The notes under the pieces were generated by a model. It worked only from the letters and a program-made list of their open reading frames with translations. It was not told the origin of the DNA and ran no database searches. Shown here piece by piece: positions 1 through 63,618 of a DNA stretch of 63,618 bases. A program made the translations under genes and the position numbers. The DNA lies in contig CASFQZ010000036.1 in NCBI GenBank assembly GCA_949296825.1, positions 1 through 63,618 on the forward strand, given 5' to 3'. Position 1 is the stretch's first letter. Each line of letters opens with the position of its first letter. The stretch comes from an uncultured Eubacteriales bacterium (GTDB lineage: Bacteria > Bacillota > Clostridia > Oscillospirales > Acutalibacteraceae).

Positions 1-2
1 GA

Positions 3-29
3 TCCAAAACGTCCAATACCGGTAAATAA
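3..29 (+). CDS. rpsS: C-terminal end of the preceding gene, probably ribosomal protein S19 (partial)
   Basis: The first 29 bases contain a reading frame ending in a basic tail (SKTSNTGK) and TAA just before the rplV ribosome site. In the conserved S10 operon rpsS lies directly before rplV, so this is most likely its last eight codons. The identification rests on gene order alone, because the visible tail is too short to recognise; another frame also stops nearby. Confidence 0.35.
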   Translation, partial: SKTSNTGK

Positions 30-51
30 TCGGTCGAAAGGAGTGTAATCT

Positions 52-384
52 ATGAGAGCAACGGCAAAGGCGACTTTTATCAGAATCGCCCCGCGTAAGG
101 TGCAGATCGTTCTGGACCTGATCCGCAACAAACCCGTCGAAGAAGCGATGGCAATTCTCAAGTTCACACCCAAGGCCGCGTGTGAACCGCTTCAGAAGCT
201 TTTGAAATCCGCTATGGCCAATGCGGAAATGAAAGATATGAATCTGTCCGACTGCTATGTGGCGGAATGCCGCGTAGACCAGGGACCCACCCTGAAAAGA
301 ATCAGACCCAGAGCCCAGGGCCGTGCGTTCCGTATCAATAAGAAAACCTCGCACATTAACCTGGTGCTTGAGGAGAAAGAATAA
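52..384 (+). CDS. rplV: 50S ribosomal protein L22
   Basis: L22 is a large-subunit protein whose long beta-hairpin lines the peptide exit tunnel and contacts 23S rRNA. The 110-residue product has the usual length and the family signature around [18 protein letters not shown] near the N-terminus and a basic RPRAQGRAF hairpin near residues 85-93. A GAAAGGAG ribosome site lies just upstream of ATG. It is followed after 17 bases by rpsC in the S10 operon. Confidence 0.98.
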
Positions 385-401
385 GAGGGAGGAGGCAGAG
401 T

Positions 402-1073
402 ATGGGACAGAAAATTAACCCCACCGGTCTTCGCATCGGTGTTATCAAAAACTGGGAATCCCGCTGGTATGCAGGGAAAGGCGAATTTGGCGACACGCTG
501 GTTTCCGACCACAAGCTTCGTACCTATTTGCTGAATACGCTCGCGCCTGCCGGTGTTCCCAAGGTCGAAATCGAACGCGACCCGAAGAGAGTTCGCATCA
601 ATATCCATTGCTCCAAGCCCGGCATGGTCATCGGCAGGGGCGGCTCCGAGATTGAAAAGCTCAAAGCTACCTGCAAGAAAATGCTCGGCGGTGACAAGGA
701 TGTTTTCATCAACATTGTTGAGATTAAGCAGCCCGACCTGAATGCCCAGCTGGTTGCCGAAAATATTGCCGGTCAGCTGGAGCGCCGTATTTCTTTCCGC
801 CGCGCGCTGAAACAGGCGATCGGCAGAACCATGAAGCTCGGCGCCAAAGGCATCAAAACCCAGGTCAGCGGTCGTCTCGGCGGCGCGGAAATCGCCCGCA
901 GCGAGACCTATCACGAGGGCACCATTCCCCTTCAGACGATCCGCGCCGACATTGACTATGGCTTTGCCGAGGCGAAAACCACCTACGGCAGAATCGGCGT
1001 CAAGGTCTGGATCTACAGAGGCGAGGTCCTTCATGACACCCGTAAAACCAATCAAAGAAGGGAGAGAGCCTGA
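402..1073 (+). CDS. rpsC: 30S ribosomal protein S3
   Basis: S3 binds 16S rRNA in the small-subunit head and forms part of the mRNA entry channel. The 223-residue product opens with [13 protein letters not shown], has a KH domain with the [12 protein letters not shown] loop near residues 76-87, and the C-terminal domain motif with [11 protein letters not shown]-like sequence. An AGGGAGGAGG site precedes the ATG. Its TGA stop shares one base with the rplP start, which indicates translational coupling. Confidence 0.98.
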
Positions 1074-1501
1074 TGTTACTGCCTAAGAGAGTAAAATACC
1101 GCCGTCAGCAGAGAGGCCGTTTGACCGGCCAGGCAACCCGCGGCAACAAAGTGACCTATGGTCAGTATGGCTTGCAGGCTCTTGAGCCCGCCTGGATTAC
1201 TTCTAATCAGATCGAGGCTGCCCGTATCGCCATGACCCGCTACACCAAGCGCGGCGGTCAGGTTTGGATCAAGATCTTCCCCGATAAGCCCATCACCGAG
1301 AAACCCGCCGAAACCCGCATGGGCTCCGGTAAAGGTTCGCCCGAATACTGGGTTGCTGTTGTCAAGCCCGGCAGAGTTATGTTTGAAATCGCCGGCATCG
1401 ATGAGGAAGTTGCCCGCGAAGCCATGCGCCTTGCAGCCAATAAGCTTCCCATCAAATGCAAATTTGTAACGAAAGATGAACAGGGTGGTGAGCAGTCATG
1501 A
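1073..1501 (+). CDS. rplP: 50S ribosomal protein L16
   Basis: L16 organises the A-site region of the large subunit and contacts the tRNA elbow. The product has 142 residues, starts [16 protein letters not shown] and contains the family block with [20 protein letters not shown] and RMGSGKG. It overlaps rpsC by one base and rpmC by four (ATGA), typical coupling for this operon. No anomalies are seen. Confidence 0.98.
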
Positions 1502-1701
1502 AAGCCAGTGAAATCAGAAAAATGTCTTCCGAGGAGTTGGATGCTAAGCTTCTTGAATTGAAGGATGAGCTTTTTAAACTGCGCTTCCAGCAGACCATCA
1601 ACCAGCTCGACAACCCGATGCGCATCAACGCCGTCAAAAAAGATATTGCCCGTATCAAAACGATCCAGCGCGATATTGAGCTGCACGGCGCCGAGGCGTA
1701 A
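1498..1701 (+). CDS. rpmC: 50S ribosomal protein L29
   Basis: L29 sits at the exit-tunnel rim and helps dock factors that act on nascent chains. The 67-residue product is predicted as two helices and has the family signature [11 protein letters not shown] followed by QLDNPMRI and KKDIARIKT. The ATG overlaps the rplP stop by four bases, so translation is probably coupled. Length and sequence are normal. Confidence 0.97.
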
Positions 1702-1721
1702 GGAGAGGGAGGACAGCATTC

Positions 1722-1976
1722 ATGGAAAGAAATTTGAGAAAAACGCGCGTGGGCATTGTGACCAGCGATAAGATGGACAAGACCGTTGTCGTTTCCGTTA
1801 AAGACCGTGTCAAACACCCTCTTTACAAGAAAATCGTCAACAATACCATTAAGTTCAAAGCCCATGATGAGAAAAACGAATGCGGCATCGGCGATCGCGT
1901 TCTCGTGATGGAGACCCGTCCTATGTCCAAGGATAAAAGATGGCGCGTTGTGCGTATCATCGAGAAAGCGAAATAA
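1722..1976 (+). CDS. rpsQ: 30S ribosomal protein S17
   Basis: S17 is a primary 16S rRNA-binding OB-fold protein. The 84-residue product begins [20 protein letters not shown] and has the motif VKHPLYKKI and [19 protein letters not shown] expected for S17. A GGAGAGGGAGG stretch lies upstream. The gap to rplN is 12 bases. Confidence 0.97.
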
Positions 1977-1988
1977 GGAGGCAATACC

Positions 1989-2357
1989 GTGATCCAGCAG
2001 CAAACTTTGCTGAAGGTCGCCGACAATACAGGCGCGAAAGAGCTGATGTGCATTCGCGTACTGGGCGGCTCCGGCAGAAAATACGCCAATATCGGCGATG
2101 TGATCGTAGCGTCTGTTAAAAAAGCTACACCCGGCGGCGTTGTCAAAAAGGGCGACGTTGTCAAGGCTGTTGTCGTTCGTTCCGCCAGCGGTGTTCGTCG
2201 AGAGGACGGCACCTATATCCGCTTTGACGAGAACGCAGCCGTCATCATCCGTGATGATAAGAACCCCAGAGGCACACGTATTTTTGGACCCGTGGCGAGA
2301 GAGCTTCGCGACAAGGATTATCTGAAGATTCTCTCTCTGGCGCCCGAAGTGCTTTGA
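1989..2357 (+). CDS. rplN: 50S ribosomal protein L14 (GTG start)
   Basis: L14 lies at the subunit interface and forms an intersubunit bridge. The 122-residue product starts [20 protein letters not shown] from a GTG codon eight bases after AAGGAGG. The C-terminus has the conserved [13 protein letters not shown] motif. Length matches the family exactly. Confidence 0.98.
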
Positions 2358-2370
2358 TGGAGGTAGAGCT

Positions 2371-2697
2371 ATGAGTAAATTACATGTGAAAAACGGCGAC
2401 ACCGTCGTTGTCCTCAACGGCAAAGACCGCGGTAAAAAAGGCAAGGTCATGCAGGTCAGCCCTTCGGAAGGCAAGGTCATTGTCGAGGGCGTCAACATCG
2501 TTACTAAGCATGTCAAGCCCCGCAAAATGGGCGAGCCCGGCGGTCTGATCAAGGCGGAAGCCGCGCTGTATGCCAGTAAGGTGCAGCTGATCTGCCCAAA
2601 ATGCGGCAAGCCGACTCGCGTCGGTCATGTCGTGGACGAAAAGGGCAAGAAGATGCGCGTCTGCAAAAAGAGCGGCTGCGGCGCCCATTTTGAATAA
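2371..2697 (+). CDS. rplX: 50S ribosomal protein L24
   Basis: L24 nucleates early large-subunit assembly through its KOW domain. The product has 108 residues; the KOW motif GDTVVVLNGKDRGKKGKV is at residues 9-26, and NIVTKHVKP follows. A CPKCGKP and a C-terminal CKKSGC segment give a four-Cys zinc-binding pattern, which many Firmicute L24 proteins keep. The next gene starts 15 bases downstream. Confidence 0.97.
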   Translation: MSKLHVKNGDTVVVLNGKDRGKKGKVMQVSPSEGKVIVEGVNIVTKHVKPRKMGEPGGLIKAEAALYASKVQLICPKCGKPTRVGHVVDEKGKKMRVCKKSGCGAHFE

Positions 2698-2712
2698 GGA
2701 GGAGCAGGAAAC

Positions 2713-3255
2713 ATGGCAGCAAGACTGAAAGAGCATTATAAAAGCGAAGTCGCTCCCGCCCTTATGAAAAAATTCGGCTACAAGAGCGTCATGCAGATCC
2801 CCAAGCTTGACAAGGTTGTGATCAACGTCGGCTGCGGCGAGGCGCGGGATAACCCGAAAGCCATTGACGCCATCTGCGGCGACATCGCAATGATCACGGG
2901 TCAGAAGCCCGTGGTGTGCGCGGCGAAAAAATCCGTCGCGAATTTCAAACTGCGTGAGGGAATGCCCAACGGCGTGAAGGTAACGTTAAGAGGCGACAAG
3001 ATGTATGAATTCATCGACCGCTTCTTTAACCTTGCTTTGCCCCGCGTTCGTGACTTCCGCGGCATCAACCCCAACTCCTTTGACGGCAGAGGCAATTACT
3101 CGATGGGTATCCGCGAACAGCTGATTTTCCCCGAGATCGAGTACGATAAGGTCGACAAGGTGCGCGGCATGGATATTTGTTTTGTCACCACCGCACAGAC
3201 CGATGAGGAAGCCCGTGAGCTTTTGACCCTGATGGGCGCTCCCTTTGCGAAGTAA
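2713..3255 (+). CDS. rplE: 50S ribosomal protein L5
   Basis: L5 binds 5S rRNA and is part of the central protuberance. The 180-residue product has the signature [16 protein letters not shown] near residues 30-45 and [18 protein letters not shown] near 126-143. AAGGAGGAG precedes ATG. Sequence and length are typical. Confidence 0.98.
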
Positions 3256-3273
3256 GATAGGAGGTAAAGTGAA

Positions 3274-3459
3274 ATGGCCAAAACTTCAATGAAAGTAAAA
3301 CAGGCGAGACCTGCGAAATTTTCATCCCGTCAATATAACAGATGCAAGATCTGCGGCAGGCCCCACGCTTACCTTCGTAAGTACGGCGTGTGCCGAATCT
3401 GCTTCAGAGAGCTGGCTCACAAGGGTCAGATCCCCGGCGTCAAAAAAGCCAGCTGGTAA
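3274..3459 (+). CDS. rpsZ: 30S ribosomal protein S14, type Z (zinc-binding)
   Basis: S14 is needed for assembly of the small-subunit head. This is the short zinc-binding form: 61 residues with CKIC and CRIC pairs separated by a basic linker containing the GRPHAYLRK block. Clostridia commonly carry this zinc-binding form. A second, zinc-free paralogue, if any, is not in the window. Confidence 0.97.
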
Positions 3460-3486
3460 TAGGCTTTACAAAAGGAGGTAAACGGC

Positions 3487-3885
3487 ATGCAGATTACAGA
3501 TTCCATCGCTGATATGCTCACCAGAATTCGCAACGCCAATTCGGCAAAGCATGATACGGTGTGCATCCCCGCTTCCAACATGAAAAAGGCTATTGCCCGG
3601 ATTCTTGTTGACGAAGGATATGTAAAAAGCTATAAAGTCATTGAGGACGGCAAACAGGGCGTCATTGAGATCACCCTGAAGTACGGTCCCAATAAGTCCC
3701 GTGTTCTGATGGGACTGCGCAGAGTTTCCAAGCCCGGCCTGCGTATTTATGCCGATTGTGAAAACATGCCCAAGGTAATGAATGGTCTTGGCATTGCGAT
3801 CCTTTCGACTTCTAAGGGTATTATGACGGATCGGGACGCGCGCAAAGCCAATGTCGGCGGCGAAGTCCTGGCGTTTGTCTGGTAA
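3487..3885 (+). CDS. rpsH: 30S ribosomal protein S8
   Basis: S8 binds the central domain of 16S rRNA and, in some bacteria, represses its own operon. The 132-residue product begins [18 protein letters not shown] and ends with the conserved [15 protein letters not shown] and [17 protein letters not shown] lies before ATG. The gap from rpsZ is 27 bases. Confidence 0.98.
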
Positions 3886-3898
3886 GGAGGTTACAGGT

Positions 3899-4444
3899 AT
3901 GTCTCGAATCGGAAGAATGCCGATCGCCGTTCCGGCGGGCGTTGATGTTTCGGTCAGCGGCAGCACCGTTACCGTGAAGGGCCCCAAAGGCTCCCTTACC
4001 GAAACCTTCAACAGTAATATGAGCATCGCGGCTGCGGACGGCGCCATTACCGTTACCCGCCCCGATGACACCAACATGAACAAATCTCTGCACGGTCTGA
4101 CCCGCACGCTGATCGCCAATATGGTGGAAGGCGTGACCAACGGCTTCAAAAAGGAGCTGCAGATCAACGGTATCGGTTACCGCGCGGAGCTTAAGGGCAA
4201 GGAGCTGATTTTGACCGTCGGTTATTCCCACAAGGTCAATATCATCGCGCCCGAAGGGATCACCATTGAGGTTCCCGACAATACAAAAATCATTATTTCC
4301 GGCGCTGATAAACAGCAGGTCGGTCAGTTCGCTTCCGAAGTGCGCGGCGTTCGTCCGCCCGAGCCTTATAAGGGCAAGGGTATCAAATATGCCGACGAGC
4401 GCATCCGCCGCAAGGAAGGCAAGGCCGGCAAGGGCGGTAAATAA
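3899..4444 (+). CDS. rplF: 50S ribosomal protein L6
   Basis: L6 lies near the GTPase-associated centre and has two similar RNA-binding domains. I chose the ATG at 3899 ([12 protein letters not shown]) because AAGGAGG sits eight bases before it and it matches the family N-terminus; a longer frame upstream overlaps rpsH and is not supported. The 181-residue product ends with the signature [11 protein letters not shown] near residue 160. Confidence 0.98.
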
Positions 4445-4459
4445 AAGGAGTGAGTCGAA

Positions 4460-4819
4460 ATGGTTAAAAAAACGGACAGCAATAAAGCCAGAATCAAGCG
4501 TCACCAGAGAGTCCGCAATAAGATCAGCGGCACTCCCGCGCGTCCTCGTCTTTCCGTCTATCGTTCGCTCAAGCACATTTACGCCCAGCTGATTGACGAC
4601 GTCAACGGCGTAACGCTGGCGAGCGCATCCACCGTCGAAAAGGATTTTGCCGATTACGGCGGGAATAAGGACGCAGCCTTTAAGGTTGGCAAACTGTTGG
4701 CAGAGCGCGCTGTGGAAAAAGACATCACTGAGTGTGTTTATGATCGCGGCGGCTACATCTATCACGGTCGTGTGCAGAGTCTTGCCGAAGGCGCCCGTGA
4801 GGGCGGCCTCAAGTTCTGA
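4460..4819 (+). CDS. rplR: 50S ribosomal protein L18
   Basis: L18 binds 5S rRNA together with L5. The 119-residue product has a basic N-terminus, the [19 protein letters not shown] block near residues 29-47 and ends with the conserved [19 protein letters not shown]. An AAAGGAG site precedes ATG. Length is normal. Confidence 0.98.
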
Positions 4820-4836
4820 GAAAGGGAGGAATACTT

Positions 4837-5340
4837 TTGGCTAAGTTTGATACGCAGAAAAACGACGAATACCAGGAGAGAGTCGTCCATATTAATCGTG
4901 TCGCTAAGACCGTGAAGGGCGGTCGTATCTTCAAGTTCGCCGCGCTGGTCGTGGTTGGCGACGGCGAAGGCACCGTGGGCTTTGGCTTGGGTAAATCCGG
5001 CGAAGTTCCCGACGCCATCCGCAAGGGCATCGAAGACGCCAAGAAGAACCTGGTGAAGGTTTCCCTGAGAGGAACCACCATTCCCCACGAAGTTCTCGGC
5101 AAGTTCGGCGCAGGCTCCGTGCTTCTGAAGCCGGCTGCCCCCGGTACCGGCGTTATCGCCGGCGGCGCTGTGCGTGATGTTTTGGAAGCTGCGGGCATTA
5201 AGGACATCCGTGCCAAAGCCCTGCGCTCCAACAATCCCTGCAATGTGGTTCGCGCCACCATGGACGGACTTCTGCAGCTGCGCACCGCAGAGGAAGTTGC
5301 GGCGACCAGAGAAAAATCCGTGAAGGAAATTTTAGAGTAA
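4837..5340 (+). CDS. rpsE: 30S ribosomal protein S5 (TTG start)
   Basis: S5 supports decoding accuracy and mRNA unwinding at the entry site. The 167-residue product has the S5 double-stranded RNA-binding domain ([15 protein letters not shown], residues about 15-29) and the [18 protein letters not shown] loop in the C-terminal half. The start is TTG, placed nine bases after GGGAGGA; no in-frame ATG lies near the expected N-terminus. Confidence 0.97.
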
Positions 5341-5353
5341 GGAGTGACATATC

Positions 5354-5530
5354 ATGGCAGAACTTAAGGTTAAGCTCGTCAAAAGCCTGATCGGCAGCAA
5401 GAAAGACCAGATTGCCACCGCATATGCACTCGGTCTTCATAAAATCGGCGATGTGTCCGTGCAGCCGGATAATGCGCAGACACGCGGCAAGATCAACAAA
5501 ATCGTTCATCTGCTCGCAGTCGAAGAATAA
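5354..5530 (+). CDS. rpmD: 50S ribosomal protein L30
   Basis: This 58-codon gene was read directly from the sequence between rpsE and rplO. Its product starts [15 protein letters not shown] and has the L30 pattern [19 protein letters not shown], followed by a C-terminal helix ending in [16 protein letters not shown] lies upstream. Bacterial L30 is usually 55-62 residues, so the gene is complete. Confidence 0.96.
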
Positions 5531-5545
5531 GAAAGGATGGGTAGC

Positions 5546-5992
5546 ATGAAACTGCATGAGTTAGCGCCTGCCGCCGGCTCCAAAAAGGAAGTCAAGCGGA
5601 TCGGCAGAGGCCCGGCGTCCGGTCAGGGCAAAACCGCCGGCAAAGGTCACAAGGGGCAGAAAGCCCGTGCCGGCAAAGGTCCCCGTCCCGGCTTTGAAGG
5701 CGGTCAGATGCCCCTGCAGAGAAGAATCCCCAAAAGAGGATTCAACAACATTTTCGCCAAACAGATCGCGATCGTCAATCTCTCCGCCATCGAAGAGCGC
5801 TTTGATGACGGCGCGGTTGTCGATATCCCGGCGCTGAAGGCGGCGGGGCTTGTCAAAAAAGAGCTGGACGGCGTAAAAATCCTCGCCAACGGGGATGTGA
5901 CCAAAAAGTTTACCGTGAAAGTGAACGCTTATTCCGAGGCGGCAAAAGCAAAAATCGAAGCCGCCGGCGGCACCGCGGAAGTTGTCGAATGA
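5546..5992 (+). CDS. rplO: 50S ribosomal protein L15
   Basis: L15 is a late-assembly protein with a long glycine- and lysine-rich extension threaded into 23S rRNA. The ATG at 5546 ([14 protein letters not shown]) is chosen because AAAGGAT is well spaced before it; the in-frame ATG three codons earlier abuts that site. The 148-residue product has the [20 protein letters not shown] block near residues 18-37. Confidence 0.97.
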
Positions 5993-6053
5993 ATTCAGAC
6001 ACAGCAGTTATCTTCCGGTGCAGCCGGAATGAGGAAGGAGCGTGTAACACAAG

Positions 6054-7379
6054 ATGATTCAAACCCTGATAAATGCGTGGAAGGTTCCGGAGCTTCGTAA
6101 AAAGATCCTTTACACCGCCCTGATCCTGTTTATTTTCAGGCTGGGCGCCAATCTCCCGGTTCCGTTCCTTGACATCGGTGAGGCAGGTATTATTGGCGCG
6201 GAAGAGACCAATACCTTTATGTCTTACCTGACAATGATGACCGGTGAGGCATTTAACTACGGAACCTTGTTCGCGATGTCCATCACGCCGTACATCAACT
6301 CTTCGATTATCATTCAGCTGTTGACGGTAGCAATCCCCGCGCTGGAAAGATTGTCCAAAGAGGGCGAAGAGGGCAGAAAGAAAATTACTGCCATCACCCG
6401 TTATGTAGCGATTGCGCTGGCGCTGGTGCAGAGCACTGCGTACTTCCTGTATATCAGAAGCGGCGGCTTTTTGGAAAAAGCCGTGGACGGAACCGATTAC
6501 ACCGGCTTCTGGGCCGTGTTCCAGGCGCTCATCGTTATCTTTACCCTGACCGGCGGTTGTGCGCTGATCATGTGGCTGGGTGAGTCGATTAACCGCAACG
6601 GCATCGGCAATGGTATTTCCATGATCTTGTTTGCGGGCATCATTTCCCGCATTCCGGTCACCGCTACAGTGATGTTCCAGCATTTCCAGCAGCGCGGCGC
6701 CAATCTGGTTGTCATGCCGCTGGCGGCGATCACGATGCTTTTGATGATCGCGTATATCGTCTGGATGGACAATGCAGAGCAGCGCATTCCTGTTCAGTAC
6801 GCCAAGCGCGTCGTCGGCAGAAAGATGTATGGCGGTCAGAACTCCTATATCCCGATCAAGGTCAATATGTCCGGCGTTCTTCCTGTCATTTTTGCCAGCT
6901 CGATTCTTTCCATCCCCCCCACGATCAATATGTTTGTTCAGGCGGATGAGAAGTCCAATCTTTATAAGTGGCTCTTCGCTCCCTTTGAGCAGGACCACTG
7001 GTTCTACGCCATTATTTACTTTATTCTGATCATCTTCTTTGCCTATTTTTATTCGGCGATCCAGTACAATCCCGTGGAAATGGCGAACAATCTGCGTAAG
7101 AACGGCGGTACGGTTCCCTTTGTGCGTCCCGGCAAGCCGACTTCGGACTATATCCAGAAGGTACTGTCCAAGATTGTCCTGCTTGGCGCCCTGCTTCTGA
7201 GCGTGGTTGCCCTCTTCCCGATCTTGTTCTCTCAGTTTGCTGATTTGGTCGGCGCGGACGCTACCGGTCTTGCCTTGGGCGGCACCTCGATCATCATTCT
7301 GGTCGGTGTTGCGCTTGAGACGGTCCGTCAGCTGGAGAGCCAGATGATGATGCGTCATTACAAGGGCTTCCTGGATTAA
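6054..7379 (+). CDS. secY: protein translocase subunit SecY
   Basis: SecY is the channel-forming subunit of the SecYEG translocon in the cytoplasmic membrane; it exports and inserts proteins. The 441-residue product has ten hydrophobic segments and SecY signatures: FRLGANLPVPFLD near residue 29, ALERLSKEGEEGRKK near 95-109 and the cytosolic NPVEMANNLRKNGG near 340. It follows rplO by 61 bases and precedes adk by 12, the usual spc-operon position. An AAGGAG lies 13 bases before the ATG, slightly far. Confidence 0.98.
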   Translation: MIQTLINAWKVPELRKKILYTALILFIFRLGANLPVPFLDIGEAGIIGAEETNTFMSYLTMMTGEAFNYGTLFAMSITPYINSSIIIQLLTVAIPALERLSKEGEEGRKKITAITRYVAIALALVQSTAYFLYIRSGGFLEKAVDGTDYTGFWAVFQALIVIFTLTGGCALIMWLGESINRNGIGNGISMILFAGIISRIPVTATVMFQHFQQRGANLVVMPLAAITMLLMIAYIVWMDNAEQRIPVQYAKRVVGRKMYGGQNSYIPIKVNMSGVLPVIFASSILSIPPTINMFVQADEKSNLYKWLFAPFEQDHWFYAIIYFILIIFFAYFYSAIQYNPVEMANNLRKNGGTVPFVRPGKPTSDYIQKVLSKIVLLGALLLSVVALFPILFSQFADLVGADATGLALGGTSIIILVGVALETVRQLESQMMMRHYKGFLD

Positions 7380-7391
7380 GAGGTGTGTAAT

Positions 7392-8024
7392 ATGAACATT
7401 ATCTTTTTAGGCGCCCCCGGCGCAGGCAAAGGAACCCAGGCGGAAATTGTCAGTAAGCAGTATGGCATCCCTGCCATCTCTACCGGCAACATCATTCGTG
7501 CCGCGCTGAAAAACGGCACAGAAATGGGCTTGAAGGCGAAAGCCTATATCGAAGAAGGCAAGCTGGTGCCTGACGAAGTGGTAATCGGCATCATACAGGA
7601 ACGGCTGAAGGAACCGGATTGCGAAAAAGGCTTCATTCTGGACGGCTTCCCGCGCACCATACCTCAGGCTGAGGCGCTGGATGCGATGGGTGTTTTGATC
7701 GATAAGGTTATCGACATTGATGTTCCCGACGAAGCCATTGCCGCTCGAATGGCAGGAAGAAGAGTCTGCAAAAACTGCGGCGCTTCCTATCACATTGAGT
7801 ATAAAAAACCCGCCGTGGACGGTGTTTGCAACGAATGCGGCGGCGAACTGGTGCAGCGTACGGACGACGCGCCGGAAACCGTTCTGGAGCGCTTGAAGGT
7901 TTACCACACGGAAACCGAGCCTCTGAAGGATTACTATGCGAAGACCGGCAAGCTGCGCACCGTCAAGGGGCAGGAAAAAGTGGAAGACACCACAGCCCTT
8001 ACCCTGAAAGCGGTGGAAGACTGA
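7392..8024 (+). CDS. adk: adenylate kinase
   Basis: Adenylate kinase interconverts ATP, AMP and ADP in the cytosol. The product has 210 residues from the ATG at 7392 (MNIIFLGAPGAGKGTQ), with a P-loop at residues 7-15, the DGFPRT AMP-binding motif near 84 and a lid with CKNC and CNEC pairs. The four-Cys zinc lid is the form common in Gram-positive bacteria. A GTG three codons earlier lacks a well-placed ribosome site. It abuts map with no gap. Confidence 0.97.
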   Translation: MNIIFLGAPGAGKGTQAEIVSKQYGIPAISTGNIIRAALKNGTEMGLKAKAYIEEGKLVPDEVVIGIIQERLKEPDCEKGFILDGFPRTIPQAEALDAMGVLIDKVIDIDVPDEAIAARMAGRRVCKNCGASYHIEYKKPAVDGVCNECGGELVQRTDDAPETVLERLKVYHTETEPLKDYYAKTGKLRTVKGQEKVEDTTALTLKAVED

Positions 8025-8783
8025 ATGGTCGTTCTGAAAACCCGCAAAGAAATTGAAAAAATGCGCGTGGCGGGGGCAATCTCCGCCGGCGCGCTGAAGG
8101 CGGCGGGCGCAGCGGTTGAGCCGGGCATATCGACTTATGAGATTGACGAGATTGCCCGCAAGTACATCCTGTGTCATGGCGGTAAGCCGAATTTCCTGCA
8201 TTACAACGGTTTTCCCGCCACTGCCTGTATTTCCGTCAATGAAGTGGTGATTCATGGCATTCCTTCCCGAAAGCAGGTGCTGCGGGAAGGTGATATCGTC
8301 AGCATTGACCTTGGCGCCGAGGTTGACGGATACCATGGCGACAATGCGGCGACCTTCGCCTGCGGCAGGATCTCGGATCAGGCACAAAAGCTGATCGATA
8401 CCACCCGGGCGTCTTTGTATGAAGGGCTTGCCAAGGCGGTTGCCGGCGGCAGACTCGGCGATATTGGCTCGGCGATCGGGACCTATTGTGAAGAGCGCGG
8501 TTACGGTGTGGTTCGCAGCTTTACCGGTCACGGCGTCGGCAGGGCGCTTCATGAGGACCCCGCAGTGCCCAATTATGGGACGCCGGGGCATGGCGTGCGG
8601 TTATTGCCCGGCATGACCTTGGCAATTGAGCCGATGATCACCATGGGTACGCACCAGGTGCGGATCTTGCCGGACGGCTGGACGACCGTCACCACCGACG
8701 GCAAATGGGCGGCGCATTTCGAGCATACCGTCGCGATTACCGCAGACGGCGCGTGCGAGATTCTGACCCTTGCCGAGGACTGA
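8025..8783 (+). CDS. map: type I methionine aminopeptidase
   Basis: This enzyme removes the initiator methionine from nascent proteins after deformylation. The 252-residue product shows the dimetal site: ISIDLGAEVDGYHGDNA gives the two aspartates, TGHGVGRALHEDP a histidine, and AIEPM and EHTVAI the glutamates. The ATG follows the adk stop directly, so the two genes are probably coupled, as in most Firmicutes. Confidence 0.97.
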   Translation: MVVLKTRKEIEKMRVAGAISAGALKAAGAAVEPGISTYEIDEIARKYILCHGGKPNFLHYNGFPATACISVNEVVIHGIPSRKQVLREGDIVSIDLGAEVDGYHGDNAATFACGRISDQAQKLIDTTRASLYEGLAKAVAGGRLGDIGSAIGTYCEERGYGVVRSFTGHGVGRALHEDPAVPNYGTPGHGVRLLPGMTLAIEPMITMGTHQVRILPDGWTTVTTDGKWAAHFEHTVAITADGACEILTLAED

Positions 8784-8791
8784 GAAAGCGT

Positions 8792-9079
8792 ATGGATTTT
8801 GTAAAAGGCTCCGTCGTTCTTTCCAAAGCCGGACGGGACCGCGGCGAATTGCTGGCGGTGCTCGGCGAAGACGGCGGCAGAATACTGGTCGCCAATGGTA
8901 AAGACCGTCCGTTGGAAAAGCCAAAAAAGAAAAATCCGGCTCACTTGTCTCGAACCAAAGCGATATTGCCCGAGGAAGCGTTTTGCTCGAACCGGGCGTT
9001 GAAAAGGGCGCTGAAAGAATGCGTCACCACTGGAAGCGAGGTTGAACAGCATGTCGAAACAGGATATGATCGAAGTTGA
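8792..9079 (+). CDS. KOW-domain RNA-binding protein (L14e-like)
   Basis: The 95-residue product starts [19 protein letters not shown] and has a KOW-like fold (residues about 4-35) as in the small L14e-type proteins that Firmicutes encode between map and infA. Its role is not established; RNA or ribosome binding is inferred from the KOW motif and the location. The C-terminal part is basic with a [14 protein letters not shown] segment. Its 3' end overlaps infA by 29 bases in another frame. The ribosome site (GAGAAAG) is weak. Confidence 0.85.
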
Positions 9080-9269
9080 GGGCACGGTCGTGGAGGCTCT
9101 TCCCAATACAAATTTTAAGGTAGAGCTGGAAAACGGCTGTCAGATCCTGGCTACGATCTCCGGAAAACTGCGGATGAATTTCATCCGGATTCTTCCCGGT
9201 GATAAAGTGAAGGTTGAGATGTCGCCTTACGATCTCACCCGCGGACGCATTACTTGGCGTTCAAAATAA
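9051..9269 (+). CDS. infA: translation initiation factor IF-1
   Basis: IF-1 occupies the A site during initiation and aids IF-2 and IF-3. The product has exactly 72 residues, [19 protein letters not shown] through GRITWRSK, an OB fold. The ATG at 9051 is preferred over one three codons upstream because it matches the family N-terminus and a GAGGT site lies before it. The start lies inside the preceding KOW gene. Confidence 0.97.
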
Positions 9270-9276
9270 GAAGTAA

Positions 9277-9414
<138 letters not shown>

Positions 9415-9449
9415 TCCCTGCAAACCGTAATTGGAGGTGCAAGAACAAC

Positions 9450-9818
9450 ATGGCACGAATTTCCGGTGTAGACCTGCCCAGAGATAAGAGAATTGAAATT
9501 GCTCTTACCTATATTTTCGGCATTGGTCGCAAAACCGCAGATGACATTATCAAGGCTACCGGCATTGATCCCGACACCCGCGTGAAGGATCTTACCGAAA
9601 ACGATGTTTCCAAGCTTCGTGAATACATCGACCATAATGTCAAGGTCGAAGGCGATCTCAGAAGAGAGACGGCTTATGACATCAAACGCCTGATCGAAAT
9701 CGGATGCTATCGCGGCGTCAGACACCGCAAGGGCCTTCCGGTCAGAGGTCAGCGTTCCAAGACCAATGCCCGTACGCGCAAAGGTCCCAAGAAGACAATC
9801 GCCAATAAGAAGAAGTAA
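9450..9818 (+). CDS. rpsM: 30S ribosomal protein S13
   Basis: S13 contacts the P-site tRNA and bridges to the large subunit from the head. The 122-residue product starts [20 protein letters not shown] and has [15 protein letters not shown] near residues 88-102 and a basic tail. GGAGGT precedes ATG. It begins the alpha-operon part of the cluster. Confidence 0.98.
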
Positions 9819-9829
9819 GGAGGATCCAT

Positions 9830-10240
9830 ATGGCAATCAAAGGTGCAGGTGTTAAAAGAAATGCCGGCGGGCGCAAACGTGTTCAGAAAAAGAACGTGGA
9901 GCGCGGCGCTGCCCATATTCAGTCCACCTTCAACAATACCATCGTAACCATTACCGATACCCAGGGCAACGCGGTTTCCTGGGCGAGCGCCGGTGAAATG
10001 GGCTTCAGAGGCTCCAGAAAATCGACGCCCTTCGCGGCGCAAACCGCCGCTGAGACCGCTGCCAAGGCTGCCATCGAGCATGGCATGAAAACCGTTGAGG
10101 TTTATATCAAGGGTCCCGGCGCCGGTCGTGAGGCTGCCATCCGCGCTCTTCAGACCGCCGGTCTGGACGTCAGCATGATCAAGGATGTTACCCCCATCCC
10201 CCACAATGGCTGCCGTTCGCCCAAAAGAAGACGCGTTTAA
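9830..10240 (+). CDS. rpsK: 30S ribosomal protein S11
   Basis: S11 forms part of the platform and the mRNA exit channel. The 136-residue product has the signature [16 protein letters not shown] near residues 27-42 and ends [14 protein letters not shown], the hallmark C-terminus. AAGGAGG is seven bases upstream of ATG. It is 11 bases after rpsM. Confidence 0.98.
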
Positions 10241-10267
10241 CAGAGATTCAGGAGGTGTATTTACACT

Positions 10268-10891
10268 ATGGCAAGATATACTGACGCGGTATGTAAGCTC
10301 TGCCGCCGCGAGGGCAAAAAGCTGTTTCTCAAGGGCGACAAGTGCTATACCAACAAATGCGCGCTGGATAAGCGCAGCTATGCGCCCGGCCAGCACGGTC
10401 AGAGCCGCAAAAAGCTTTCCAACTATGGGATGCAGCTTCGCGCCAAGCAGACAGCCAGAAGATACTATGGTCTGAACGAAAGCCAGTTCTATAAATATTT
10501 CCTGATGGCGCAGAAAAAAGCCGGTGTGACCGGTGACAATCTGCTGATCATCTGCGAAAGCCGTTTGGACAATGTGGTTTATACCTGTGGCTTTGCTTCT
10601 TCCCGCGCGGAAGCCAGACAGCTTGTTTCCCACGCTCATTTCCTTGTAAACGGCAAAAAGGTCAACATTCCCTCCTACCTTTGCAAGGCCGGCGATGTGA
10701 TCAGCATCAAGAAAAAGAGCATGGATTCCGAAAAATTCAAGACCCTGTTGTCTTCCGATGTACACACCATCCCCGCTTGGGTCAGTGTGAACAAGGAAGC
10801 CGGCGAAGCTACCATTGCCCAGCTTCCCGAAAGAGATCAGATCACCGCTCCGGTTGACGAGCAGCTGATCGTTGAGTTGTATTCCAAATAA
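10268..10891 (+). CDS. rpsD: 30S ribosomal protein S4
   Basis: S4 is a primary 16S rRNA-binding assembly protein and affects decoding accuracy. The 207-residue product begins [19 protein letters not shown] with a CKLC pair and further Cys residues (KCYTNKC) that make a zinc-binding N-terminus. The S4 RNA-binding domain lies at about residues 97-160 with [20 protein letters not shown]. In many bacteria S4 represses the alpha operon; no specific leader structure was identified here. Confidence 0.97.
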
Positions 10892-10961
10892 TCGACTCAT
10901 TGCTTGTTCTATTTCAGTTTTTTACGGCAGGGCAACCTGTACCATATAAGGAGGGTTTTGA

Positions 10962-11912
10962 ATGATTGGAATTGAGAAGCCCAAAATCGAATCCGAAGAT
11001 CTCAACCAGGGCGGAACCAAAGGTCGTTTTGTCCTTGACCCGCTGGAAAGAGGCTATGGCACCACGCTGGGCAACAGCCTGCGCCGTGTGCTGCTTTCTT
11101 CCCTGCAGGGCTACGCCATCACCTCAGTCAAAATTGACGGCGTACTTCATGAGTTTTCCACCGTTGAGGGCGTCAAGGAAGATGTCACTGAGATGGTGCT
11201 GAACCTGAAAGATGTCATTTTGAAAATCTATGGTTCTGGTCCGAAGACTATGTATATCGACTGCACCGGCGAAAAGGTTGTGACTGCTGCCGATATTCAG
11301 CATGATTCCGAAGTGGAGATCATCAACCCCGAACAGGTTATCGCTACGCTTAACGCTGACGCGCACCTCAAGATGGAGCTTACCGCAGATGTTGGCAGAG
11401 GCTATGTTTCGGCGGATCGAAACAAGAAATTACTGAATCCGCCCATTGGCGTGATTGCGGTTGATTCGATCTATACGCCGGTCAACAAGGTGACCTATAC
11501 GGTCGAAAATACCCGCGTAGGCAATATCACCGACTATGACAAGCTGATTCTTGAGGTAGAGACGAACGGCACGATTACTGCGAAGGATGCTGTTTCGTTT
11601 GCTGCCAAGATTCTCAACGAACATCTCAATCTCTTTATTGATCTGTCTGAAGAGGCGGGCAATGCGGAGATCATGGTCGAAAAAGATGAGACCGGAAAAG
11701 AACAGATCCTGGAGATGACCGTTGAGGAACTTGACCTTTCCGTCCGCTCTTTCAATTGCTTGAAGAGAGCGAATATCCACAAAGTTGAGGATCTAATCAA
11801 CAAGACCGAGGATGAAATGATGAAGGTGCGCAACCTGGGCAGAAAATCGCTGGATGAAGTGATCGCCAAGCTTGCCTCTCTCGGACTTTCTCTTCGTCAG
11901 GAAGAAGAATGA
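10962..11912 (+). CDS. rpoA: RNA polymerase subunit alpha
   Basis: The alpha subunit dimerises to nucleate RNA polymerase and its C-terminal domain binds promoter UP elements and activators. The 316-residue product has the N-terminal dimerisation domain ([20 protein letters not shown] near residues 28-47) and a C-terminal domain with [15 protein letters not shown] and [20 protein letters not shown] precedes ATG. The 70-base spacer after rpsD holds no clear terminator. Confidence 0.98.
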
Positions 11913-11943
11913 TCCCCACGCAAAGGTAAAGGAGTGATTGTAC

Positions 11944-12285
11944 ATGCCAGGCACCAGAAAACTCGGCAGACCGACGGACCATCGTCGGGCGATGCTGCGG
12001 GCTATGGTTACCTATCTGCTGGAAAACGGCAGAATTGAAACCACTATTACAAGAGCCAAAGAGGTCCGTTCCATGGCGGAGAAAATGATTACGCTTGCCA
12101 AGGACGACTCGCTTGCCAATAAACGCGCGGCTATGGCATATGTGACCAAGGAAGCCGTTGTGAAAAAACTGTTTGATGAGATTGGACCCAAATACAAAGA
12201 GGTCAACGGCGGATACTGCCGCATCATCAAAACCGGTCCTCGCCGCGGAGACGCTGCGGAGATGTGCATCATTGAATTGGTGTAA
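11944..12285 (+). CDS. rplQ: 50S ribosomal protein L17
   Basis: L17 is near the polypeptide exit site. The 113-residue product begins [20 protein letters not shown] and ends with [16 protein letters not shown], both family signatures. The ATG at 11944 is chosen since AAAGGAG lies nine bases before it; an in-frame TTG two codons earlier is too near that site. It is the last gene of the operon and a terminator follows. Confidence 0.97.
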
Positions 12286-12306
12286 TCCGGTATTTGTGTA
12301 GCAGGA

Positions 12307-12339
12307 ACAGCTCTCGGATCCGATCCGGGGGCTGTTTTT
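12307..12339 (+). terminator. terminator of the ribosomal superoperon
   Basis: A 14-bp stem (ACAGCTCTCGGATC with its partner, two G-U pairs) is followed by TTTTTC directly after rplQ. This is a standard intrinsic terminator. Confidence 0.9.
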
Positions 12340-12373
12340 CGTAATGTATCTATCTTATGCGAACGCGCAGCGA

Positions 12374-12408
12374 AAAAACGCTCATCCTACGGTTACACCT
12401 GCGTTTTT
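12374..12408. terminator. second hairpin with A- and T-tracts, probable bidirectional terminator
   Basis: AAAAACGC and GCGTTTTT form a perfect 8-bp stem around a 19-base loop, in the 228-base space between the convergent rplQ and glmM genes. It can act in either direction. Confidence 0.5.
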
Positions 12409-12460
12409 CCCACCCTCGCTTGTGTTGTTGCATTGTATTCCGGGCAGGCGCGGCAGGTGT

Positions 12461-12497
12461 AAAAAACGGCTCCCTTCAAAAAAGGAAGCCGTTTTTT
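12461..12497. terminator. bidirectional terminator after glmM
   Basis: A stem of about 15 bp built from AAAAAACGGCT and AGCCGTTTTTT arms lies just downstream of the glmM stop on the minus strand. A-tract and T-tract on both sides let it work for both strands. Confidence 0.85.
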
Positions 12498-12513
12498 GTT
12501 CTTTAGGTGGGGT

Positions 12514-13869
12514 TTATTTGTTTGTCAGCTGTTTTTCCACTATGGCGGCAAGCTCCTTTGCCACAGCGTCGGCAAGGGCAGGATCGCGGTGCTCAGTCAT
12601 CACGCGGATCAGCGGTTCGGTACCGGAGGCGCGCAGAACCAGTCTGCCGTCCGCACCCAATTCCTCTCGTGCCTTTTCGGTTGCCTGCTTGATTTTCAGG
12701 TCGGTATAGAATGCCAATTTACCCTCCGGACTTACCTGGACATTGATCATTGTCTGCGGGAATTTTGTCATGCAGTGAGACAGGTCGGAAAGCCGCTCGC
12801 CGGTGCGGCGGATCTGGGAAAGCAGCTGGATCGCTGTCAGCTGTCCGTCGCCGGTGGTCGCAAAATCCCGGAAAATAATATGCCCGGATTGCTCGCCGCC
12901 AAAGTTGAAATCTTCCAGCAGCATCTGTTCCAGAACATAACGGTCGCCGACTTTTGTCGCGGCAAAGTCGATGCCGTTTTCTTCGCAGAATTTCACAAAG
13001 CCCAGATTGGTCATAATGGTACCTACGATGGTGTTTTTGGCGAGCTTGCCGCGCATTTTCATGTCCGGCGCCAGAATCGCCATAATGTTGTCGCCATCGA
13101 TCAGATTTCCCTGATCGTCTACGCAAAAACAGCGGTCAGCGTCACCGTCAAAAGCACATCCGGCGTCCAGGTGATTTTCTTTTACATAGGCGCACAGGGC
13201 TTCCGGGTGAGTTGAGCCGCAGCCGTCGTTGATGTTGGTGCCGTTCGGCTCATGGAACAGCATATGACAGTTCGCACCCAGCTCGGTAAACAGGCGTTCT
13301 GCGGTGGCGGAGGCGGAGCCGTTGGCGCAGTCGACCGCAATTTCCATGCCATCCAGCGAATAGGGAACGGTGCATTTCAAATGCGCGACATAATCCTTAA
13401 CCGCATTTTCCGCCCGATTGACTCTGCCGACATCGGCGGCGGTCATCTGCGGGTGGCGGTGGGAGTTTCCGGTGATGATGTTTTCGATCTCTTCTTCCAG
13501 TGCGTCGGGCAGCTTATAGCCGTCGCCGCTGAAAATCTTTAACCCATTATACTCAAAGGGATTGTGAGAAGCAGAGATCATGATGCCTGCGTCAGCCTTG
13601 TATTTTCCGACCAGATAAGCCACAGCAGGTGTCGGGACCACGCCCAGATCGATTACATCTGCACCTACGGAGCAAAGTCCCGCGATGGCGGCGCTTGCCA
13701 GCATACCGGACGAAAGGCGCGTGTCGCTGCCGATGACGAATTTCGGGTGACGGCGGCTATCTGCCGATAAAACAGCGGCTGCCGCTCTGCCGACGCTCAT
13801 GGCGAGCTCCGGCGTCAGATCCTGATTGGCAATTCCGCGGATCCCATCGGTTCCAAATAAAATTCCCAT
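12514..13869 (-). CDS. glmM: phosphoglucosamine mutase
   Basis: GlmM converts glucosamine-6-phosphate to glucosamine-1-phosphate for UDP-GlcNAc and peptidoglycan synthesis. The 451-residue product begins MGILFGTDGIRGIANQDLTP, has the phosphoserine loop ISASHNPFEYNGLKIF near residue 98, the metal loop AFDGDADRC near 240 and the phosphate-binding RASGTEPLIRVM near 416-427. The ATG at 13869 sits after GAGGAGG; an extension upstream is unsupported. It follows the acetyltransferase-like gene by 13 bases, so the two form an operon. Confidence 0.96.
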   Translation of the reverse strand: MGILFGTDGIRGIANQDLTPELAMSVGRAAAAVLSADSRRHPKFVIGSDTRLSSGMLASAAIAGLCSVGADVIDLGVVPTPAVAYLVGKYKADAGIMISASHNPFEYNGLKIFSGDGYKLPDALEEEIENIITGNSHRHPQMTAADVGRVNRAENAVKDYVAHLKCTVPYSLDGMEIAVDCANGSASATAERLFTELGANCHMLFHEPNGTNINDGCGSTHPEALCAYVKENHLDAGCAFDGDADRCFCVDDQGNLIDGDNIMAILAPDMKMRGKLAKNTIVGTIMTNLGFVKFCEENGIDFAATKVGDRYVLEQMLLEDFNFGGEQSGHIIFRDFATTGDGQLTAIQLLSQIRRTGERLSDLSHCMTKFPQTMINVQVSPEGKLAFYTDLKIKQATEKAREELGADGRLVLRASGTEPLIRVMTEHRDPALADAVAKELAAIVEKQLTNK

Positions 13870-13882
13870 TTTCTTTTCCTCC

Positions 13883-14548
13883 TCAAGATTGAATGACGAT
13901 GATTTCACGGGCGTTCTTATAGATGCAGTTTTCCGGCACTACGCCCCGTACCGAAGAAAGGGGATAAACCCTTGCATGTTTTCCTATGATAGTACCCGGG
14001 TTCAGCACGCTGTTGCAGCCAATCTCGGCGTAATCTCCTAAAAAAGCGCCGACCTTTTTGCGGTTTGTTTCCCAGCTTTGCCCTTCATAGCGAATGACAA
14101 CGGGCGTTTTATCTCCCTTGACATTGGAGGTTACCGCGCCCGCGCCCATATGGGCATGGAAGCCCAAAACGGAATCACCGACATAGTTGAAATGCGGAAC
14201 CTGTACACAGTCAAACAGAACCGCATTTTTCACTTCGCAGGAATTGCCGACAACGGCGTTTTTTCCGATCAGGACATTGCCTCGAATAAATGCCCCCGGG
14301 CGAAGCTCAGCGCCTTCGTCGATGATGCAGGGCCCGGTGATGCTTGCCGACGGGTGGATGACGGCGGTCTTATGAATAAATATCCCGTTCCCTTGCGCCT
14401 CGTATGTTTCGGGCAGCGTATGGGAGAGGGCGAGAATGGCGTCGTCCAATGCTGCCAGAACCTCCCATGGGTACCGGCAGCGGCTAAATAAAGCGGGATG
14501 CAGCGTATGAGAAAGGTCAAATAATGCAGCGATTTCTGGTAGGGACAA
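13883..14548 (-). CDS. left-handed beta-helix (hexapeptide) acyltransferase-like protein, GlmU C-terminal type
   Basis: The 221-residue product has a short helical N-terminus and then hexapeptide repeats (about residues 57-200, e.g. HKTAVIHPSASITGPCIIDEGAELRPGAFIRG read in short turns). The segment KNAVLFDCVQVPHFNYVGDSVLG and GDKTPVVIRYEG resemble the acetyltransferase half of GlmU, but there is no pyrophosphorylase domain. It lies directly upstream of glmM, which suggests a sugar-nucleotide role. I chose a TTG start because AGGAGG is seven bases before it; an ATG farther upstream has no such site. Substrate is not known. Confidence 0.8.
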   Translation of the reverse strand: MSLPEIAALFDLSHTLHPALFSRCRYPWEVLAALDDAILALSHTLPETYEAQGNGIFIHKTAVIHPSASITGPCIIDEGAELRPGAFIRGNVLIGKNAVVGNSCEVKNAVLFDCVQVPHFNYVGDSVLGFHAHMGAGAVTSNVKGDKTPVVIRYEGQSWETNRKKVGAFLGDYAEIGCNSVLNPGTIIGKHARVYPLSSVRGVVPENCIYKNAREIIVIQS

Positions 14549-14565
14549 AGGAACTCCTCCTGAAT

Positions 14566-14586
14566 CATATAATAATTTATTATATG
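14566..14586. promoter_or_regulatory. 21-bp perfect palindrome upstream of the acyltransferase/glmM operon
   Basis: CATATAATAA, a central T and TTATTATATG form a perfect inverted repeat 18 bases upstream of the TTG start. It contains TATAAT on the minus strand, so it overlaps a likely -10 element and could be an operator. Such AT-only palindromes can also arise by chance in promoters. Confidence 0.4.
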
Positions 14587-14805
14587 TCATATTCGTTGAA
14601 AATACAATAAAAAAGACGAAAAATAAACAAGGGAATTGGAAATATTGATGAGCTGTGAAATAGATGTAAATCTTCTTTGCCAAAGGGAATGTTTGCCGGA
14701 ATGTTCATATATTCTTTATACGCGGGCGGTAAAAATCGTCTACAATCATCTTGTAAGAAGAGAGTTCTTATTTGTGAGGCTGTTGTACGGCTGAAAGGAA
14801 ATTGT

Positions 14806-15246
14806 ATGAATATTGTAATGCTGCTGAAGCCGAAATCGGAGGTCGCCTATATCCGGGAAGAAAGCACCCTGCGCCAGGCGCTGGAAAAAATGAAAATCCA
14901 CGGCTATTCCGCGCTGCCGGTGCTGGACCGGGACGGTACGTATCGGGGAACGGTGAGCGAGGGCGATTTTTTATGGGAGCTGTTGGAGCGCGACGGCAAA
15001 ACCCTTCGCTCGAGTGAGAAACAAACGGTTGCCGAGATCCTGCGACCGGGCTTTAACCCCGCTGTGACCATTGATACGACGATGGATGATTTATTGACCC
15101 GTGTGATGGACAGTAATTTTGTGCCAGTGGTGGATGATCGGAATGTTTTTATGGGAATCATTACCCGTCGGGACGTGATTAAGTATTTCAGAACGGTAAA
15201 AATTTTTAATGAAAGCCTGTTTTCTATGGCAAGCGTTCCGGTGTGA
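14806..15246 (+). CDS. CBS-domain pair protein
   Basis: The 146-residue cytosolic product consists of two CBS domains (about residues 8-60 and 75-140), with STLRQALEKMKIHGYSALPVLD and VMDSNFVPVVDDRNVFMGIITRRDVI. CBS pairs bind adenosine nucleotides and act as energy or redox sensors; here no effector domain is attached, so it may act on a partner. The ATG at 14806 follows AAAGGAA. A strong terminator follows. The longer upstream frame is not supported. Confidence 0.85.
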   Translation: MNIVMLLKPKSEVAYIREESTLRQALEKMKIHGYSALPVLDRDGTYRGTVSEGDFLWELLERDGKTLRSSEKQTVAEILRPGFNPAVTIDTTMDDLLTRVMDSNFVPVVDDRNVFMGIITRRDVIKYFRTVKIFNESLFSMASVPV

Positions 15247-15260
15247 TTTTCAGTCAACCG

Positions 15261-15302
15261 AAGCGGTCCGTGCCGGCAACGCCGGTGCGGACCGCTTTTT
15301 TT
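15261..15302 (+). terminator. intrinsic terminator after the CBS gene
   Basis: AAGCGGTCCG and CGGACCGCTT form a long stem with an inner CCGGC/GCCGG stem, followed by TTTTTT. Confidence 0.92.
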
Positions 15303-15335
15303 ACACAGGAAAAGCCATCTGCTCGGAAAAAAATC

Positions 15336-15365
15336 TTGCCATAACTTGTCGTCCTGTGCTATAAT
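15336..15365 (+). promoter_or_regulatory. sigma-A promoter for the rlmB-like gene
   Basis: TTGCCA and TATAAT are separated by 18 bases, about 75 bases upstream of the methyltransferase start and just after the preceding terminator. Confidence 0.7.
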
Positions 15366-15438
15366 AAAAAATAATTATACGATCTTTCCGACGCTGCCGC
15401 CTTTCGGTGCGGCGGGAAGAATTTTGGTTGGTTGTGTA

Positions 15439-16194
15439 ATGGACAATAAAAAAGATCTTGCTGCCGACCAGGATCTGATCATCGGCAGAAATGCGGTGCG
15501 AGAGGCGTTGCGCAGCGGCAGAGCGGCGGATCATCTGCTGGTTGCCAGGGGTGCGGCAGGCGGATCTCTGACGCCGTTGTTGGCTTTATGTAAAGAGAAA
15601 AAGATCCCGATTAAGGAAGCGGACGGCAAAAAACTCGATCAGCTTTGCGGAGGTGCGGCGCATCAGGGCGTGATTCTGTTCGCGGCGGCGCACGCCTATG
15701 CTTCGCTGGAGGATGTGTTCGCGCTGGCGCAGGCGCGGGGAGAGCCGCCGTTTCTTGTTATTTGTGACGGGCTGGAGGATCCGCACAATCTCGGAGCAAT
15801 TCTGCGCTCGGCGGAAGCGGCGGGCGTTCATGGGGTGATTATTCCGGAGCGGCGCAGCGTTTCGCTTTCATCCCGGGCGGGCAAGGCGGCAGCCGGTGCG
15901 CTGGAATATGTGCCGGTGGTGCGGGTGACTAATCTGAATCGAACCGTTGCGCAGCTCAAAGCGCGCGGCGTTTGGGTCTGGGCGGCGGATATGGATGGCT
16001 CGCCGTATTATGAAACGGATCTGAGCGGTGCGCTGGCGCTGATCATCGGCTCCGAGGGGCATGGTGTCAGCCGGCTGCTGAAGGAAAATGCAGATGGTGT
16101 GATTTCCATCCCCATGAAGGGGAAGATCAATTCCCTGAATGCGTCGGTTGCGGCGGGGATTTTGTTGTTTGAAGCGGCGAGAGTCAGAGCATAA
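15439..16194 (+). CDS. rlmB: TrmH/RlmB-family 23S rRNA 2'-O-ribose methyltransferase
   Basis: SPOUT-class enzymes of this family methylate ribose 2'-OH in rRNA (Gm2251 for RlmB) using S-adenosylmethionine. The 251-residue product has the N-terminal substrate-binding domain (IIGRNAVREALRSG) and the knotted catalytic domain: motif 1 DPHNLGAILRSAEAAG near residue 118, motif 2 LIIGSEGHGVSRLL and motif 3 IPMKGKINSLNASVAAGI. The ATG at 15439 has only a weak ribosome site (GGTTGG). The exact RNA target within the family is inferred. Confidence 0.88.
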   Translation: MDNKKDLAADQDLIIGRNAVREALRSGRAADHLLVARGAAGGSLTPLLALCKEKKIPIKEADGKKLDQLCGGAAHQGVILFAAAHAYASLEDVFALAQARGEPPFLVICDGLEDPHNLGAILRSAEAAGVHGVIIPERRSVSLSSRAGKAAAGALEYVPVVRVTNLNRTVAQLKARGVWVWAADMDGSPYYETDLSGALALIIGSEGHGVSRLLKENADGVISIPMKGKINSLNASVAAGILLFEAARVRA

Positions 16195-16220
16195 AATATG
16201 GAAAAAAGGAGGCGGTGCAT

Positions 16221-18848
16221 ATGGCAAAAGCAAAAAAGCGCGGCGCACGCGGCGAAGAAAAAGCAATGAAAGAAAAAGCGCCGCAGATGCGGGAAGACAA
16301 ATTGTCTGAGCCCAAGACGGACGATCCGTCCAGAAGCGCGGCGGACGCGTATATCCAAAGCCTGATCAACGCGTATGCGCAGGAGCGGAATGAGGAAACT
16401 GTGGGTCCCGGTCAAGGGGCGGAGGGTGCGGAGCCGTCTGAGCAGTCAGAGACGACGGATATTCCGGAGAACGTACCCGAGGAGGAAGTGGTTGCCGCCG
16501 AGCAGCAGGAGCCGGAGACAGAGCCGGTAGTTGACGTGCAGCAGGAAACGCCGCAGAAAGGGAGTCGCCGGCGATTGCGGCAAAGAAAGAGCAAGCCGGT
16601 AAAGCCCGCCGAGGTACATCATGATGATGCAGCTGCGCAGACGCTTGCCGAGGAGATGTCAGCTGCTCTTCCTCAGACCGAAAGTGATATTATCCGTTAT
16701 TTTAACGATCCGGAAGAATATAAGTATGAACAGGAAAAAAAGGCAGCAGGCATTCGGCGTGGACGGGCGAAGGTCTTTCGCCGTGGCGGAAGTGTAGACC
16801 CGACGCCGGAGTCAAAACCGGAGGTTTTTCATCGAATTCATGCGGCGCAGTTGGAGCATTCCGAGCCGGGCGAAGAGCCGACGGAAGGGAAGTTCGCCGA
16901 TGAGGCAGAGCAGCCGGAAGCGCAGTCGGCGGATGGCGCGACCCGTAAATTTATTAAAGCAGAGCCACCGCAGCCGCAGGATGAAAGCGAGGCGCCTTTT
17001 GAAGCAGAGGCGCCGGAAGAGGCAGCGCTGCCGCAGCCGAACACCCGGCGCAGCCGTTTGTTTGCCAGTTTGCTTGCCGAGGATGAGCTGCCGCTAAGAT
17101 ACCCGGAATATGCCGAAAAAGAGGATGAAAAAAAAGTCAGGGACTTTTTGATCCGCTGCAAGCGCAATGGGCTTATCAGGCTTGCTGTTTCTGGCGGCGC
17201 GCTGCTTTTGTCTCTTTTGTTTTCCCTGATTCCTGCGCTTCAGTCCATCGGGGAGACGGAGCGGACGCTGCATTTATTCGGCGGCAATGGTCTTGCCTAT
17301 GGCATGGTGATGCTGATTTTGTTTATGATCGGTATTGCGCCGCTGATTACAGAGTTTTCTGACGGCATTGCGTTGCTGCTGCGAAAAAGAGCAGGCAGCA
17401 GCACAGCGCTTCTGCTTTTGTGGGTGGCGGTGCTTTTGCAGAATATTGTCCTTTTGCTGATGCCGGAAAAAATTTATACCCAGTGTTTTTTATACAATAC
17501 GGCGGCGCTGGCATTGACGGATTTGGTTTATCTGTTCCGTCTGTCTGCCGTTGCGCGCACGACGGCAGGATTTCGCTCTCTGATTTCACAGCAGCCGCAA
17601 TGCGCCATTACCCGTGTCGCCGATGCGCACCGCAGTGAAAAAATAGGGCAGGGTATTTTGGAGTCGGACGCGAAAATTTACTATCGCTCCAAATTGCCGG
17701 GAATGGATAAACTGATCAATGTTTCCATCGGTGACGATCCGACCGTCGGCATTTGCAGTATCCTTTTGCCGGTCTGTCTCGGTGTCGCAGCGTTGGTTTT
17801 CGTGATTATGGCGATTGTTACAAAGGATGTCGGTGCGGCAATCACCGGTTTTACGGCGGTGATTCTTGCGACCTCTCCCCTGCCGGTCGGTGTGGCGTTA
17901 AAGGGCCTGCTGGATTCTTTCAACCGGCGGGTCGCGCAGGACAGAGGGGTGATCCCGGGATATTCCACGGCGGTTTCTTTTGCCTCCGCCGATGCGCTGA
18001 TTTTTGACGCTTCGGAGCTGTACGATGCTCAATCTTTGCAGCTGGATAGTGCGAAAACGTTTCATGATCATCAGCTTTATAACGTAATTTTACAGGCGGC
18101 GGCGTTGTTTATTGAGTCCGACAGTCCGCTGAGTGAAACCTTCCGACAGGTCATCGCCGGCAAAACCGAGCTTTTGCCGCCGGTGGAGCTGCTGATTTAT
18201 GAAGACCGCCAGGGGCTTTCCGCCTGGGTCGGCAACAAGAAAATTCTGGCAGGAACCCGGGATATGATGATCAATCATAATGTGGAAACGCCTCCGGATT
18301 CGCTGGAGAAAAAATATTTGCAGGACGATGAAAATCGGCGAATTATTTATCTCGCCATCGATGGCGAGTTAGCGGCGCTGTTTGTGGTCGGTTACGGGTT
18401 AAAGCCGGAAATTTGCAAGGAGTTGTCCTATCTGGTAAAGCATGGCTTTACCATCCTGCTGCGCTCTACGGATCCGAATATTACCGACGCGATGGTCGAA
18501 AAGCAGGCGTCGCTTGCCGCCGATACCATTAAGGTGATAAATACCGAAGCCGCTGAATATTTTAAAATGTGCCGCTCTGAGGAAACACTGCGCACGCAGA
18601 CCTGCCTGTTCAGCCGCGACCGGATCGGGGCGTCTCTCCGTTTAATGAGTGCAGCCGTGCGTCTTCGCAATGCGCTGGAGCTGACAACGCCCTTCGCAAT
18701 CGTTACCGCCGTCCTGGGTCTTGTATTGATTTCTGTTTTGATGATTTTTTCCGGCGCAGGAGCTGTTGCAGGCTGGCACCTTTTCCTTATGCAGCTGCTC
18801 TGGATTGGAATCGGGTCCTTTGCGTGCCGCTTCCTGGCAAAAAAATAA
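16221..18848 (+). CDS. degenerate P-type ATPase-like membrane protein with a long disordered N-terminus
   Basis: The 875-residue product has three parts. Residues 1 to about 310 are acidic and rich in E, P, A and Q, with KR clusters, and look disordered. Residues about 316-560 hold some six membrane segments. Then comes a cytosolic region resembling the P- and N-domains of heavy-metal P-type ATPases, and two final membrane segments. The phosphorylation motif DKTGT is replaced by DASEL (Asp596), the pre-motif membrane CPC by TSPLPVG, and TGDN by STDPN; no GDGxND is seen. Residues such as LSAWVGNKKILAGTRDMM still match the ATPase fold. It is therefore probably a non-catalytic relative. Start chosen by AAGGAGG eight bases upstream. 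Function unknown; an mgtC-like gene follows. Confidence 0.75.
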   Translation: MAKAKKRGARGEEKAMKEKAPQMREDKLSEPKTDDPSRSAADAYIQSLINAYAQERNEETVGPGQGAEGAEPSEQSETTDIPENVPEEEVVAAEQQEPETEPVVDVQQETPQKGSRRRLRQRKSKPVKPAEVHHDDAAAQTLAEEMSAALPQTESDIIRYFNDPEEYKYEQEKKAAGIRRGRAKVFRRGGSVDPTPESKPEVFHRIHAAQLEHSEPGEEPTEGKFADEAEQPEAQSADGATRKFIKAEPPQPQDESEAPFEAEAPEEAALPQPNTRRSRLFASLLAEDELPLRYPEYAEKEDEKKVRDFLIRCKRNGLIRLAVSGGALLLSLLFSLIPALQSIGETERTLHLFGGNGLAYGMVMLILFMIGIAPLITEFSDGIALLLRKRAGSSTALLLLWVAVLLQNIVLLLMPEKIYTQCFLYNTAALALTDLVYLFRLSAVARTTAGFRSLISQQPQCAITRVADAHRSEKIGQGILESDAKIYYRSKLPGMDKLINVSIGDDPTVGICSILLPVCLGVAALVFVIMAIVTKDVGAAITGFTAVILATSPLPVGVALKGLLDSFNRRVAQDRGVIPGYSTAVSFASADALIFDASELYDAQSLQLDSAKTFHDHQLYNVILQAAALFIESDSPLSETFRQVIAGKTELLPPVELLIYEDRQGLSAWVGNKKILAGTRDMMINHNVETPPDSLEKKYLQDDENRRIIYLAIDGELAALFVVGYGLKPEICKELSYLVKHGFTILLRSTDPNITDAMVEKQASLAADTIKVINTEAAEYFKMCRSEETLRTQTCLFSRDRIGASLRLMSAAVRLRNALELTTPFAIVTAVLGLVLISVLMIFSGAGAVAGWHLFLMQLLWIGIGSFACRFLAKK

Positions 18849-18878
18849 CGGTTTCCTTCCGTTGTTTGGAGGAATGAG

Positions 18879-19655
18879 ATGTTGTCTGATTTTTATATTG
18901 ATACCAATATTTATATCTGGGATCTGGTTGCCCGCATTGCAATGGCGGTCGTTATCGGGTTCTTTCTGGGACTGGAACGGGAGATATCCCATCATCCCGC
19001 CGGGATCAAGACGCATGTCCTGGTTTGTCTCGGATCGGCGATTTCTTCGCTGATTGCGGTGGAAATGGCGTACCAGGCGAGACTTTTCCCTACCAACCTA
19101 GATCTGTCCCGTATTGCGTCCGGCGTGGTATCCGGCATGGGTTTTATTGGCGCGGGCGCCATCATCAAATCCCGCGACGGCACCATGGTCACCGGTATTA
19201 CCACCGCTGCGACCCTCTGGGTGTCAAGCTGTCTGGGACTTGCCATCGGTATGGGGTATTACCGTATGAGCCTGATCGCTTTCGTTGCCATCTACGGTAC
19301 CACGCTGGTGCTGAAGTGGCTGGAACGCCGGGTGTTTCTGAAAAAGCGCACCCGCCGTGTTGAAATCGTTTTTGTGGACAAAACCACATTAATTCCACAG
19401 GTTGATTCTTATTTTGAAAGCAAGCGAATTTTAGTAACCGCCTTTGATTATCTTTCCCATCCCGACCGGACCGCAGACGGAAAAAAGATTTATCGCTGCC
19501 GCTATACTTTGAGAATCCCCCATGGGCTTGTTTTTGTGGCGGTGATCAAGGACTTGGCGATGATGGATAACATACTGGAGACGTATGAAGTCTTTCCGGG
19601 GAAGGACGAGGCGATTCCCTATACGCCTTCCGTATCTGAGCGGAGCGGGCGATGA
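18879..19655 (+). CDS. MgtC/SapB-family membrane protein
   Basis: MgtC-family proteins are inner-membrane proteins tied to magnesium limitation and regulation of ATP synthase in pathogens; the role in clostridia is not established. The 258-residue product has the family N-terminal membrane domain (GFFLGLEREISHHPAGIKTHVLVCLGSA and SGMGFIGAGAIIKS, in shorter runs) with about four or five helices, and a C-terminal ACT-like cytosolic domain (residues about 155-250). GGAGGAAT precedes ATG, 30 bases after the pseudo-ATPase gene, so the two are likely cotranscribed. Confidence 0.88.
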   Translation: MLSDFYIDTNIYIWDLVARIAMAVVIGFFLGLEREISHHPAGIKTHVLVCLGSAISSLIAVEMAYQARLFPTNLDLSRIASGVVSGMGFIGAGAIIKSRDGTMVTGITTAATLWVSSCLGLAIGMGYYRMSLIAFVAIYGTTLVLKWLERRVFLKKRTRRVEIVFVDKTTLIPQVDSYFESKRILVTAFDYLSHPDRTADGKKIYRCRYTLRIPHGLVFVAVIKDLAMMDNILETYEVFPGKDEAIPYTPSVSERSGR

Positions 19656-19734
19656 ACAGGGCGGAAAAATTTGTATGTTTTGGCTAAACCATCTTGACCT
19701 TTTTCGCCGCCTTTGTTACAATTGAATGGAAAAG

Positions 19735-19780
19735 AAGGATACAGCAAAGACGTTTCCGGTTTTTCGCTGTGTCCTTTTTT
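19735..19780 (+). terminator. intrinsic terminator after the mgtC-like gene
   Basis: AAGGATACAGC pairs with GCTGTGTCCTT across a 20-base loop and is followed by a run of Ts. It lies between the mgtC-like gene and the MFS gene. Confidence 0.8.
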
Positions 19781-19806
19781 TACTCGAAGAATAAGGAGGC
19801 GGGATC

Positions 19807-21273
19807 GTGGCGGAAAAAGCAAAGCTCGATTACAAAAAAACCATATTGATCGGCTTCGGTTTTATGGCTACATCCATTGCGTGGGCGATTTACGACCCGT
19901 ACGTGACAAAAATATTGAATCGGCTTCTGACCGATTCGCCGCTTATTACCTCGTGGAGCAATGCGCTGATTGATCGATTCCCTGATCTGGTCCGCTTTGC
20001 TGAGGCGCAGGGTGAAAATGTACAGATAGCCGGCGGCGGCTTTACCCTGGTGCCGCTGTTTATCGGTATTATCATGACCTTTGATAATCTGTTCGGCGTG
20101 ATTTTCCAGCCGACCTTCGGTAAGTTGAGCGACCGTTGCCACTCCAAGCTGGGTAAGCGCCGCCCCTTTATCGTTTCTTGCGCGCCGATCTCGGCGGTGC
20201 TGTTTTTCCTGATCCCAATCATGTCCAAGGTCAGTCTGTCTGCTACTATGGCAGTGATCATTCTGTTTGTTTTCTCCATGTCTCTTTGGCGTGCGCCGGT
20301 GGTGGCGCTGATGCCGGATCTGACACCGACAGAGCTGCGCAGCGAGGGCAACGCTGTGATCAATCTGATGGGTGGCGCAGGCAGTCTGGTGGGGTTGGTT
20401 GCCGGCACGTTGGTTGTTGCCATTTACGGCGCGGCAACCGGACTTTCCGGTGATCAGATCGCGGAAGAGGATTACTTCCCTTATGTGTTCTTGATTGGCT
20501 CGATCATTATGCTATTGGGAATGCTGGTGCTGCTGTTCTTTGTCAAGGAGCCGGACAGCCGCCTGTCTGTTGCGGCGGAAAAAAATATGGCTGCTGATGA
20601 AAAGGCGAGACGCCAGGCAGAAAAGGCCGCTAGAAAAGCTGAAAAAGAAAAAATTAAAGCGGAAAAGCTGACAAAGGGCGAGCGCGTCAGCCTGATTTTT
20701 ATGCTGCTGGGGCTGTTTTTCCTATTCTGCGGCACCAATGCCATTACCACCTTCTTCTCCCTCTTTGCGGCGGAAGTTCTGGGCAAAACCACATCGGAAG
20801 CAACGATTATGATGGGCGTGTTTGCGGTGTTTTCTGCGGTTGGCGCGATTCCCGCCGGTTTCTTCGGCAAAAAGCTCGGACGGAAAAAGACCATCCTTCT
20901 GGGGCTGGGGCTGTTCATGGCGGTCTTTGTCCTCTATCTTGCAACGCGCAGCATGGCGCTGATCTGGGTCGCTCTGGTGGTCGGCGGCGTCGCCAATATG
21001 TTCATTACCGTCAACACCCTTCCGCTGGTTCTGGAAATTGGCGGGCTGGATAAGGTCGGTACCTTTACCGGTTATTATTATACCGCCACCTTCTCCGCGC
21101 AGATTGCCTCCCCCATTGTCTACGGTATTGTACGGATGTTTACCGGCACCTATATGTCTTTGTTTGCTTATTGCCCGATCGTGTTTGTGCTTGCTATTCT
21201 GTGCATTCTTTTTGTGCGCCACGGCGAAGCACTGCCGGATGCGGTGATCGAAAAGGCAAGAGAAGAAGATTAA
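19807..21273 (+). CDS. MFS transporter (SLC45/GPH-like sugar transporter)
   Basis: This 488-residue protein has about twelve membrane segments in two halves joined by a Lys/Ala-rich cytosolic linker near residues 255-300 that should form a charged helix. The loop 2-3 region PTFGKLSDRCHSKLGKRRPFI resembles the D-R-x-x-x-x-G-R-R motif of sucrose/disaccharide transporters, in short runs. A sugar:cation symporter or efflux role is inferred; no substrate is shown by context. The GTG start follows AAGGAGG by seven bases. A terminator follows the gene. Confidence 0.82.
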   Translation: MAEKAKLDYKKTILIGFGFMATSIAWAIYDPYVTKILNRLLTDSPLITSWSNALIDRFPDLVRFAEAQGENVQIAGGGFTLVPLFIGIIMTFDNLFGVIFQPTFGKLSDRCHSKLGKRRPFIVSCAPISAVLFFLIPIMSKVSLSATMAVIILFVFSMSLWRAPVVALMPDLTPTELRSEGNAVINLMGGAGSLVGLVAGTLVVAIYGAATGLSGDQIAEEDYFPYVFLIGSIIMLLGMLVLLFFVKEPDSRLSVAAEKNMAADEKARRQAEKAARKAEKEKIKAEKLTKGERVSLIFMLLGLFFLFCGTNAITTFFSLFAAEVLGKTTSEATIMMGVFAVFSAVGAIPAGFFGKKLGRKKTILLGLGLFMAVFVLYLATRSMALIWVALVVGGVANMFITVNTLPLVLEIGGLDKVGTFTGYYYTATFSAQIASPIVYGIVRMFTGTYMSLFAYCPIVFVLAILCILFVRHGEALPDAVIEKAREED

Positions 21274-21598
21274 AGGCGGAAAGAATACAGCTGATATAAA
21301 TATCGTTCTAAAAAGAGCAGCAAAGAACAGCTTCTTTGCTGCTCTTTTGGTAAAGAGAATGCAAAGAGTAAATAAAAAACACGGTGTAATGTTTTCTGTT
21401 ATTTTCTCATATATTCATATTGAATTCATATTTATATCGTATTTTTGTATAACAGGACAAGAAAAGGACAAAAAATCCATTTTTATCCTGAAAAAAATGT
21501 AAAAGATGCCGTGCAGCCGGCGCGTTTCTATGGTGTCAGGGGAATCTTTTTTGCAATCCATTCTGTACGGCGCAGAAGAAAAAACGGAGGTATTTTTT
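21274..21598. other. 325-base intergenic region
   Basis: The first part holds the terminator of the transporter gene. The rest is AT-rich with a TTCATAT repeat around TGAATTCA, then the ribosome site of the dockerin gene. No convincing promoter pair with 17-base spacing was found, and no gene is seen. Confidence 0.6.
21311..21348 (+). terminator. intrinsic terminator after the MFS gene
   Basis: AAAGAGCAGCAAAG and CTTTGCTGCTCTTT make a perfect 14-bp stem with an eight-base loop, followed by a T-run. Confidence 0.9.
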
Positions 21599-23908
21599 AT
21601 GAGAAGAAGAATTTCCCGCTTTCTTGCCGTCGGGCTCTCATGTCTTCTTTTTCTTATCGCCTGTCTTCCAGCGGCGTACGCCGTTGAAGGTGCGCGCACC
21701 TACGACACGGCGAATTACCATGTAACCAAAATTTCCAATCCCACCACCGGCAGCGGTGAGCCGGACGGCATTTTGCTGGGAGATGAAGCGAACCGCATCA
21801 ACTCTTACGCCTGGGCGACCGCGTATCGAGACGGATATTTGTATATTGGTGTAAACCGCAATTTCCTGCAGGTTGCCGTGAACAATTTTGTTCCCATTGG
21901 CAGCGAAACGCTGAATCGCTTTACGACGCTTTTCAGTCATGGTGAAATTCCGGATTTCAGCGAGGAGCAAAGGCAGCCGCAGATCATCAAGCTGGACCCG
22001 GCGACAGGCGAGACAGAGGTTATTTATGAGCCGCCCTATGTGGAAGAGTGGGGCTATTATCGGGACGCGGCGTATCGGCACGTAATCGATTATAAAGGGG
22101 ATCTGTATTTCGGCACTTTCAGCGGTTCTTCTGCCCGCATTCTGAAAGTCGATCAGAACGATCAGGTCACCGAGGTGTTTGACGGCGGCGGAAATTCCTC
22201 CTATCGCACCGGCTGTATTTATAAAGACGAATTATATTATGCCGGTCTGGACGATCGGATCACCGGCAATATCGCACCGGATGGTTCCGCCTATACCAAG
22301 ATGGCGATCATTCGCATGGAAGGCGATGAGTGGAACAGAGTTGCCGATTATAAGGATTTTATCGCTTATGCGCAGGATACGATTTATCAGGGCGAAGGCG
22401 GCAATATGTGGGATATCATAGAGTATAACGGATATCTTTATGCGATCATTGCCGTTTCCGATGGTTTTGTGATGTTCCGCGGGCTGGAATCGCCCGAGGA
22501 TCCGGCGGCAAATGAATACGGCTGGGTCTGGCAGGAAGTTATCGGCAAAAACAGCGAATATCATATGGGGCTTGCGCCTACGGCAGAAGGGTATCCCTAT
22601 GAAGGCGCCGTCGCCAGCTCCGCCACGCCGGTGGTTTATCAGGGAAAGTTGTATCTGGGAACTTTCGATTATGCGACGCGCTCCATGGCGGCGTTTGTAC
22701 GTCAGCTTGCGCCGATAATTGCCGGCACGGGCGATTCGGTCAAGCTTTCTCAGTTGTTGGCGCCCTTATATGCCTCCGTCACCCATCCGCAAAAGCTGTA
22801 TGCAATGGATGAAAACGAGAATATCACCGAGGTAACCGCTTTTAATGAGTTGCTGGAAGGTACATCCAACGAATATATCTGGCGGTTCCAGGAGCACAAT
22901 GGCAAGATGTACATCGGCACCTTTGACGCCGAAACGATGTACAAATATTTGACGCAGATCACCGACGGTTTTTTGGCGACGATGGACAGCGAGGAGCTGA
23001 TGACGATCATCGGAGCGCTTCTTCCGCTGCTCAGCGGCGGGGGAGAGGAAGCCGAAGCACTGGCGGATGCAGCTTCTGATGAGCTGACGCCGGAAAATGC
23101 GGAAACAATGGTGAAAAGCGCGGAAGCCTTGCAGGAACAGGTTGATGCGGTAGAGGATGAGGCGCAGCAGGAAGAGGCGGACGGACTTTTGCAAAAAATC
23201 CTTTCCGTTTTGGATATGCAGGGCGTTGAAATGTATCTGGAAATTGCAAAACTCCTTGCGGATAATCCTGCCGGCTTTGATATGTATGTGACCTCCGATA
23301 TGGAGAATTTTGAAAAAATCACCGACAACGGTTTTAACGATCCATACAATTACGGCGCACGGACCTTCGTTTCCGCTGAGGAGGGGTTGTATATTGGCAC
23401 CGCCAATCCCTTCTACGGCGCCCAGGTCTGGCTGCTGGAGGACGCCGCGCCCGGAGAAAATGTGCAGCTTCCCGCTTCTGCCGGACTGAATCTTTCGGAC
23501 GGTACAGTAGGGCTTTTGCTGCCGGGAACCAAAGCGGGTATTTTGAAAACGGCGCTGCAAAGCAGTGATGTGCTCGACCTTGCCATTACCAATTCCGCCG
23601 GTGAGGGCAAAGCGGACGACGCTGTGCTGATGACCGGCGATGTGGTTAAAACCACCGTGCGTATTACCTTTACCGAATTTAATGTTTCCGAGTATACCGT
23701 TGCGGTGGCGGGCGATCTGGACGCGGACGGAGTGTGTGATACCTCTGATGCGCGCTTGGCGCTGCGGATCGCGTGTCTTCTGGAGGATGCAGATTCCGCA
23801 GTCAGAAGAGCTGCGAATCTGGATCAGAAAGGGGATGTGACCAGCGCGGATGCGCGGCTGATTCTGCGCGTCGCCGTTGGGTTGGACAAATTAAGCGAGC
23901 TGTTGTAA
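21599..23908 (+). CDS. secreted dockerin protein with repeated YIGT-type (propeller-like) segments
   Basis: The 769-residue product has a signal peptide (basic MRRR, hydrophobic stretch, AYA cleavage near residue 27). The body has recurring aromatic-Gly motifs (YLYIGV, LYFGTF, LYLGTF, MYIGTF, LYIGTA), which suggests a beta-propeller, with an acidic helical insert at about residues 470-560. The C-terminus is a type I dockerin with two calcium-binding repeats (DLDADGVCDTSDARLAL and DQKGDVTSADARLIL). Dockerins dock onto cohesins; no cohesin is in the window. The ATG at 21599 follows GGAGGT by seven bases; an in-frame ATG 31 codons upstream lacks one. The substrate is unknown. Confidence 0.8.
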   Translation: MRRRISRFLAVGLSCLLFLIACLPAAYAVEGARTYDTANYHVTKISNPTTGSGEPDGILLGDEANRINSYAWATAYRDGYLYIGVNRNFLQVAVNNFVPIGSETLNRFTTLFSHGEIPDFSEEQRQPQIIKLDPATGETEVIYEPPYVEEWGYYRDAAYRHVIDYKGDLYFGTFSGSSARILKVDQNDQVTEVFDGGGNSSYRTGCIYKDELYYAGLDDRITGNIAPDGSAYTKMAIIRMEGDEWNRVADYKDFIAYAQDTIYQGEGGNMWDIIEYNGYLYAIIAVSDGFVMFRGLESPEDPAANEYGWVWQEVIGKNSEYHMGLAPTAEGYPYEGAVASSATPVVYQGKLYLGTFDYATRSMAAFVRQLAPIIAGTGDSVKLSQLLAPLYASVTHPQKLYAMDENENITEVTAFNELLEGTSNEYIWRFQEHNGKMYIGTFDAETMYKYLTQITDGFLATMDSEELMTIIGALLPLLSGGGEEAEALADAASDELTPENAETMVKSAEALQEQVDAVEDEAQQEEADGLLQKILSVLDMQGVEMYLEIAKLLADNPAGFDMYVTSDMENFEKITDNGFNDPYNYGARTFVSAEEGLYIGTANPFYGAQVWLLEDAAPGENVQLPASAGLNLSDGTVGLLLPGTKAGILKTALQSSDVLDLAITNSAGEGKADDAVLMTGDVVKTTVRITFTEFNVSEYTVAVAGDLDADGVCDTSDARLALRIACLLEDADSAVRRAANLDQKGDVTSADARLILRVAVGLDKLSELL

Positions 23909-23929
23909 TCCTTCTTCTTCCTCCTTGGG

Positions 23930-23957
23930 GCAGGGCTGTCTTCGGGCAGCCCTGCTT
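23930..23957 (+). terminator. probable terminator after the first dockerin gene
   Basis: GCAGGGCTG and CAGCCCTGC form a 9-bp stem with a TCTTCGGG loop, followed by TTTG; the T-run is short. Confidence 0.6.
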
Positions 23958-23973
23958 TGCCGTCCTCGGGGGA

Positions 23974-24002
23974 TTGCATCTTGCGGGGGAACTTGTTATA
24001 AT
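23974..24002 (+). promoter_or_regulatory. sigma-A promoter for the ymdB-like gene
   Basis: TTGCAT and TATAAT are 17 bases apart, 67 bases before the ymdB-like start. Confidence 0.7.
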
Positions 24003-24068
24003 ATTTTTACGATATGGCGCTTGTCTGCGGGATGGTGCGATTTTTTAGAGCGAAAAGGCAGGATTCAA

Positions 24069-24845
24069 ATGAATGTGCTGATGCTTGGCGATGTGGTCGC
24101 CGGATGGGGATGTCGGTTTTTGCAGAAAAAACTGCCCGGATTCAAAAAATACAGCGGGATTGATCTTTGTATTGTCAATGGTGAAAATTCAGCCGACGGC
24201 AACGGCATTACAACCGCGTCCGCCGAGCTGCTGTTTTCTGCCGGTGCGGACGTTATCACCACCGGCAATCATGTGTATCGTCGTGCGGAGGTTTATGACT
24301 TTCTGGATCGGGAGCCTTTTGTGCTGCGGCCGGCGAATTACCATGCAAATAATCCGGGCAAGGGCTTTTGCATTGTGGATCGGGGCGCCTATCGGGCGGC
24401 AGTGATCAATCTTTCCGGCGTTTACGGTATGGATGCGCTGGATAATCCGTTCTTTGTTGTGGATTCGATTTTGAAAACGCTGGAAGAAGAAAAAATCCGG
24501 CTGATTTTTTTGGATTTTCATGCGGAAGCGACCAGTGAAAAGCGGGCGATGGGATTTTATCTCAACGGCAGAATCACCGCGTTCGCCGGGACGCATACCC
24601 ATGTGCAGACCTCGGATGCCTGTGTTTTATCAAAAGGCACCGGTTATATTACCGACTTGGGCATGACCGGGGCGGGGGACACGGTGCTGGGCGTCGCACC
24701 GGAAATTATTATTAACCATTTGAAATATCATATGCCCGCGCGTTTTGCAACGCCGGACGGAGACTGTGTCATGGAAGGGTGTATTTTTGATGTCGATGAA
24801 AAAACCGGCAGGTGCCGCAGCGCACAGAACATTCGGATTCAGTAA
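24069..24845 (+). CDS. ymdB: YmdB-family metallophosphoesterase (2',3'-cyclic nucleotide phosphodiesterase)
   Basis: YmdB of Bacillus subtilis hydrolyses 2',3'-cyclic nucleotides and affects biofilm and motility choices. The 258-residue product, MNVLMLGDVVAGWG onward, shows family metal-ligand motifs: GDV near the N-terminus, VNGENSADGNGIT at about residue 37, TTGNHVYRR near 64, DFHAEATSEK near 150 and GTHTHVQT near 175. Its last 56 bases overlap the start of the next lipoprotein gene. The cellular role here is inferred. Confidence 0.9.
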   Translation: MNVLMLGDVVAGWGCRFLQKKLPGFKKYSGIDLCIVNGENSADGNGITTASAELLFSAGADVITTGNHVYRRAEVYDFLDREPFVLRPANYHANNPGKGFCIVDRGAYRAAVINLSGVYGMDALDNPFFVVDSILKTLEEEKIRLIFLDFHAEATSEKRAMGFYLNGRITAFAGTHTHVQTSDACVLSKGTGYITDLGMTGAGDTVLGVAPEIIINHLKYHMPARFATPDGDCVMEGCIFDVDEKTGRCRSAQNIRIQ

Positions 24846-26376
24846 GGGCATCGTGCTCCTGCTGTGCGCCGCCCTGCTTTTCACATCCTGCGGGCAGGAA
24901 AGCGAGCCGATTGACGAAACCGCCGCGCAAACGATGCCTTCGGTGGAATGCAGCGCCGCATATTTTGCTTCGGACAGCCTGAACCCTTATTTTTGCAGCA
25001 CTTCCTTGAACGCGTCGCTGATGCCGCTTTTATATGACGGGTTGTTTTCCGTGCAGCAGGACAGCACCGCCGAGCCTGCCGTTGCTGCATCTTACAGCGA
25101 GGGCGAGGATTGGGTGAAAATCGTCCTGCCGACAACGGGCATATTTAGCGACGGGTCCGCAGTGACCGCGAACGACGTGGTTTATTCTTTTGAAAAAGCG
25201 AAAAATTCTGCGTTTTACCGGAATGAGCTTTCCGGCATTTCTGACGCGACGGCGGATTCTCCGTTGGAGGTTACTTTTACTTTTTCTGACCGGCTGCCGG
25301 ACCGGTTGCTTGTGTTGACCTTTCCGATTGTAAAAAATCAAACGGCGGAAAATGCCGAATCGTGTCCCGTCGGCACGGGACAATATGTAGTCTCATCACA
25401 GGAAGAGGCGCTTTTTCTGACCGTGCGACCCGGGATTTCGGAAGGTCGGATCCAGTCGGTGCGTCTGGTCCCGGTGACAGACAGCGGTAATTTAATGTAT
25501 ACGCTGCAAACCGGCGAGATCGATTTCTTTGTTTCCGATTTATACGGCGAGCGGTTGTCGCGCACCGGCGAGCAGATGCTGGATGTGCCGACCTCCAACT
25601 TGATTTTTATGGGAGTCAATTCCAACTCTTACGCACTCAGCTTTTCCGCAGTACGGCAAGCGCTGTCACAGGCGGTGAACCGGGACGAGATTGCCGAAAG
25701 CGTATACAGCGGCCATGCCGTGGCTGCCGGGCTGCCGATTCGGTCGGATACACGCGCTTATGCTTCGTACGCAGCCTCCGAACAGTCGGAGGCGGTGGAT
25801 TATGCCGCAGCGCAGTCTCTTCTGGAGAGTGAGGGATATACCACGGTCGATCCGCAAAGCGGCGAGCGAAGCGGTGAAAAAGGCCCTTTGCGCATGAGGC
25901 TGCTGGTCAACAGCGAGAGCGCCTATCGTGTGGAGACCGCCAACTGCGTGCGGGATTCTCTGGCGCGAGTCGGCATCACGGCAACGGTTCAATCGCTTCC
26001 CTACGAGCAATATGTACAGGCGCTTAACGCGGGAAATTATGATTTATATATCGGTGAAGTCAAGCTGCCGGGCAACGGTTCTTTATCCGTCTTTTTCGGC
26101 GGCAGTGTGTCTTATGGTATTTCCGAACGGTCAAAAAGCTATCTTGCCTGGCAGGAAGTCATAAACGGAAGCGTTGCTCTCCCTGCCTTTTTCACGACCT
26201 TTTCTCAGGATCTGCCGTTTTTACCGTTGGCGTTCCGCAATGATGTACTGGTTTATAGCGATGCGTTGATTGTACCGGAGGAATCGGTGCTGTTCGGAGT
26301 CGCACTGGGGCGGATTGACCGCTGGCGTGTTGCCGAAGAAGAAAGGACGGAGGCTGGTTCCACCCAAGCACCGTAA
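24790..26376 (+). CDS. ABC transporter solute-binding lipoprotein, family 5 (peptide/oligosaccharide type)
   Basis: The 528-residue product is a lipoprotein: short N-terminus, hydrophobic stretch and lipobox LFTSC near residue 27. The body follows the family 5 (OppA/DppA) pattern, including FSDGSAVTANDVVYSFEKA near residue 120 and VRQALSQAVNRDEIAESVYSG near 300. GGAAGGG precedes the ATG at 24790; a second ATG two codons later is possible. It starts inside the ymdB frame, so the genes are probably coupled. No permease or ATPase genes are adjacent, so it is an orphan component. The ligand is unknown. Confidence 0.85.
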   Translation: MSMKKPAGAAAHRTFGFSKGIVLLLCAALLFTSCGQESEPIDETAAQTMPSVECSAAYFASDSLNPYFCSTSLNASLMPLLYDGLFSVQQDSTAEPAVAASYSEGEDWVKIVLPTTGIFSDGSAVTANDVVYSFEKAKNSAFYRNELSGISDATADSPLEVTFTFSDRLPDRLLVLTFPIVKNQTAENAESCPVGTGQYVVSSQEEALFLTVRPGISEGRIQSVRLVPVTDSGNLMYTLQTGEIDFFVSDLYGERLSRTGEQMLDVPTSNLIFMGVNSNSYALSFSAVRQALSQAVNRDEIAESVYSGHAVAAGLPIRSDTRAYASYAASEQSEAVDYAAAQSLLESEGYTTVDPQSGERSGEKGPLRMRLLVNSESAYRVETANCVRDSLARVGITATVQSLPYEQYVQALNAGNYDLYIGEVKLPGNGSLSVFFGGSVSYGISERSKSYLAWQEVINGSVALPAFFTTFSQDLPFLPLAFRNDVLVYSDALIVPEESVLFGVALGRIDRWRVAEEERTEAGSTQAP

Positions 26377-26391
26377 CGATGCGGCCGATAA

Positions 26392-26427
26392 AACAAGCCG
26401 CCGGAAAATCCATTCCGGCGGCTTGTT
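26392..26427. terminator. terminator between the convergent solute-binding and GH13 genes
   Basis: A perfect 15-bp stem (AACAAGCCGCCGGAA and its complement) has a six-base loop. On the minus strand TTTTA follows, so it mainly serves the GH13 gene, and it may serve both. Confidence 0.85.
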
Positions 26428-26436
26428 GGTATTTAT

Positions 26437-28362
26437 TCAGCGAATCCGAACGACAGCGGTGGTTTGCGGAGCAATGGCGATGCCTCCGCCCGCCCGCACA
26501 CCACTTAGAAGGATTTCCTCTCTCTCGTGGGGTATTGTAATATAATAGGTGATGCTGTGGGGATTCATATTTGACAGCACGGCAAGGGTTTCTTCCTTGC
26601 TTTCTCTCAGATAGGCGGCGCAGCGCAGGGCAGCGGACAGTGGGCGCAAAACGCCGTCACGCAGAGCAGAATGCTCTTTTCGCAGTTTTCCCAGCGCCCG
26701 ATAATGCGATAGCATCCGTTCGTCTTCGTTGCCCCAGGGGAAGAAACCGCGATTAAAGGGATCTCTGCCTCCCTGCATTCCCGCTTCGTCGCCGTAATAC
26801 AGCGACGGCACACCGGGCAGGGTATATTGCAAAACGGCGGCGGCACGACACCGGCGGGCGGCAAGGCTCCTCTGCTCGTCGGTCAACCGCAGCGACGCCT
26901 GATAGTTTCGATCCCGATTGCTCAGATCCAGATCGGAGAGTACGGTCAAAAGCCGTTCGGTGTCATGGGTTCCCAAAAGATTCATGGCGGTATGCATCGC
27001 TTCGGGCGGATAGTGATCTGCCAGCCGCAGGATGCGGCGCATAAACTGTTCGGCGTCAGCAAATTTAATGAACTCAATGATCGCATTTCGGTAAGGGTAA
27101 TTCATCACAGAATCGAGCTGTTTCCCCAACAGATAGCGGCGCAGCGCGCCCCAGGAGACCTTATTGCTTGCGTCTTCCCAGACCTCGCCCAGCAGAAAAG
27201 CATCCCTTCCGTCTTTTTTAACGATTTCCCGCACCCGATCAATGAAGGCGTCGGGCAGTTCATCCGCCACATCCAGTCGCACGCCCCGCGCGCCAGCATT
27301 CAGCCATCGGTCTATGACGCCGTTTTCTCCGGTAATGAAGGCGGTGTAGGACGGCTCGTTTTCGTTGACTTCCGGCAGGGTGTCGATGCCCCACCAGCCG
27401 TGATAATCGTCCCGGTCTTTGCCGAAATGGTACCAGGGGCGATAGGGGGAAGCCGGGTCGTTGTAGGCGCCGCCGTCGCCGTAGCGGCGGTATTTATTGA
27501 AATAGACGCTGTCTGCGCCGGTATGGCTGAAAACACCGTCAAAAATCACGGAGATGCCAAATTCTTTTGCTTTTTCGCAAAGGGAGCAGAAATCCTTTTC
27601 GGTGCCCAAGAGGGGATCGATTTTATGATAATCCGCCGTATCGTATCGGTGATTGGAGTGGGCTTCAAAAATGGGATTAAGGTAAATGCAGGTTACGCCG
27701 AGGCTTTGCAAATAGGGCAGTTTTTCCTCAATGCCCGCCAGGTCCCCGCCGAAATAGTCGTTGTTGCGGATGATTCCTTTCTCATCCGGCAGCCAGTGGG
27801 GCAAATTGTCTTGGTCTTCTCGCAGGATGCGGTCGGTCGGGACGCCGGTTTTTTTTGTGCCGGAACAGGCGAAGCGGTCGGGAAAGATCTGATAGATCAC
27901 ACCGCCCTTCAGCCAGTCCGGTGTGTGGAATCCCGGCGAAAAAACCGTCAGCTGCCAATTTTTTCCGGCGGCGGAAAAGCTGCCGCAGTCGGTTTCATCG
28001 GGGGCGATGGTGCCGGTGCCCCAGCTGACGCGGTATTCAAAGGAATAGCGGTATATGCCTTCCTCCTGAGGCGTGAAAACACATTCCCACCATTCGGTGA
28101 TCTGGTCGGTTTCCCGCCAGGATAAAGCAATGGCGTTTTCCCTCCCGGAAAACGCTTCGCTGATAAGCAGGGTCACGCCGCTGCACCCCATGGCGCGGGG
28201 CAGACAGACGGCGAAGTGAACCGCCGTCCCTGCGGCGACACTGCCAAAGGGCGATTTATATGACTGTTGATAGGGATCAAAGGGAATGGGATTCTGCATA
28301 TGGTTACCTGCCGCAAATTTGTCGATACTGTAAATTTTACCCGATTTTGCAGAAATAGTCAA
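26437..28362 (-). CDS. glycoside hydrolase family 13 (neopullulanase/alpha-glucosidase-like)
   Basis: This 641-residue enzyme should cleave alpha-glucosidic links in maltodextrins. An N-terminal beta domain (about residues 35-150) is followed by the barrel with YLNPIFEAHSNHRYDTADY, the catalytic Asp364 in GVRLDVADEL, Glu393 in LLGEVWEDAS and the third acid in LLGTHDTERLL. There is no signal peptide, so it is probably cytosolic. The TTG start at 28362 is chosen because AAAGGAG is nine bases before it; the ATG at 28299 is a reasonable alternative with a weaker site. It is transcribed away from the dockerin gene at 28470. Confidence 0.9.
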   Translation of the reverse strand: MTISAKSGKIYSIDKFAAGNHMQNPIPFDPYQQSYKSPFGSVAAGTAVHFAVCLPRAMGCSGVTLLISEAFSGRENAIALSWRETDQITEWWECVFTPQEEGIYRYSFEYRVSWGTGTIAPDETDCGSFSAAGKNWQLTVFSPGFHTPDWLKGGVIYQIFPDRFACSGTKKTGVPTDRILREDQDNLPHWLPDEKGIIRNNDYFGGDLAGIEEKLPYLQSLGVTCIYLNPIFEAHSNHRYDTADYHKIDPLLGTEKDFCSLCEKAKEFGISVIFDGVFSHTGADSVYFNKYRRYGDGGAYNDPASPYRPWYHFGKDRDDYHGWWGIDTLPEVNENEPSYTAFITGENGVIDRWLNAGARGVRLDVADELPDAFIDRVREIVKKDGRDAFLLGEVWEDASNKVSWGALRRYLLGKQLDSVMNYPYRNAIIEFIKFADAEQFMRRILRLADHYPPEAMHTAMNLLGTHDTERLLTVLSDLDLSNRDRNYQASLRLTDEQRSLAARRCRAAAVLQYTLPGVPSLYYGDEAGMQGGRDPFNRGFFPWGNEDERMLSHYRALGKLRKEHSALRDGVLRPLSAALRCAAYLRESKEETLAVLSNMNPHSITYYITIPHEREEILLSGVRAGGGIAIAPQTTAVVRIR

Positions 28363-28405
28363 GACAAGTGTCTCCTTTCCTTGCCAGCTGCGCCGCTTAT
28401 TTCAT

Positions 28406-28434
28406 TTGACAGCGAGAAGAAAGCATTATATAAT
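28406..28434 (+). promoter_or_regulatory. consensus sigma-A promoter of the Ig/dockerin gene
   Basis: TTGACA and TATAAT are exactly 17 bases apart and 36 bases before the start codon of the gene at 28470. Both hexamers are perfect consensus. Confidence 0.92.
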
Positions 28435-28469
28435 GGAACTGCGGCAATCTTCTGAGCGGAGAGATAAGA

Positions 28470-29885
28470 ATGAAACGAAAATGGATGGCATATATCCTTT
28501 GCTTCGCACTGTTGCTGCCCGGCTTTTCCCTGGCGGCGGCTGCGGAGGATGTTTTGTATATTGTGACGGAACCCACCGGTGCGAAGGTTTATTCCTATGC
28601 GTCGGCGGACGCGCCTCTGGTGACCGCCGCAAAAGTTCGAACGATCCTTTCTTCGGATAAAAGCGATGGTAATTTCCTGCATGTGACCTATGATGGTTTT
28701 TCCGGTTGGGTCGATGCGGGCGATGTAGCGCTGTACGGTGTTTCGCTGCGCCTGACGCGGATTGAAGTGACGCGCTTGCCTGACAAAACGCGCTATTACG
28801 AGGATGAGCCGTTCCTGGCGGATGGGATGGTCGTCACCGCATATTATTCTGACGGCACATCGTCTCCGGTCGGTGGATATTCTCTGATGGTGCCGGACAT
28901 GTATTCGCTGGGCGAAAAGACGGTAACGGTATCCTATCAAGGGAAGACGACGTCATTCACCATTGATGTGGTTCGTATTCCCATTGATCATATTGAAATT
29001 TCCACCCCGCCGACCTCTACGACAGTGATTGAGGATACGGATGCTCCGGTTTTTGACGGGTTGGAGCTGACAGTCTATTATACCGACGGAAGAGCGCCGA
29101 CAAAAACGACGGAATATTCGATTCAGGGATATGAGCCGCTTTTGATTGGACAGCAGACGATTCTTCTCAGCTATAAATATGAGGATATTACCGTACCGCT
29201 GACCATTGAGGTAGTGCCGAAAAAGCTGGTGGATCTTCAGGTCACCACGCCGCCGACCAAGCAGGTTTATTATACCGATGATATGAATATCGATTTGAGC
29301 GGATTGGTGCTGACGGCATATTATGACAATGGAAAAAGCGAACCGGTACAGCCGGAAAGCGCCGCCTTTTCCCCCTCTTATATCATGAATTCCGACACGG
29401 AAATCGAAGTAACCTATGGGGGCAGAAAGGCTTCTTATACCGTGCGGCTGAACCGTGCCGAGCCGGTGGGGATTTCCGTTACACCGCCCCTGACCACCGA
29501 CTGTCTGCTGAACGCAGAGCCGGACCTGGGCGGGTTGGTGGTTTATTTGGAATATAACAGCGGTAACCGCGAGGGAATTACGGATTATACCATCGATCCC
29601 ATTGACACCTCAACCTTTGGCGTCAAGACGGTGAATGTATATTATGAGAGCTATTCCGCCTCCTTTGAAATTCAGGTTGTCAGCGACGGCATCCGTGGGG
29701 ATATAGATAAAGACGGGCATATCACCACCGCCGACGCCCGCACGGCGCTGCGCTTCGCCGTGTCGCTGGAAACTCTTTCCGACGAACAGCAATGGCTGGC
29801 GGATATGAACGGTGACGGCACTGCTACGACTGCCGACGCCCGTCGGATTCTGCGAGCTGCCATTGGATTGGACTGGGAATCTTAA
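28470..29885 (+). CDS. secreted protein with SH3-like domain, four Ig-like repeats and a dockerin
   Basis: The 471-residue product has a signal peptide (MKRKWMAYILC... to AAAAED), a short SH3-like domain (about residues 28-85), four tandem Ig-like repeats of about 75-80 residues each (each opens with I-E/Q/S-V-T-x-x-P and contains V-x-x-Y-Y-x-D/N-G), and a C-terminal type I dockerin (DIDKDGHITTADARTAL and DMNGDGTATTADARRIL). It is likely a surface or cellulosome-type adhesion or scaffold partner; no catalytic domain is visible. It has its own strong promoter. Its partner cohesin is not in the window. Confidence 0.85.
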   Translation: MKRKWMAYILCFALLLPGFSLAAAAEDVLYIVTEPTGAKVYSYASADAPLVTAAKVRTILSSDKSDGNFLHVTYDGFSGWVDAGDVALYGVSLRLTRIEVTRLPDKTRYYEDEPFLADGMVVTAYYSDGTSSPVGGYSLMVPDMYSLGEKTVTVSYQGKTTSFTIDVVRIPIDHIEISTPPTSTTVIEDTDAPVFDGLELTVYYTDGRAPTKTTEYSIQGYEPLLIGQQTILLSYKYEDITVPLTIEVVPKKLVDLQVTTPPTKQVYYTDDMNIDLSGLVLTAYYDNGKSEPVQPESAAFSPSYIMNSDTEIEVTYGGRKASYTVRLNRAEPVGISVTPPLTTDCLLNAEPDLGGLVVYLEYNSGNREGITDYTIDPIDTSTFGVKTVNVYYESYSASFEIQVVSDGIRGDIDKDGHITTADARTALRFAVSLETLSDEQQWLADMNGDGTATTADARRILRAAIGLDWES

Positions 29886-30253
29886 GGAATTTGTGAACGG
29901 TTCTCGGTTGAGATGAAATTATTTTTATACGCAGAGTAAATCCAGAATTGTTGATAACTCTGTTGAAAATGTCAATAACTACCCCGAAAGAGGCATTGTC
30001 TGCGGGGAAAAACCGAATTTTGACAGAATGTTCAAAACTTTTTCCAAAAATTTTCTGTATACGTAAAGTTTTACCGTTGACGGATTTTATACAGACTGGA
30101 ATGGATTTTTAACAAAAAAATCCGTTATTTTTGGTAAAAAGTGATAGTTGTTTTATATCAGAAAATAAGGACCTTTTTTTGGTGATTTTGCGAGGTGACA
30201 AATCCGTTGATTTGTGATATATGCGCCAAAAAAGGGGCGGGGGAGGCATCGTT
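29886..30253. other. 368-base AT-rich intergenic region with small hairpins
   Basis: No gene is seen. The region holds a CCCCG/CGGGG hairpin at about 29983-30008, a GGATTTTT/AAAAATCC hairpin at 30103-30123, a CAAATC/GATTTG hairpin at 30199-30214, and TTGATAAC-like repeats. A weak promoter candidate (TTGGTA-17-TATATC) lies near 30130-30160. None is certain. Confidence 0.5.
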
Positions 30254-31735
30254 ATGTCTTTGGCACATTTGAAAAGCGGAACCGATATTCGCGGCACTGC
30301 TATGGGGCCCGGCAACGAATTGACGGACGAAGTGGTCCGGGCAATCATTGTCGGCTTTGTGGCGGTTCTGAAAAAGAAAACCGGCGTTCCGGTTGAAAAG
30401 ATGATGGTTTCGGTAGGCTGTGATTCCCGATTGTCCTCAAACAGGATCAAGAAGGCGGTCATAGAGCAGCTGCTGGCGAGCGGCGTGGATGTGGGCGACT
30501 GCGGTATGAGCTCGACGCCAGCCATGTTCCTGACCACGGTCAAAAAGGGCTATACCGGTGCGGTGCAGATTACGGCGAGCCATCACCCGGCGGATAAAAA
30601 CGGATTGAAGTTTTTCACCGCCGAGGGCGGCTTTGAGGGAGTGGACATTGCAGAGATTCTGTCCATTGCCGAAGGCTTTGACGCGTCTCCCTATCGGGAG
30701 CGGGGCGAGTATCAGTCGGTGGATTATATGAGCGAATACGCCCATGATCTGCGGGTGATGATCCGCGAGGGTATCGGCGCACAGGATTTCCGTCATCCGC
30801 TGCGCGGGTTTTCAGTGGCGGTGGACGCAGGCAACGGCGTCGGTGGTTTTTATGCCAATCATGTATTAAAGCCGCTGGGCGCGGATATTTCCGGCAGCCG
30901 CTATCTGGTGCCGGACGGCAGGTTCCCCAACCATTCACCCAATCCGGAAAATGAAGAAGCGATGCACGAGGTCAGCCGGGCGGTCCGGGAGAGCGGCGCG
31001 GATCTGGGCGTGATTTTTGATACCGATGTGGATCGGGCTGCCTGTGTGGATCACGACGGCAGAGAGATCAATCGTAATCGCCTGATCGCGTTGGCGGCGG
31101 CGATTGTGCTGGAGCAGGAAAAGGGGGCGACCATTGTCACCGATTCGGTGACCAGCGACGGTTTGAAGCGATTTATCACCGAAACGCTGGGCGGCTGCCA
31201 CTACCGCTACCGCCGGGGCTATAAAAATGTGATCAATGAGGCAATTCGATTAAATCAGCAGGGCGTCAACTGTCCGTTGGCGATGGAGACTTCCGGTCAT
31301 GCGGCGTTGCGGGAAAATTACTTTCTGGATGACGGCGCATATCTGATGACAAAGCTGATCATTCGTGCCGCGCGGATGAAGCAGGAAGGCAAGAGCCTTT
31401 CCGATCTGATTCGCGCGTTGGAAGAGCCTGCCGAGACTAAGGAAGTGCGGCTGCATATTTCTTGCGAGGATTTCAGAGCATATGGAAGTCGGGTGATCGA
31501 CGAGCTGACCGCCTGGGCGAAAAAACAGCCCGGGGTGACGCTGGCGGACGATAACCGCGAAGGCGTACGCTTTTCCTTTGATAAAGACCATGGCGAAGGA
31601 TGGGCGCTATTGCGGCTGAGTGTACATGATCCTGTGCTGCCGCTGAATATGGAAAGCGCAAAAAAAGGCGGCGTAAGAGAAATTGAGGCGCAGCTGGCTC
31701 CTTTCTTTGCCGCGTACGATCAATTGACGGAATGA
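30254..31735 (+). CDS. phosphomannomutase/phosphoglucomutase family protein
   Basis: Enzymes of this superfamily move phosphate between C6 and C1 of hexoses via a phosphoserine. The 493-residue product has the active-site loop ITASHHPADKNGLKFF near residue 108, the metal loop IFDTDVDRA near 255, the sugar-binding METSGHAALREN near 338 and a C-terminal domain. The more usual C-terminal phosphate loop with S/T-G-T-E is not obvious; REGVRFSFDKDHGEG occupies that place. The ATG at 30254 follows GGGGGAGG by eight bases. A terminator follows. The sugar substrate is not fixed by sequence. Confidence 0.85.
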   Translation: MSLAHLKSGTDIRGTAMGPGNELTDEVVRAIIVGFVAVLKKKTGVPVEKMMVSVGCDSRLSSNRIKKAVIEQLLASGVDVGDCGMSSTPAMFLTTVKKGYTGAVQITASHHPADKNGLKFFTAEGGFEGVDIAEILSIAEGFDASPYRERGEYQSVDYMSEYAHDLRVMIREGIGAQDFRHPLRGFSVAVDAGNGVGGFYANHVLKPLGADISGSRYLVPDGRFPNHSPNPENEEAMHEVSRAVRESGADLGVIFDTDVDRAACVDHDGREINRNRLIALAAAIVLEQEKGATIVTDSVTSDGLKRFITETLGGCHYRYRRGYKNVINEAIRLNQQGVNCPLAMETSGHAALRENYFLDDGAYLMTKLIIRAARMKQEGKSLSDLIRALEEPAETKEVRLHISCEDFRAYGSRVIDELTAWAKKQPGVTLADDNREGVRFSFDKDHGEGWALLRLSVHDPVLPLNMESAKKGGVREIEAQLAPFFAAYDQLTE

Positions 31736-31741
31736 AAATTT

Positions 31742-31772
31742 CCGCTCCTGCTTTCAGTGGGAGCGGTTTTTC
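31742..31772 (+). terminator. intrinsic terminator after the hexomutase gene
   Basis: CCGCTCC and GGAGCGG form a 7-bp stem followed by TTTTTC immediately after the stop codon. Confidence 0.88.
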
Positions 31773-31822
31773 GCATAAATCTGCCTTCTGCGGCAAAAAT
31801 AAACGGGAAAGGCGGGAACGCG

Positions 31823-32092
31823 ATGGTTGTAAAAGGTGTCAGCAAATGTGTGCTGGAGTTGCACGATACCGGCAGCGATTATTTTGAAAAAGCAATCTTT
31901 TTTGTCAAACCGGAGTACAGCGGCGAGGAAAACAGCCGGTTGGAGGCGCGGGCAGCGCAGTCGGTCAGGAATGCCGTGCCGCCCCGTCTGCGCAGGCGGG
32001 AACAAAAACGCCGCCTGCGCGGGGGATTTTGGCTGGCGGTGGGCGCCGCGCTTGGCGCCGGGGTAACGGCGCTGTTAAATTTGCTTTTTTAA
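31823..32092 (+). CDS. small membrane protein of unknown function
   Basis: The 89-residue frame starts MVVKGVSKCVLELHDT, has an RRREQKRRLR basic cluster at about residues 58-68 and ends with one hydrophobic helix (about 69-89). The topology suggests a cytosolic N-terminal part with a C-terminal membrane anchor. Ribosome-site match is modest (GGCGGGA). I do not recognise the family. It may be real, as the N-terminal part has an amphipathic, non-random composition. Confidence 0.55.
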   Translation: MVVKGVSKCVLELHDTGSDYFEKAIFFVKPEYSGEENSRLEARAAQSVRNAVPPRLRRREQKRRLRGGFWLAVGAALGAGVTALLNLLF

Positions 32093-32133
32093 GGCAGAAG
32101 CCCCGAAACAGAAGATAATTCATGATTTATGAA

Positions 32134-32162
32134 TTGACTTTCGCGATTTGGTTTTATATAAT
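32134..32162 (+). promoter_or_regulatory. sigma-A promoter of the gene at 32212
   Basis: TTGACT and TATAAT are 17 bases apart and the -10 lies 49 bases before the start codon. Confidence 0.85.
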
Positions 32163-32211
32163 GGAGGTCTAAGAAATTGCATCAGATCGCAACCGAAAGG
32201 GACTGAGAAAA

Positions 32212-33513
32212 ATGAAAAAAGGTTATATCATTACCGCTGTTGTGGTGCTGCTTGCTGTTCTGGTGATGGTCGGTGTGTTTTTGCGCGACGACATCCGTCA
32301 GGTTTTTACCGGCGACGAAGGCACGACGGCGCCGCCCGCCATCGCAACAGACAGCGACGGCTATGTGATGATGGTCAAGGGTTCTGTTGATAACGCCGAG
32401 CCGATGCTGAAAACGGATATTGAGGATCTGTATTATACTATGGCGAGGGACGGCAGTGTTTCCTTTTATCAGGTCAAGGGTACACAGATTACCCAGGTAC
32501 CCGAAAGCGGTACCTTTGAGGTAACGGTCACTTGCACCGATCAGGAGATTCCGGCAAGCGTTCATTATTATACCGCCGAGGATGGCACAGTGACCGGCTA
32601 CGGTCTGTTTACGACGGAAAATTCCGACGCCGAGGTTTATATTTACGACTACGCCTTTTTCCGTTTGATGAACCTGCCTGCCTCCTATACCGAGGACGGC
32701 GCGTATCTGGTACTGGTGGATACGACCAAGGAAGATTTTTACAGCAACGATAAGGTTTATGAAGAGAACTTTATTTATCGGATAGAATCCGGAGAGACGG
32801 AAAACATTCTTTCCACTGATAACCGCGCCTATGACAATACCGGCGCCGCTCGGGCGGATTATTCCATGCTGACCGAGGATGCGGTGCATCGCTGCGGCGA
32901 AAACTTCCTGTTCTTCTCCGCCCGGCAGTATCATCTGTATACCGAGGATCAGAATATGGATATTTATATGGCGGGCGGCTCCGGCAATAATCGCGACAAC
33001 AACCGCTATATTCAGGATGTTGTAGATTTCTATTTTAATTTTGACGAAGAGGGGCGTGTCGTCTGCCTGAAGCGCAACGGCGAAAACGGCTTCCGAATCA
33101 TCGCCGTGGCAGATGGAACGGAAAATGTCATCAAGGATTTTGAGGGCGATTACCATGAGAATTATCTGCGCAGCGGTGACTGGCTTTTGAATAAGAATAC
33201 GCTGGAGATGTATAACATTATGACGGCGCAGTCGGTTACCCTTTCGGTTTCCAACACCAACGGCTTTGCGCCGGATCTGTTTGTGACCGACGGCACAAAT
33301 GTCTTTATGCGCGGTCTTTCCAATAATATGGCGGCGATCGTTCTGGGCAAGACAGACAGCGCCTGCGGCTGTTATTATAATGATATGTTTGCTCGGGTAT
33401 TTGCGCCTGCCGTGCTTTCCGACGGGTCGGTCATGGTTTCCGTCTCTGCGGATCTGGAAGGCAGCTCCTATTCGGTGAAGATTTTCGGCACCGAGCAGCA
33501 GGCAGTCAATTAA
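32212..33513 (+). CDS. membrane-anchored extracellular protein of unknown function
   Basis: The 433-residue product begins with a short Lys-rich N-terminus and one hydrophobic helix (residues about 4-24), then a Thr/Pro linker and a long outside domain. The outside part is rich in acidic residues, Tyr and Gly and has strand-like pieces (VMMVKGSVDNAEP, VSLSVSNTN-like), possibly a propeller or jelly-roll. No catalytic motif is recognised. It has its own strong promoter and a good ribosome site (AAAGGGA). A short hairpin follows at about 33533-33560. Confidence 0.75.
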   Translation: MKKGYIITAVVVLLAVLVMVGVFLRDDIRQVFTGDEGTTAPPAIATDSDGYVMMVKGSVDNAEPMLKTDIEDLYYTMARDGSVSFYQVKGTQITQVPESGTFEVTVTCTDQEIPASVHYYTAEDGTVTGYGLFTTENSDAEVYIYDYAFFRLMNLPASYTEDGAYLVLVDTTKEDFYSNDKVYEENFIYRIESGETENILSTDNRAYDNTGAARADYSMLTEDAVHRCGENFLFFSARQYHLYTEDQNMDIYMAGGSGNNRDNNRYIQDVVDFYFNFDEEGRVVCLKRNGENGFRIIAVADGTENVIKDFEGDYHENYLRSGDWLLNKNTLEMYNIMTAQSVTLSVSNTNGFAPDLFVTDGTNVFMRGLSNNMAAIVLGKTDSACGCYYNDMFARVFAPAVLSDGSVMVSVSADLEGSSYSVKIFGTEQQAVN

Positions 33514-33580
33514 ATCCCCTTGTGTTTTTTTGGAAGAGCGGCAAGCCCTGCCGCTTTTCTGTCTGTCAGGTGGTGAGAAT

Positions 33581-34141
33581 ATGCGGATCTACGCTGCCCG
33601 TCACGGGCAGACGGATATGAACGAGCGGAATGAAATCAGCGGTGTGACGGATGTGGACCTGAACAAAACCGGCATTCGACAGGCGAAAGAACTGGCGGAA
33701 AAACTGGCAAAGCTTTCCCGACCGCCGCAGCTGGTGATTTGCTCGGATATGAAGCGGGCACTGCATACCGCCAGCATCGCCGCCGAACGGCTGACAATTC
33801 CGCTGATTACCGACCCGCGTCTGCGGGAGCAGGACTACGGCAGATTTGAGGGCATGGACCGCTTTACGCCGGGCTTTTTGCAAACGAAACGCAATTTTGC
33901 CATCCGTTACCCCGGCGGCGAATCGATGTTGGATACCGCCCAGCGGGTCTATACCTGTCTGGATGAGATCATTGCTTCCTATGCGGACACCGATCTTCTG
34001 CTGGTTGCGCACGGCGGGGTTCTGCGGATTTTGCGTACTTATTTTTTGGATATGGATAACGATACGTTTTTCCACTATACGGCGGAAAACGCCGCGTTTG
34101 AAACCTATTTTTTGGATGAGAAGGATGAGGTTTTGGTATGA
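33581..34141 (+). CDS. histidine phosphatase family protein (phosphoglycerate-mutase-like)
   Basis: The 186-residue cytosolic product has the branch-1 signature YAARHGQTDMNE with phosphate-accepting His8, an acid in REQDYGRFEG near residue 83-92 and the second catalytic His in LLVAHGGVLR near 143. Family members dephosphorylate small phosphorylated compounds such as alpha-ribazole phosphate or phosphoserine; the substrate here is unknown. The ATG at 33581 follows AGGTGGTGAG. Its stop overlaps the Mrp gene by four bases. Confidence 0.87.
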   Translation: MRIYAARHGQTDMNERNEISGVTDVDLNKTGIRQAKELAEKLAKLSRPPQLVICSDMKRALHTASIAAERLTIPLITDPRLREQDYGRFEGMDRFTPGFLQTKRNFAIRYPGGESMLDTAQRVYTCLDEIIASYADTDLLLVAHGGVLRILRTYFLDMDNDTFFHYTAENAAFETYFLDEKDEVLV

Positions 34142-34959
34142 GTGAATGCAATCATGACTGCGCCAGCTGCGCGCAGAACTGTTCCGAACGCGAAGCGCCC
34201 CAGAAGGATAGCCTGAACGAGCTGAGCAGTGTGAAAAAAGTCATTGCTGTGATCAGCGGCAAGGGCGGCGTCGGAAAATCCCTGGTGACTTCCATGCTGG
34301 CGGTGCTCTCCCAGCGCGCCGGCAATAAAACCGCCATTATGGATGCGGATATTACCGGTCCGTCCATTCCCAAGGCGTTCGGCGTACACCAGCGGCTTGC
34401 CGGGTCGGAGTTCGGCTTTTTCCCCGCCCAAAGCAAAACGGGTATCGATATCGTTTCGCTGAATCTTCTGCTGGAGCATGAGACCGATCCGGTCATCTGG
34501 CGCGGCGCGCTGATTGCCGGTACGGTCAAGCAATTCTGGACCGATGCGATCTGGAAGGACGAGGACATTATGTTCATTGATATGCCGCCGGGAACCGGCG
34601 ATGTGCCGCTGACGGTCTTCCAGTCTATTCCGGTGGATGGCGTGGTCATTGTCACCTCACCGCAGGATCTGGTGTCGATGATTGTCGAAAAGGCGGTCAA
34701 AATGGCGGATATGATGGATATCCCCGTGTTGGCGCTGGTGGAAAACCTGTCCTATTTCCAGTGCCCTGACTGCGGAAAAAAGCATTCGATTTTCGGCGAA
34801 AGCCATATCGAGCAAATTGCCGCGGCGCATCATATCGACTGTGTGGCGCGTCTGCCTATCGACCCCAAATTTGCCGCCGCCTGCGACAAGGGCATGGTAG
34901 AGCTGTTTGACAACGACGCCCTGCTGCCGGTGTTGGAGAAGATCACCGGAAAATCATAA
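34138..34959 (+). CDS. Mrp/NBP35-family Fe-S carrier ATPase
   Basis: Mrp/ApbC/NBP35 ATPases carry or transfer [4Fe-4S] clusters. The 273-residue product opens with a Cys-rich segment (CNHDCASCAQNC, Cys4, 8, 11 and 15), then a deviant Walker A GKGGVGKS at residues 41-48, DMPPGTGD near 150 and the signature CPDC near residue 203 used for cluster binding at the dimer interface. The N-terminal Cys cluster is like that of eukaryotic and clostridial NBP35-type proteins. The start overlaps the histidine phosphatase stop (ATGA), so they are coupled. Confidence 0.92.
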   Translation: MSECNHDCASCAQNCSEREAPQKDSLNELSSVKKVIAVISGKGGVGKSLVTSMLAVLSQRAGNKTAIMDADITGPSIPKAFGVHQRLAGSEFGFFPAQSKTGIDIVSLNLLLEHETDPVIWRGALIAGTVKQFWTDAIWKDEDIMFIDMPPGTGDVPLTVFQSIPVDGVVIVTSPQDLVSMIVEKAVKMADMMDIPVLALVENLSYFQCPDCGKKHSIFGESHIEQIAAAHHIDCVARLPIDPKFAAACDKGMVELFDNDALLPVLEKITGKS

Positions 34960-34971
34960 ATATAATCCCCC

Positions 34972-35005
34972 AACAGCCGAAGCCGAACTGCGCTTCGGCT
35001 GTTTT
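34972..35005 (+). terminator. intrinsic terminator after the Mrp gene
   Basis: ACAGCCGAAGC and GCTTCGGCTGT form a strong stem followed by TTT, 13 bases after the stop. Confidence 0.9.
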
Positions 35006-35094
35006 GCTTAGTGATTTATTCTGTTGATTTTTGGCTGAATTAACATCCTTTATGGAAAATTGATTTTAAGTTTTTTTGTGCTGGTAAAGTTACA

Positions 35095-35578
35095 TTCTAT
35101 GCGTAAAAAACAGGAAAATATCAGAAAAGGTGGCGCTATTCCGTTCTAACAGGTCGCAAGAAATGGCACGGAGAAGGGAAAGATCTTTACCGCCAGCTGC
35201 GGCAAGCGGAACGGCAACCGGTTTTGATATGCAGATCTCCCAGCCGCAAAGCCCCGGAGGCAGCGATACATCGATGAATATGGCAGTCTGCCGTTCAGAA
35301 GGGTAGACTGTGCTTTTATGCTGTTTTGCCACATATGACATACCAATTTGTGTCAGAGCATTGCGTAAACAATCCGGTGACTGCGGGCAGGGCTGGCGCT
35401 TCTATGAATGGAAGGTTTTCAGCGCAGGCGGCGGGCAAGCTCTTTTTTGATAAACCGACAGCGGAGAGGCCGGTCACGGCGCTCTGCCTTCGTTTGTGGA
35501 TAACGCATAGGCGAAACCGCAGAAGAACCTATACGATGGCAGAAAAGTCGGAGATGTAAAAAATCTTCGGCTTTTTAT
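35095..35578 (+). ncRNA. putative structured non-coding RNA
   Basis: No gene fits this part of the 752-base gap between the Mrp and GlpA-like genes, yet it is full of stems. They include GGG(aa)AGATCT (35176-35186) with AGATCTCCC (35233-35241); AGTCTGCC (35285-35292) with GGTAGACT; TGACA with TGTCA near 35336-35355; GAGC(a)TTGC (35356-35364) with GCAAGCTC (35435-35442) followed by T6; and inside it a GCGC...GCGC stem with CTTC/GAAG. A second terminator follows at 35546. Exact ends and the family are unknown; raiA- or 6S-type RNA were considered but not shown. It could instead be a degraded gene. Confidence 0.45.
35546..35577 (+). terminator. intrinsic terminator with no annotated gene before it
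   Basis: AGTCGGAGAT pairs with ATCTTCGGCT (two G-U pairs) across a seven-base loop and is followed by TTTTATTT. The nearest upstream coding gene ended at 34959 with its own terminator, so this one must serve an unannotated transcript. Confidence 0.75.
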
Positions 35579-35628
35579 TTGAAAACCGGATAAATTCTGA
35601 AAAATGAATCCAAAAATTTTATCCACTA

Positions 35629-35657
35629 TTGACAAAAGCGAATAGAGGGTGTATGAT
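35629..35657 (+). promoter_or_regulatory. sigma-A promoter of the flavoprotein/kinase operon
   Basis: TTGACA and TATGAT are 17 bases apart, 54 bases before the GTG start at 35712. TTATCCACT immediately before the -35 resembles a DnaA box but stands alone. Confidence 0.88.
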
Positions 35658-35711
35658 ACCCGTATAGTTAAGTTAATCGACCGACTTATCCGTCCGGAAG
35701 GAGTCTTCGCT

Positions 35712-37415
35712 GTGAAACGAATCGACCAGATCAATCGAAAACTGCAAAAACGCTTCGGCGGCGCGGTGCGCTGTGAAGAGCGCGACGGCTGCCGGTTTGT
35801 CAGCGGCACGCTGGATACCTGGCAGCAGGTGATCGAAGCCTGCGATACAGCGGCGGAAAAATACAGCAAAACCCATGTTGTCAACGATATCCGGTGCCAG
35901 GAGGCAAAGCCGTCTGCGCTCCGTCTGCCGTCGCTGCGCGATCAGGCGCTGGAGGGCGATGCGCCCGATGTTCTGATCATCGGCGGCGGCATCTCCGGCG
36001 TTTCCATTGCCCGGGAGCTAAGTAAGTGGAAGCTGAATATTCTGCTGGTGGACAAGGAAGCCGACCTGGCTTTGCAGGCGTCGGGCAGAAACGACGGCGA
36101 AGTTCATCCGGGCATCGATCTGGGTAAGGGCTCGCTGAAGCACTATTATATCCGCCGCGCCAACGCCATGTACGGCAGAATCTGCGAGGAGCTGGATGTT
36201 CCTTTCAAGCGGGTCGGGCAGTATGTTTGTTTTGACAAGGGATACTTAAAGCCGCTGGTGGGGCTGTACTGTCTGTGGCGCAAGTATCATGACGGCATTG
36301 AGGATACCAAGCTGATTTCAGAACAGGAGCTGCGGATGCGGGAGCCGAATTTTTCCGAGCATTTCCGCTTTGCCATTTCCAATCCGTCCTCCGGCTGCGT
36401 TTGCCCTTACGGGCTGACCATTGCTTATGCAGAAAACGCAGTCACCAACGGTGCGCGGGTCTCTTTGAACACGGCGGTTACCGCCATGCAGGTGAAAAAC
36501 GGCAAAATAATCAGCGTCACAACCAACCGCGGCACCCTTTATCCCAAATTAGTCATCAACGCCGCCGGGGTCTTTGCCGACGACATTGCCGCCATGGCGC
36601 AGGATCGGTTCTTTTCCATCCATCCGCGCCGGGGCACCAATTCCATTCTGGATACCAAAGCCGGTGTGTTGATGCATTCCATTGCCTCGATCAAGGAGCT
36701 GACGCTGAAAAAGACCCACTCCAAGGGCGGCGGGATTCTGCATACCGTCCACGATAACCTGCTGGTGGGACCGGACGCGGTGGAAACCTGGGAGAAGGAA
36801 AATACTGCCACCAGGAAAGAGAGCATCGACACCGTGTTCGACAAGCAGACCAAAACCATGCCAAAGCTGTCGCGGCGGGACATTATCACCTATTTTACCG
36901 GTGTGCGCGCGCCGACCTTTGAGGAGGATTTCATCATCGAAAAGGGCAGGCATACCGCAAATATTATTCATTGCGCCGGCATCCAGTCCCCGGGACTGAC
37001 CACCGCGCCCGCCGTCGCGCTGGATATTGCGCAGATGGCGGTGGGGCTTTTGAAACAGGAAATGCCGGTGGAAAAGAATGATGCCTTTGATCCGCACCGC
37101 AGAGGCGTTCCCGTGCTGCGGGAAATGAGTGATGAACAGCGGGCACAGCTGATTCGCAAAAATCCTGACTACGGCGTGATTGTCTGTCGCTGCGAGGAGA
37201 TCAGCAAGGGTGAGATTCTGGACGCCCTTCGCTCGCCGATCTGCGTTCCCACGGTAGACGGCGTAAAAAAGCGGGTGCGCCCCGGCATGGGACGCTGCCA
37301 GGGGGGCTTCTGCTCGCCGCTGGTTACTAAAATCATCGCCGATGAATTTGGCATTCCGATTTCCGAGGTACGCAAATCCTCGGCGGAATCGGTGATTACC
37401 TATGGCAAAATTTAA
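35712..37415 (+). CDS. GlpA-like FAD-dependent oxidoreductase with C-terminal BFD-type [2Fe-2S] domain
   Basis: GlpA-type enzymes oxidise sn-glycerol-3-phosphate to dihydroxyacetone phosphate. The 567-residue product has an extra N-terminal domain (residues 1 to about 80), the FAD-binding GGGISGVSIARELS at 91-104, a DAO-type substrate region to about residue 460, and a BFD-like domain with CRCEE near residue 495 and the second Cys pair in MGRCQGGFCSP. The GTG at 35712 follows GGAAGGAG by eight bases; a longer frame upstream has no site. It is the first gene of a five-gene operon. Activity is inferred; the actual substrate may differ from glycerol-3-phosphate. Confidence 0.85.
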   Translation: MKRIDQINRKLQKRFGGAVRCEERDGCRFVSGTLDTWQQVIEACDTAAEKYSKTHVVNDIRCQEAKPSALRLPSLRDQALEGDAPDVLIIGGGISGVSIARELSKWKLNILLVDKEADLALQASGRNDGEVHPGIDLGKGSLKHYYIRRANAMYGRICEELDVPFKRVGQYVCFDKGYLKPLVGLYCLWRKYHDGIEDTKLISEQELRMREPNFSEHFRFAISNPSSGCVCPYGLTIAYAENAVTNGARVSLNTAVTAMQVKNGKIISVTTNRGTLYPKLVINAAGVFADDIAAMAQDRFFSIHPRRGTNSILDTKAGVLMHSIASIKELTLKKTHSKGGGILHTVHDNLLVGPDAVETWEKENTATRKESIDTVFDKQTKTMPKLSRRDIITYFTGVRAPTFEEDFIIEKGRHTANIIHCAGIQSPGLTTAPAVALDIAQMAVGLLKQEMPVEKNDAFDPHRRGVPVLREMSDEQRAQLIRKNPDYGVIVCRCEEISKGEILDALRSPICVPTVDGVKKRVRPGMGRCQGGFCSPLVTKIIADEFGIPISEVRKSSAESVITYGKI

Positions 37416-37443
37416 GAAAAACAGATAGAAAGGGACATCGGCT

Positions 37444-38703
37444 ATGCGAAATTATGATGTCACCGTTATTGGCGGCGGTCCCGCCGGGCTGGCTGCGGCA
37501 ATCTCCGCCTGCCGTAACGGCGCCAAAACGCTCCTGATTGAGCGGGAGGCGCGCTTGGGCGGTATTCTCAAACAGTGCATCCACGACGGGTTCGGGCTGG
37601 TCCGTTTCGGCGAAAAGCTCTCCGGTCCGGAATATGCCGAGCGGTTTATCGACGAGCTGCAAAGAACCGATTGTGAGACGCGGCTTCTGACCTTTGTCAC
37701 GAGGCTTCAAAGGAAGAACAGCGGCTTTGATGTAACCCTGGTCAGCCGGGACGGTGTGGAGACCGTCCACTCCAAAACGCTGGTGCTGGCGACGGGTTGC
37801 CGGGAGCGCACCGCCAAACAGGTTTCCATACACGGAACCCGTCCCGCCGGGGTTTTTACGGCGGGCACGGCGCAGCATTTCACCAATCTGCTGGGCGAGC
37901 TGCCTGCCAAAAAATGCGTCATTCTGGGCAGCGGCGATATCGGTCTGATTATGGCGCGCCGCCTGACACTGGAAGGCGCCGAGGTCATCGGCGTATATGA
38001 GGCGAAGTCCACACCCTCCGGGCTGACCAGAAATATTCATCAATGTCTGCATGATTATCATATCCCGCTGTATCTGTCCCACACCGTCACGCGGGTTTTC
38101 GGTGTGGACCGGCTGGAACAGGTGGAAATCAGCAAGGTAGATGAAACTATGACGCCGATTCCGGGAACCGAGCAAATCCTCGACTGCGACGCGCTGATTT
38201 TGTCCGTGGGGCTGATTCCGGAAAATGAACTGGCGGAAACGCTGGGTGTTTCTCTTTCCCCGGCAACCAGGGGACCGATTTGCGACGGGCAGCTGATGAG
38301 CAGCGAGGAAGGCATTTTTTCCTGCGGCAACGCCCTGCATGTCAACGATCTGGTGGATTATGTGTCTGAAAGCGGCGAGCTGGCGGGAAAAAACGCGGCG
38401 CTGTATCGGGGCGGCAAGCGCGAATGGGTTGATATCCATGCAGGGAAAGCACTGGCGTACTGCGTTCCGCAAAAACTGAATCGGAAAGCGGATAACCATG
38501 AAACGGTGCTGTATTTCCGCAGCCGGGAGGTGCTGAACGATTGCCGTCTGACACTGACGGTGGACGGCAAAGAGGTATTTGCCAAAAAATACCGTTTCCT
38601 CCGTCCGCCGGAAATGGAGCGTCTGACGCTGGACTTCTCGTCTTACGGCATCGAAAAGGATACAAAGATCCAACTGGAAATTGAGGTGAAGGGCAATGAC
38701 TGA
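37444..38703 (+). CDS. NAD(P)/FAD-dependent oxidoreductase (pyridine nucleotide-disulfide type)
   Basis: The 419-residue product has an FAD motif at the start (VTVIGGGPAGLAAAISACRNG, in short runs), a second dinucleotide-binding motif CVILGSGDIGLIMARRL near residue 160 and the FAD-ribityl block EEGIFSCGNALHVNDLVD near 290-305. Such proteins accompany GlpA-like enzymes and DUF1667 in clostridial glycerol operons and are taken as electron-transfer partners. AAAGGGA precedes the ATG. It overlaps the DUF1667 gene by eight bases. Confidence 0.87.
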   Translation: MRNYDVTVIGGGPAGLAAAISACRNGAKTLLIEREARLGGILKQCIHDGFGLVRFGEKLSGPEYAERFIDELQRTDCETRLLTFVTRLQRKNSGFDVTLVSRDGVETVHSKTLVLATGCRERTAKQVSIHGTRPAGVFTAGTAQHFTNLLGELPAKKCVILGSGDIGLIMARRLTLEGAEVIGVYEAKSTPSGLTRNIHQCLHDYHIPLYLSHTVTRVFGVDRLEQVEISKVDETMTPIPGTEQILDCDALILSVGLIPENELAETLGVSLSPATRGPICDGQLMSSEEGIFSCGNALHVNDLVDYVSESGELAGKNAALYRGGKREWVDIHAGKALAYCVPQKLNRKADNHETVLYFRSREVLNDCRLTLTVDGKEVFAKKYRFLRPPEMERLTLDFSSYGIEKDTKIQLEIEVKGND

Positions 38704-39067
38704 GCTGACCTGTATCGTTTGCCCGAGGGGCTGCAGCCTGCGGGTGGACGGCGAAGGGGAAAATATTTCCGTAACCGGCAACGCCTGTAAACGGGGCGAA
38801 GCCTTTGCCGTATCGGAGATGCTGCATCCGATGCGTACCATCTGTACCACCGTGCGCACCTCCTTTCCCGATGCGCCGGTGCTGCCGGTGCGGGTGTCCG
38901 CCGAGATTCCGAAGGAGCGCATCTTTGACGTCATGCGGGAGATCAAAAAGGTGACGGTCACAAAGCCCGTTGCCCGCGGTGAAACGGTAATCGAAAATGT
39001 GCTGGGTCTTTCGGTGGATGTGATTTCGGAAAGCGACATGCTGCTGCATGAGAAGCAGGAGGGATAA
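38696..39067 (+). CDS. DUF1667 domain protein (Cys-rich electron-transfer partner)
   Basis: The 123-residue product has CIVCPRGC near the N-terminus and a further Cys in GNACKRGEAF, giving four Cys suited to an Fe-S cluster or zinc, then MRTICTTVRT and the conserved KPVARGETVIENVLG. DUF1667 proteins are regularly encoded beside GlpA/GlpB-like flavoproteins. The start lies inside the upstream gene, typical of coupling. Role: probable electron transfer, inferred from neighbours. Confidence 0.87.
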   Translation: MTELTCIVCPRGCSLRVDGEGENISVTGNACKRGEAFAVSEMLHPMRTICTTVRTSFPDAPVLPVRVSAEIPKERIFDVMREIKKVTVTKPVARGETVIENVLGLSVDVISESDMLLHEKQEG

Positions 39068-39068
39068 G

Positions 39069-40631
39069 ATGGGAGAGCCGCTGGTTTTAACCTTTGATAT
39101 CGGTACGCAAAGTGCGCGCTGTCTTCTGGTTCGCAAGGACGGCAGCTTTGCCGATTATGCGCAGGAAAAATATACCGAGCCCTATTATTCGCGCAATCCC
39201 GGCTGGGCAGAACAGCGTCCGGATTTTTACTATGACCGTATCTGTATGTTGGCGAAAGAGATTTGCGAAAGGAACGTTGAGCGGCTTTCGGATATTATCG
39301 CCGTTACCATGACCGTGATCCGGGATACCGTGCTGTGTCTGGACAAAAACAAAGAACCCCTTCGGGATATGATTTTATGGCTCGACCGGCGCGAGGCGGA
39401 CTTTGATCATCCTTTTCCGCTGTGGAAATCGGTGCTTTTCAAAATCGCCGGCATGGAGAGCGCCACCAAAACGCTTTACTGTGAAACGGTCGCCAATTGG
39501 CTGAAGCAGAATCAGCCGGAAATCTGGGCGAAAACCGATAAATATGTCATGCTGCCCACCTATCTCAATTATAAGCTGACCGGTGCTTTGACCGATGCCG
39601 AAGCGAATATGATCGGGCATATTCCCTTTGATTCCAAAAAGAGAGTCTGGAAGAAAAAGAATGATTTTACCCGCTGCATTACCGATGTGCCGGAAGAAAA
39701 GCTGATCCAGCCCGTTAAATCCGGAGAAATTATCGGCAGGATTACCGCTGAATTCAGCGCCAGAAGCGGCGTGCCGGAGGGGCTGCCGCTTATTGCTACC
39801 GGCTCCGATAAGGGCTGCGAAACGCTGGGGCTTTCGGTGATCAGGGAGAACCGCGCCGCCATTTCCTATGGCACCACGGCAACCATCCAGATGGCAGTGG
39901 AAAAATATTTTGAGCCACAGCAGTATCTGCCTGCGTATCCGGCGGTCCCGAATCATTTGTATAATCCGGAAATCGAGCTGTATCGCGGTTTCTGGCTGCT
40001 TTCCTGGTTTGTGCGGGAATTCGGCGCCGAGGAGCGCATGGAAGCGGAAAAACGGGGCTGTTCGCCGGAATCGATTCTGGACCATGAGATTGAGCGCATT
40101 CCGCCGGGATGCAACGGTCTGCTTTTACAGCCCTATTGGACTCCCGGCATCAAAAATCCCACCTCCAAAGGCGCGGTGCTGGGTTTTGCCGATTACCATA
40201 CCCATTACCATTTTTATCGCGCCATCATTGAGGGAATTGTTTTTGAGCTGTTTCATTCACTGAATATCATGGAAAAGCGCTCGCATAAAAAGGTGGATGA
40301 GTTATTTGTGGCGGGCGGCGGCGCAAAGAGCGACATCGTCTGTCAGATCACCGCTGACATCTTCGGCAGACCGGTCAAACGCATCCAGACCCACGAAGCG
40401 TCTTCGGTGGGAGCGGCGATGGTTGCCTTCCTTGCGAAGGGAGAATTCCGGGACTATGAGGATGCCATTGCCCATATGGTCCACGTGAAGGACTGCTTCC
40501 TTCCGCGGGAGGATGTGCACCATGTTTATATGGGACTGTATTATGGCGCCTATCGGAAAATCTTTTCCCATTTGGAGCCGCTGTATAAGAAAATCATAAA
40601 ATTTACCAAAGGAGACCTGAAAGATGAGTAA
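39069..40631 (+). CDS. FGGY-family carbohydrate kinase (divergent)
   Basis: FGGY kinases phosphorylate polyols and sugars with ATP. The 520-residue product has the N-terminal phosphate motif LTFDIGTQSARC near residues 6-17, the WLDRRE block near 104 and the second-domain motif GGGAKSDIVCQITADIFGRPV near 418. It lacks the exact glycerol kinase blocks, so glycerol is not certain; dihydroxyacetone, glycerol or another polyol is possible. AGGAGG precedes ATG eight bases away. It shares an operon with GlpA/B-like flavoproteins, which suggests its product is their substrate. Confidence 0.87.
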   Translation: MGEPLVLTFDIGTQSARCLLVRKDGSFADYAQEKYTEPYYSRNPGWAEQRPDFYYDRICMLAKEICERNVERLSDIIAVTMTVIRDTVLCLDKNKEPLRDMILWLDRREADFDHPFPLWKSVLFKIAGMESATKTLYCETVANWLKQNQPEIWAKTDKYVMLPTYLNYKLTGALTDAEANMIGHIPFDSKKRVWKKKNDFTRCITDVPEEKLIQPVKSGEIIGRITAEFSARSGVPEGLPLIATGSDKGCETLGLSVIRENRAAISYGTTATIQMAVEKYFEPQQYLPAYPAVPNHLYNPEIELYRGFWLLSWFVREFGAEERMEAEKRGCSPESILDHEIERIPPGCNGLLLQPYWTPGIKNPTSKGAVLGFADYHTHYHFYRAIIEGIVFELFHSLNIMEKRSHKKVDELFVAGGGAKSDIVCQITADIFGRPVKRIQTHEASSVGAAMVAFLAKGEFRDYEDAIAHMVHVKDCFLPREDVHHVYMGLYYGAYRKIFSHLEPLYKKIIKFTKGDLKDE

Positions 40632-42375
40632 CAAACCGTATAAGGGCTTTGAACCGAAATGGCTTCTGACCCCCGCGCCCGAGGGCAGCTACCGTTCGAT
40701 TTTCCGTTGGGGCGATCCGGAATTTTTCAAATATCCCAAAGAGTCGCTCTATAAGTTGATGAAAGAACGGTTTGACATGACCGACGACGATTTCCGCGAT
40801 TATACCGATGACATCGGCTTTGATCCGGTTGACCTTTCCGAGTATCCGTCGAAAATTGCGCCGGAACATATCGCCGCGTTGGAAAAAATTGTCGGCAAGG
40901 ATTTTGTTACGACCCAGGACTACCCCCGTCTGGCGGTAGCATATGGCTGTACCGCTTACGACCTTTTGCGCCTGCGGCATAAGGAAATTGAAAATCTGCC
41001 GGACGTGGTGGTTTATCCCGACACCACCGAGCAGGTCGAGCAGATCGTCGCCTATGCCGTCAAAGAAAAGCTGCCCGTCTATGTCTACGGCGGCGGCAGC
41101 AGTGTTACGCGGGGTGTTGAGGCGGTCAAGGGCGGCATCACGTTGGATATGCGCAAACGATTCAACAAGGTCATCAGCTTTAATGAGACCGACCAGACCA
41201 TTACCGTACAGGCAGGCATGTCCGGTCCCAAGCTGGAGGAGACGCTGCACAACGCGCCGACCCTGTTTGGCGCGAAGCGCCCCTATACCTGCGGGCATTT
41301 CCCTCAGTCCTTTGAATACAGCAGCGTCGGCGGCTGGGTCGTTACCCGCGGCGCCGGTCAGAACAGTACCTATTATGGAACCATTGCCGATATTGTGATG
41401 GGGCAGAAATACGCCACGCCCATCGGCAGAATCGTGACCAGCCATTACCCGCGCGAAGCCACCGGCCCCGATCTGAATCAGATTATGATGGGCAGCGAAG
41501 GTACCTTCGGTGTCCTGACGGAGGTAACCCTGAAGGTCTTTCGCTGGATGCCCGAAAACCGCAAACGCTTCTCCTATATGTTCAAAAATTGGGAAATCGC
41601 TATGGACGCTGCCCGGGAAATGATGCAGCACGAATGTGGCTATTCCTCGGTGTTCCGCCTGTCTGACCCGGAAGAGACCAACCTGATGCTGAAACTATAT
41701 AATGTTGACGAAACGCCGCTGGCGCCCCTATTGGATAAGCTGGGCTTCCAGGATATGCAGCGCTGTATGTTCCTGGGCTTCACCGACGGCGAAAAGGGCT
41801 TTTCCAGAAATGTGGCGAAAAATATTGCCCGCATTGCCCGTAAATACGGCGCGATGCCGATGACCGGCTTTGTGACAAAGAGCTGGGAGAAGGGGCGATT
41901 CAATGACCCGTATCTGCGCGATACATTGATGGATTTCAGCGTGACCACCGATACGCTGGAATGCACGGTCAACTGGTCCAATATGGCGCAGGTGCATCGG
42001 GATGTGCGGGCGGTCTGCCATGCGCTGCCCAATACGGTAGTTACGACCCATATGTCCCACTGCTACCCCCAGGGCGCAAATCTGTATTTTATCTTTATCA
42101 CCAAGATGAACAATTCCGCCGAATTCAAGCGTTATCATACCACGATTCTGGATGCAATTCAGAAATCCGGAGCGGCAATCAGTCACCACCACGGCATCGG
42201 CAAGATGTTTGCCCCGTGGCTGGAAGGATATCTGGGCGAGAAAGAATATGGCGTTCTTAAGGTACTGAAAGAGTATTTTGACCCCGATTATCTGATGAAT
42301 CCCGGCGGCACCATCGGTCTTGATCTGAAGCCTGAGGAGAAAAAGTTTTTGGTCGAGAAAAAGGATTATCGTTGA
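40624..42375 (+). CDS. alkyldihydroxyacetonephosphate synthase-like FAD oxidase
   Basis: The 583-residue product belongs to the AGPS branch of the VAO/FAD_binding_4 family. It has the FAD loop YVYGGGSSVTRGVEA near residue 158, QSFEYSSVGGWVVTRGAG near 228-245, PDLNQIMMGSEGTFGVLTEV, a Tyr at 481 (SHCYPQGANLYF) matching the AGPS catalytic Tyr region, and the HHH motif (residues 521-523) near the end. Eukaryotic AGPS swaps an acyl for an alkyl group on acyl-DHAP to start ether-lipid synthesis. Here the partner genes are GlpA/B-like, so a link to DHAP or ether glycerolipids is plausible. A D-lactate dehydrogenase-type role is the alternative. Its start overlaps the kinase by eight bases. Confidence 0.82.
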   Translation: MSNKPYKGFEPKWLLTPAPEGSYRSIFRWGDPEFFKYPKESLYKLMKERFDMTDDDFRDYTDDIGFDPVDLSEYPSKIAPEHIAALEKIVGKDFVTTQDYPRLAVAYGCTAYDLLRLRHKEIENLPDVVVYPDTTEQVEQIVAYAVKEKLPVYVYGGGSSVTRGVEAVKGGITLDMRKRFNKVISFNETDQTITVQAGMSGPKLEETLHNAPTLFGAKRPYTCGHFPQSFEYSSVGGWVVTRGAGQNSTYYGTIADIVMGQKYATPIGRIVTSHYPREATGPDLNQIMMGSEGTFGVLTEVTLKVFRWMPENRKRFSYMFKNWEIAMDAAREMMQHECGYSSVFRLSDPEETNLMLKLYNVDETPLAPLLDKLGFQDMQRCMFLGFTDGEKGFSRNVAKNIARIARKYGAMPMTGFVTKSWEKGRFNDPYLRDTLMDFSVTTDTLECTVNWSNMAQVHRDVRAVCHALPNTVVTTHMSHCYPQGANLYFIFITKMNNSAEFKRYHTTILDAIQKSGAAISHHHGIGKMFAPWLEGYLGEKEYGVLKVLKEYFDPDYLMNPGGTIGLDLKPEEKKFLVEKKDYR

Positions 42376-42382
42376 GCGCGAC

Positions 42383-42422
42383 AAAAAAGAGGGATCGGCG
42401 TGGGACCGACCCCTCTTTTTTT
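42383..42422. terminator. bidirectional terminator between the AGPS-like and spoIIE genes
   Basis: AAAAAAGAGGG-TCGG and CCGA-CCCTCTTTTTT arms form a stem of about 15 bp with a short loop, between two convergent genes. The A- and T-tracts serve both directions. Confidence 0.93.
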
Positions 42423-44754
42423 ACGATGCTTTTTTGCGAATGACGGCGGCAAGAACGGTGATGTCGTCGCTGCGGGCGGGGGCATATTCTTTGGCAAGAG
42501 CGGTTACCGCCGATGCGATTTCTGCGGGCGGTTTCTGGGCGTTTTCCGACAGACAGCGGCGCAGCTCGTCGGGCGGGATTCCCATCGCGCCATCGCTCAT
42601 CATCAGCAAAAGATCCCCGTCCCCAATTTTTCCGCTCACCCGTTCGAATTCCACGTCCCGCAGAATACCCAGCGGCAGGGAGGATCGTTCGACTCGAATG
42701 GTCTTGCCTCGACGGCAAATCAGCGACGCGGCGGCGCCTGCTTTATAGAAGGTGGCTTCTCCGTTGAACAGGTCAATGCTGATGATATCCAGCGTGGATA
42801 GAGATTCGTCTTTGGATTTAACAAGAAGAGCCGAGTTGACGGTTTTGACGACGCACTCAAAGCTGAAGCCTGCGCGGATCAGCTTTCCGGCAAGTCCGGT
42901 GGTCATGGTACCGTCTACGGCGGCGCGGCTGCCGGTGCCCATGCCGTCGCTTAAAATCATGATGTAATGTCCCCTTCCGTCGTTAAAAAAATCATAAGCA
43001 TCGCCGCAGACACTCTCTCCCTCACCGGTCAGCTGGCTGGCGGCGGCTTTGACCATGCAGGGCGGGCTTTCACAAAACAGCAGAAGAATCCGTTCGCCGC
43101 TGTTCCTGCCGACGACCGGCGGATCAAAATGGATGCCCGTCGCGTCGGATACCGTATGCGCCAGGGAAGACGCGCTTAATTTTTTGCGGGCAGGTGCGCA
43201 GAAGATTTGAAGGACGGCATAACCTCCTTCATTGATTACGCAAAGGCTGTCCAGGACATGGACGCCTTCATCTTCCATTGCGCGCGCCGCTTTTTTTGCG
43301 GTATCCGGCGCGAAGATCACGTCTCGCTGTAATTCCTCGGAAAGATTTTCCAACATCAGCGAGAGGGAGGTAAACTGATCTGCCGCTACCGACCGTGCGT
43401 CGGCGATTTTTGCTTCTGCCGCATCCTGAAATTCCCGGTCGGAGTAGCAGCGATTGAAACAGGCAAGCAGTTCTTCCACGCAGATACAGTGAGAGGCAAA
43501 ATAAGGCGGTAAATTGTCCCGAGTCGGGATATCTCCGTTTTTTCGACAGAGGATCATGCGATTGAAGGCATCTAACGTGTTTTCAAAATTGTATTCCCAA
43601 CAGCTGTTCATGTGGCTGCAATGACGGCATACCGTATCCTTCACCGGCGCATAAACGGCTTTTTCCTTTCGCTTGTTGATGCCCGCCAGGGCTTTGGATA
43701 CCGCTCGTACCGAGCCGGAAATTTCATAAACGGTAGCGGAGGCGGCGTGTAGTTTTTCGCTGAGCATTTCACGCATATTGTCTGTTTCCGGGGTAAAGCC
43801 GGGGCGGACAAAAAAGGAGGAGAAAAAGTCGCATGTTTTTTTCGGCAGCACCAACAGGACGATGGAGGCAATCCCGCCTTCCATGGCGGTAAACAGCAGC
43901 TGCTCTCCATCTCCAGCAAACAGCAGCACCGTCGCGTGCGCCAGAAGGAACCCGATGGCGCAGGGAAACCTGCCGCCCTTACCGCAAAGCCCGGCGATCA
44001 GCCCTCCCAATGCCCAGCTGCTCCCCAAAAGCATGATTTGATCTGAAAACCCCATAACGCAGCCAAAGCAGATGCCTGCGATCGCACCGGCGGTTTCTCC
44101 GCCGAATCGGGCGCAGAGAAGGATGGCGAATGCGCAGAGCATCCGTGCCGGAGAAACGCCGAATATTTGAAGTGGGCTGACGGCAAGTAAAAACGCTGCG
44201 GCAGTCAGCAGCAGGCAGATCCATTCCCGGCTTTTTAACACGCGCCGTATTTTGATCTCTTCCAAGATCCGGGCGGTGTAGCGGAAAAACATACAATAGC
44301 AGCCGCCTAGCACGCCCTCTGCCGTATATAGTAAAATTTCGGCGGCGGACTGCGAAGCGCCGACAGCAACGGCAATGCCGGTGGCGGAAAGGCATAGACC
44401 TGTTATGATGGCGGCAAAAGACGGCTTATATTTCCGTGAAAGCACCTGTTGTAATGTAAACAGGATAATCGCGCCGATGATCAGTGCGGCGGCATAGCGT
44501 ATAATACCGGTGCTGTCTTCGCCGATCAAATATCCTAAAATCGCGCCGCCGGCAGCCGCGGGCAAAAAGGTAAGCGGCACGCTGAGTGCAAATGAGACGC
44601 CAAAGGGGGAAAGACCGGAAAATAGATCCCCCAACGACAGGAGCAGACCGCCGAGAAATAAACCGACATACTGGAAAGCAACGCGCAGCACCTCCTGGAT
44701 TTCAGGTGGCAGCGAGATTTTTTCAAGTCGTTTTTGCTTCTTTTCTTTTTGCAT
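42421..44754 (-). CDS. spoIIE: stage II sporulation protein E (PP2C phosphatase)
   Basis: SpoIIE localises to the polar septum and dephosphorylates SpoIIAA, which frees sigma-F in the forespore. The 777-residue product has about ten membrane helices in its first 320 residues, a linker with a Cys-rich segment (CRHCSHMNSC) near 400, and a C-terminal PP2C domain with GDAYDFFND, LSDGMGTGSRA and ARSDDITVLAAVI. The ATG at 44754 follows AAGGGAA; a TTG nine codons earlier is less likely. A possible -10 (TATACT, minus strand, 44800-44805) lies upstream. It confirms a spore former. Confidence 0.94.
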   Translation of the reverse strand: MQKEKKQKRLEKISLPPEIQEVLRVAFQYVGLFLGGLLLSLGDLFSGLSPFGVSFALSVPLTFLPAAAGGAILGYLIGEDSTGIIRYAAALIIGAIILFTLQQVLSRKYKPSFAAIITGLCLSATGIAVAVGASQSAAEILLYTAEGVLGGCYCMFFRYTARILEEIKIRRVLKSREWICLLLTAAAFLLAVSPLQIFGVSPARMLCAFAILLCARFGGETAGAIAGICFGCVMGFSDQIMLLGSSWALGGLIAGLCGKGGRFPCAIGFLLAHATVLLFAGDGEQLLFTAMEGGIASIVLLVLPKKTCDFFSSFFVRPGFTPETDNMREMLSEKLHAASATVYEISGSVRAVSKALAGINKRKEKAVYAPVKDTVCRHCSHMNSCWEYNFENTLDAFNRMILCRKNGDIPTRDNLPPYFASHCICVEELLACFNRCYSDREFQDAAEAKIADARSVAADQFTSLSLMLENLSEELQRDVIFAPDTAKKAARAMEDEGVHVLDSLCVINEGGYAVLQIFCAPARKKLSASSLAHTVSDATGIHFDPPVVGRNSGERILLLFCESPPCMVKAAASQLTGEGESVCGDAYDFFNDGRGHYIMILSDGMGTGSRAAVDGTMTTGLAGKLIRAGFSFECVVKTVNSALLVKSKDESLSTLDIISIDLFNGEATFYKAGAAASLICRRGKTIRVERSSLPLGILRDVEFERVSGKIGDGDLLLMMSDGAMGIPPDELRRCLSENAQKPPAEIASAVTALAKEYAPARSDDITVLAAVIRKKAS

Positions 44755-45092
44755 AGCTGTTCCCTTCTTTTTTACAGTCAAATCGATGGATTCCTATTCA
44801 GTATATCGAAAAGTCGCTGCGAAAGCGGTCGGACTTTCAAGAGCGGACCATGGGAAAAGAAGTCGTTTCTTTTTTCTTTGTGTAAAAAAGAAAGGCAGCA
44901 CGAAACATTTTGCCGGAAGAACAGGAATAAGAATAAGATTTTTATACGAGGGAGTCAAATCAATACAAGCGGCAAAGAGGTGGAAGCGGGATTGACAACG
45001 TCCGAAAGAAGGCGTATGATTTGAACAGGTCAACGGTGGATTTTATATAAATATACGGGATATGAGCATTTTTAGTGGGAAGGAGCAAAAAC
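44755..45092. other. 338-base divergent intergenic region between spoIIE and a TetR gene
   Basis: It holds the spoIIE upstream sequence, a TTTCTTTTTT/AAAAAAGAAA stem at 44866-44893 (perfect 10 bp with an eight-base loop), and the TetR promoter. A TATCGAAA box near 44804-44811 resembles a Spo0A box but is a weak match. No gene is seen. Confidence 0.55.
44992..45020 (+). promoter_or_regulatory. sigma-A promoter of the TetR gene
   Basis: TTGACA and TATGAT are 17 bases apart, 72 bases before the start codon at 45093. Confidence 0.82.
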
Positions 45093-45725
45093 ATGCCGAA
45101 AGTTGCGCCGGAGCAGTTGGAAAAACGCCGGGAGGAAATTTTGGATGCCGGTGAAAAAATTTATCGCGCTCACGGCTTTTTAGGGGTCACCATTAAGCAA
45201 ATCAGCACGGAATTGACCTGTACGCGCCCTGCCATCTATCGTTATTTTGAGACAAAGGAAGAGATTTTGCTGGCTCTGCTGGTGAGGGAATACGGGCGCT
45301 GGCTGGAATCACTGCGGAAAATAGAGCCGGATGCCGGGCGGTGTTCCAAAGAGGAGCTGGCGCACGCCATTGCTAAAACATTGGAAAGCCGCGATTTGAT
45401 GCTGCGCATTTTACATATGAATCTGTATGAGATTGAGCAGAATAGCCGGGTGGAGGCAGTAAGCGAGTTTAAAACCATGTATTCCAGGCTGGGAGAGCGT
45501 TTGTCCGGTATCCTACAACGGTATTCCCCTGCCATAGGCGAACGGGAGATACGGTCTCTGATCATGTCGCTGATTTCCTTTTTATTCGGTGTTTATTCCT
45601 TTGTGTTTTCTTCGGAAAAACAGCGCGCTGCTGTACAGATGGCTGGAATTGAAATGCCGGATATTACAATTCACGAAATGGTCTTTCGTTTTCTTTGCTG
45701 TCTTTTGCCGGGAAAGGATTCGTAA
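45093..45725 (+). CDS. TetR/AcrR-family transcriptional regulator
   Basis: The 210-residue product has a TetR helix-turn-helix (residues about 12-58: FLGVTIKQISTELTCTRPAIYRYFETKEEILLALL in part) and a helical ligand-binding domain. No transporter or enzyme gene is adjacent apart from the divergent spoIIE, so the target is unknown; it may act on its own promoter. The ATG at 45093 follows AAGGAG by seven bases. It ends before a terminator. Confidence 0.88.
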   Translation: MPKVAPEQLEKRREEILDAGEKIYRAHGFLGVTIKQISTELTCTRPAIYRYFETKEEILLALLVREYGRWLESLRKIEPDAGRCSKEELAHAIAKTLESRDLMLRILHMNLYEIEQNSRVEAVSEFKTMYSRLGERLSGILQRYSPAIGEREIRSLIMSLISFLFGVYSFVFSSEKQRAAVQMAGIEMPDITIHEMVFRFLCCLLPGKDS

Positions 45726-45740
45726 GAAAGAATAAAAATA

Positions 45741-45780
45741 GCGTCCGCAGCCCTTTTGCCGCTGCGGACGCTTATTTTAT
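45741..45780 (+). terminator. intrinsic terminator after the TetR gene
   Basis: GCGTCCGCAGC and GCTGCGGACGC form a perfect 11-bp stem with a nine-base loop, followed by TTATTTTAT. Confidence 0.9.
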
Positions 45781-45784
45781 ATGC

Positions 45785-45824
45785 AAAGAAAAAGCATCGG
45801 AGCAAAGGCTGCTTTGCTCCGATG
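45785..45824 (-). terminator. terminator of tRNA-Leu
   Basis: CATCGGAGCAAAG and CTTTGCTCCGATG form a perfect 13-bp hairpin on the minus strand, starting right after the tRNA CCA end and followed by CTTTTTCTTT. Confidence 0.9.
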
Positions 45825-45909
45825 TGGTGCGGGCAACAGGGGTCGAACCTGCACACCTTGCGGCACAAGATCCTAAATCTTGCGCGTCTGCCAATTCCGC
45901 CATACCCGC
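45825..45909 (-). tRNA. tRNA-Leu (UAG anticodon)
   Basis: The minus strand folds as a class II tRNA of 85 bases. The acceptor GCGGGTA pairs with TGCCCGC, the anticodon loop reads TTTAGGA (anticodon TAG, Leu CUA and others), a variable arm TGCCGCAAGGTG is long as expected for tRNA-Leu, the T arm has TTCGACC, and CCA is encoded. Upstream of it is rhaD and downstream its terminator. Confidence 0.95.
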
Positions 45910-46000
45910 GTATGTAAGAATTATACCAGATGTTCTATTCTTTTGCAAGGGGCAGAAAATCGAATCGTGGCGGGCAGGATTGATGCTGCAGGAGGGTTTC

Positions 46001-46816
46001 TTATTCGTTCAGGAAATCTTTGCGGTATGCTACGCCGAAGGCCTCGGCAAGGGTGCGCAGCTGGTCGTCCCGGATTGTATTCAGACGGGGCAGGTGGGCG
46101 GTCAGCATATAGATCTGCGCCGCTTTTTCTACGGTTTCGATCAATCCGAAGGCCTCGTCCATGGTTTTTCCTGCGCCGTAAATGCCGTGCATCCCCCAGA
46201 TCACCAGCCGGTATTCCTTCATTTTTTCCGCGGTGGCTTCGCCGATTTCGTTGGTCCCGCAGAGCATCCAGGGCAGCACGCCGACGCCGTCCGGGAATAC
46301 AACGATGCATTCGGTGCACATTTGCCAGAGGGTGCGGGTCATTTCCCGCTCATCCAGGGGGTGGACATAATTCATCGCCAGCGTATAGGTTGGGTGGCAG
46401 TGCATCACAACGCGGTTCTCCGGATCGACGGCAAGGCGCGCGCGGTGGCTCATCAGGTGGGCGGGCAGCTCGCTGGTAAACTTGCCGCCGTCCTCCCAGC
46501 CCCAGAGCAGCTCAGCGGATGCACCGTTCTGTGTGATGCGAATGAGACCTAAGTTGTTTGCCGGATCCGCCTGGACATTCTTGAAATATTTTCCGGTGCC
46601 AGTGACCAGGAAGTATTTCCCATCCAGCTCCTTGGCGGTAAAGCCCGTCGGAATCCTTCGTTTGACATCGGTCAGATCCAAATAGGATCCGATCTCTTCT
46701 TCCGTTAGAAGCAGGCTGATATTGCCGCCGTTGCGCTCATCCCAGCCCAGACGGTACATATTCGCCGTTGTTTCCCGCATTTGGGTCAGGAACGGCGCGG
46801 TTAAAATATCTTTCAT
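46001..46816 (-). CDS. rhaD: rhamnulose-1-phosphate aldolase
   Basis: RhaD splits L-rhamnulose-1-phosphate into dihydroxyacetone phosphate and L-lactaldehyde, a class II zinc aldolase. The 271-residue product has the family block WDERNGGNISLLL near residue 25, the zinc-binding HCHPTYTLAMNY near 142 and a third His in WGMHGIYGAGK near 210. The ATG at 46816 follows GAGGAAT. It is 64 bases after the GH78 rhamnosidase gene and completes the operon. rhaA and rhaB are not in the window. Confidence 0.93.
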   Translation of the reverse strand: MKDILTAPFLTQMRETTANMYRLGWDERNGGNISLLLTEEEIGSYLDLTDVKRRIPTGFTAKELDGKYFLVTGTGKYFKNVQADPANNLGLIRITQNGASAELLWGWEDGGKFTSELPAHLMSHRARLAVDPENRVVMHCHPTYTLAMNYVHPLDEREMTRTLWQMCTECIVVFPDGVGVLPWMLCGTNEIGEATAEKMKEYRLVIWGMHGIYGAGKTMDEAFGLIETVEKAAQIYMLTAHLPRLNTIRDDQLRTLAEAFGVAYRKDFLNE

Positions 46817-46880
46817 ATACGATTCCTCGCTCTGTATATTTGTTATGTATTGTAGCACAGCTTTTTACGGTGCGCAAGGG

Positions 46881-49436
46881 TTAGCCCTTGGCGGTCATGG
46901 TATATTCCCCCGCCGAAAGGGTCTGACGGGTACCGTCGGGCAGCAGCAGATCGGCGGTGCAGTTGGCGGGGATGGTAAAGGTGAAGCGATATCCGTCGCT
47001 CTCCTTTTGCCAGCCGCTTTTTATCGTGCCGAAAATGCTGCGGTATTCCGCTTCGGCAAAGGTGAAATGCCCGCCGGGCAGCGGCGACAGCACAAAGTGA
47101 TTGCTGCCGGCGACCTGAATGCCGCACATTTGCCGGAACAGCCATTCACAGACAGCGCCTTTGGAATAATGATTCAGCGAGGCGATGCCGCCCTGTGCTT
47201 CGGTTCCCTCCCAGGACTCCCAGATCGTCGTTGCTCCTGCCTTGGTCATAAAGAGCCAGCCGGGCATTTTTTCATTTTCCAGCAGACGATACGCGTATTT
47301 CGGGTTGATGTCTGTCAATACGTCGAGGATCAACGGCGTGGAAAGAAAGCCCGTGCCGAGCCGCCAGTCGTAATGCTCCAGCGCCTGGATCAGCCGCTTT
47401 TGTGCATAGGCGGTCTGCTGCGGGTCCAGCATATGCAGCGCCAAAGGGCGCACCAGCCGCGCCTGCCGGTCGGTATCCAGCGAATAACGCTTGGTTTTCA
47501 TCAGCGCCTGATAGGCTTTTTTGTTGCCTTCGGAAAAATCGCGGAATTCTTTGGCGTTCTCTGTTTTGCCGAGTCGATCGGCAATGGCAGCCATACATTC
47601 CATCACAAGGGAGGTATATGCCGTAGCGGTCTCCGGATGGGTTACCACACAGGTCGTCCAGCTCTGGGGAACGACATCTGCCGGTTCCGCCCATTCGCCG
47701 TAAGCCTGCCCGAAATTACACAAATATCTGCGGTTTTTCCCATGTACGCCGGAATAGCGGGCAGTCGGGTAAATTTTGCCGCAGCGGCGCTGCATAAAAC
47801 GGGCATACCGTTTCATTGGCTCGTAATAAGTGCGCAAGAGATCCGGATCGTCATACTGCTTGCTGAACCAATAGGGAATCAGTACGCCGGCATCCGCCCA
47901 GCCGACGGAACCGTCCATGGCAGCCATATAAAAATCAACGCCGCCCGGCGGGGCGATTTGCGGCAGCTTGCCGTTTTTTTGCTGCTGGTCGTACACATCG
48001 CGTAGATATTTTTGGGAAAATGCAGCATAATCAAATAGATATGAGGCAGTCTGGAAAAAGATCTGTGCGTCTCCGGTCCAGCCGTGGCGCTCACGGGTGG
48101 GGCAGTCGGTGGGCAGGTCGGTGCTGTTACTCTTGGTGGACCATTTGGTCGCCTGTACAAAGCGGTCCAGCAGCTCGTTGGAGGAACGGAAAAAGCCGGT
48201 TTCCTCCATTTGCGAATAGACGGCAATCGCCGTGAAATTTTCAGCCTTTACCGCAAGGTCGGTGACGATCTCCATATACCGGAACCCGAAAATAGCAAAG
48301 GATGTTTTGTAGGTATTTTCTCCTTCCCGACAGGTATAATCAATGGTTTGCAGGGGTGTTGTGATCTTTGGTCCCACACACTGGATGTTTCGCAAGGTCA
48401 ATTCGCCGTTCTCCAGCAGCTCGCCGAATCGCAGAACGATTTTCTGCCCGGCGTGGCCATGGATGCGCAACGCGATATAGCCCGCCATGTTCTGACCGAA
48501 GTCGATTAGCTTTTTGCCTCCGGGGGTGGTTTGCAGCCTTCCGCAGAAGGTTTCCATTTCAGCAATCGGTACATTGTTTGAGCAGACCGGCAAGACCGGA
48601 TGGCTCGTCTCTTTGGCGTGCCCGCGGTAGGAGGGCGTCATCCTCGCGTCAACGATCTCGCCGTCTTTGTTGTCGGCAAAGCGAAGGGCGCCGTCGTTGG
48701 ACCATTGCCAGCTGCCGTCGGTGACGATGGTCTGTTTTTCGCCAGTTTCATAAAAAATTTCCAGCTGCGTCAGCAGCTTTGTCTCTGTGCCGTATTGATT
48801 TTTCAGTCCCCATGCGCCGCAGCTGCCGCGGTACCAGCCGTCTGCCAGCTGCGCTTCAATCACATTGTTTTCCGTCAAAAGGGTTGTGATGTCATAGGTC
48901 TGGTACTGGATGCGCTTGCGATAATCGGTAATGCCCGGCGCCAGAGGCATGGTGATATCTTTGCCATTGATTTGGATGCGGTACAGCCCGCAGGCGGTCG
49001 CGTACAGCCGGGCGCGCCGGACTGCGCCCCGGACGGCAAATTTCTTGCGGAAGCAGTCCACGGGATAACGGGTCTTTTTATCGACTTCATAATCGCCGGT
49101 GATCCACCTTGCCTGCCATTCGTTTTTTTTCAGAAGCCCCATTTCAAAAAAGGCGGGCGCGGACCATGTTCCTTCCTTGTCCATTTCGTCCCAGAGCTTG
49201 ACGCGCCAGATGACGCGGGTACGGGAAATCAGGTTGCGCGGATAGGGGATTGCGTTCATTTTATCGGACGGAATCTTACCGCTGTCCCAGAGCTGCGCAC
49301 CATCCTCATCCTCGGCATGGATTCGGTAGGCGGTCTGTTTTTTACCGCCCTCACAGTTCCAGAACAGGCGGGGATTGGGAATGTCAATGCCAATGGGATT
49401 TTTCAGGTATTCGGTTTTCAGGTTAATGGCTTTCAT
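46881..49436 (-). CDS. alpha-L-rhamnosidase, GH78 family
   Basis: GH78 enzymes release terminal alpha-L-rhamnose from glycosides such as flavonoids and pectic polysaccharides. The 851-residue product has the N-terminal beta-sandwich domains (MKAINLKTEYLKNPIGIDIPNPR) and the (alpha/alpha)6 barrel with DLPTDCPTRERHGWTGDAQIF near residue 450, which carries the catalytic acid cluster, and a C-terminal beta domain. It has no signal peptide, so it is probably cytosolic and works on imported rhamnosides. It overlaps the SGNH gene upstream by 14 bases and precedes rhaD. Confidence 0.94.
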   Translation of the reverse strand: MKAINLKTEYLKNPIGIDIPNPRLFWNCEGGKKQTAYRIHAEDEDGAQLWDSGKIPSDKMNAIPYPRNLISRTRVIWRVKLWDEMDKEGTWSAPAFFEMGLLKKNEWQARWITGDYEVDKKTRYPVDCFRKKFAVRGAVRRARLYATACGLYRIQINGKDITMPLAPGITDYRKRIQYQTYDITTLLTENNVIEAQLADGWYRGSCGAWGLKNQYGTETKLLTQLEIFYETGEKQTIVTDGSWQWSNDGALRFADNKDGEIVDARMTPSYRGHAKETSHPVLPVCSNNVPIAEMETFCGRLQTTPGGKKLIDFGQNMAGYIALRIHGHAGQKIVLRFGELLENGELTLRNIQCVGPKITTPLQTIDYTCREGENTYKTSFAIFGFRYMEIVTDLAVKAENFTAIAVYSQMEETGFFRSSNELLDRFVQATKWSTKSNSTDLPTDCPTRERHGWTGDAQIFFQTASYLFDYAAFSQKYLRDVYDQQQKNGKLPQIAPPGGVDFYMAAMDGSVGWADAGVLIPYWFSKQYDDPDLLRTYYEPMKRYARFMQRRCGKIYPTARYSGVHGKNRRYLCNFGQAYGEWAEPADVVPQSWTTCVVTHPETATAYTSLVMECMAAIADRLGKTENAKEFRDFSEGNKKAYQALMKTKRYSLDTDRQARLVRPLALHMLDPQQTAYAQKRLIQALEHYDWRLGTGFLSTPLILDVLTDINPKYAYRLLENEKMPGWLFMTKAGATTIWESWEGTEAQGGIASLNHYSKGAVCEWLFRQMCGIQVAGSNHFVLSPLPGGHFTFAEAEYRSIFGTIKSGWQKESDGYRFTFTIPANCTADLLLPDGTRQTLSAGEYTMTAKG

Positions 49437-50229
49437 TCTGTATCACCTCATAAAGCATGGTCTCAAAGACCGGCGTCCACCATTCCAGATAGCCCGCCTG
49501 GGTAGGATGAATGGAATCCGCCATATATATTTTGCGTTGCTGGGGCGCAATATTGTTAAAATCCTCGTCGTTCCAAAGATCGATAACGGAAATTTCCCGT
49601 TTTTTCGCAATTTCACGCAGAAGAGAAACCATTGCCTCATAGCGCTCGCTGTCATAAGAGGGGTTCGTGTAAAAGACCACAGGGCAACCCCATTTCTCCT
49701 CGGCATAGGTAATAATATATTCGATTGCACCGGCAACGGTTTTCGTGTCAAAAGAAGAAGCGTCTCTGGAGGGGAAAATCGTTCCCAAGGGCTTTTTTTG
49801 GGAAGCGTCGTTGGTGGAGAGCTGACAGACAAACAAATCTGCCTGCGATATATCAAGATTTTTCAGCCTGGAAATATAGGAATTGCTGCCATCCTCTGTC
49901 AGTGTCGTGCCGGAAACAGCTTCTTTTACTGCCGTGAAGCCGTTGCGCCTGGCAAGATAATCGACAAAGGAAACGCCTTTGGACGACGCGCCATAGGTTA
50001 CGGAAGAGCCCAGAAAAACAATGGTTTTTCCCTTCAGAGGGCTTTCGGACAGAGTCTGCACCTGCGACAGGGCATAGCTTTCGTCATTGCCGGCGAGAGA
50101 ATTGGTTTTTAAGGCGTGGAGTCGGGCAAAGGGCCCCCAGCTCCATTGCAGACCACAAAAGGCAAACCAAAGCATCAGAAACACCACCAATACGCCGAGT
50201 ATGATGCCAACCTTTTTCTTACGCTTCAT
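49423..50229 (-). CDS. SGNH/GDSL-family hydrolase, membrane-anchored
   Basis: The 268-residue product has one N-terminal membrane helix (residues about 5-27) and an SGNH hydrolase domain: block I VFLGSSVTYGAS with the catalytic Ser near residue 75, QLSTNDAS block III and a C-terminal DSIHPTQAGY with Asp and His. GDSL esterases remove acyl groups, often acetates on sugars. In this operon it may deacetylate rhamnose-bearing substrates outside the cell. The ATG at 50229 follows GGAGAAAAG. Confidence 0.85.
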   Translation of the reverse strand: MKRKKKVGIILGVLVVFLMLWFAFCGLQWSWGPFARLHALKTNSLAGNDESYALSQVQTLSESPLKGKTIVFLGSSVTYGASSKGVSFVDYLARRNGFTAVKEAVSGTTLTEDGSNSYISRLKNLDISQADLFVCQLSTNDASQKKPLGTIFPSRDASSFDTKTVAGAIEYIITYAEEKWGCPVVFYTNPSYDSERYEAMVSLLREIAKKREISVIDLWNDEDFNNIAPQQRKIYMADSIHPTQAGYLEWWTPVFETMLYEVIQNESH

Positions 50230-50965
50230 CGTCTTTTCTCCAGAACGCGACCGCCTCGTCAAACCATGGTTCGCAGGATGTGCCGAGCCCCAGTCCGACG
50301 CCGTGTCCGCCGGAGGGAAATTCGTGGTAGCGGTGCTTTACGCCGTGCTCTGTCAGCGCCCGGGCAAGCTGGCGGCTGTTCTCCGGATCCACACCCCTGT
50401 CCTGCGCGGAGTGCCAGAGATAGGCAGGGGGAAAGTCCTTGTCTGCCAGCCGTTCAATGCTGGTTTCCCGGACCTCTTCCTCGGAAGGATGTTTGCCCAG
50501 CAGATTTTTCCGGCTGCCTTGGTGGGTCCATTCGCCCATGGTCACAACGGGATAACAAAGGACCACAGCCCCCGGCTTCGGTAGATGATATCGTTTATAA
50601 TAGGCTGCCGTCAGACCGCAAAGATGCCCGCCGGCAGAAAAACCCCAAACGGAATAGTCTTCGGTTTGAATGGGCAGAGATTCTGCGTTGGCAAAAATAT
50701 GCCGCAGGGCGCTGACTACATCCAGAAGGGGCGCGGGGTAACGCGCGTGCTCGCCAATGCTGTAGCGCAGGACAAAGGCGCTGATGCCCTTTTCGTTCAG
50801 TTTTTTTGCGATCGGCTCGCCCTCGTGATCCGCCAGATGTTCGTAGCCGCCGCCCGGCAGGATCAGAGCGAAGGGCTCCCGGCTGCCTTCCGGAACCGGA
50901 TATGCCGTCAGATGGTATTGCTCCGGCTGCCATGATGAATTATTGGTTGTTTTCTGCCAGTTCAT
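50219..50965 (-). CDS. alpha/beta hydrolase, acetyl-xylan-esterase-like (BD-FAE type)
   Basis: The 248-residue product has an oxyanion block [16 protein letters not shown] near residue 35, nucleophile elbow GFSAGGHL near 108 (Ser in G-x-S-x-G), an Asp in SAQDRGV and the His in [10 protein letters not shown]. The fold matches feruloyl/acetyl esterases acting on plant polysaccharide decorations. Its 3' end overlaps the SGNH gene start by 11 bases and its start overlaps the symporter end; so translation is coupled. The ATG at 50965 has a GGAGAAAG site. Confidence 0.88.
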
Positions 50966-52409
50966 TTTCTTTCTCCTTCCGGGCTTTGATCTCTTCCTGT
51001 TCCTTTTTGATGTATTTTTCCACCGGGATAAACGCCAGAATGATGACCAGCAGCACGGCGGTGATGGATTCCAATCCCACAAAGGCGAAGGTGATCGCGC
51101 TTTTGGCGGCTTCGCCCTGTACGGCGATGAGCTGCCCCGCCGCGTCATAATAGGGTGCGACATAGCCGGTTTTGGCAAGCAGCAGGTTGAACAGACCGGT
51201 CACAATGCCAATGCTTGCTACGGCAATGGTGTTGTAAATCGACATGGCGACGCCGTCGCAGCGGAAGCGGTTCTTCCATTCCATATGGTCCAATACATCG
51301 GCAAACAGCGCCATAAAGACATAGGAGCAGGGCAAGCCGCCGATGTTCTTGATAAATTGTCCGATGATCACGAGCACCATATTGGTCGGGAATATCCAGC
51401 AGATTGCGCTGCCGATGGCGTACAACACAAAGCCTGCCATTGTCAGGTTCCGCTTCCCGAATTTTTTGGCAAGGGGCCATACTGCGAAAATGCCGATGCC
51501 CATCGGAATGCCGCCGACCACAGAGATCAGCGTCTGGGTGATGCCGTCATTGTAAGTGCCCAGAACATAATTGCAGAAATATACCAGACCCAGATTTTTG
51601 AATTGTGTGCCGACGGTATAAATCAGGAAATACAGGAGGATCAGTACCATATAGCGGTCAGAGAAGATTGCTTTCAGCGACTGCCGATAAGGGACGGCAG
51701 ACTGCTGCGTTTTGTCAGCGTCCTCCAGTGTTACGCGTTCTTTGGTAAAGAAGTATTCCATCAGCGTCAGGGGCAGAGCAAGAATGGAAAGGATGCACAT
51801 GGTGGTGATCCATTTGCCCTTGTCCACACCAAGCATCGGCATGACTACCATCGGGAAAATCAGCGCCACGATGATGCCGCTCATCATGATGGTTGCGATC
51901 TGATTGAATACCGAAAGAGAGCCGCGCTGTTGGGTGTTGCGGGTGGACAGCGGCACCATCAGCCCATGGCTCATGTTAAAGATGGTGTAGGCAAAGGAAT
52001 AGAATAGATTGTAGGAGACCAAGACCCAGATCACCTGCAGCGTTTCACTGCCCGACGGAACGGTAAACAGCAGAATACCGGTGATGGTCAGCAGCGGCGC
52101 GGAAAGCAAAATCCAGGGGCGCGCCTTGCCTTCCTTTGTCTTTGTGTGGTCGATCAGGTACCCCATGATAATATTGGTGATTGCGTCAATGATTTTGGAG
52201 ATCATCGGAAAAATGGTTAAAAAGGCGCCGCCCCACACCGAGGTCAGCTTTAATACATCGGTGTAGTAGACATTCAGGTAGGTGCCCAGCACGGCGTTAA
52301 GCAGCAGGGCGCCGGCGGGTCCCAGCAGATACCCCAGCCATTTTTCGCTGCGCTGTACATCGGGGCTTTTTACGCGGGAATTTGGCAGGGAGCGGAAGGT
52401 GATTTGCAT
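50940..52409 (-). CDS. GPH-family glycoside:cation symporter
   Basis: The 489-residue protein has about twelve membrane helices. The family signature in the loop after helix 2 is visible as [13 protein letters not shown] near residue 85, and NFNL-type later motifs ([20 protein letters not shown] near 165) are typical of GPH (MelB-like) sugar symporters. It is the first gene of the rhamnoside operon, so rhamnose glycosides or rhamnose-bearing oligosaccharides are the likely cargo. GGAGGAC precedes the ATG. Confidence 0.9.
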
Positions 52410-52430
52410 TTTTTGTCCTCCTTTTTCGTC

Positions 52431-52459
52431 TTGACAAGAGGGTGACTTTGTATTACACT
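52431..52459 (+). promoter_or_regulatory. possible promoter for the divergent TetR gene
   Basis: TTGACA and TACACT are 17 bases apart on the plus strand, about 100 bases before the TetR start. The -10 is a partial match and the site overlaps the opposite promoter's downstream region. Confidence 0.45.
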
Positions 52460-52462
52460 TTT

Positions 52463-52491
52463 ATTATAGCGACACTCTGTTGGTTTTGCAA
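52463..52491 (-). promoter_or_regulatory. sigma-A promoter of the rhamnoside operon
   Basis: On the minus strand TTGCAA and TATAAT are 17 bases apart; the -10 is 54 bases before the symporter start. It faces the TetR gene and so should be a target of that regulator. Confidence 0.78.
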
Positions 52492-52555
52492 TCAGCAGTT
52501 CAAAAAATAATGGTCACAAAACCGACAAATTTTGAAAAAGTGACGGGATAATCCA

Positions 52556-53131
52556 ATGAATACGAAAAACAACCAGCGAACCAGACTATCCAAAATGATG
52601 TTGAAAAACGCTCTGTTGGATCTTTTGCGGGAAAAGGGGAGCATCACGAAAATATCGGTGCGGGAGCTTTGTGAAAAGGCGGAGCTGAACCGCTCGACCT
52701 TTTACGCCCACTATGGCGAGCCGAAGCAGCTTCTGACAGAGGTGGAGGACGAGCTTCTGGAGGCAACCGGTGAGCATTTGCGTCGAATCGGCGCGGAAAA
52801 TGACAGCGGCGCGTATAAATTTCTGTTGTCTTTTTTGCAATATGTCAGGGCGAACGACAAGCCCTTTCGCATCCTGCTGATTGATTCCGCCGACCCGTCG
52901 TTTCGCAGCCGGTTCATGCAGCAGGCGGGGCTGCATTTTATTCAAAATCTTGATTTGACTTTTTTAGGCAGCAGCGAGCAGTTTATCGATGCTTATCTTC
53001 TTAACGGCAGCACCGGTGTGATTTTGCAGTGGATTCGCTCCGGCTACGAGGCGAAGGAAGAGGCGATCTGCTCCCTTCTGTTTTCGCTGAACCGCAATGC
53101 GCTGGAAAACTTGCCCGAGCTGCTCAAATAA
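52556..53131 (+). CDS. TetR/AcrR-family regulator of the rhamnoside operon
   Basis: The 191-residue product has a TetR helix-turn-helix (residues about 10-58, ending STFYAHYGEPKQLLTEV) and a C-terminal helical domain of the TetR_C_33-like type. It is divergent from the symporter operon with a shared 146-base control region, which supports local regulation, probably by rhamnose or a derivative. Many rhamnose operons use AraC-type activators instead. AAAAGTGACGGGATAATCC precedes the ATG, so the ribosome site is weak. A terminator follows. Confidence 0.85.
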   Translation: MNTKNNQRTRLSKMMLKNALLDLLREKGSITKISVRELCEKAELNRSTFYAHYGEPKQLLTEVEDELLEATGEHLRRIGAENDSGAYKFLLSFLQYVRANDKPFRILLIDSADPSFRSRFMQQAGLHFIQNLDLTFLGSSEQFIDAYLLNGSTGVILQWIRSGYEAKEEAICSLLFSLNRNALENLPELLK

Positions 53132-53169
53132 TTCGCCCAGGATGGTTGAATAAATATTTTTATATGCGC

Positions 53170-53202
53170 AAAAAACCTTCGGCGGTGCACCGAAGGTTTT
53201 TT
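53170..53202. terminator. bidirectional terminator between the TetR and spo0A genes
   Basis: AAAAAACCTTCGG and CCGAAGGTTTTTT form a perfect 13-bp stem with a seven-base loop between two convergent genes. Confidence 0.92.
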
Positions 53203-53210
53203 CTGTTGAA

Positions 53211-53236
53211 AAGTCCGGGTTCCCGGGCTTTTTTTA
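53211..53236. terminator. second terminator before the spo0A stop
   Basis: AAGTCCGGG and CCCGGGCTT form a 9-bp stem with one G-T pair and a two-base loop, followed by T-run on the plus strand. The loop is very small, so it may fold with a shorter stem. Confidence 0.6.
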
Positions 53237-53252
53237 TTGGAATCGGATCTCG

Positions 53253-54023
53253 TCAGGAAACTTTCAGCCGCAGACGGAGCTTGTCGCTGATCATGGCGAT
53301 AAATTCACTGTTGGTCGGTTTGCCGCGGGTATTTTGAATGGTATAGCCGAAATAAGCGCTCAGCACATCCACATCTCCCCGATCCCAGGCGACCTCGATG
53401 GCATGACGGATTGCCCGTTCCACCCGGGAGGCGGTGGTCTTATACATTTTAGCGACGGTAGGATACAGCACTTTGGTGACTGAGTTCATCATTTCCGGAG
53501 AATGAACCGAAAGAATGATTGCGCTGCGCAGGTATTGATAGCCTTTGATGTGGGCGGGTACGCCAATCTGATGCATGATGTCCGAGACGATCAGCTCCAG
53601 ATCCAGATCGCCGCCTGTTTGCACCGGAATGGGACCGATGCGGTTCATCTTCCCGGTGAATTGAATGATTCGCTCCACCAGAAGATTCATGTCCACCGGC
53701 TTCAAAAAATAATAGCTGGCGCCGGCGCGCAGAACCTCCTGCTCAAAGGCAGGGTTATCAATGCTCGACAGCAGAAAAACCACCGGTTTTTTCGGCAGTT
53801 CATTGCTGCCAATCAGTTTCAGTACGCCCAGCGCATCTAATCGCGCCATAAAAGCATCCATCAGTAAAACGTCGGGCTTCTGGGTCCGCAGGGCGGTAAG
53901 CACCTCGTTTCCGTCCTTCGGGCAGAGATTTACTTCATACCCGTATCCGCGCAGCGCTGCGGCGCATTCCCTGCCAAACTCGCTGGCGTCCTCCGCCAAC
54001 AAAATCTTGATTTGATCACTCAT
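53253..54023 (-). CDS. spo0A: sporulation master regulator Spo0A
   Basis: Spo0A is the phosphorelay response regulator that starts sporulation. The 256-residue product has a receiver domain with acid pocket Glu11/Asp12, phosphoacceptor Asp56 in LLMDAFM, Ser86 and Lys108 in YFLKPV. The C-terminal effector has the Spo0A-specific recognition helix [20 protein letters not shown] and ends with RLKVS. The upstream palindrome and promoter are described separately. It is one of the main signs that the organism forms spores. Confidence 0.97.
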
Positions 54024-54061
54024 AACGGTTCAATCCTTTCCTTTTCTTTTGGATGTACCAT

Positions 54062-54090
54062 ATTTTACCATATATGGTAATAAATGGCAA
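54062..54090 (-). promoter_or_regulatory. spo0A promoter with embedded palindrome
   Basis: On the minus strand TTGCCA and TAAAAT are 17 bases apart. The spacer and the edge of the -10 contain TTACCATATATGGTAA (54065-54080), a perfect 16-bp palindrome. A further TACCATA half-site lies at the spo0A side. This layout suggests an operator that would block polymerase. Confidence 0.6.
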
Positions 54091-54214
54091 TAGTTTGACG
54101 CAAAAAAATGGAAAACTTTTTGAAATTTTCCATACTTGACAAAAAACCTGCCGTTCGGCTGTTCAAAATCCCCAAAAAAGCGGTATGGACGCCGTTCTTC
54201 TTCCGCTTTCTCTA

Positions 54215-54243
54215 TTGCTATTTCGCTGTTTTCTATATATAAT
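54215..54243 (+). promoter_or_regulatory. sigma-A promoter of the suf gene pair
   Basis: TTGCTA and TATAAT are 17 bases apart, 41 bases before the SufC start. Confidence 0.8.
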
Positions 54244-54284
54244 AGAGGCGTAAAGGGCTGACCCTTTGCAGAAGGAGTTCTACT

Positions 54285-55016
54285 ATGTTACAACTGCAAA
54301 ACGTTTCTTTTTCCGTAGAGGATGAAAATAAAAAGCAGCTCGGGATTTTGACGGGCATCGACCTAGCCATCCCGGACGGCGAATTTCTGGTGATTACCGG
54401 TCCCAACGGCGGGGGAAAATCGACCCTGGCGCGGCTGATTATGGGACTGGAACAGCCGACGGCGGGAAAAATCATATTCAATGATACCGATATTACAAAT
54501 ATGGCGATCAACGAGCGGGCAAAGCTGGGCATCGGTTATGCTTTCCAGCAGCCGCCCCGCTTCAAGGGGATGACGGTGCGCCGCCTGTTGAGTTTGGCGC
54601 ACGGCAGCGACCTGCCCGATGATGAGTGCTGTTCCTATTTAACGGCGGTGGGACTTTGCTCCAGAGACTATCTGAACCGCGAGGTAGACACCTCCCTGTC
54701 CGGCGGCGAGGTGAAGCGCATTGAGATTGCTACGCTGATGGCGCGGGATCTCAGGCTTGCGATTTACGACGAGCCGGAGGCGGGCATTGATCTATGGAGC
54801 TTTACCATGCTGGTGGAGAGCTTTAAGGCGATGAACCGCGACAGCAGCCGCAGTACGGTCATTATTTCCCACCAGGAGCGCATCATGCAGCTGGCGGATC
54901 GCATTGTCGTGATTGCCGACGGCAAGATCCGCGAGCAGGGCGCTCGGGATGAAATCTTCCCCAAACTGATGGGAGAATTTTCCGAAGGCTGCAATTTCCG
55001 GGGAAAGGAGAATTGA
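54285..55016 (+). CDS. sufC: Fe-S cluster assembly ATPase SufC-like
   Basis: SufC is the ABC-type ATPase of the SUF Fe-S assembly scaffold. The 243-residue product has Walker A GPNGGGKST near residue 39, SLSGGEVKR signature near 138, Walker B DEPEAGID near 162 and a switch His in IISHQE. It carries SufC-like LAHG and GIGYAFQQPP stretches. It precedes the SufB-like gene by three bases, the compact two-gene arrangement. GAAGGAG precedes the ATG. Confidence 0.9.
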   Translation: MLQLQNVSFSVEDENKKQLGILTGIDLAIPDGEFLVITGPNGGGKSTLARLIMGLEQPTAGKIIFNDTDITNMAINERAKLGIGYAFQQPPRFKGMTVRRLLSLAHGSDLPDDECCSYLTAVGLCSRDYLNREVDTSLSGGEVKRIEIATLMARDLRLAIYDEPEAGIDLWSFTMLVESFKAMNRDSSRSTVIISHQERIMQLADRIVVIADGKIREQGARDEIFPKLMGEFSEGCNFRGKEN

Positions 55017-55019
55017 AGA

Positions 55020-55940
55020 ATGCAGAAGATTGATTACGACTTATTAAAAACCATTGCCGATCTGGATGGTATCCCTTCCGCCGGCGCGTTTAATATTCGC
55101 AAAGACGGCGAGGCGATGGAGCGTCAGTCCACCGATCATGTGCAGATCACTCCAAAAACGGACAAGCCCGGCATTGATATTCGCGTCATGCCCGGGGTAA
55201 CGGGGGAAGAAGTGCATATCCCGGTTATTTTGACCAAAACCGGTTTGACCGACAAGGTATATAACGATTTTTATATCGGCGAGGGCGCGGATATTACCAT
55301 TATCGCCGGGTGCGGCATCCATAACTCCGGCTGTGAAACAAGCCGGCACGACGGCATCCATCGCTTTTTTGTTGATAAAAACGCCCGCATCCGCTATGTG
55401 GAAAAGCATTACGGCGAGGGCGAGGGTACCGGCGAGCGGATTTTGAATCCGGTTACGGAGTTGTTTTTGGGCGAAAATGCCTATTGCGAGATGGAAAGTG
55501 TGCAGATCAAAGGCGTCTCATCTACGGTTCGTACCACAAAAGCGACGCTGGAAAAGGGCGCGAAGATGCAGATTTTCGAACGATTGATGACCCATGAAAC
55601 GCAGACCGCCCGTTCGGATGTGGAAATTTTTCTCAACGGCGAGGGCTCGTCGGCGCAGATCGTCTCCCGCTCTGTTGCGCGGGATGATTCGGTGCAGATT
55701 TTCTATCCCAAAGCCGTCGGCAACGCGCCGTGCCGCGCCCATGTGCAGTGCGATTCCATCATTATGGACCATGCCAAAATCAGCTCTATCCCCGCCATCG
55801 AAGCCAACGACGCCGACGCCCAGGTCGTCCATGAAGCCGCCATCGGCAGAATCAACAACGACCAGCTGCGCAAGCTGATGACCTTCGGCATGAACGAAGA
55901 AGAAGCGGAAGAAGTCATCATTGAAGGCTTTTTGAAATAG
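55020..55940 (+). CDS. SufB-like Fe-S scaffold protein, short form
   Basis: The 306-residue product is a SufBD beta-helix protein and is shorter than E. coli SufB (about 495). The conserved Cys244 sits in HVQCDSIIMD and the H-E pair (His271, Glu272) in VVHEAAIGRI, matching SufB cluster-binding and catalytic residues. It begins MQKIDYDLLKTIADLDG. There is no SufD, SufS or SufU in the window, so this is a minimal SufBC-type system like those reported in many anaerobes. The start follows AAAGGAG. Confidence 0.85.
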   Translation: MQKIDYDLLKTIADLDGIPSAGAFNIRKDGEAMERQSTDHVQITPKTDKPGIDIRVMPGVTGEEVHIPVILTKTGLTDKVYNDFYIGEGADITIIAGCGIHNSGCETSRHDGIHRFFVDKNARIRYVEKHYGEGEGTGERILNPVTELFLGENAYCEMESVQIKGVSSTVRTTKATLEKGAKMQIFERLMTHETQTARSDVEIFLNGEGSSAQIVSRSVARDDSVQIFYPKAVGNAPCRAHVQCDSIIMDHAKISSIPAIEANDADAQVVHEAAIGRINNDQLRKLMTFGMNEEEAEEVIIEGFLK

Positions 55941-56041
55941 ATTTTTCATAAAATAATACCTGGCGCTGCCGGGAGGAAAAACCTGACAGCGCGAAAGGCG
56001 TTATATAAAATAACCTTCCATATATGAAAGGATGGGATTTG

Positions 56042-56545
56042 ATGTTTTGTAATAATTGTGGGAAAGAATTGCCGAATGGTGTGGCGTTTTGCACTGCCTG
56101 CGGCGCGCCGCAGCGGGAAGATGGAGCCGGGGCTTTTGATGCGCCGGTGAGCGAGACGGCAGAGCCGCAAACGGATTCTTTTGGGCAGCCGCAAAGCGGT
56201 GCCCCGTCCCATGAAGCGCCGGACGGAGGGGCTTCCTACCAGACGCAGCGTAACTCTTTTGTGCCGCCCGCGCAGAATTTCGCGCCGCCCTATGTGCCGC
56301 CGCAGCCGCAGATCCCTTCTCTGGGCAGTTATATTGCATGGCTGATTCTGACCGGCATTCCGGTGGTTAATCTGATTCTCGGTATTGTCTGGGCGGTTGA
56401 TAAAAGTTACCCGGCACGCGCTAATTTTTTCCGCGCTTCGCTGATTCTTCTGGCAATCAGCTGTGTGATCAGCGTTTTGTTCAGCACATTGTTTGCCGGC
56501 GTTTTTGCCACGGTACTGCCCAGCATCATATATGAATTTATGTAA
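56042..56545 (+). CDS. zinc-ribbon membrane protein
   Basis: The 167-residue product begins MFCNNCGKELPNGVAFCTACGAP, a double-CxxC zinc ribbon, followed by a Pro/Gln-rich linker and two or three C-terminal hydrophobic segments (about residues 98-160). Such proteins occur widely in Firmicutes with no fixed role. I chose the ATG at 56042 for the ribbon; one six codons upstream is possible. It has a terminator after it. Confidence 0.8.
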   Translation: MFCNNCGKELPNGVAFCTACGAPQREDGAGAFDAPVSETAEPQTDSFGQPQSGAPSHEAPDGGASYQTQRNSFVPPAQNFAPPYVPPQPQIPSLGSYIAWLILTGIPVVNLILGIVWAVDKSYPARANFFRASLILLAISCVISVLFSTLFAGVFATVLPSIIYEFM

Positions 56546-56558
56546 ATCCATGTTAAAA

Positions 56559-56605
56559 GTCCCGCAGAGAGCTTTCAAAAGGAAAAGCCCTTTGCGGGAT
56601 TTTTT
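56559..56605 (+). terminator. intrinsic terminator after the zinc-ribbon gene
   Basis: AGTCCCGCA and TGCGGGAT arms form a stem with an inner stem and are followed by TTTTTTG. It lies between two convergent genes. Confidence 0.75.
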
Positions 56606-56623
56606 GTTGGCTATGCGGGAGAA

Positions 56624-58309
56624 TCAGGAGCCGGCGAGCCGGGGCATCGGCATCGGTTCGTTTGCCATGAGATGCTGGATCGCTTGCAAAAGAAAATGGA
56701 TTTTTCTTTCGAGCATTGCCGGATCGTTCCAAAGGTTTTCATCTTCCCCCGAGCGGCGCAGCGTTTGCTGCTGCGGGCTGACGGAAAGAAGGTAGCCGTC
56801 CTGCTGTAAAAAAACGGCAAAGGCTTCCGACTTTTCTGCCTGTCGCCCGAGCTCCAGCAGAAGAAAATCCGTCAAAAGCGCCGCTTTCTGCGCTCGGGCT
56901 TTTTCTTCCGCCCAAAGATTGTTGTGCTCGCCGGGGTCTTTTAGTAAATCATACAGTTCACCGTAGCTGCGCCCCTCATGAACGGTAATTTTATACCGCT
57001 CGGTGATCAGACTGTTCATGTGCAGGGTGTGCGGCTCATGGCGGTTCTCAACCAAGAGACAGTCCCGCGCTTTTTCTTCCTGCCCGAGCCAGACTTCCTT
57101 CTGGTCTGTGCCGTCCTGGTTCGCCATGGGAGACAGACCGCAGAAGGAGAGAATGGTCGGCGCCAGATCCACCAGCGATTGCAGACCGGCGGAGCGAAAC
57201 GCCTTCCCGCCGGGACAGCGGACGATCATCGGTACGCGCAGCAGGTCCTCGTAGTGAAAGACGCATTTATGGCGCAAACCGTGCTGTCCGAATAAATCAC
57301 CGTGATCGGAAGTGAAAATCACCAGCGTATTGTCCTTTTGTCCCAGCTCGTCCAGCTTCGCGAGGATTTTTCCGATGTATTGATCGGTGAAGGAAACCAT
57401 GCCGTAGCTGTACGCCAGCTGCTGTTTCAGCTCGTCCGGATCGTATACATGTCGCCATAAGCCATGGACGCCAATGCCGGTTTCCAGGTATTCGGCAATG
57501 TCGGGATGCTCTTTGAAAACTTCTTTAAAATAGGGTGGATTTTTTTCGTGTTCCGCAAAGGAAAAGGGCGGCAGTTCCATGTCTTCCGGGCGGTACATGC
57601 TGTCCCAGGGCGCGGGAACCAGCTGTGGATAATGGGGATCGGGAAAGCTTGCCCAAAGGAAAAAGGGCTCCTTTGCATCTGCGGCGGCTTCCATTTGCTG
57701 GATGCTTTTTTCAGCAATAAAGGCATTGTAATGGTATTCCTCCGGCAGCGTCCAGCGCCCCATGCCCGCGTCCGGCAGCGTCCCGGTAGGCGCGAAGAAA
57801 AAGTCCCGCCAGTTTTTCAATCCCTTTTCTTCCATCCAGAGGGCATAATGCTGCCCGACCCAGTGCTCCGCCGTGTGTCCGCGCAGCAGCTCTACATGGG
57901 AAAAGCCGTAGAATGGTCCATGAAAGCTGCGCCAGAAATCAAAATCCCATATTTTTTGTGCCGATTCCAGTGAGGGATATTCCTCGCTGGAGAGAGTCGG
58001 CTGAAAATGCGCCTTGCCAATCAGCGCGGTATGATACCCTGCGTCGGTCATTTTCTGCGACAGGGTCGGCACGGTTTCCATCAGCTTTGTGCCCAGCGAC
58101 CAGGCGCCATGGCGGGACGGGTATTGCCCGGTCAGAATGGATGCGCGGGAGGGGGTGCAGGTGGGATTGGGGCAATAGGCTCGGTCAAACAGCACGCCTT
58201 CCGCAGCCAGTCGGTCCAGATTTGGCGTTTGAATCTTTGGATTTATCGATCCAAGCATGGAGTAATGCTGCTGGTCGGTTGTAATCAAAAGGACATTTGG
58301 TCTGCGCAT
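56624..58309 (-). CDS. sulfatase, Cys-type
   Basis: This 561-residue enzyme belongs to the type I sulfatases, which hydrolyse sulfate esters using a formylglycine made from Cys. The motif is CTPSR with Cys51, the form matured by anaerobic radical-SAM sulfatase-maturing enzymes. Metal ligands appear in LLITTDQQH near the start and FTSDHGDLFGQHG near residue 335. No signal peptide is visible, so it may be cytosolic. GH29 fucosidase lies nearby, which suggests sulfated host glycans. The activating enzyme is not in the window. Confidence 0.88.
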   Translation of the reverse strand: MRRPNVLLITTDQQHYSMLGSINPKIQTPNLDRLAAEGVLFDRAYCPNPTCTPSRASILTGQYPSRHGAWSLGTKLMETVPTLSQKMTDAGYHTALIGKAHFQPTLSSEEYPSLESAQKIWDFDFWRSFHGPFYGFSHVELLRGHTAEHWVGQHYALWMEEKGLKNWRDFFFAPTGTLPDAGMGRWTLPEEYHYNAFIAEKSIQQMEAAADAKEPFFLWASFPDPHYPQLVPAPWDSMYRPEDMELPPFSFAEHEKNPPYFKEVFKEHPDIAEYLETGIGVHGLWRHVYDPDELKQQLAYSYGMVSFTDQYIGKILAKLDELGQKDNTLVIFTSDHGDLFGQHGLRHKCVFHYEDLLRVPMIVRCPGGKAFRSAGLQSLVDLAPTILSFCGLSPMANQDGTDQKEVWLGQEEKARDCLLVENRHEPHTLHMNSLITERYKITVHEGRSYGELYDLLKDPGEHNNLWAEEKARAQKAALLTDFLLLELGRQAEKSEAFAVFLQQDGYLLSVSPQQQTLRRSGEDENLWNDPAMLERKIHFLLQAIQHLMANEPMPMPRLAGS

Positions 58310-58407
58310 GTTTTTCCTCCGCTCTCGATTTTTCTTCCATTATAACAGATATATGGAAAAAGGCAAGCCGATTTGATAACAAGTTTCTTTCGCTTTTGGG
58401 AAAAATA

Positions 58408-58436
58408 TTGACACCGCAGCGGCAATGCTCTATAAT
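58408..58436 (+). promoter_or_regulatory. consensus sigma-A promoter of the zinc-ribbon/SH3 gene
   Basis: TTGACA and TATAAT are exactly 17 bases apart, 34 bases before the start at 58470. Confidence 0.9.
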
Positions 58437-58469
58437 GAAAGCCAGAATTTAAAAAGCGAGGTTTTAGCG

Positions 58470-59162
58470 ATGAAATGTCCGTATTGCGGAACGCAGTTGC
58501 CCGAGGACGCAAAGTTCTGTTCGGTTTGCGGGTCCTCTCTGACCGAGCCGATATATGAGACTTCGGGCGCCGATTCTTATGATTATGGCAATGCAAACGA
58601 ATCCTATTCCCATGCGGAATATCAAGATGAATATGGTTTGGACGACGGGCAGGAAAATGCTTCACAGCCCGCTTATGCGCCGCAGCCGAAAAACAACAGG
58701 GCACTTCTGGGCATTGTGATTGCCATGGGGGTTGTTATTGTCGTTTTGCTGGTGGTGCTTCTGGTCCTGGTTTTTGCAGACAAGGAGCCGGAGCCGTTAG
58801 ATACCGGTGTGCCGCAGGTCACCGACGAGGCTCCGTTGACCGAAAGCGTACAGCCGGGTGCATCCACCCAGACGCCCGTTGCACCCGCGCCTTCCGCTTC
58901 TCAATCTGCGACAGCGCCGGCGGCTTCCGTGGCTGATTCTTCCGCGACGGTCGGCACAATGTCGCCCGGTTCCTATCGTGTCAATACCCAGCAGGACGAT
59001 CTGAATATCCGTTCCGGCGCCGGCACACAGCATCCTGTGGTCGGCAGAGTACCCAAAAATACCGTGGTTTCGGTTACAGCCGTCAACGGCGATTGGGCAT
59101 ACATTACCTATGGTACGGTCAGCGGCTGGGTTGCCGCGCAGTACCTGGTTCCGGCAGCATAA
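58470..59162 (+). CDS. zinc-ribbon protein with one membrane helix and a C-terminal SH3 domain
   Basis: The 230-residue product has a double-CxxC zinc ribbon (MKCPYCGTQLPEDAKFCSVCG), a charged linker, a membrane helix near residues 76-102, a Ser/Pro/Thr-rich spacer and a bacterial SH3 domain (about 165-230: LNIRSGAGTQHPVVGRVPKN and GDWAYITYGTVSGWVAAQYL). The SH3 domain should lie outside the cell and the ribbon inside, so it could sense the wall. The gene has a strong promoter; the CLC gene follows four bases after its stop. Confidence 0.83.
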   Translation: MKCPYCGTQLPEDAKFCSVCGSSLTEPIYETSGADSYDYGNANESYSHAEYQDEYGLDDGQENASQPAYAPQPKNNRALLGIVIAMGVVIVVLLVVLLVLVFADKEPEPLDTGVPQVTDEAPLTESVQPGASTQTPVAPAPSASQSATAPAASVADSSATVGTMSPGSYRVNTQQDDLNIRSGAGTQHPVVGRVPKNTVVSVTAVNGDWAYITYGTVSGWVAAQYLVPAA

Positions 59163-59166
59163 TATT

Positions 59167-60429
59167 ATGGAAGAAAAATCACCAAAGGTCATTTTATCCT
59201 ATTTTCTCTCTTTCCTCAAATGGTCGGCGGTGGGCGTCGGAATCGGCGCCGTTGTCGGATTGGTTGGCGTGGGCTTTTCCTATGTGATGGGTTTCGTCAC
59301 CGATTTGCGGGGGCGGTTGCCGCTGCTTATGCTGGGACTGCCGCTGTGCGGCATAGCGATAGTCTTCCTCTATCACCGCGCCGGTGTGCGCAATAGCCGG
59401 GGAACCAATCTGGTGCTTTTGTCGGTACGCAGCGAAGAGCCGCTGCCTTTCCGTATGGCTCCGCTGATTTTTGTGGGCACGGCGCTCACGCATCTGTTCG
59501 GCGGCAGTGCCGGACGGGAGGGCGCCGCGCTGCAACTGGGCGGCAGCATCGCGCAGAATCTTGGAAAATTATGTAAGATGAACAAAAAAGAGCTTCATGT
59601 CGTGACCATGGCGGGCATGAGCGCCTGTTTCACCGCCCTATTCGGTACGCCGCTGACCGCGACGGTGTTTGCCATGGAGGTCGTCAGCGTCGGCGCAATG
59701 TATTATTCGGCGCTGGTGCCCTGCGCCACGGCTTCGTTGACCGCCTATGCCCTATCCGCGCTCTGCGGATTGACGCCGGAACGTTTTTCGATTGTTGGTA
59801 TTCCGGAATTCCGGCTGCTGTCCGCCTTACAGACCGGCGCGCTCAGCGCCCTTTGCGCGTTGGTCAGTATTTTGTTCTGCGTGGTTCTGAAATGGACCGC
59901 CAGAGCGTATGACAAACTCTTTCACAACGCCTATGCCAAAGCGGCGGCGGGGGGCGCGATGGTGCTGGCGCTCAGCTTCTTATTTTATCTGCTGACCGAT
60001 TCATTTTCCTTCAACGGTGCGGGGATGGATGTGATTGCGGAGGCGATGGCGGGTAAGGCGCTGCCTTATGCGTTTCTGATAAAAATTCTTTTTACCGCCT
60101 TGACACTGGAGGCGGGATTCAAAGGCGGCGAAATTGTACCGACCTTTTATATCGGCTCCACCTTCGGTTGTACCGCCGGTAAGCTGTTAGGACTGCATCC
60201 GTCTTTTTCCGCGTCCGTCGGGCTGTTGTCGCTGTTCTGCGGCGTAACCAACTGCCCGCTGACCTCCATTGTGCTGGGCTGGGAGCTGTTCGGCGGCAAG
60301 GGGCTGCTCTGGTATCTGGTCGGCGCGGCGGTCAGCTATATGCTTTCCGGATATTACGGCTTGTATAGCCAGCAAAAAATTCTTTATTCCAAAGAGTTGC
60401 CCGAGTTCATCGATGCGACTTGCAAATAA
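59167..60429 (+). CDS. CLC-family anion transporter, probable fluoride/proton (CLC-F) type
   Basis: CLC proteins move anions, and the bacterial CLC-F clade exports fluoride. The 420-residue product has about ten to twelve membrane helices, the gating Glu118 in AGREGAALQ, and the first anion-binding loop reads SRGTNLVLL (Gly79-Thr-Asn) in place of the GSGIP of chloride CLCs, close to GNNLI of CLC-F. The third motif is KGGEIVPTFYIG. Start at 59167 (MEEKSPKVI) has little ribosome-site signal and is coupled to the upstream gene. Assignment to fluoride rather than chloride rests on these loop residues. Confidence 0.8.
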   Translation: MEEKSPKVILSYFLSFLKWSAVGVGIGAVVGLVGVGFSYVMGFVTDLRGRLPLLMLGLPLCGIAIVFLYHRAGVRNSRGTNLVLLSVRSEEPLPFRMAPLIFVGTALTHLFGGSAGREGAALQLGGSIAQNLGKLCKMNKKELHVVTMAGMSACFTALFGTPLTATVFAMEVVSVGAMYYSALVPCATASLTAYALSALCGLTPERFSIVGIPEFRLLSALQTGALSALCALVSILFCVVLKWTARAYDKLFHNAYAKAAAGGAMVLALSFLFYLLTDSFSFNGAGMDVIAEAMAGKALPYAFLIKILFTALTLEAGFKGGEIVPTFYIGSTFGCTAGKLLGLHPSFSASVGLLSLFCGVTNCPLTSIVLGWELFGGKGLLWYLVGAAVSYMLSGYYGLYSQQKILYSKELPEFIDATCK

Positions 60430-60447
60430 ATGAAAAAAGGTGATACC

Positions 60448-61893
60448 ATGTTTGAACACACCTGGTGCGGAGACAATATGGGATACGAAAAAGACGGTCC
60501 CTTTGTTAAAAAAATGACCGCAGTCGTTCCATCGGACCGCCAATATGAGCACATGAAGCTGAAATATTATAATTTTATTCATTTCGGCTTAAATACCATT
60601 ACCGGACAGGAATGGGGAGACGGTACGATCAGCCCGGCGATTTTTCATCCGGAAGATCTGGATACCGACCAGTGGTGCGCGGTGCTGAAGCAGACCGGCA
60701 GCGCGGGAATTATCCTGACCGCCAAACACCATGACGGATTTTGCCTTTGGGATACCAAAACGACCGATTATAATGTAATGAACAGCCCCTTCGGCAAAGA
60801 CATTGTCCGGATGCTGTCAGACAGCTGCAAAAAGTATGATTTGAAGCTGGGTATCTATATTTCCCCCTGGGACCGCCATGAAAAAACCTATGGCTCGGAC
60901 GCCTATAACGATTTTTACGTGCGGCAGCTGACGGAGCTGGCGACCAATTACGGCGAGATTTTTTCCTTCTGGTTTGACGGCGCTTGCGGTGAGGGACCCA
61001 ACGGCAAAAAGCAGGTTTATGATTTTGACCGGTACCATGCGGTTTTGCGGCGCTTGCAGCCCAATGCCGTGCTGTCGATCTGCGGACCGGATGTGCGCTG
61101 GATCGGCAACGAGGGCGGCCATGTGCGTGAAAGCGAGTGGAGCGTGGTGCCCGCGCCGACGGTTTCTGCGGAGCAGGTCGCTAAGGATTCTCAGCAGACC
61201 AATGATCGGGGTGCATCGATCCAGCAGCTGAGATCAGAGCAGCGGGATCTGGGCAGCCGGGAGCTGCTTCGCCATTTTGACACATATCGGTTCAGTCCGG
61301 CGGAATGCGATGTTTCGGTCAATCTTGCCTGGTTCTGGCACGATGATTTATATTATCAAGGTAAAAAACAGCGCACCGGCGCGGACATTGCCCGCATTTA
61401 TATGAATACGGTCGGCGGCAATGCAATGCTGCTTTTGAATGTGCCGCCGAACAATCGCGGTAGAATCGGGCAGCGGGAAATTGATATCCTGCAAACCTTC
61501 ACCGCTATCATCCGGGAAAAATTCGCCCGCCCAGTGGTCGATTTCTCCTGTGAGCTCCGTTCGTCGGACGGCGCGCGGCGGGAAGCGCCGACGCTGAAAA
61601 GCGAAGACGGCGCCGCTTTTGGAGAAAGGGAGCACGCAGTGGTGCTGCGGCTCCCGGAAAAAAGGCAGATTTCCCTTTTGTCGCTGGAAGAGGAGCTGCG
61701 GTTCAGCCAGCGGGTCGAGCGTTTTGCGGTCTATGACGGAGCAATGCCCGACGCACCGAAAAAACTCTATGAGGGGACGGTCATCGGCAGCGGCAAGTTT
61801 TGCGAATTTTCCGCCGTTACCGATACGCTGGTGCTGAATATTCTGCAATCCCGCGGCGCGCCGCATCTGAAAAATATACAGGTGTATGAATAA
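60448..61893 (+). CDS. alpha-L-fucosidase, GH29 family
   Basis: GH29 enzymes release L-fucose from glycans. The 481-residue product has KYYNFIHFGLNTITGQEWGDG near residue 30, TAKHHDGFCLWDT near 91, and the nucleophile Asp177 in SFWFDGACGEG. A C-terminal beta domain (about residues 360-480) follows. No signal peptide is seen. I chose the ATG at 60448 after AAAAGGTGAT; the frame also has ATG six codons earlier. Neighbouring sulfatase suggests host or algal glycans. Confidence 0.9.
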   Translation: MFEHTWCGDNMGYEKDGPFVKKMTAVVPSDRQYEHMKLKYYNFIHFGLNTITGQEWGDGTISPAIFHPEDLDTDQWCAVLKQTGSAGIILTAKHHDGFCLWDTKTTDYNVMNSPFGKDIVRMLSDSCKKYDLKLGIYISPWDRHEKTYGSDAYNDFYVRQLTELATNYGEIFSFWFDGACGEGPNGKKQVYDFDRYHAVLRRLQPNAVLSICGPDVRWIGNEGGHVRESEWSVVPAPTVSAEQVAKDSQQTNDRGASIQQLRSEQRDLGSRELLRHFDTYRFSPAECDVSVNLAWFWHDDLYYQGKKQRTGADIARIYMNTVGGNAMLLLNVPPNNRGRIGQREIDILQTFTAIIREKFARPVVDFSCELRSSDGARREAPTLKSEDGAAFGEREHAVVLRLPEKRQISLLSLEEELRFSQRVERFAVYDGAMPDAPKKLYEGTVIGSGKFCEFSAVTDTLVLNILQSRGAPHLKNIQVYE

Positions 61894-61940
61894 CCGCCGT
61901 ATCTGCGCCGCAGAAATCAATACAACCCAGATAAAGGATC

Positions 61941-61975
61941 AACGAGCCGCCCATGCCGGAGCGGCTCGTTTTATT
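61941..61975 (+). terminator. intrinsic terminator after the fucosidase gene
   Basis: AACGAGCCGC and GCGGCTCGTT form a 10-bp stem with a ten-base loop and TTATTT follows. Confidence 0.85.
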
Positions 61976-62058
61976 TCATTTTTCGCACATAAATGGTTGT
62001 CAATGCAAGGGTATAGGGTGATTTAGATAAAAATTTTTTTAAAGTTGTAAAATTTATA

Positions 62059-62087
62059 TTGACATTTATTTTCTATTTGTGTATAAT
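62059..62087 (+). promoter_or_regulatory. consensus sigma-A promoter of the small secreted protein
   Basis: TTGACA and TATAAT are exactly 17 bases apart. The transcript would have a leader of about 155 bases before the start codon. Confidence 0.9.
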
Positions 62088-62198
62088 TTTGGTAGGGTAA
62101 GTAAAAATTCGACAATCCTTGGCTCGATTGTGCTAAATAAATTTTTCTGGATAATAGACCATGGTCATTTTATTTTACAGGAAAGGAGGTTGATTCCC

Positions 62199-62228
62199 AT
62201 GGGCTGTCTGCGCTTCCACCCAAAGTAG
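62199..62228 (+). CDS. nine-codon leader peptide
   Basis: An ATG eight bases after a perfect AAAGGAGGT starts a nine-residue frame (MGCLRFHPK) that ends in TAG, 24 bases before the ATG of the secreted protein, whose own site is weak. The strong site and short distance suggest translational coupling or attenuation; the sequence may also be just a fortuitous site. Its function is not known. Confidence 0.5.
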   Translation: MGCLRFHPK

Positions 62229-62252
62229 AAAAAAGAATGGAAGTTTTATTCA

Positions 62253-62741
62253 ATGAAAGGCAAAAAATATATAAGAGCTCTTGCCGTCATGCTGAGTATG
62301 GTTTTGCTGCTGCTTTCCGGTACATTTACATCCTCAGCTGAAATTGCCCCCAATGTTACGATCAATGCACCCGGTACCTTTGATTTTTATAACGGTGGTT
62401 TTTCCGTAAATGGTTATACGACTATGTCGCTTTCTACCGATAACCAGTTTATTGCCGTGGCAATTGCCGGCAAAAAAGTCGGCTCAATCAACAAGGCTGT
62501 ATGTATTGGCTGCAAAGGATCGCCGATGAACGACAGATATCTTATAACAACAACCAAAACTCCCAGTGGCACAAAAATAGCCTCTTTGTCCTATAATGGC
62601 ACCGGAGCGGTATCCGGGAACGAAAACTATGCCTATAAGGATGCATTTACAATATACTATATTCTGGTTGACGCATATGCCACTGCCAGTTCTGGAAGCA
62701 AAATATATTATGCTTATCCGAACATAACCGTACAAACCTGA
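62253..62741 (+). CDS. small secreted protein of unknown function
   Basis: The 162-residue product has a signal peptide (MKGKKYIRALAVMLSM..., Ala cleavage near SSA, residue about 30). The mature part is rich in Gly, Ser, Thr, Tyr and Asn with alternating hydrophobic residues, so it is probably all-beta. Two Cys (CIGC) sit in the middle. It has a strong promoter and a 13-bp hairpin follows. I do not recognise the family. Confidence 0.75.
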   Translation: MKGKKYIRALAVMLSMVLLLLSGTFTSSAEIAPNVTINAPGTFDFYNGGFSVNGYTTMSLSTDNQFIAVAIAGKKVGSINKAVCIGCKGSPMNDRYLITTTKTPSGTKIASLSYNGTGAVSGNENYAYKDAFTIYYILVDAYATASSGSKIYYAYPNITVQT

Positions 62742-62751
62742 CCTTAGCTTT

Positions 62752-62792
62752 CGCAAGGGGCGTCAAAGGCGATGTTGCCGACGCCCCTTGCG
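62752..62792 (+). terminator. perfect 13-bp hairpin after the secreted protein
   Basis: CGCAAGGGGCGTC and GACGCCCCTTGCG form a perfect stem with a 15-base loop. There is no T-run, so it may stabilise the mRNA end or be a processing site rather than a true terminator. Confidence 0.55.
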
Positions 62793-62853
62793 TCAACAAT
62801 CTTCCTAAAATATTCGTAATTAAACAAAAGTTCAATTAGGGGGAGAAACAAAC

Positions 62854-63618
62854 ATGAAATGCAAACAACTTCTTGCTCTTTTGCTGCTTGTTTTGCTGCT
62901 GTTCAGCAGCTGCGGAAAAGAAACGAAGCAAGCCGAGGAGCCCGGCAGCACCACGGAGCGGGGGACAGAACTGGACGCGGCGTTTGGGCAAATCGACAAC
63001 ACCACTGCGGCTGTACAGACGTCTGCCCTGTCCACCGAGCCCCAGTCGGCTACCCCTTTGCCGACCCTGCCGGACGCAACAGCAGAAGTGACCCAATCCC
63101 TGGAAGAGCTGATGAAATCTGTGGAAAATGTGCAAACCCTCGGTTCGGCCATGTTTACCGATTTGACCAATACCGACCTTTTTGAACTGCCGGATTACAA
63201 CGGTGCCGATTTGGAATTTTACTATCAAATGGGCGCGGGCATCGAGGCGGTCGATTACGGCGTAGGATTTACGCTGAACGGGGTTTACCAGTTTTTTCAA
63301 CTGGAACGCAATGGCGTAACAACCGATTTTGCCACGCGGCATATTGTACATATTGAACCGCAGACGGCGCCGGTCTACAAGGTGCGGCTGCGCCCCTCCA
63401 TCGGGAAAGCGGGAGAAGTGGTCAAGTTCCAAAACGCAACCATTCTGGATCCCGAGGCTCGTGTAACCAAAGAAAACGACTGGTATCGCCAATCGGATAT
63501 TCAATTGATGACAACATCCCCTTCGGAAATTACCATGCTGCAAGACGCACCAACACAAACCGAAATCAATACCTCTTTTTCCGGCGCTACGGTCGGAGAA
63601 TATATTCCTGTGGTAAGG
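62854..63618 (+). CDS. lipoprotein, C-terminus cut by the window end
   Basis: The ATG follows GGGGGAG by eight bases. The frame stays open to the last base (255 codons). It has a lipobox FSSC near residue 20 after a hydrophobic stretch, a Thr/Glu-rich linker and a folded domain beginning near residue 85. No family is recognised from the visible part. The gene continues beyond the window. Confidence 0.8.
   Translation, partial: MKCKQLLALLLLVLLLFSSCGKETKQAEEPGSTTERGTELDAAFGQIDNTTAAVQTSALSTEPQSATPLPTLPDATAEVTQSLEELMKSVENVQTLGSAMFTDLTNTDLFELPDYNGADLEFYYQMGAGIEAVDYGVGFTLNGVYQFFQLERNGVTTDFATRHIVHIEPQTAPVYKVRLRPSIGKAGEVVKFQNATILDPEARVTKENDWYRQSDIQLMTTSPSEITMLQDAPTQTEINTSFSGATVGEYIPVVR

Follow-up and report, generated by a model that had tools for sequence, protein, structure and literature searches.

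A putative P-type pseudo-ATPase with a P1B scaffold, conserved through a bacterial order

Gene, neighbors and predicted fold

The window (the whole stretch of DNA that was analyzed, 63,618 nucleotides) contains an open reading frame on the + strand that runs from GTG 16215 or ATG 16221 to 18848 and encodes a membrane protein of 877 aa (875 aa from the ATG). The ATG is the more likely start, and a GGAGG sequence is located 5' of the start at 16208-16212. The gene, referred to below as the pseudo-ATPase gene, is preceded by an rRNA methyltransferase gene and followed by a gene of the MgtC family. Its parts are given here, with domain limits and helix count read by eye from the secondary structure of the predicted model.

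15433..16194, + strand: rlmB-like SpoU rRNA 2'-O-methyltransferase gene, conserved upstream partner (Pfam, synteny)
16215..18848, + strand: putative pseudo-P1B-ATPase gene (open reading frame, GGAGG, orthologues)
16221..17111, + strand: acidic N-terminal tail of about 297 residues (alignment, composition, disorder of a homologous tail)
17118..17582, + strand: first four long helices, MA, MB, M1 and M2 by position (AlphaFold2 model)
17583..17744, + strand: shrunken A-domain remnant, TGES stretch deleted (model, profile alignment, motif columns)
17745..17936, + strand: M3 and broken M4 (model, motif columns, conservation)
17937..18065, + strand: P domain, first part (model, motif columns)
18066..18401, + strand: N domain, which is the most conserved region (YEDxxGLSxW, Gly680, Tyr727), with the HP histidine lost (conservation, motif columns)
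18402..18581, + strand: P domain, second part (profile alignment, motif columns)
18624..18842, + strand: last two long helices, M5 and M6 (AlphaFold2 model)
18879..19655, + strand: MgtC-family gene (PF02308, E 4.9e-37)

The window also encodes a CBS-domain protein upstream of rlmB (14677-15246), a hexapeptide-repeat protein divergent from the CBS-domain gene (13883-14683) and an MFS transporter downstream of mgtC (19807-21273). An MFS-related gene is found near the pseudo-ATPase gene in 4/59 loci. Rfam gave no match in window positions 13000-22000.

As a single sequence, the window protein yields nothing in Pfam up to an E-value of 10, and the gene is therefore probably annotated as hypothetical. 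Pfam searches with eight relatives gave sub-threshold matches only, some of them to hydrolase and E1-E2 ATPase. The NCBIfam CopA model matches residues 513-788 below its threshold (E 5.4e-11; 41 bits, cut-off 1316), and a PDB search with the window sequence alone returned CopA (3rfu) at E 0.004. A profile of orthologues (alignment A1, 53 rows, without the broken or short members L011, L021, L024 and L058 and without L062, which was missed at first) aligned collinearly with the same chain at E 5.7e-40, and sequence homology to P1B ATPases spans M3/M4 and the P and N domains. This alignment jumps twice, once in the A domain (33 query positions against 97 chain residues, about 64 residues) and once in the P domain (9 query positions against 40 chain residues, about 31 residues), which we take to be the places of TGES and GDGxND in CopA. 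Alignment to the genuine ATPases of the protein's own genome shows both deletions directly.

The AlphaFold2 model of the window core with 47 relatives (pLDDT 88.4, pTM 0.86) shows P and N domains and what is left of the A domain, in addition to eight long helices with a break close to the M4 proline. Alignment A4 comprises the window protein plus 47 loci chosen from 57 candidates; L073, L085, L095, L104, L106, L110, L112, L114, L115 and L116 were omitted because they are near-copies, have C-terminal tails or would have enlarged the set. In Foldseek, ranks 1-28 are all P1B ATPases or KdpB/KdpFABC chains, with LpCopA (4bbj) as the best match (E 8.6e-18). The TM scores over these ranks are moderate (0.32-0.54) with high rmsd, probably due to domain movement. 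The initial annotation had recognized the layout of a heavy-metal P-type ATPase, and the profile and structure matches to P1B ATPases agree with it. Neither of two findings that it had named as contrary, absence of a P-type match and absence of a P/N fold in structure prediction, was made: the profile and Foldseek matches to P1B ATPases are strong and the modeled core carries both domains. Judged by its profile matches and predicted structure, the window protein is a true homologue of the P1B (copper) ATPases.

Motif loss and conservation in the family

In the window protein, DASEL is found at 18006-18020 where DKTGT is expected (its D at 18006-18008), S-P-L within TSPLPVG replaces CPC in M4, with the helix-breaking proline as the sole remainder (17877-17879), and STDPN at 18465-18479 replaces TGDN. 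The GDGxND stretch is deleted just 3' of STDPN. All these losses had been listed by the initial annotation and are upheld here; a further loss is that of the TGES stretch, after which about 50 residues of the A domain are left in both model and alignment.

The same state is conserved in the orthologues. We collected 117 loci of the family, corresponding to 108 distinct genes, and read the motif columns in the 104 of 108 distinct cores that are over 480 aa, aligned with three ATPases of the window's own genome (L001, L003, L004). The TGES and GDGxND columns are empty in 104/104 aligned cores, and the GDGxND pattern itself occurs in none of the 108 cores. An orthologue with intact DKTGT, which would have spoken against the initial annotation, was not found either: DKTG is absent from all 108 distinct cores, so that DASEL in the window is the local form of a family-wide change. 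The Lys of this motif is lost in the family and its Gly is replaced by Asp or Glu in 96/104 cores. Its Asp is retained in 72/104 cores, a count that could be too low because an alignment shift could hide more in the 19 cores with an Asp one column on. The M4 proline is retained in 94/104 cores and the second Cys of CPC in eight; CP[CHS] is found in a single core out of 108 (L043, as CPS) and CPC in none. SEHP likewise occurs in 0/108 cores. The HP-site His is replaced by Gly (57 cores), Ser (28) and a few others, and the seven commonest residues, none of them His, account for 102/104 cores. The Asp of TGD is retained in 102/104 cores and is followed by Asn755 (90%) and Thr757 (77%). Elsewhere in the 108 cores, loose patterns are rare (TGEA in two, HP[LIV] in four, TGD in five).

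Mean column conservation, calculated within the pseudo-ATPase family alone, is highest in the N domain (0.49), followed by the P domain (0.40-0.42), M3/M4 (0.36), and TM1-4 and M5/M6 (0.32). Near-invariant columns are Gly680, Tyr727 and Gly667 (99-100%) and Asp753 (98%). In M3/M4, polar columns all stay below 60%, which, together with the well-conserved N domain, favors a kept head surface over a kept ion path. Three polar columns stand at 61-66% in the first four helices (Gln409, Arg448, Asn452) and two at 63-66% in M5/M6 (Gln860, Trp863), which leaves some room for a membrane path.

The P1B copper ATPases (CopA 3rfu/4bbj, ATP7B, HMA4) share the helix plan, the M4 broken at a proline, and the P and N folds. 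They carry DKTGT, TGES, GDGxND, CPC and the HP-site His, whereas the pseudo-ATPase has none of the five and has a long acidic tail. To our knowledge, it is unusual for a motif-less pump to be conserved near-universally through an order. The literature search, with most of the subscription literature outside its reach, returned no paper joining P-type ATPase with pseudoenzyme and, among the papers listed, no description of such a bacterial family, and none is described in four passages of a P-type ATPase review (PMC10654040). The closest known case is TMEM94/ERMA: it lacks TGES and GDGVND and has an altered phosphorylation motif, DKQGI, which keeps Asp and Lys, along with 10 helices and an A domain, and the human structures contain no bound nucleotide (PMC13322241). 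Compared by these published features, the pseudo-ATPase resembles ERMA in the two missing motifs and the altered phosphorylation motif, but differs in having eight helices, a lost Lys and outright deletion of the TGES and GDGxND stretches. Neither DKQGI in the motif columns nor 10 helices in the model, as reported for ERMA, was found.

Distribution, genomic context and tails

Of 148 genomes of the order, at least 95% complete apart from that of the window (92%), 144 carry the pseudo-ATPase, with one match each at E 1e-50; the exceptions are G344, G372, G381 and G387. An earlier survey of 60 relatives had given a match at E 0.001 in 58, with some weak rows representing genuine ATPases of the same genomes. 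Across the class, 14/15 order genomes matched the profile along almost its full length, at 325-731 bits. None of the remaining 278 genomes, out of 293 in the class, gave a full-length match (best 141 bits), and the matches listed among them are confined to roughly model positions 226-526, where ordinary P-type ATPases would be expected to match. In a survey of the phylum, four of 299 genomes carry the gene, all four belonging to the order, which is in all likelihood the Oscillospirales. Among viral contigs, 27 pattern matches were found and none was confirmed as a relative.

The core evolves with dN/dS values (Nei-Gojobori) of 0.066 (window-L006), 0.097 (window-L007) and 0.127 (L006-L007), and the tail with 0.16-0.28 in the same three pairs; these values are approximate because dS is 1.5-2.7, near saturation. 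The gene is kept and not decaying: it is open and in single copy in nearly all order genomes, and dN/dS is low in the three pairs. In-frame stops or frame breaks were observed in L011/L065, L021, L058, G385, G393, G408 and G419; among these, three species of a single genus have one TGA each. Gene splitting, recoding and decay are all possible explanations.

A tree of 24 pseudo members, hand-picked for spread from the 117 loci, and 18 genuine ATPases separates the two groups by one branch (100/99). The latter stem from 30 genuine ATPases collected, 19 of which passed the region filter; 17 of the 18 are CPx-like by a loose regular expression and one is not. L136 was left out as poorly filled (-2.1 bits, 14%); its place among the pseudo rows in a tree that included it was an artefact of the region cut. 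A single origin would be the simplest reading of this tree and is no proof, with several pseudo branches being long.

The product of the upstream gene matches PF00588 (E 6.3e-43) and PF08032 (E 6.9e-20), from which we infer the name rlmB. A homologue lies directly upstream of the pseudo-ATPase gene in 95 of 97 testable genes. Specifically, in 93 of the 108 distinct genes it is the immediate upstream neighbor and shares the strand; in two more (L021, L011/L065), the pseudo-ATPase gene is broken and rlmB stands before its first piece. It is absent upstream in L043 and L062, and 11 genes have under 600 nt of room. The genes around this pair vary by group (parA-parB-serS-like, spoIIE-like and others). 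The MgtC neighbor pointed out by the initial annotation is real, yet it is not a conserved association: of the 102 distinct genes followed by 900 nt or more, five have mgtC downstream, namely three genes from the genus of the window, together with L012/L066 and L107, and we reject it as a conserved partner.

A second kind of degenerate P-type ATPase was observed in the order (L148:4051-6261 on the - strand, L150, L151, L152 and L153). These P2-like proteins resemble the pseudo-P1B protein in having a P-type layout without DKTGT or GDGxND but form a separate sequence family, in which the A domain is kept (PF00122 at 60 and 65 bits in the two scanned) and no long tail is present in the sequences seen. 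In G054, one such gene immediately precedes rlmB and the pseudo-P1B gene, and by coordinates one lies beside the pseudo-P1B gene in G386, G369, G357 and G378. Adjacency is thus found in 5/148 order genomes, all from two genera of order family f19. A match at E 1e-30 or better occurs in 3/148 genomes and a profile match at 1e-20 in 40/148. Most of 25 further loci checked for motifs are genuine with DKTGT intact, the exceptions being L152, L153, L155 and L165, with DKTGV in L159. L155 (G388) and L165 (G385) are degenerate P2-type ATPases whose contigs do not carry the pseudo-P1B gene.

The tail of the window protein is acidic (D/E 22%, K/R 14% over about 279 residues before the core), and Pfam finds no domain in it. 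The initial annotation had described a disordered acidic N-terminus; the acidity stands, and the disorder holds in one modeled relative, L091, as the window model reached only the last residues of its own tail. In the full-length AlphaFold2 model of L091 (pLDDT 77), values fall below 50 at 1-9, 27-140, 152-193 and 218-236, with short tail helices, among them 199-216 and the WSLEEIDELL motif (14-23); in the core, which begins at 241, values reach 83-96 by blocks of ten.

The tails share short motifs. The motif [FWYLM][ST][LIVFM][DE][DE][ILVM][LIDMV] occurs in the first 100 residues of 44/102 distinct tails (from a total of 110) and in 1/486 neighboring open reading frames; shuffles of the same 102 tails gave a mean of 0.05 and a maximum of 1 in 200 shuffles, a control that flatters the motif because it was devised after viewing the tails and many tails are near kin. 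In an unbiased count of short patterns over 73 representatives of 104 tails, YR..F (15 versus 0.5) and ID.LL (13 versus 0.45) are enriched, and KYRxRF, IDxLL, SxDxIL, LxPxPT and others are in clear excess. In the members read by eye, the motifs follow one order from N- to C-terminus: (F)SLDDIL, WSLEEIDxLL, NENIxHxI and KYRxRFxN, then PGxVxKKSxF with LxPxPT, QLxFxGF and a charged helix before the first membrane helix. Alignment A5 holds 37 full-length members chosen for shared tail motifs. The tails of the window genus lack the [FWYLM][ST] motif above and have their own set: a MAK..KR start, H-x-I then EHS, and KFI in all six aligned, and DAYI[QK]xLIxAY and IRYFNxPEEYKY in three of six. Seven members (L051, G353, G364, G374, G382, G366, G407), of which five belong to family f10 and two to f14, have open frames of about 545-555 aa and lack the long tail. 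Six others have an extra acidic C-terminal tail (L104, L106, L112, L114, L115, L116) with LFxRFEDD near the end in all six, followed by a [VI]F[AS]GL motif in five; Pfam on five of the six gave nothing of use.

A proposed pseudo-enzyme at the membrane and its alternatives

The reading that we favor, and hold to be about as probable as all others together, is that of a P-type pseudo-ATPase: a P1B scaffold that has lost its catalytic motifs and is kept as a membrane docking or sensing platform, not as a pump. The acidic tail (disordered in the modeled relative), the predicted fold and the conserved motif loss fit a pseudo-enzyme that senses or scaffolds, as the initial annotation had proposed, and the conserved head and recurrent tail motifs favor docking. 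The motifs for phosphorylation, dephosphorylation and metal binding would have disappeared from the scaffold before the sampled order members split from one another. The eight-helix body would then serve as a membrane anchor, and the conserved N domain would form, together with the D-x-N-I-T site in the P domain, a head that binds a ligand or a protein. The disordered tail, on the cytoplasmic side, might recruit partners through its short motifs, with the state of the tail set by what the head binds. Going by its motif columns, such a protein would neither hydrolyze ATP nor transport. Counting against this reading are the tail-less members, the polar membrane columns at 61-66%, and the Asp kept in 72/104 cores, given the D-dependent Mg2+ transport reported for ERMA (PMC13322241).

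The foremost rival is a divergent but working ion transporter or channel, as reported for ERMA, in which the chemistry would fall to the remaining Asp or to a relocated site, or ion passage would need no ATP. We consider it unlikely. The Asp in 72 cores and one column on in 19, the Mg2+ transport reported for ERMA with its similar losses (PMC13322241), the few polar membrane columns at 61-66% and the MgtC neighbor in the window genus are in its favor, but TGES and GDGxND are deleted, not merely changed, in 104/104 cores, CPC occurs in none, and M3/M4 lacks a polar column at 60% or more.

A still less probable role is that of a regulatory subunit, an inactive partner of a genuine P-type ATPase of the cell. 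The window's own genome does encode four genuine P-type ATPases with DKTGT, and family f19 has the second degenerate ATPase beside the gene in five genomes. Among the neighbor clusters common to at least four of 59 loci, however, no P-type ATPase was recognized by eye, and the degenerate one is found at this place in only two genera of one family.

A role in sporulation or in the spore envelope, in an order whose members are largely spore-forming, seems improbable, and we reject it as the main reading. In 14/59 loci, the gene upstream of rlmB, on the other strand, is one that we take to be SpoIIE-like; SpoIVA is present in 139/148 order genomes, and G011, from the first 60 genomes, lacks both SpoIVA and the pseudo-ATPase. 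The pseudo-ATPase is not lost along with SpoIVA, though: eight of the nine SpoIVA-less order genomes keep it (one of them, G385, with an in-frame stop), which makes sporulation unlikely as its sole role. G021 and G028 likewise keep it without SpoIVA, and SpoIVA is present in three of the four genomes without the pseudo-ATPase. Decay or an assembly artefact, which the few members with an in-frame stop or frame break might suggest, has a negligible chance and is refuted for the family as a whole by its single-copy retention in open frame in nearly all sampled order genomes and by the low dN/dS in three pairs.

Returning to the pseudo-ATPase reading, the rlmB link suggests ribosome maturation as a field of action, and a functional tie to RlmB is conceivable, while the link may be only co-transcription. 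In its most extended form, which is possible but doubtful, the family would be an order-defining, ligand-gated membrane docking hub that recruits partners by its string of motifs and couples the membrane to ribosome maturation via its operon partner RlmB. As a pseudo-ATPase, the protein would allow the question that TMEM94/ERMA has opened in eukaryotes, namely what the P-type fold can do without its catalytic motifs, to be asked in bacteria.
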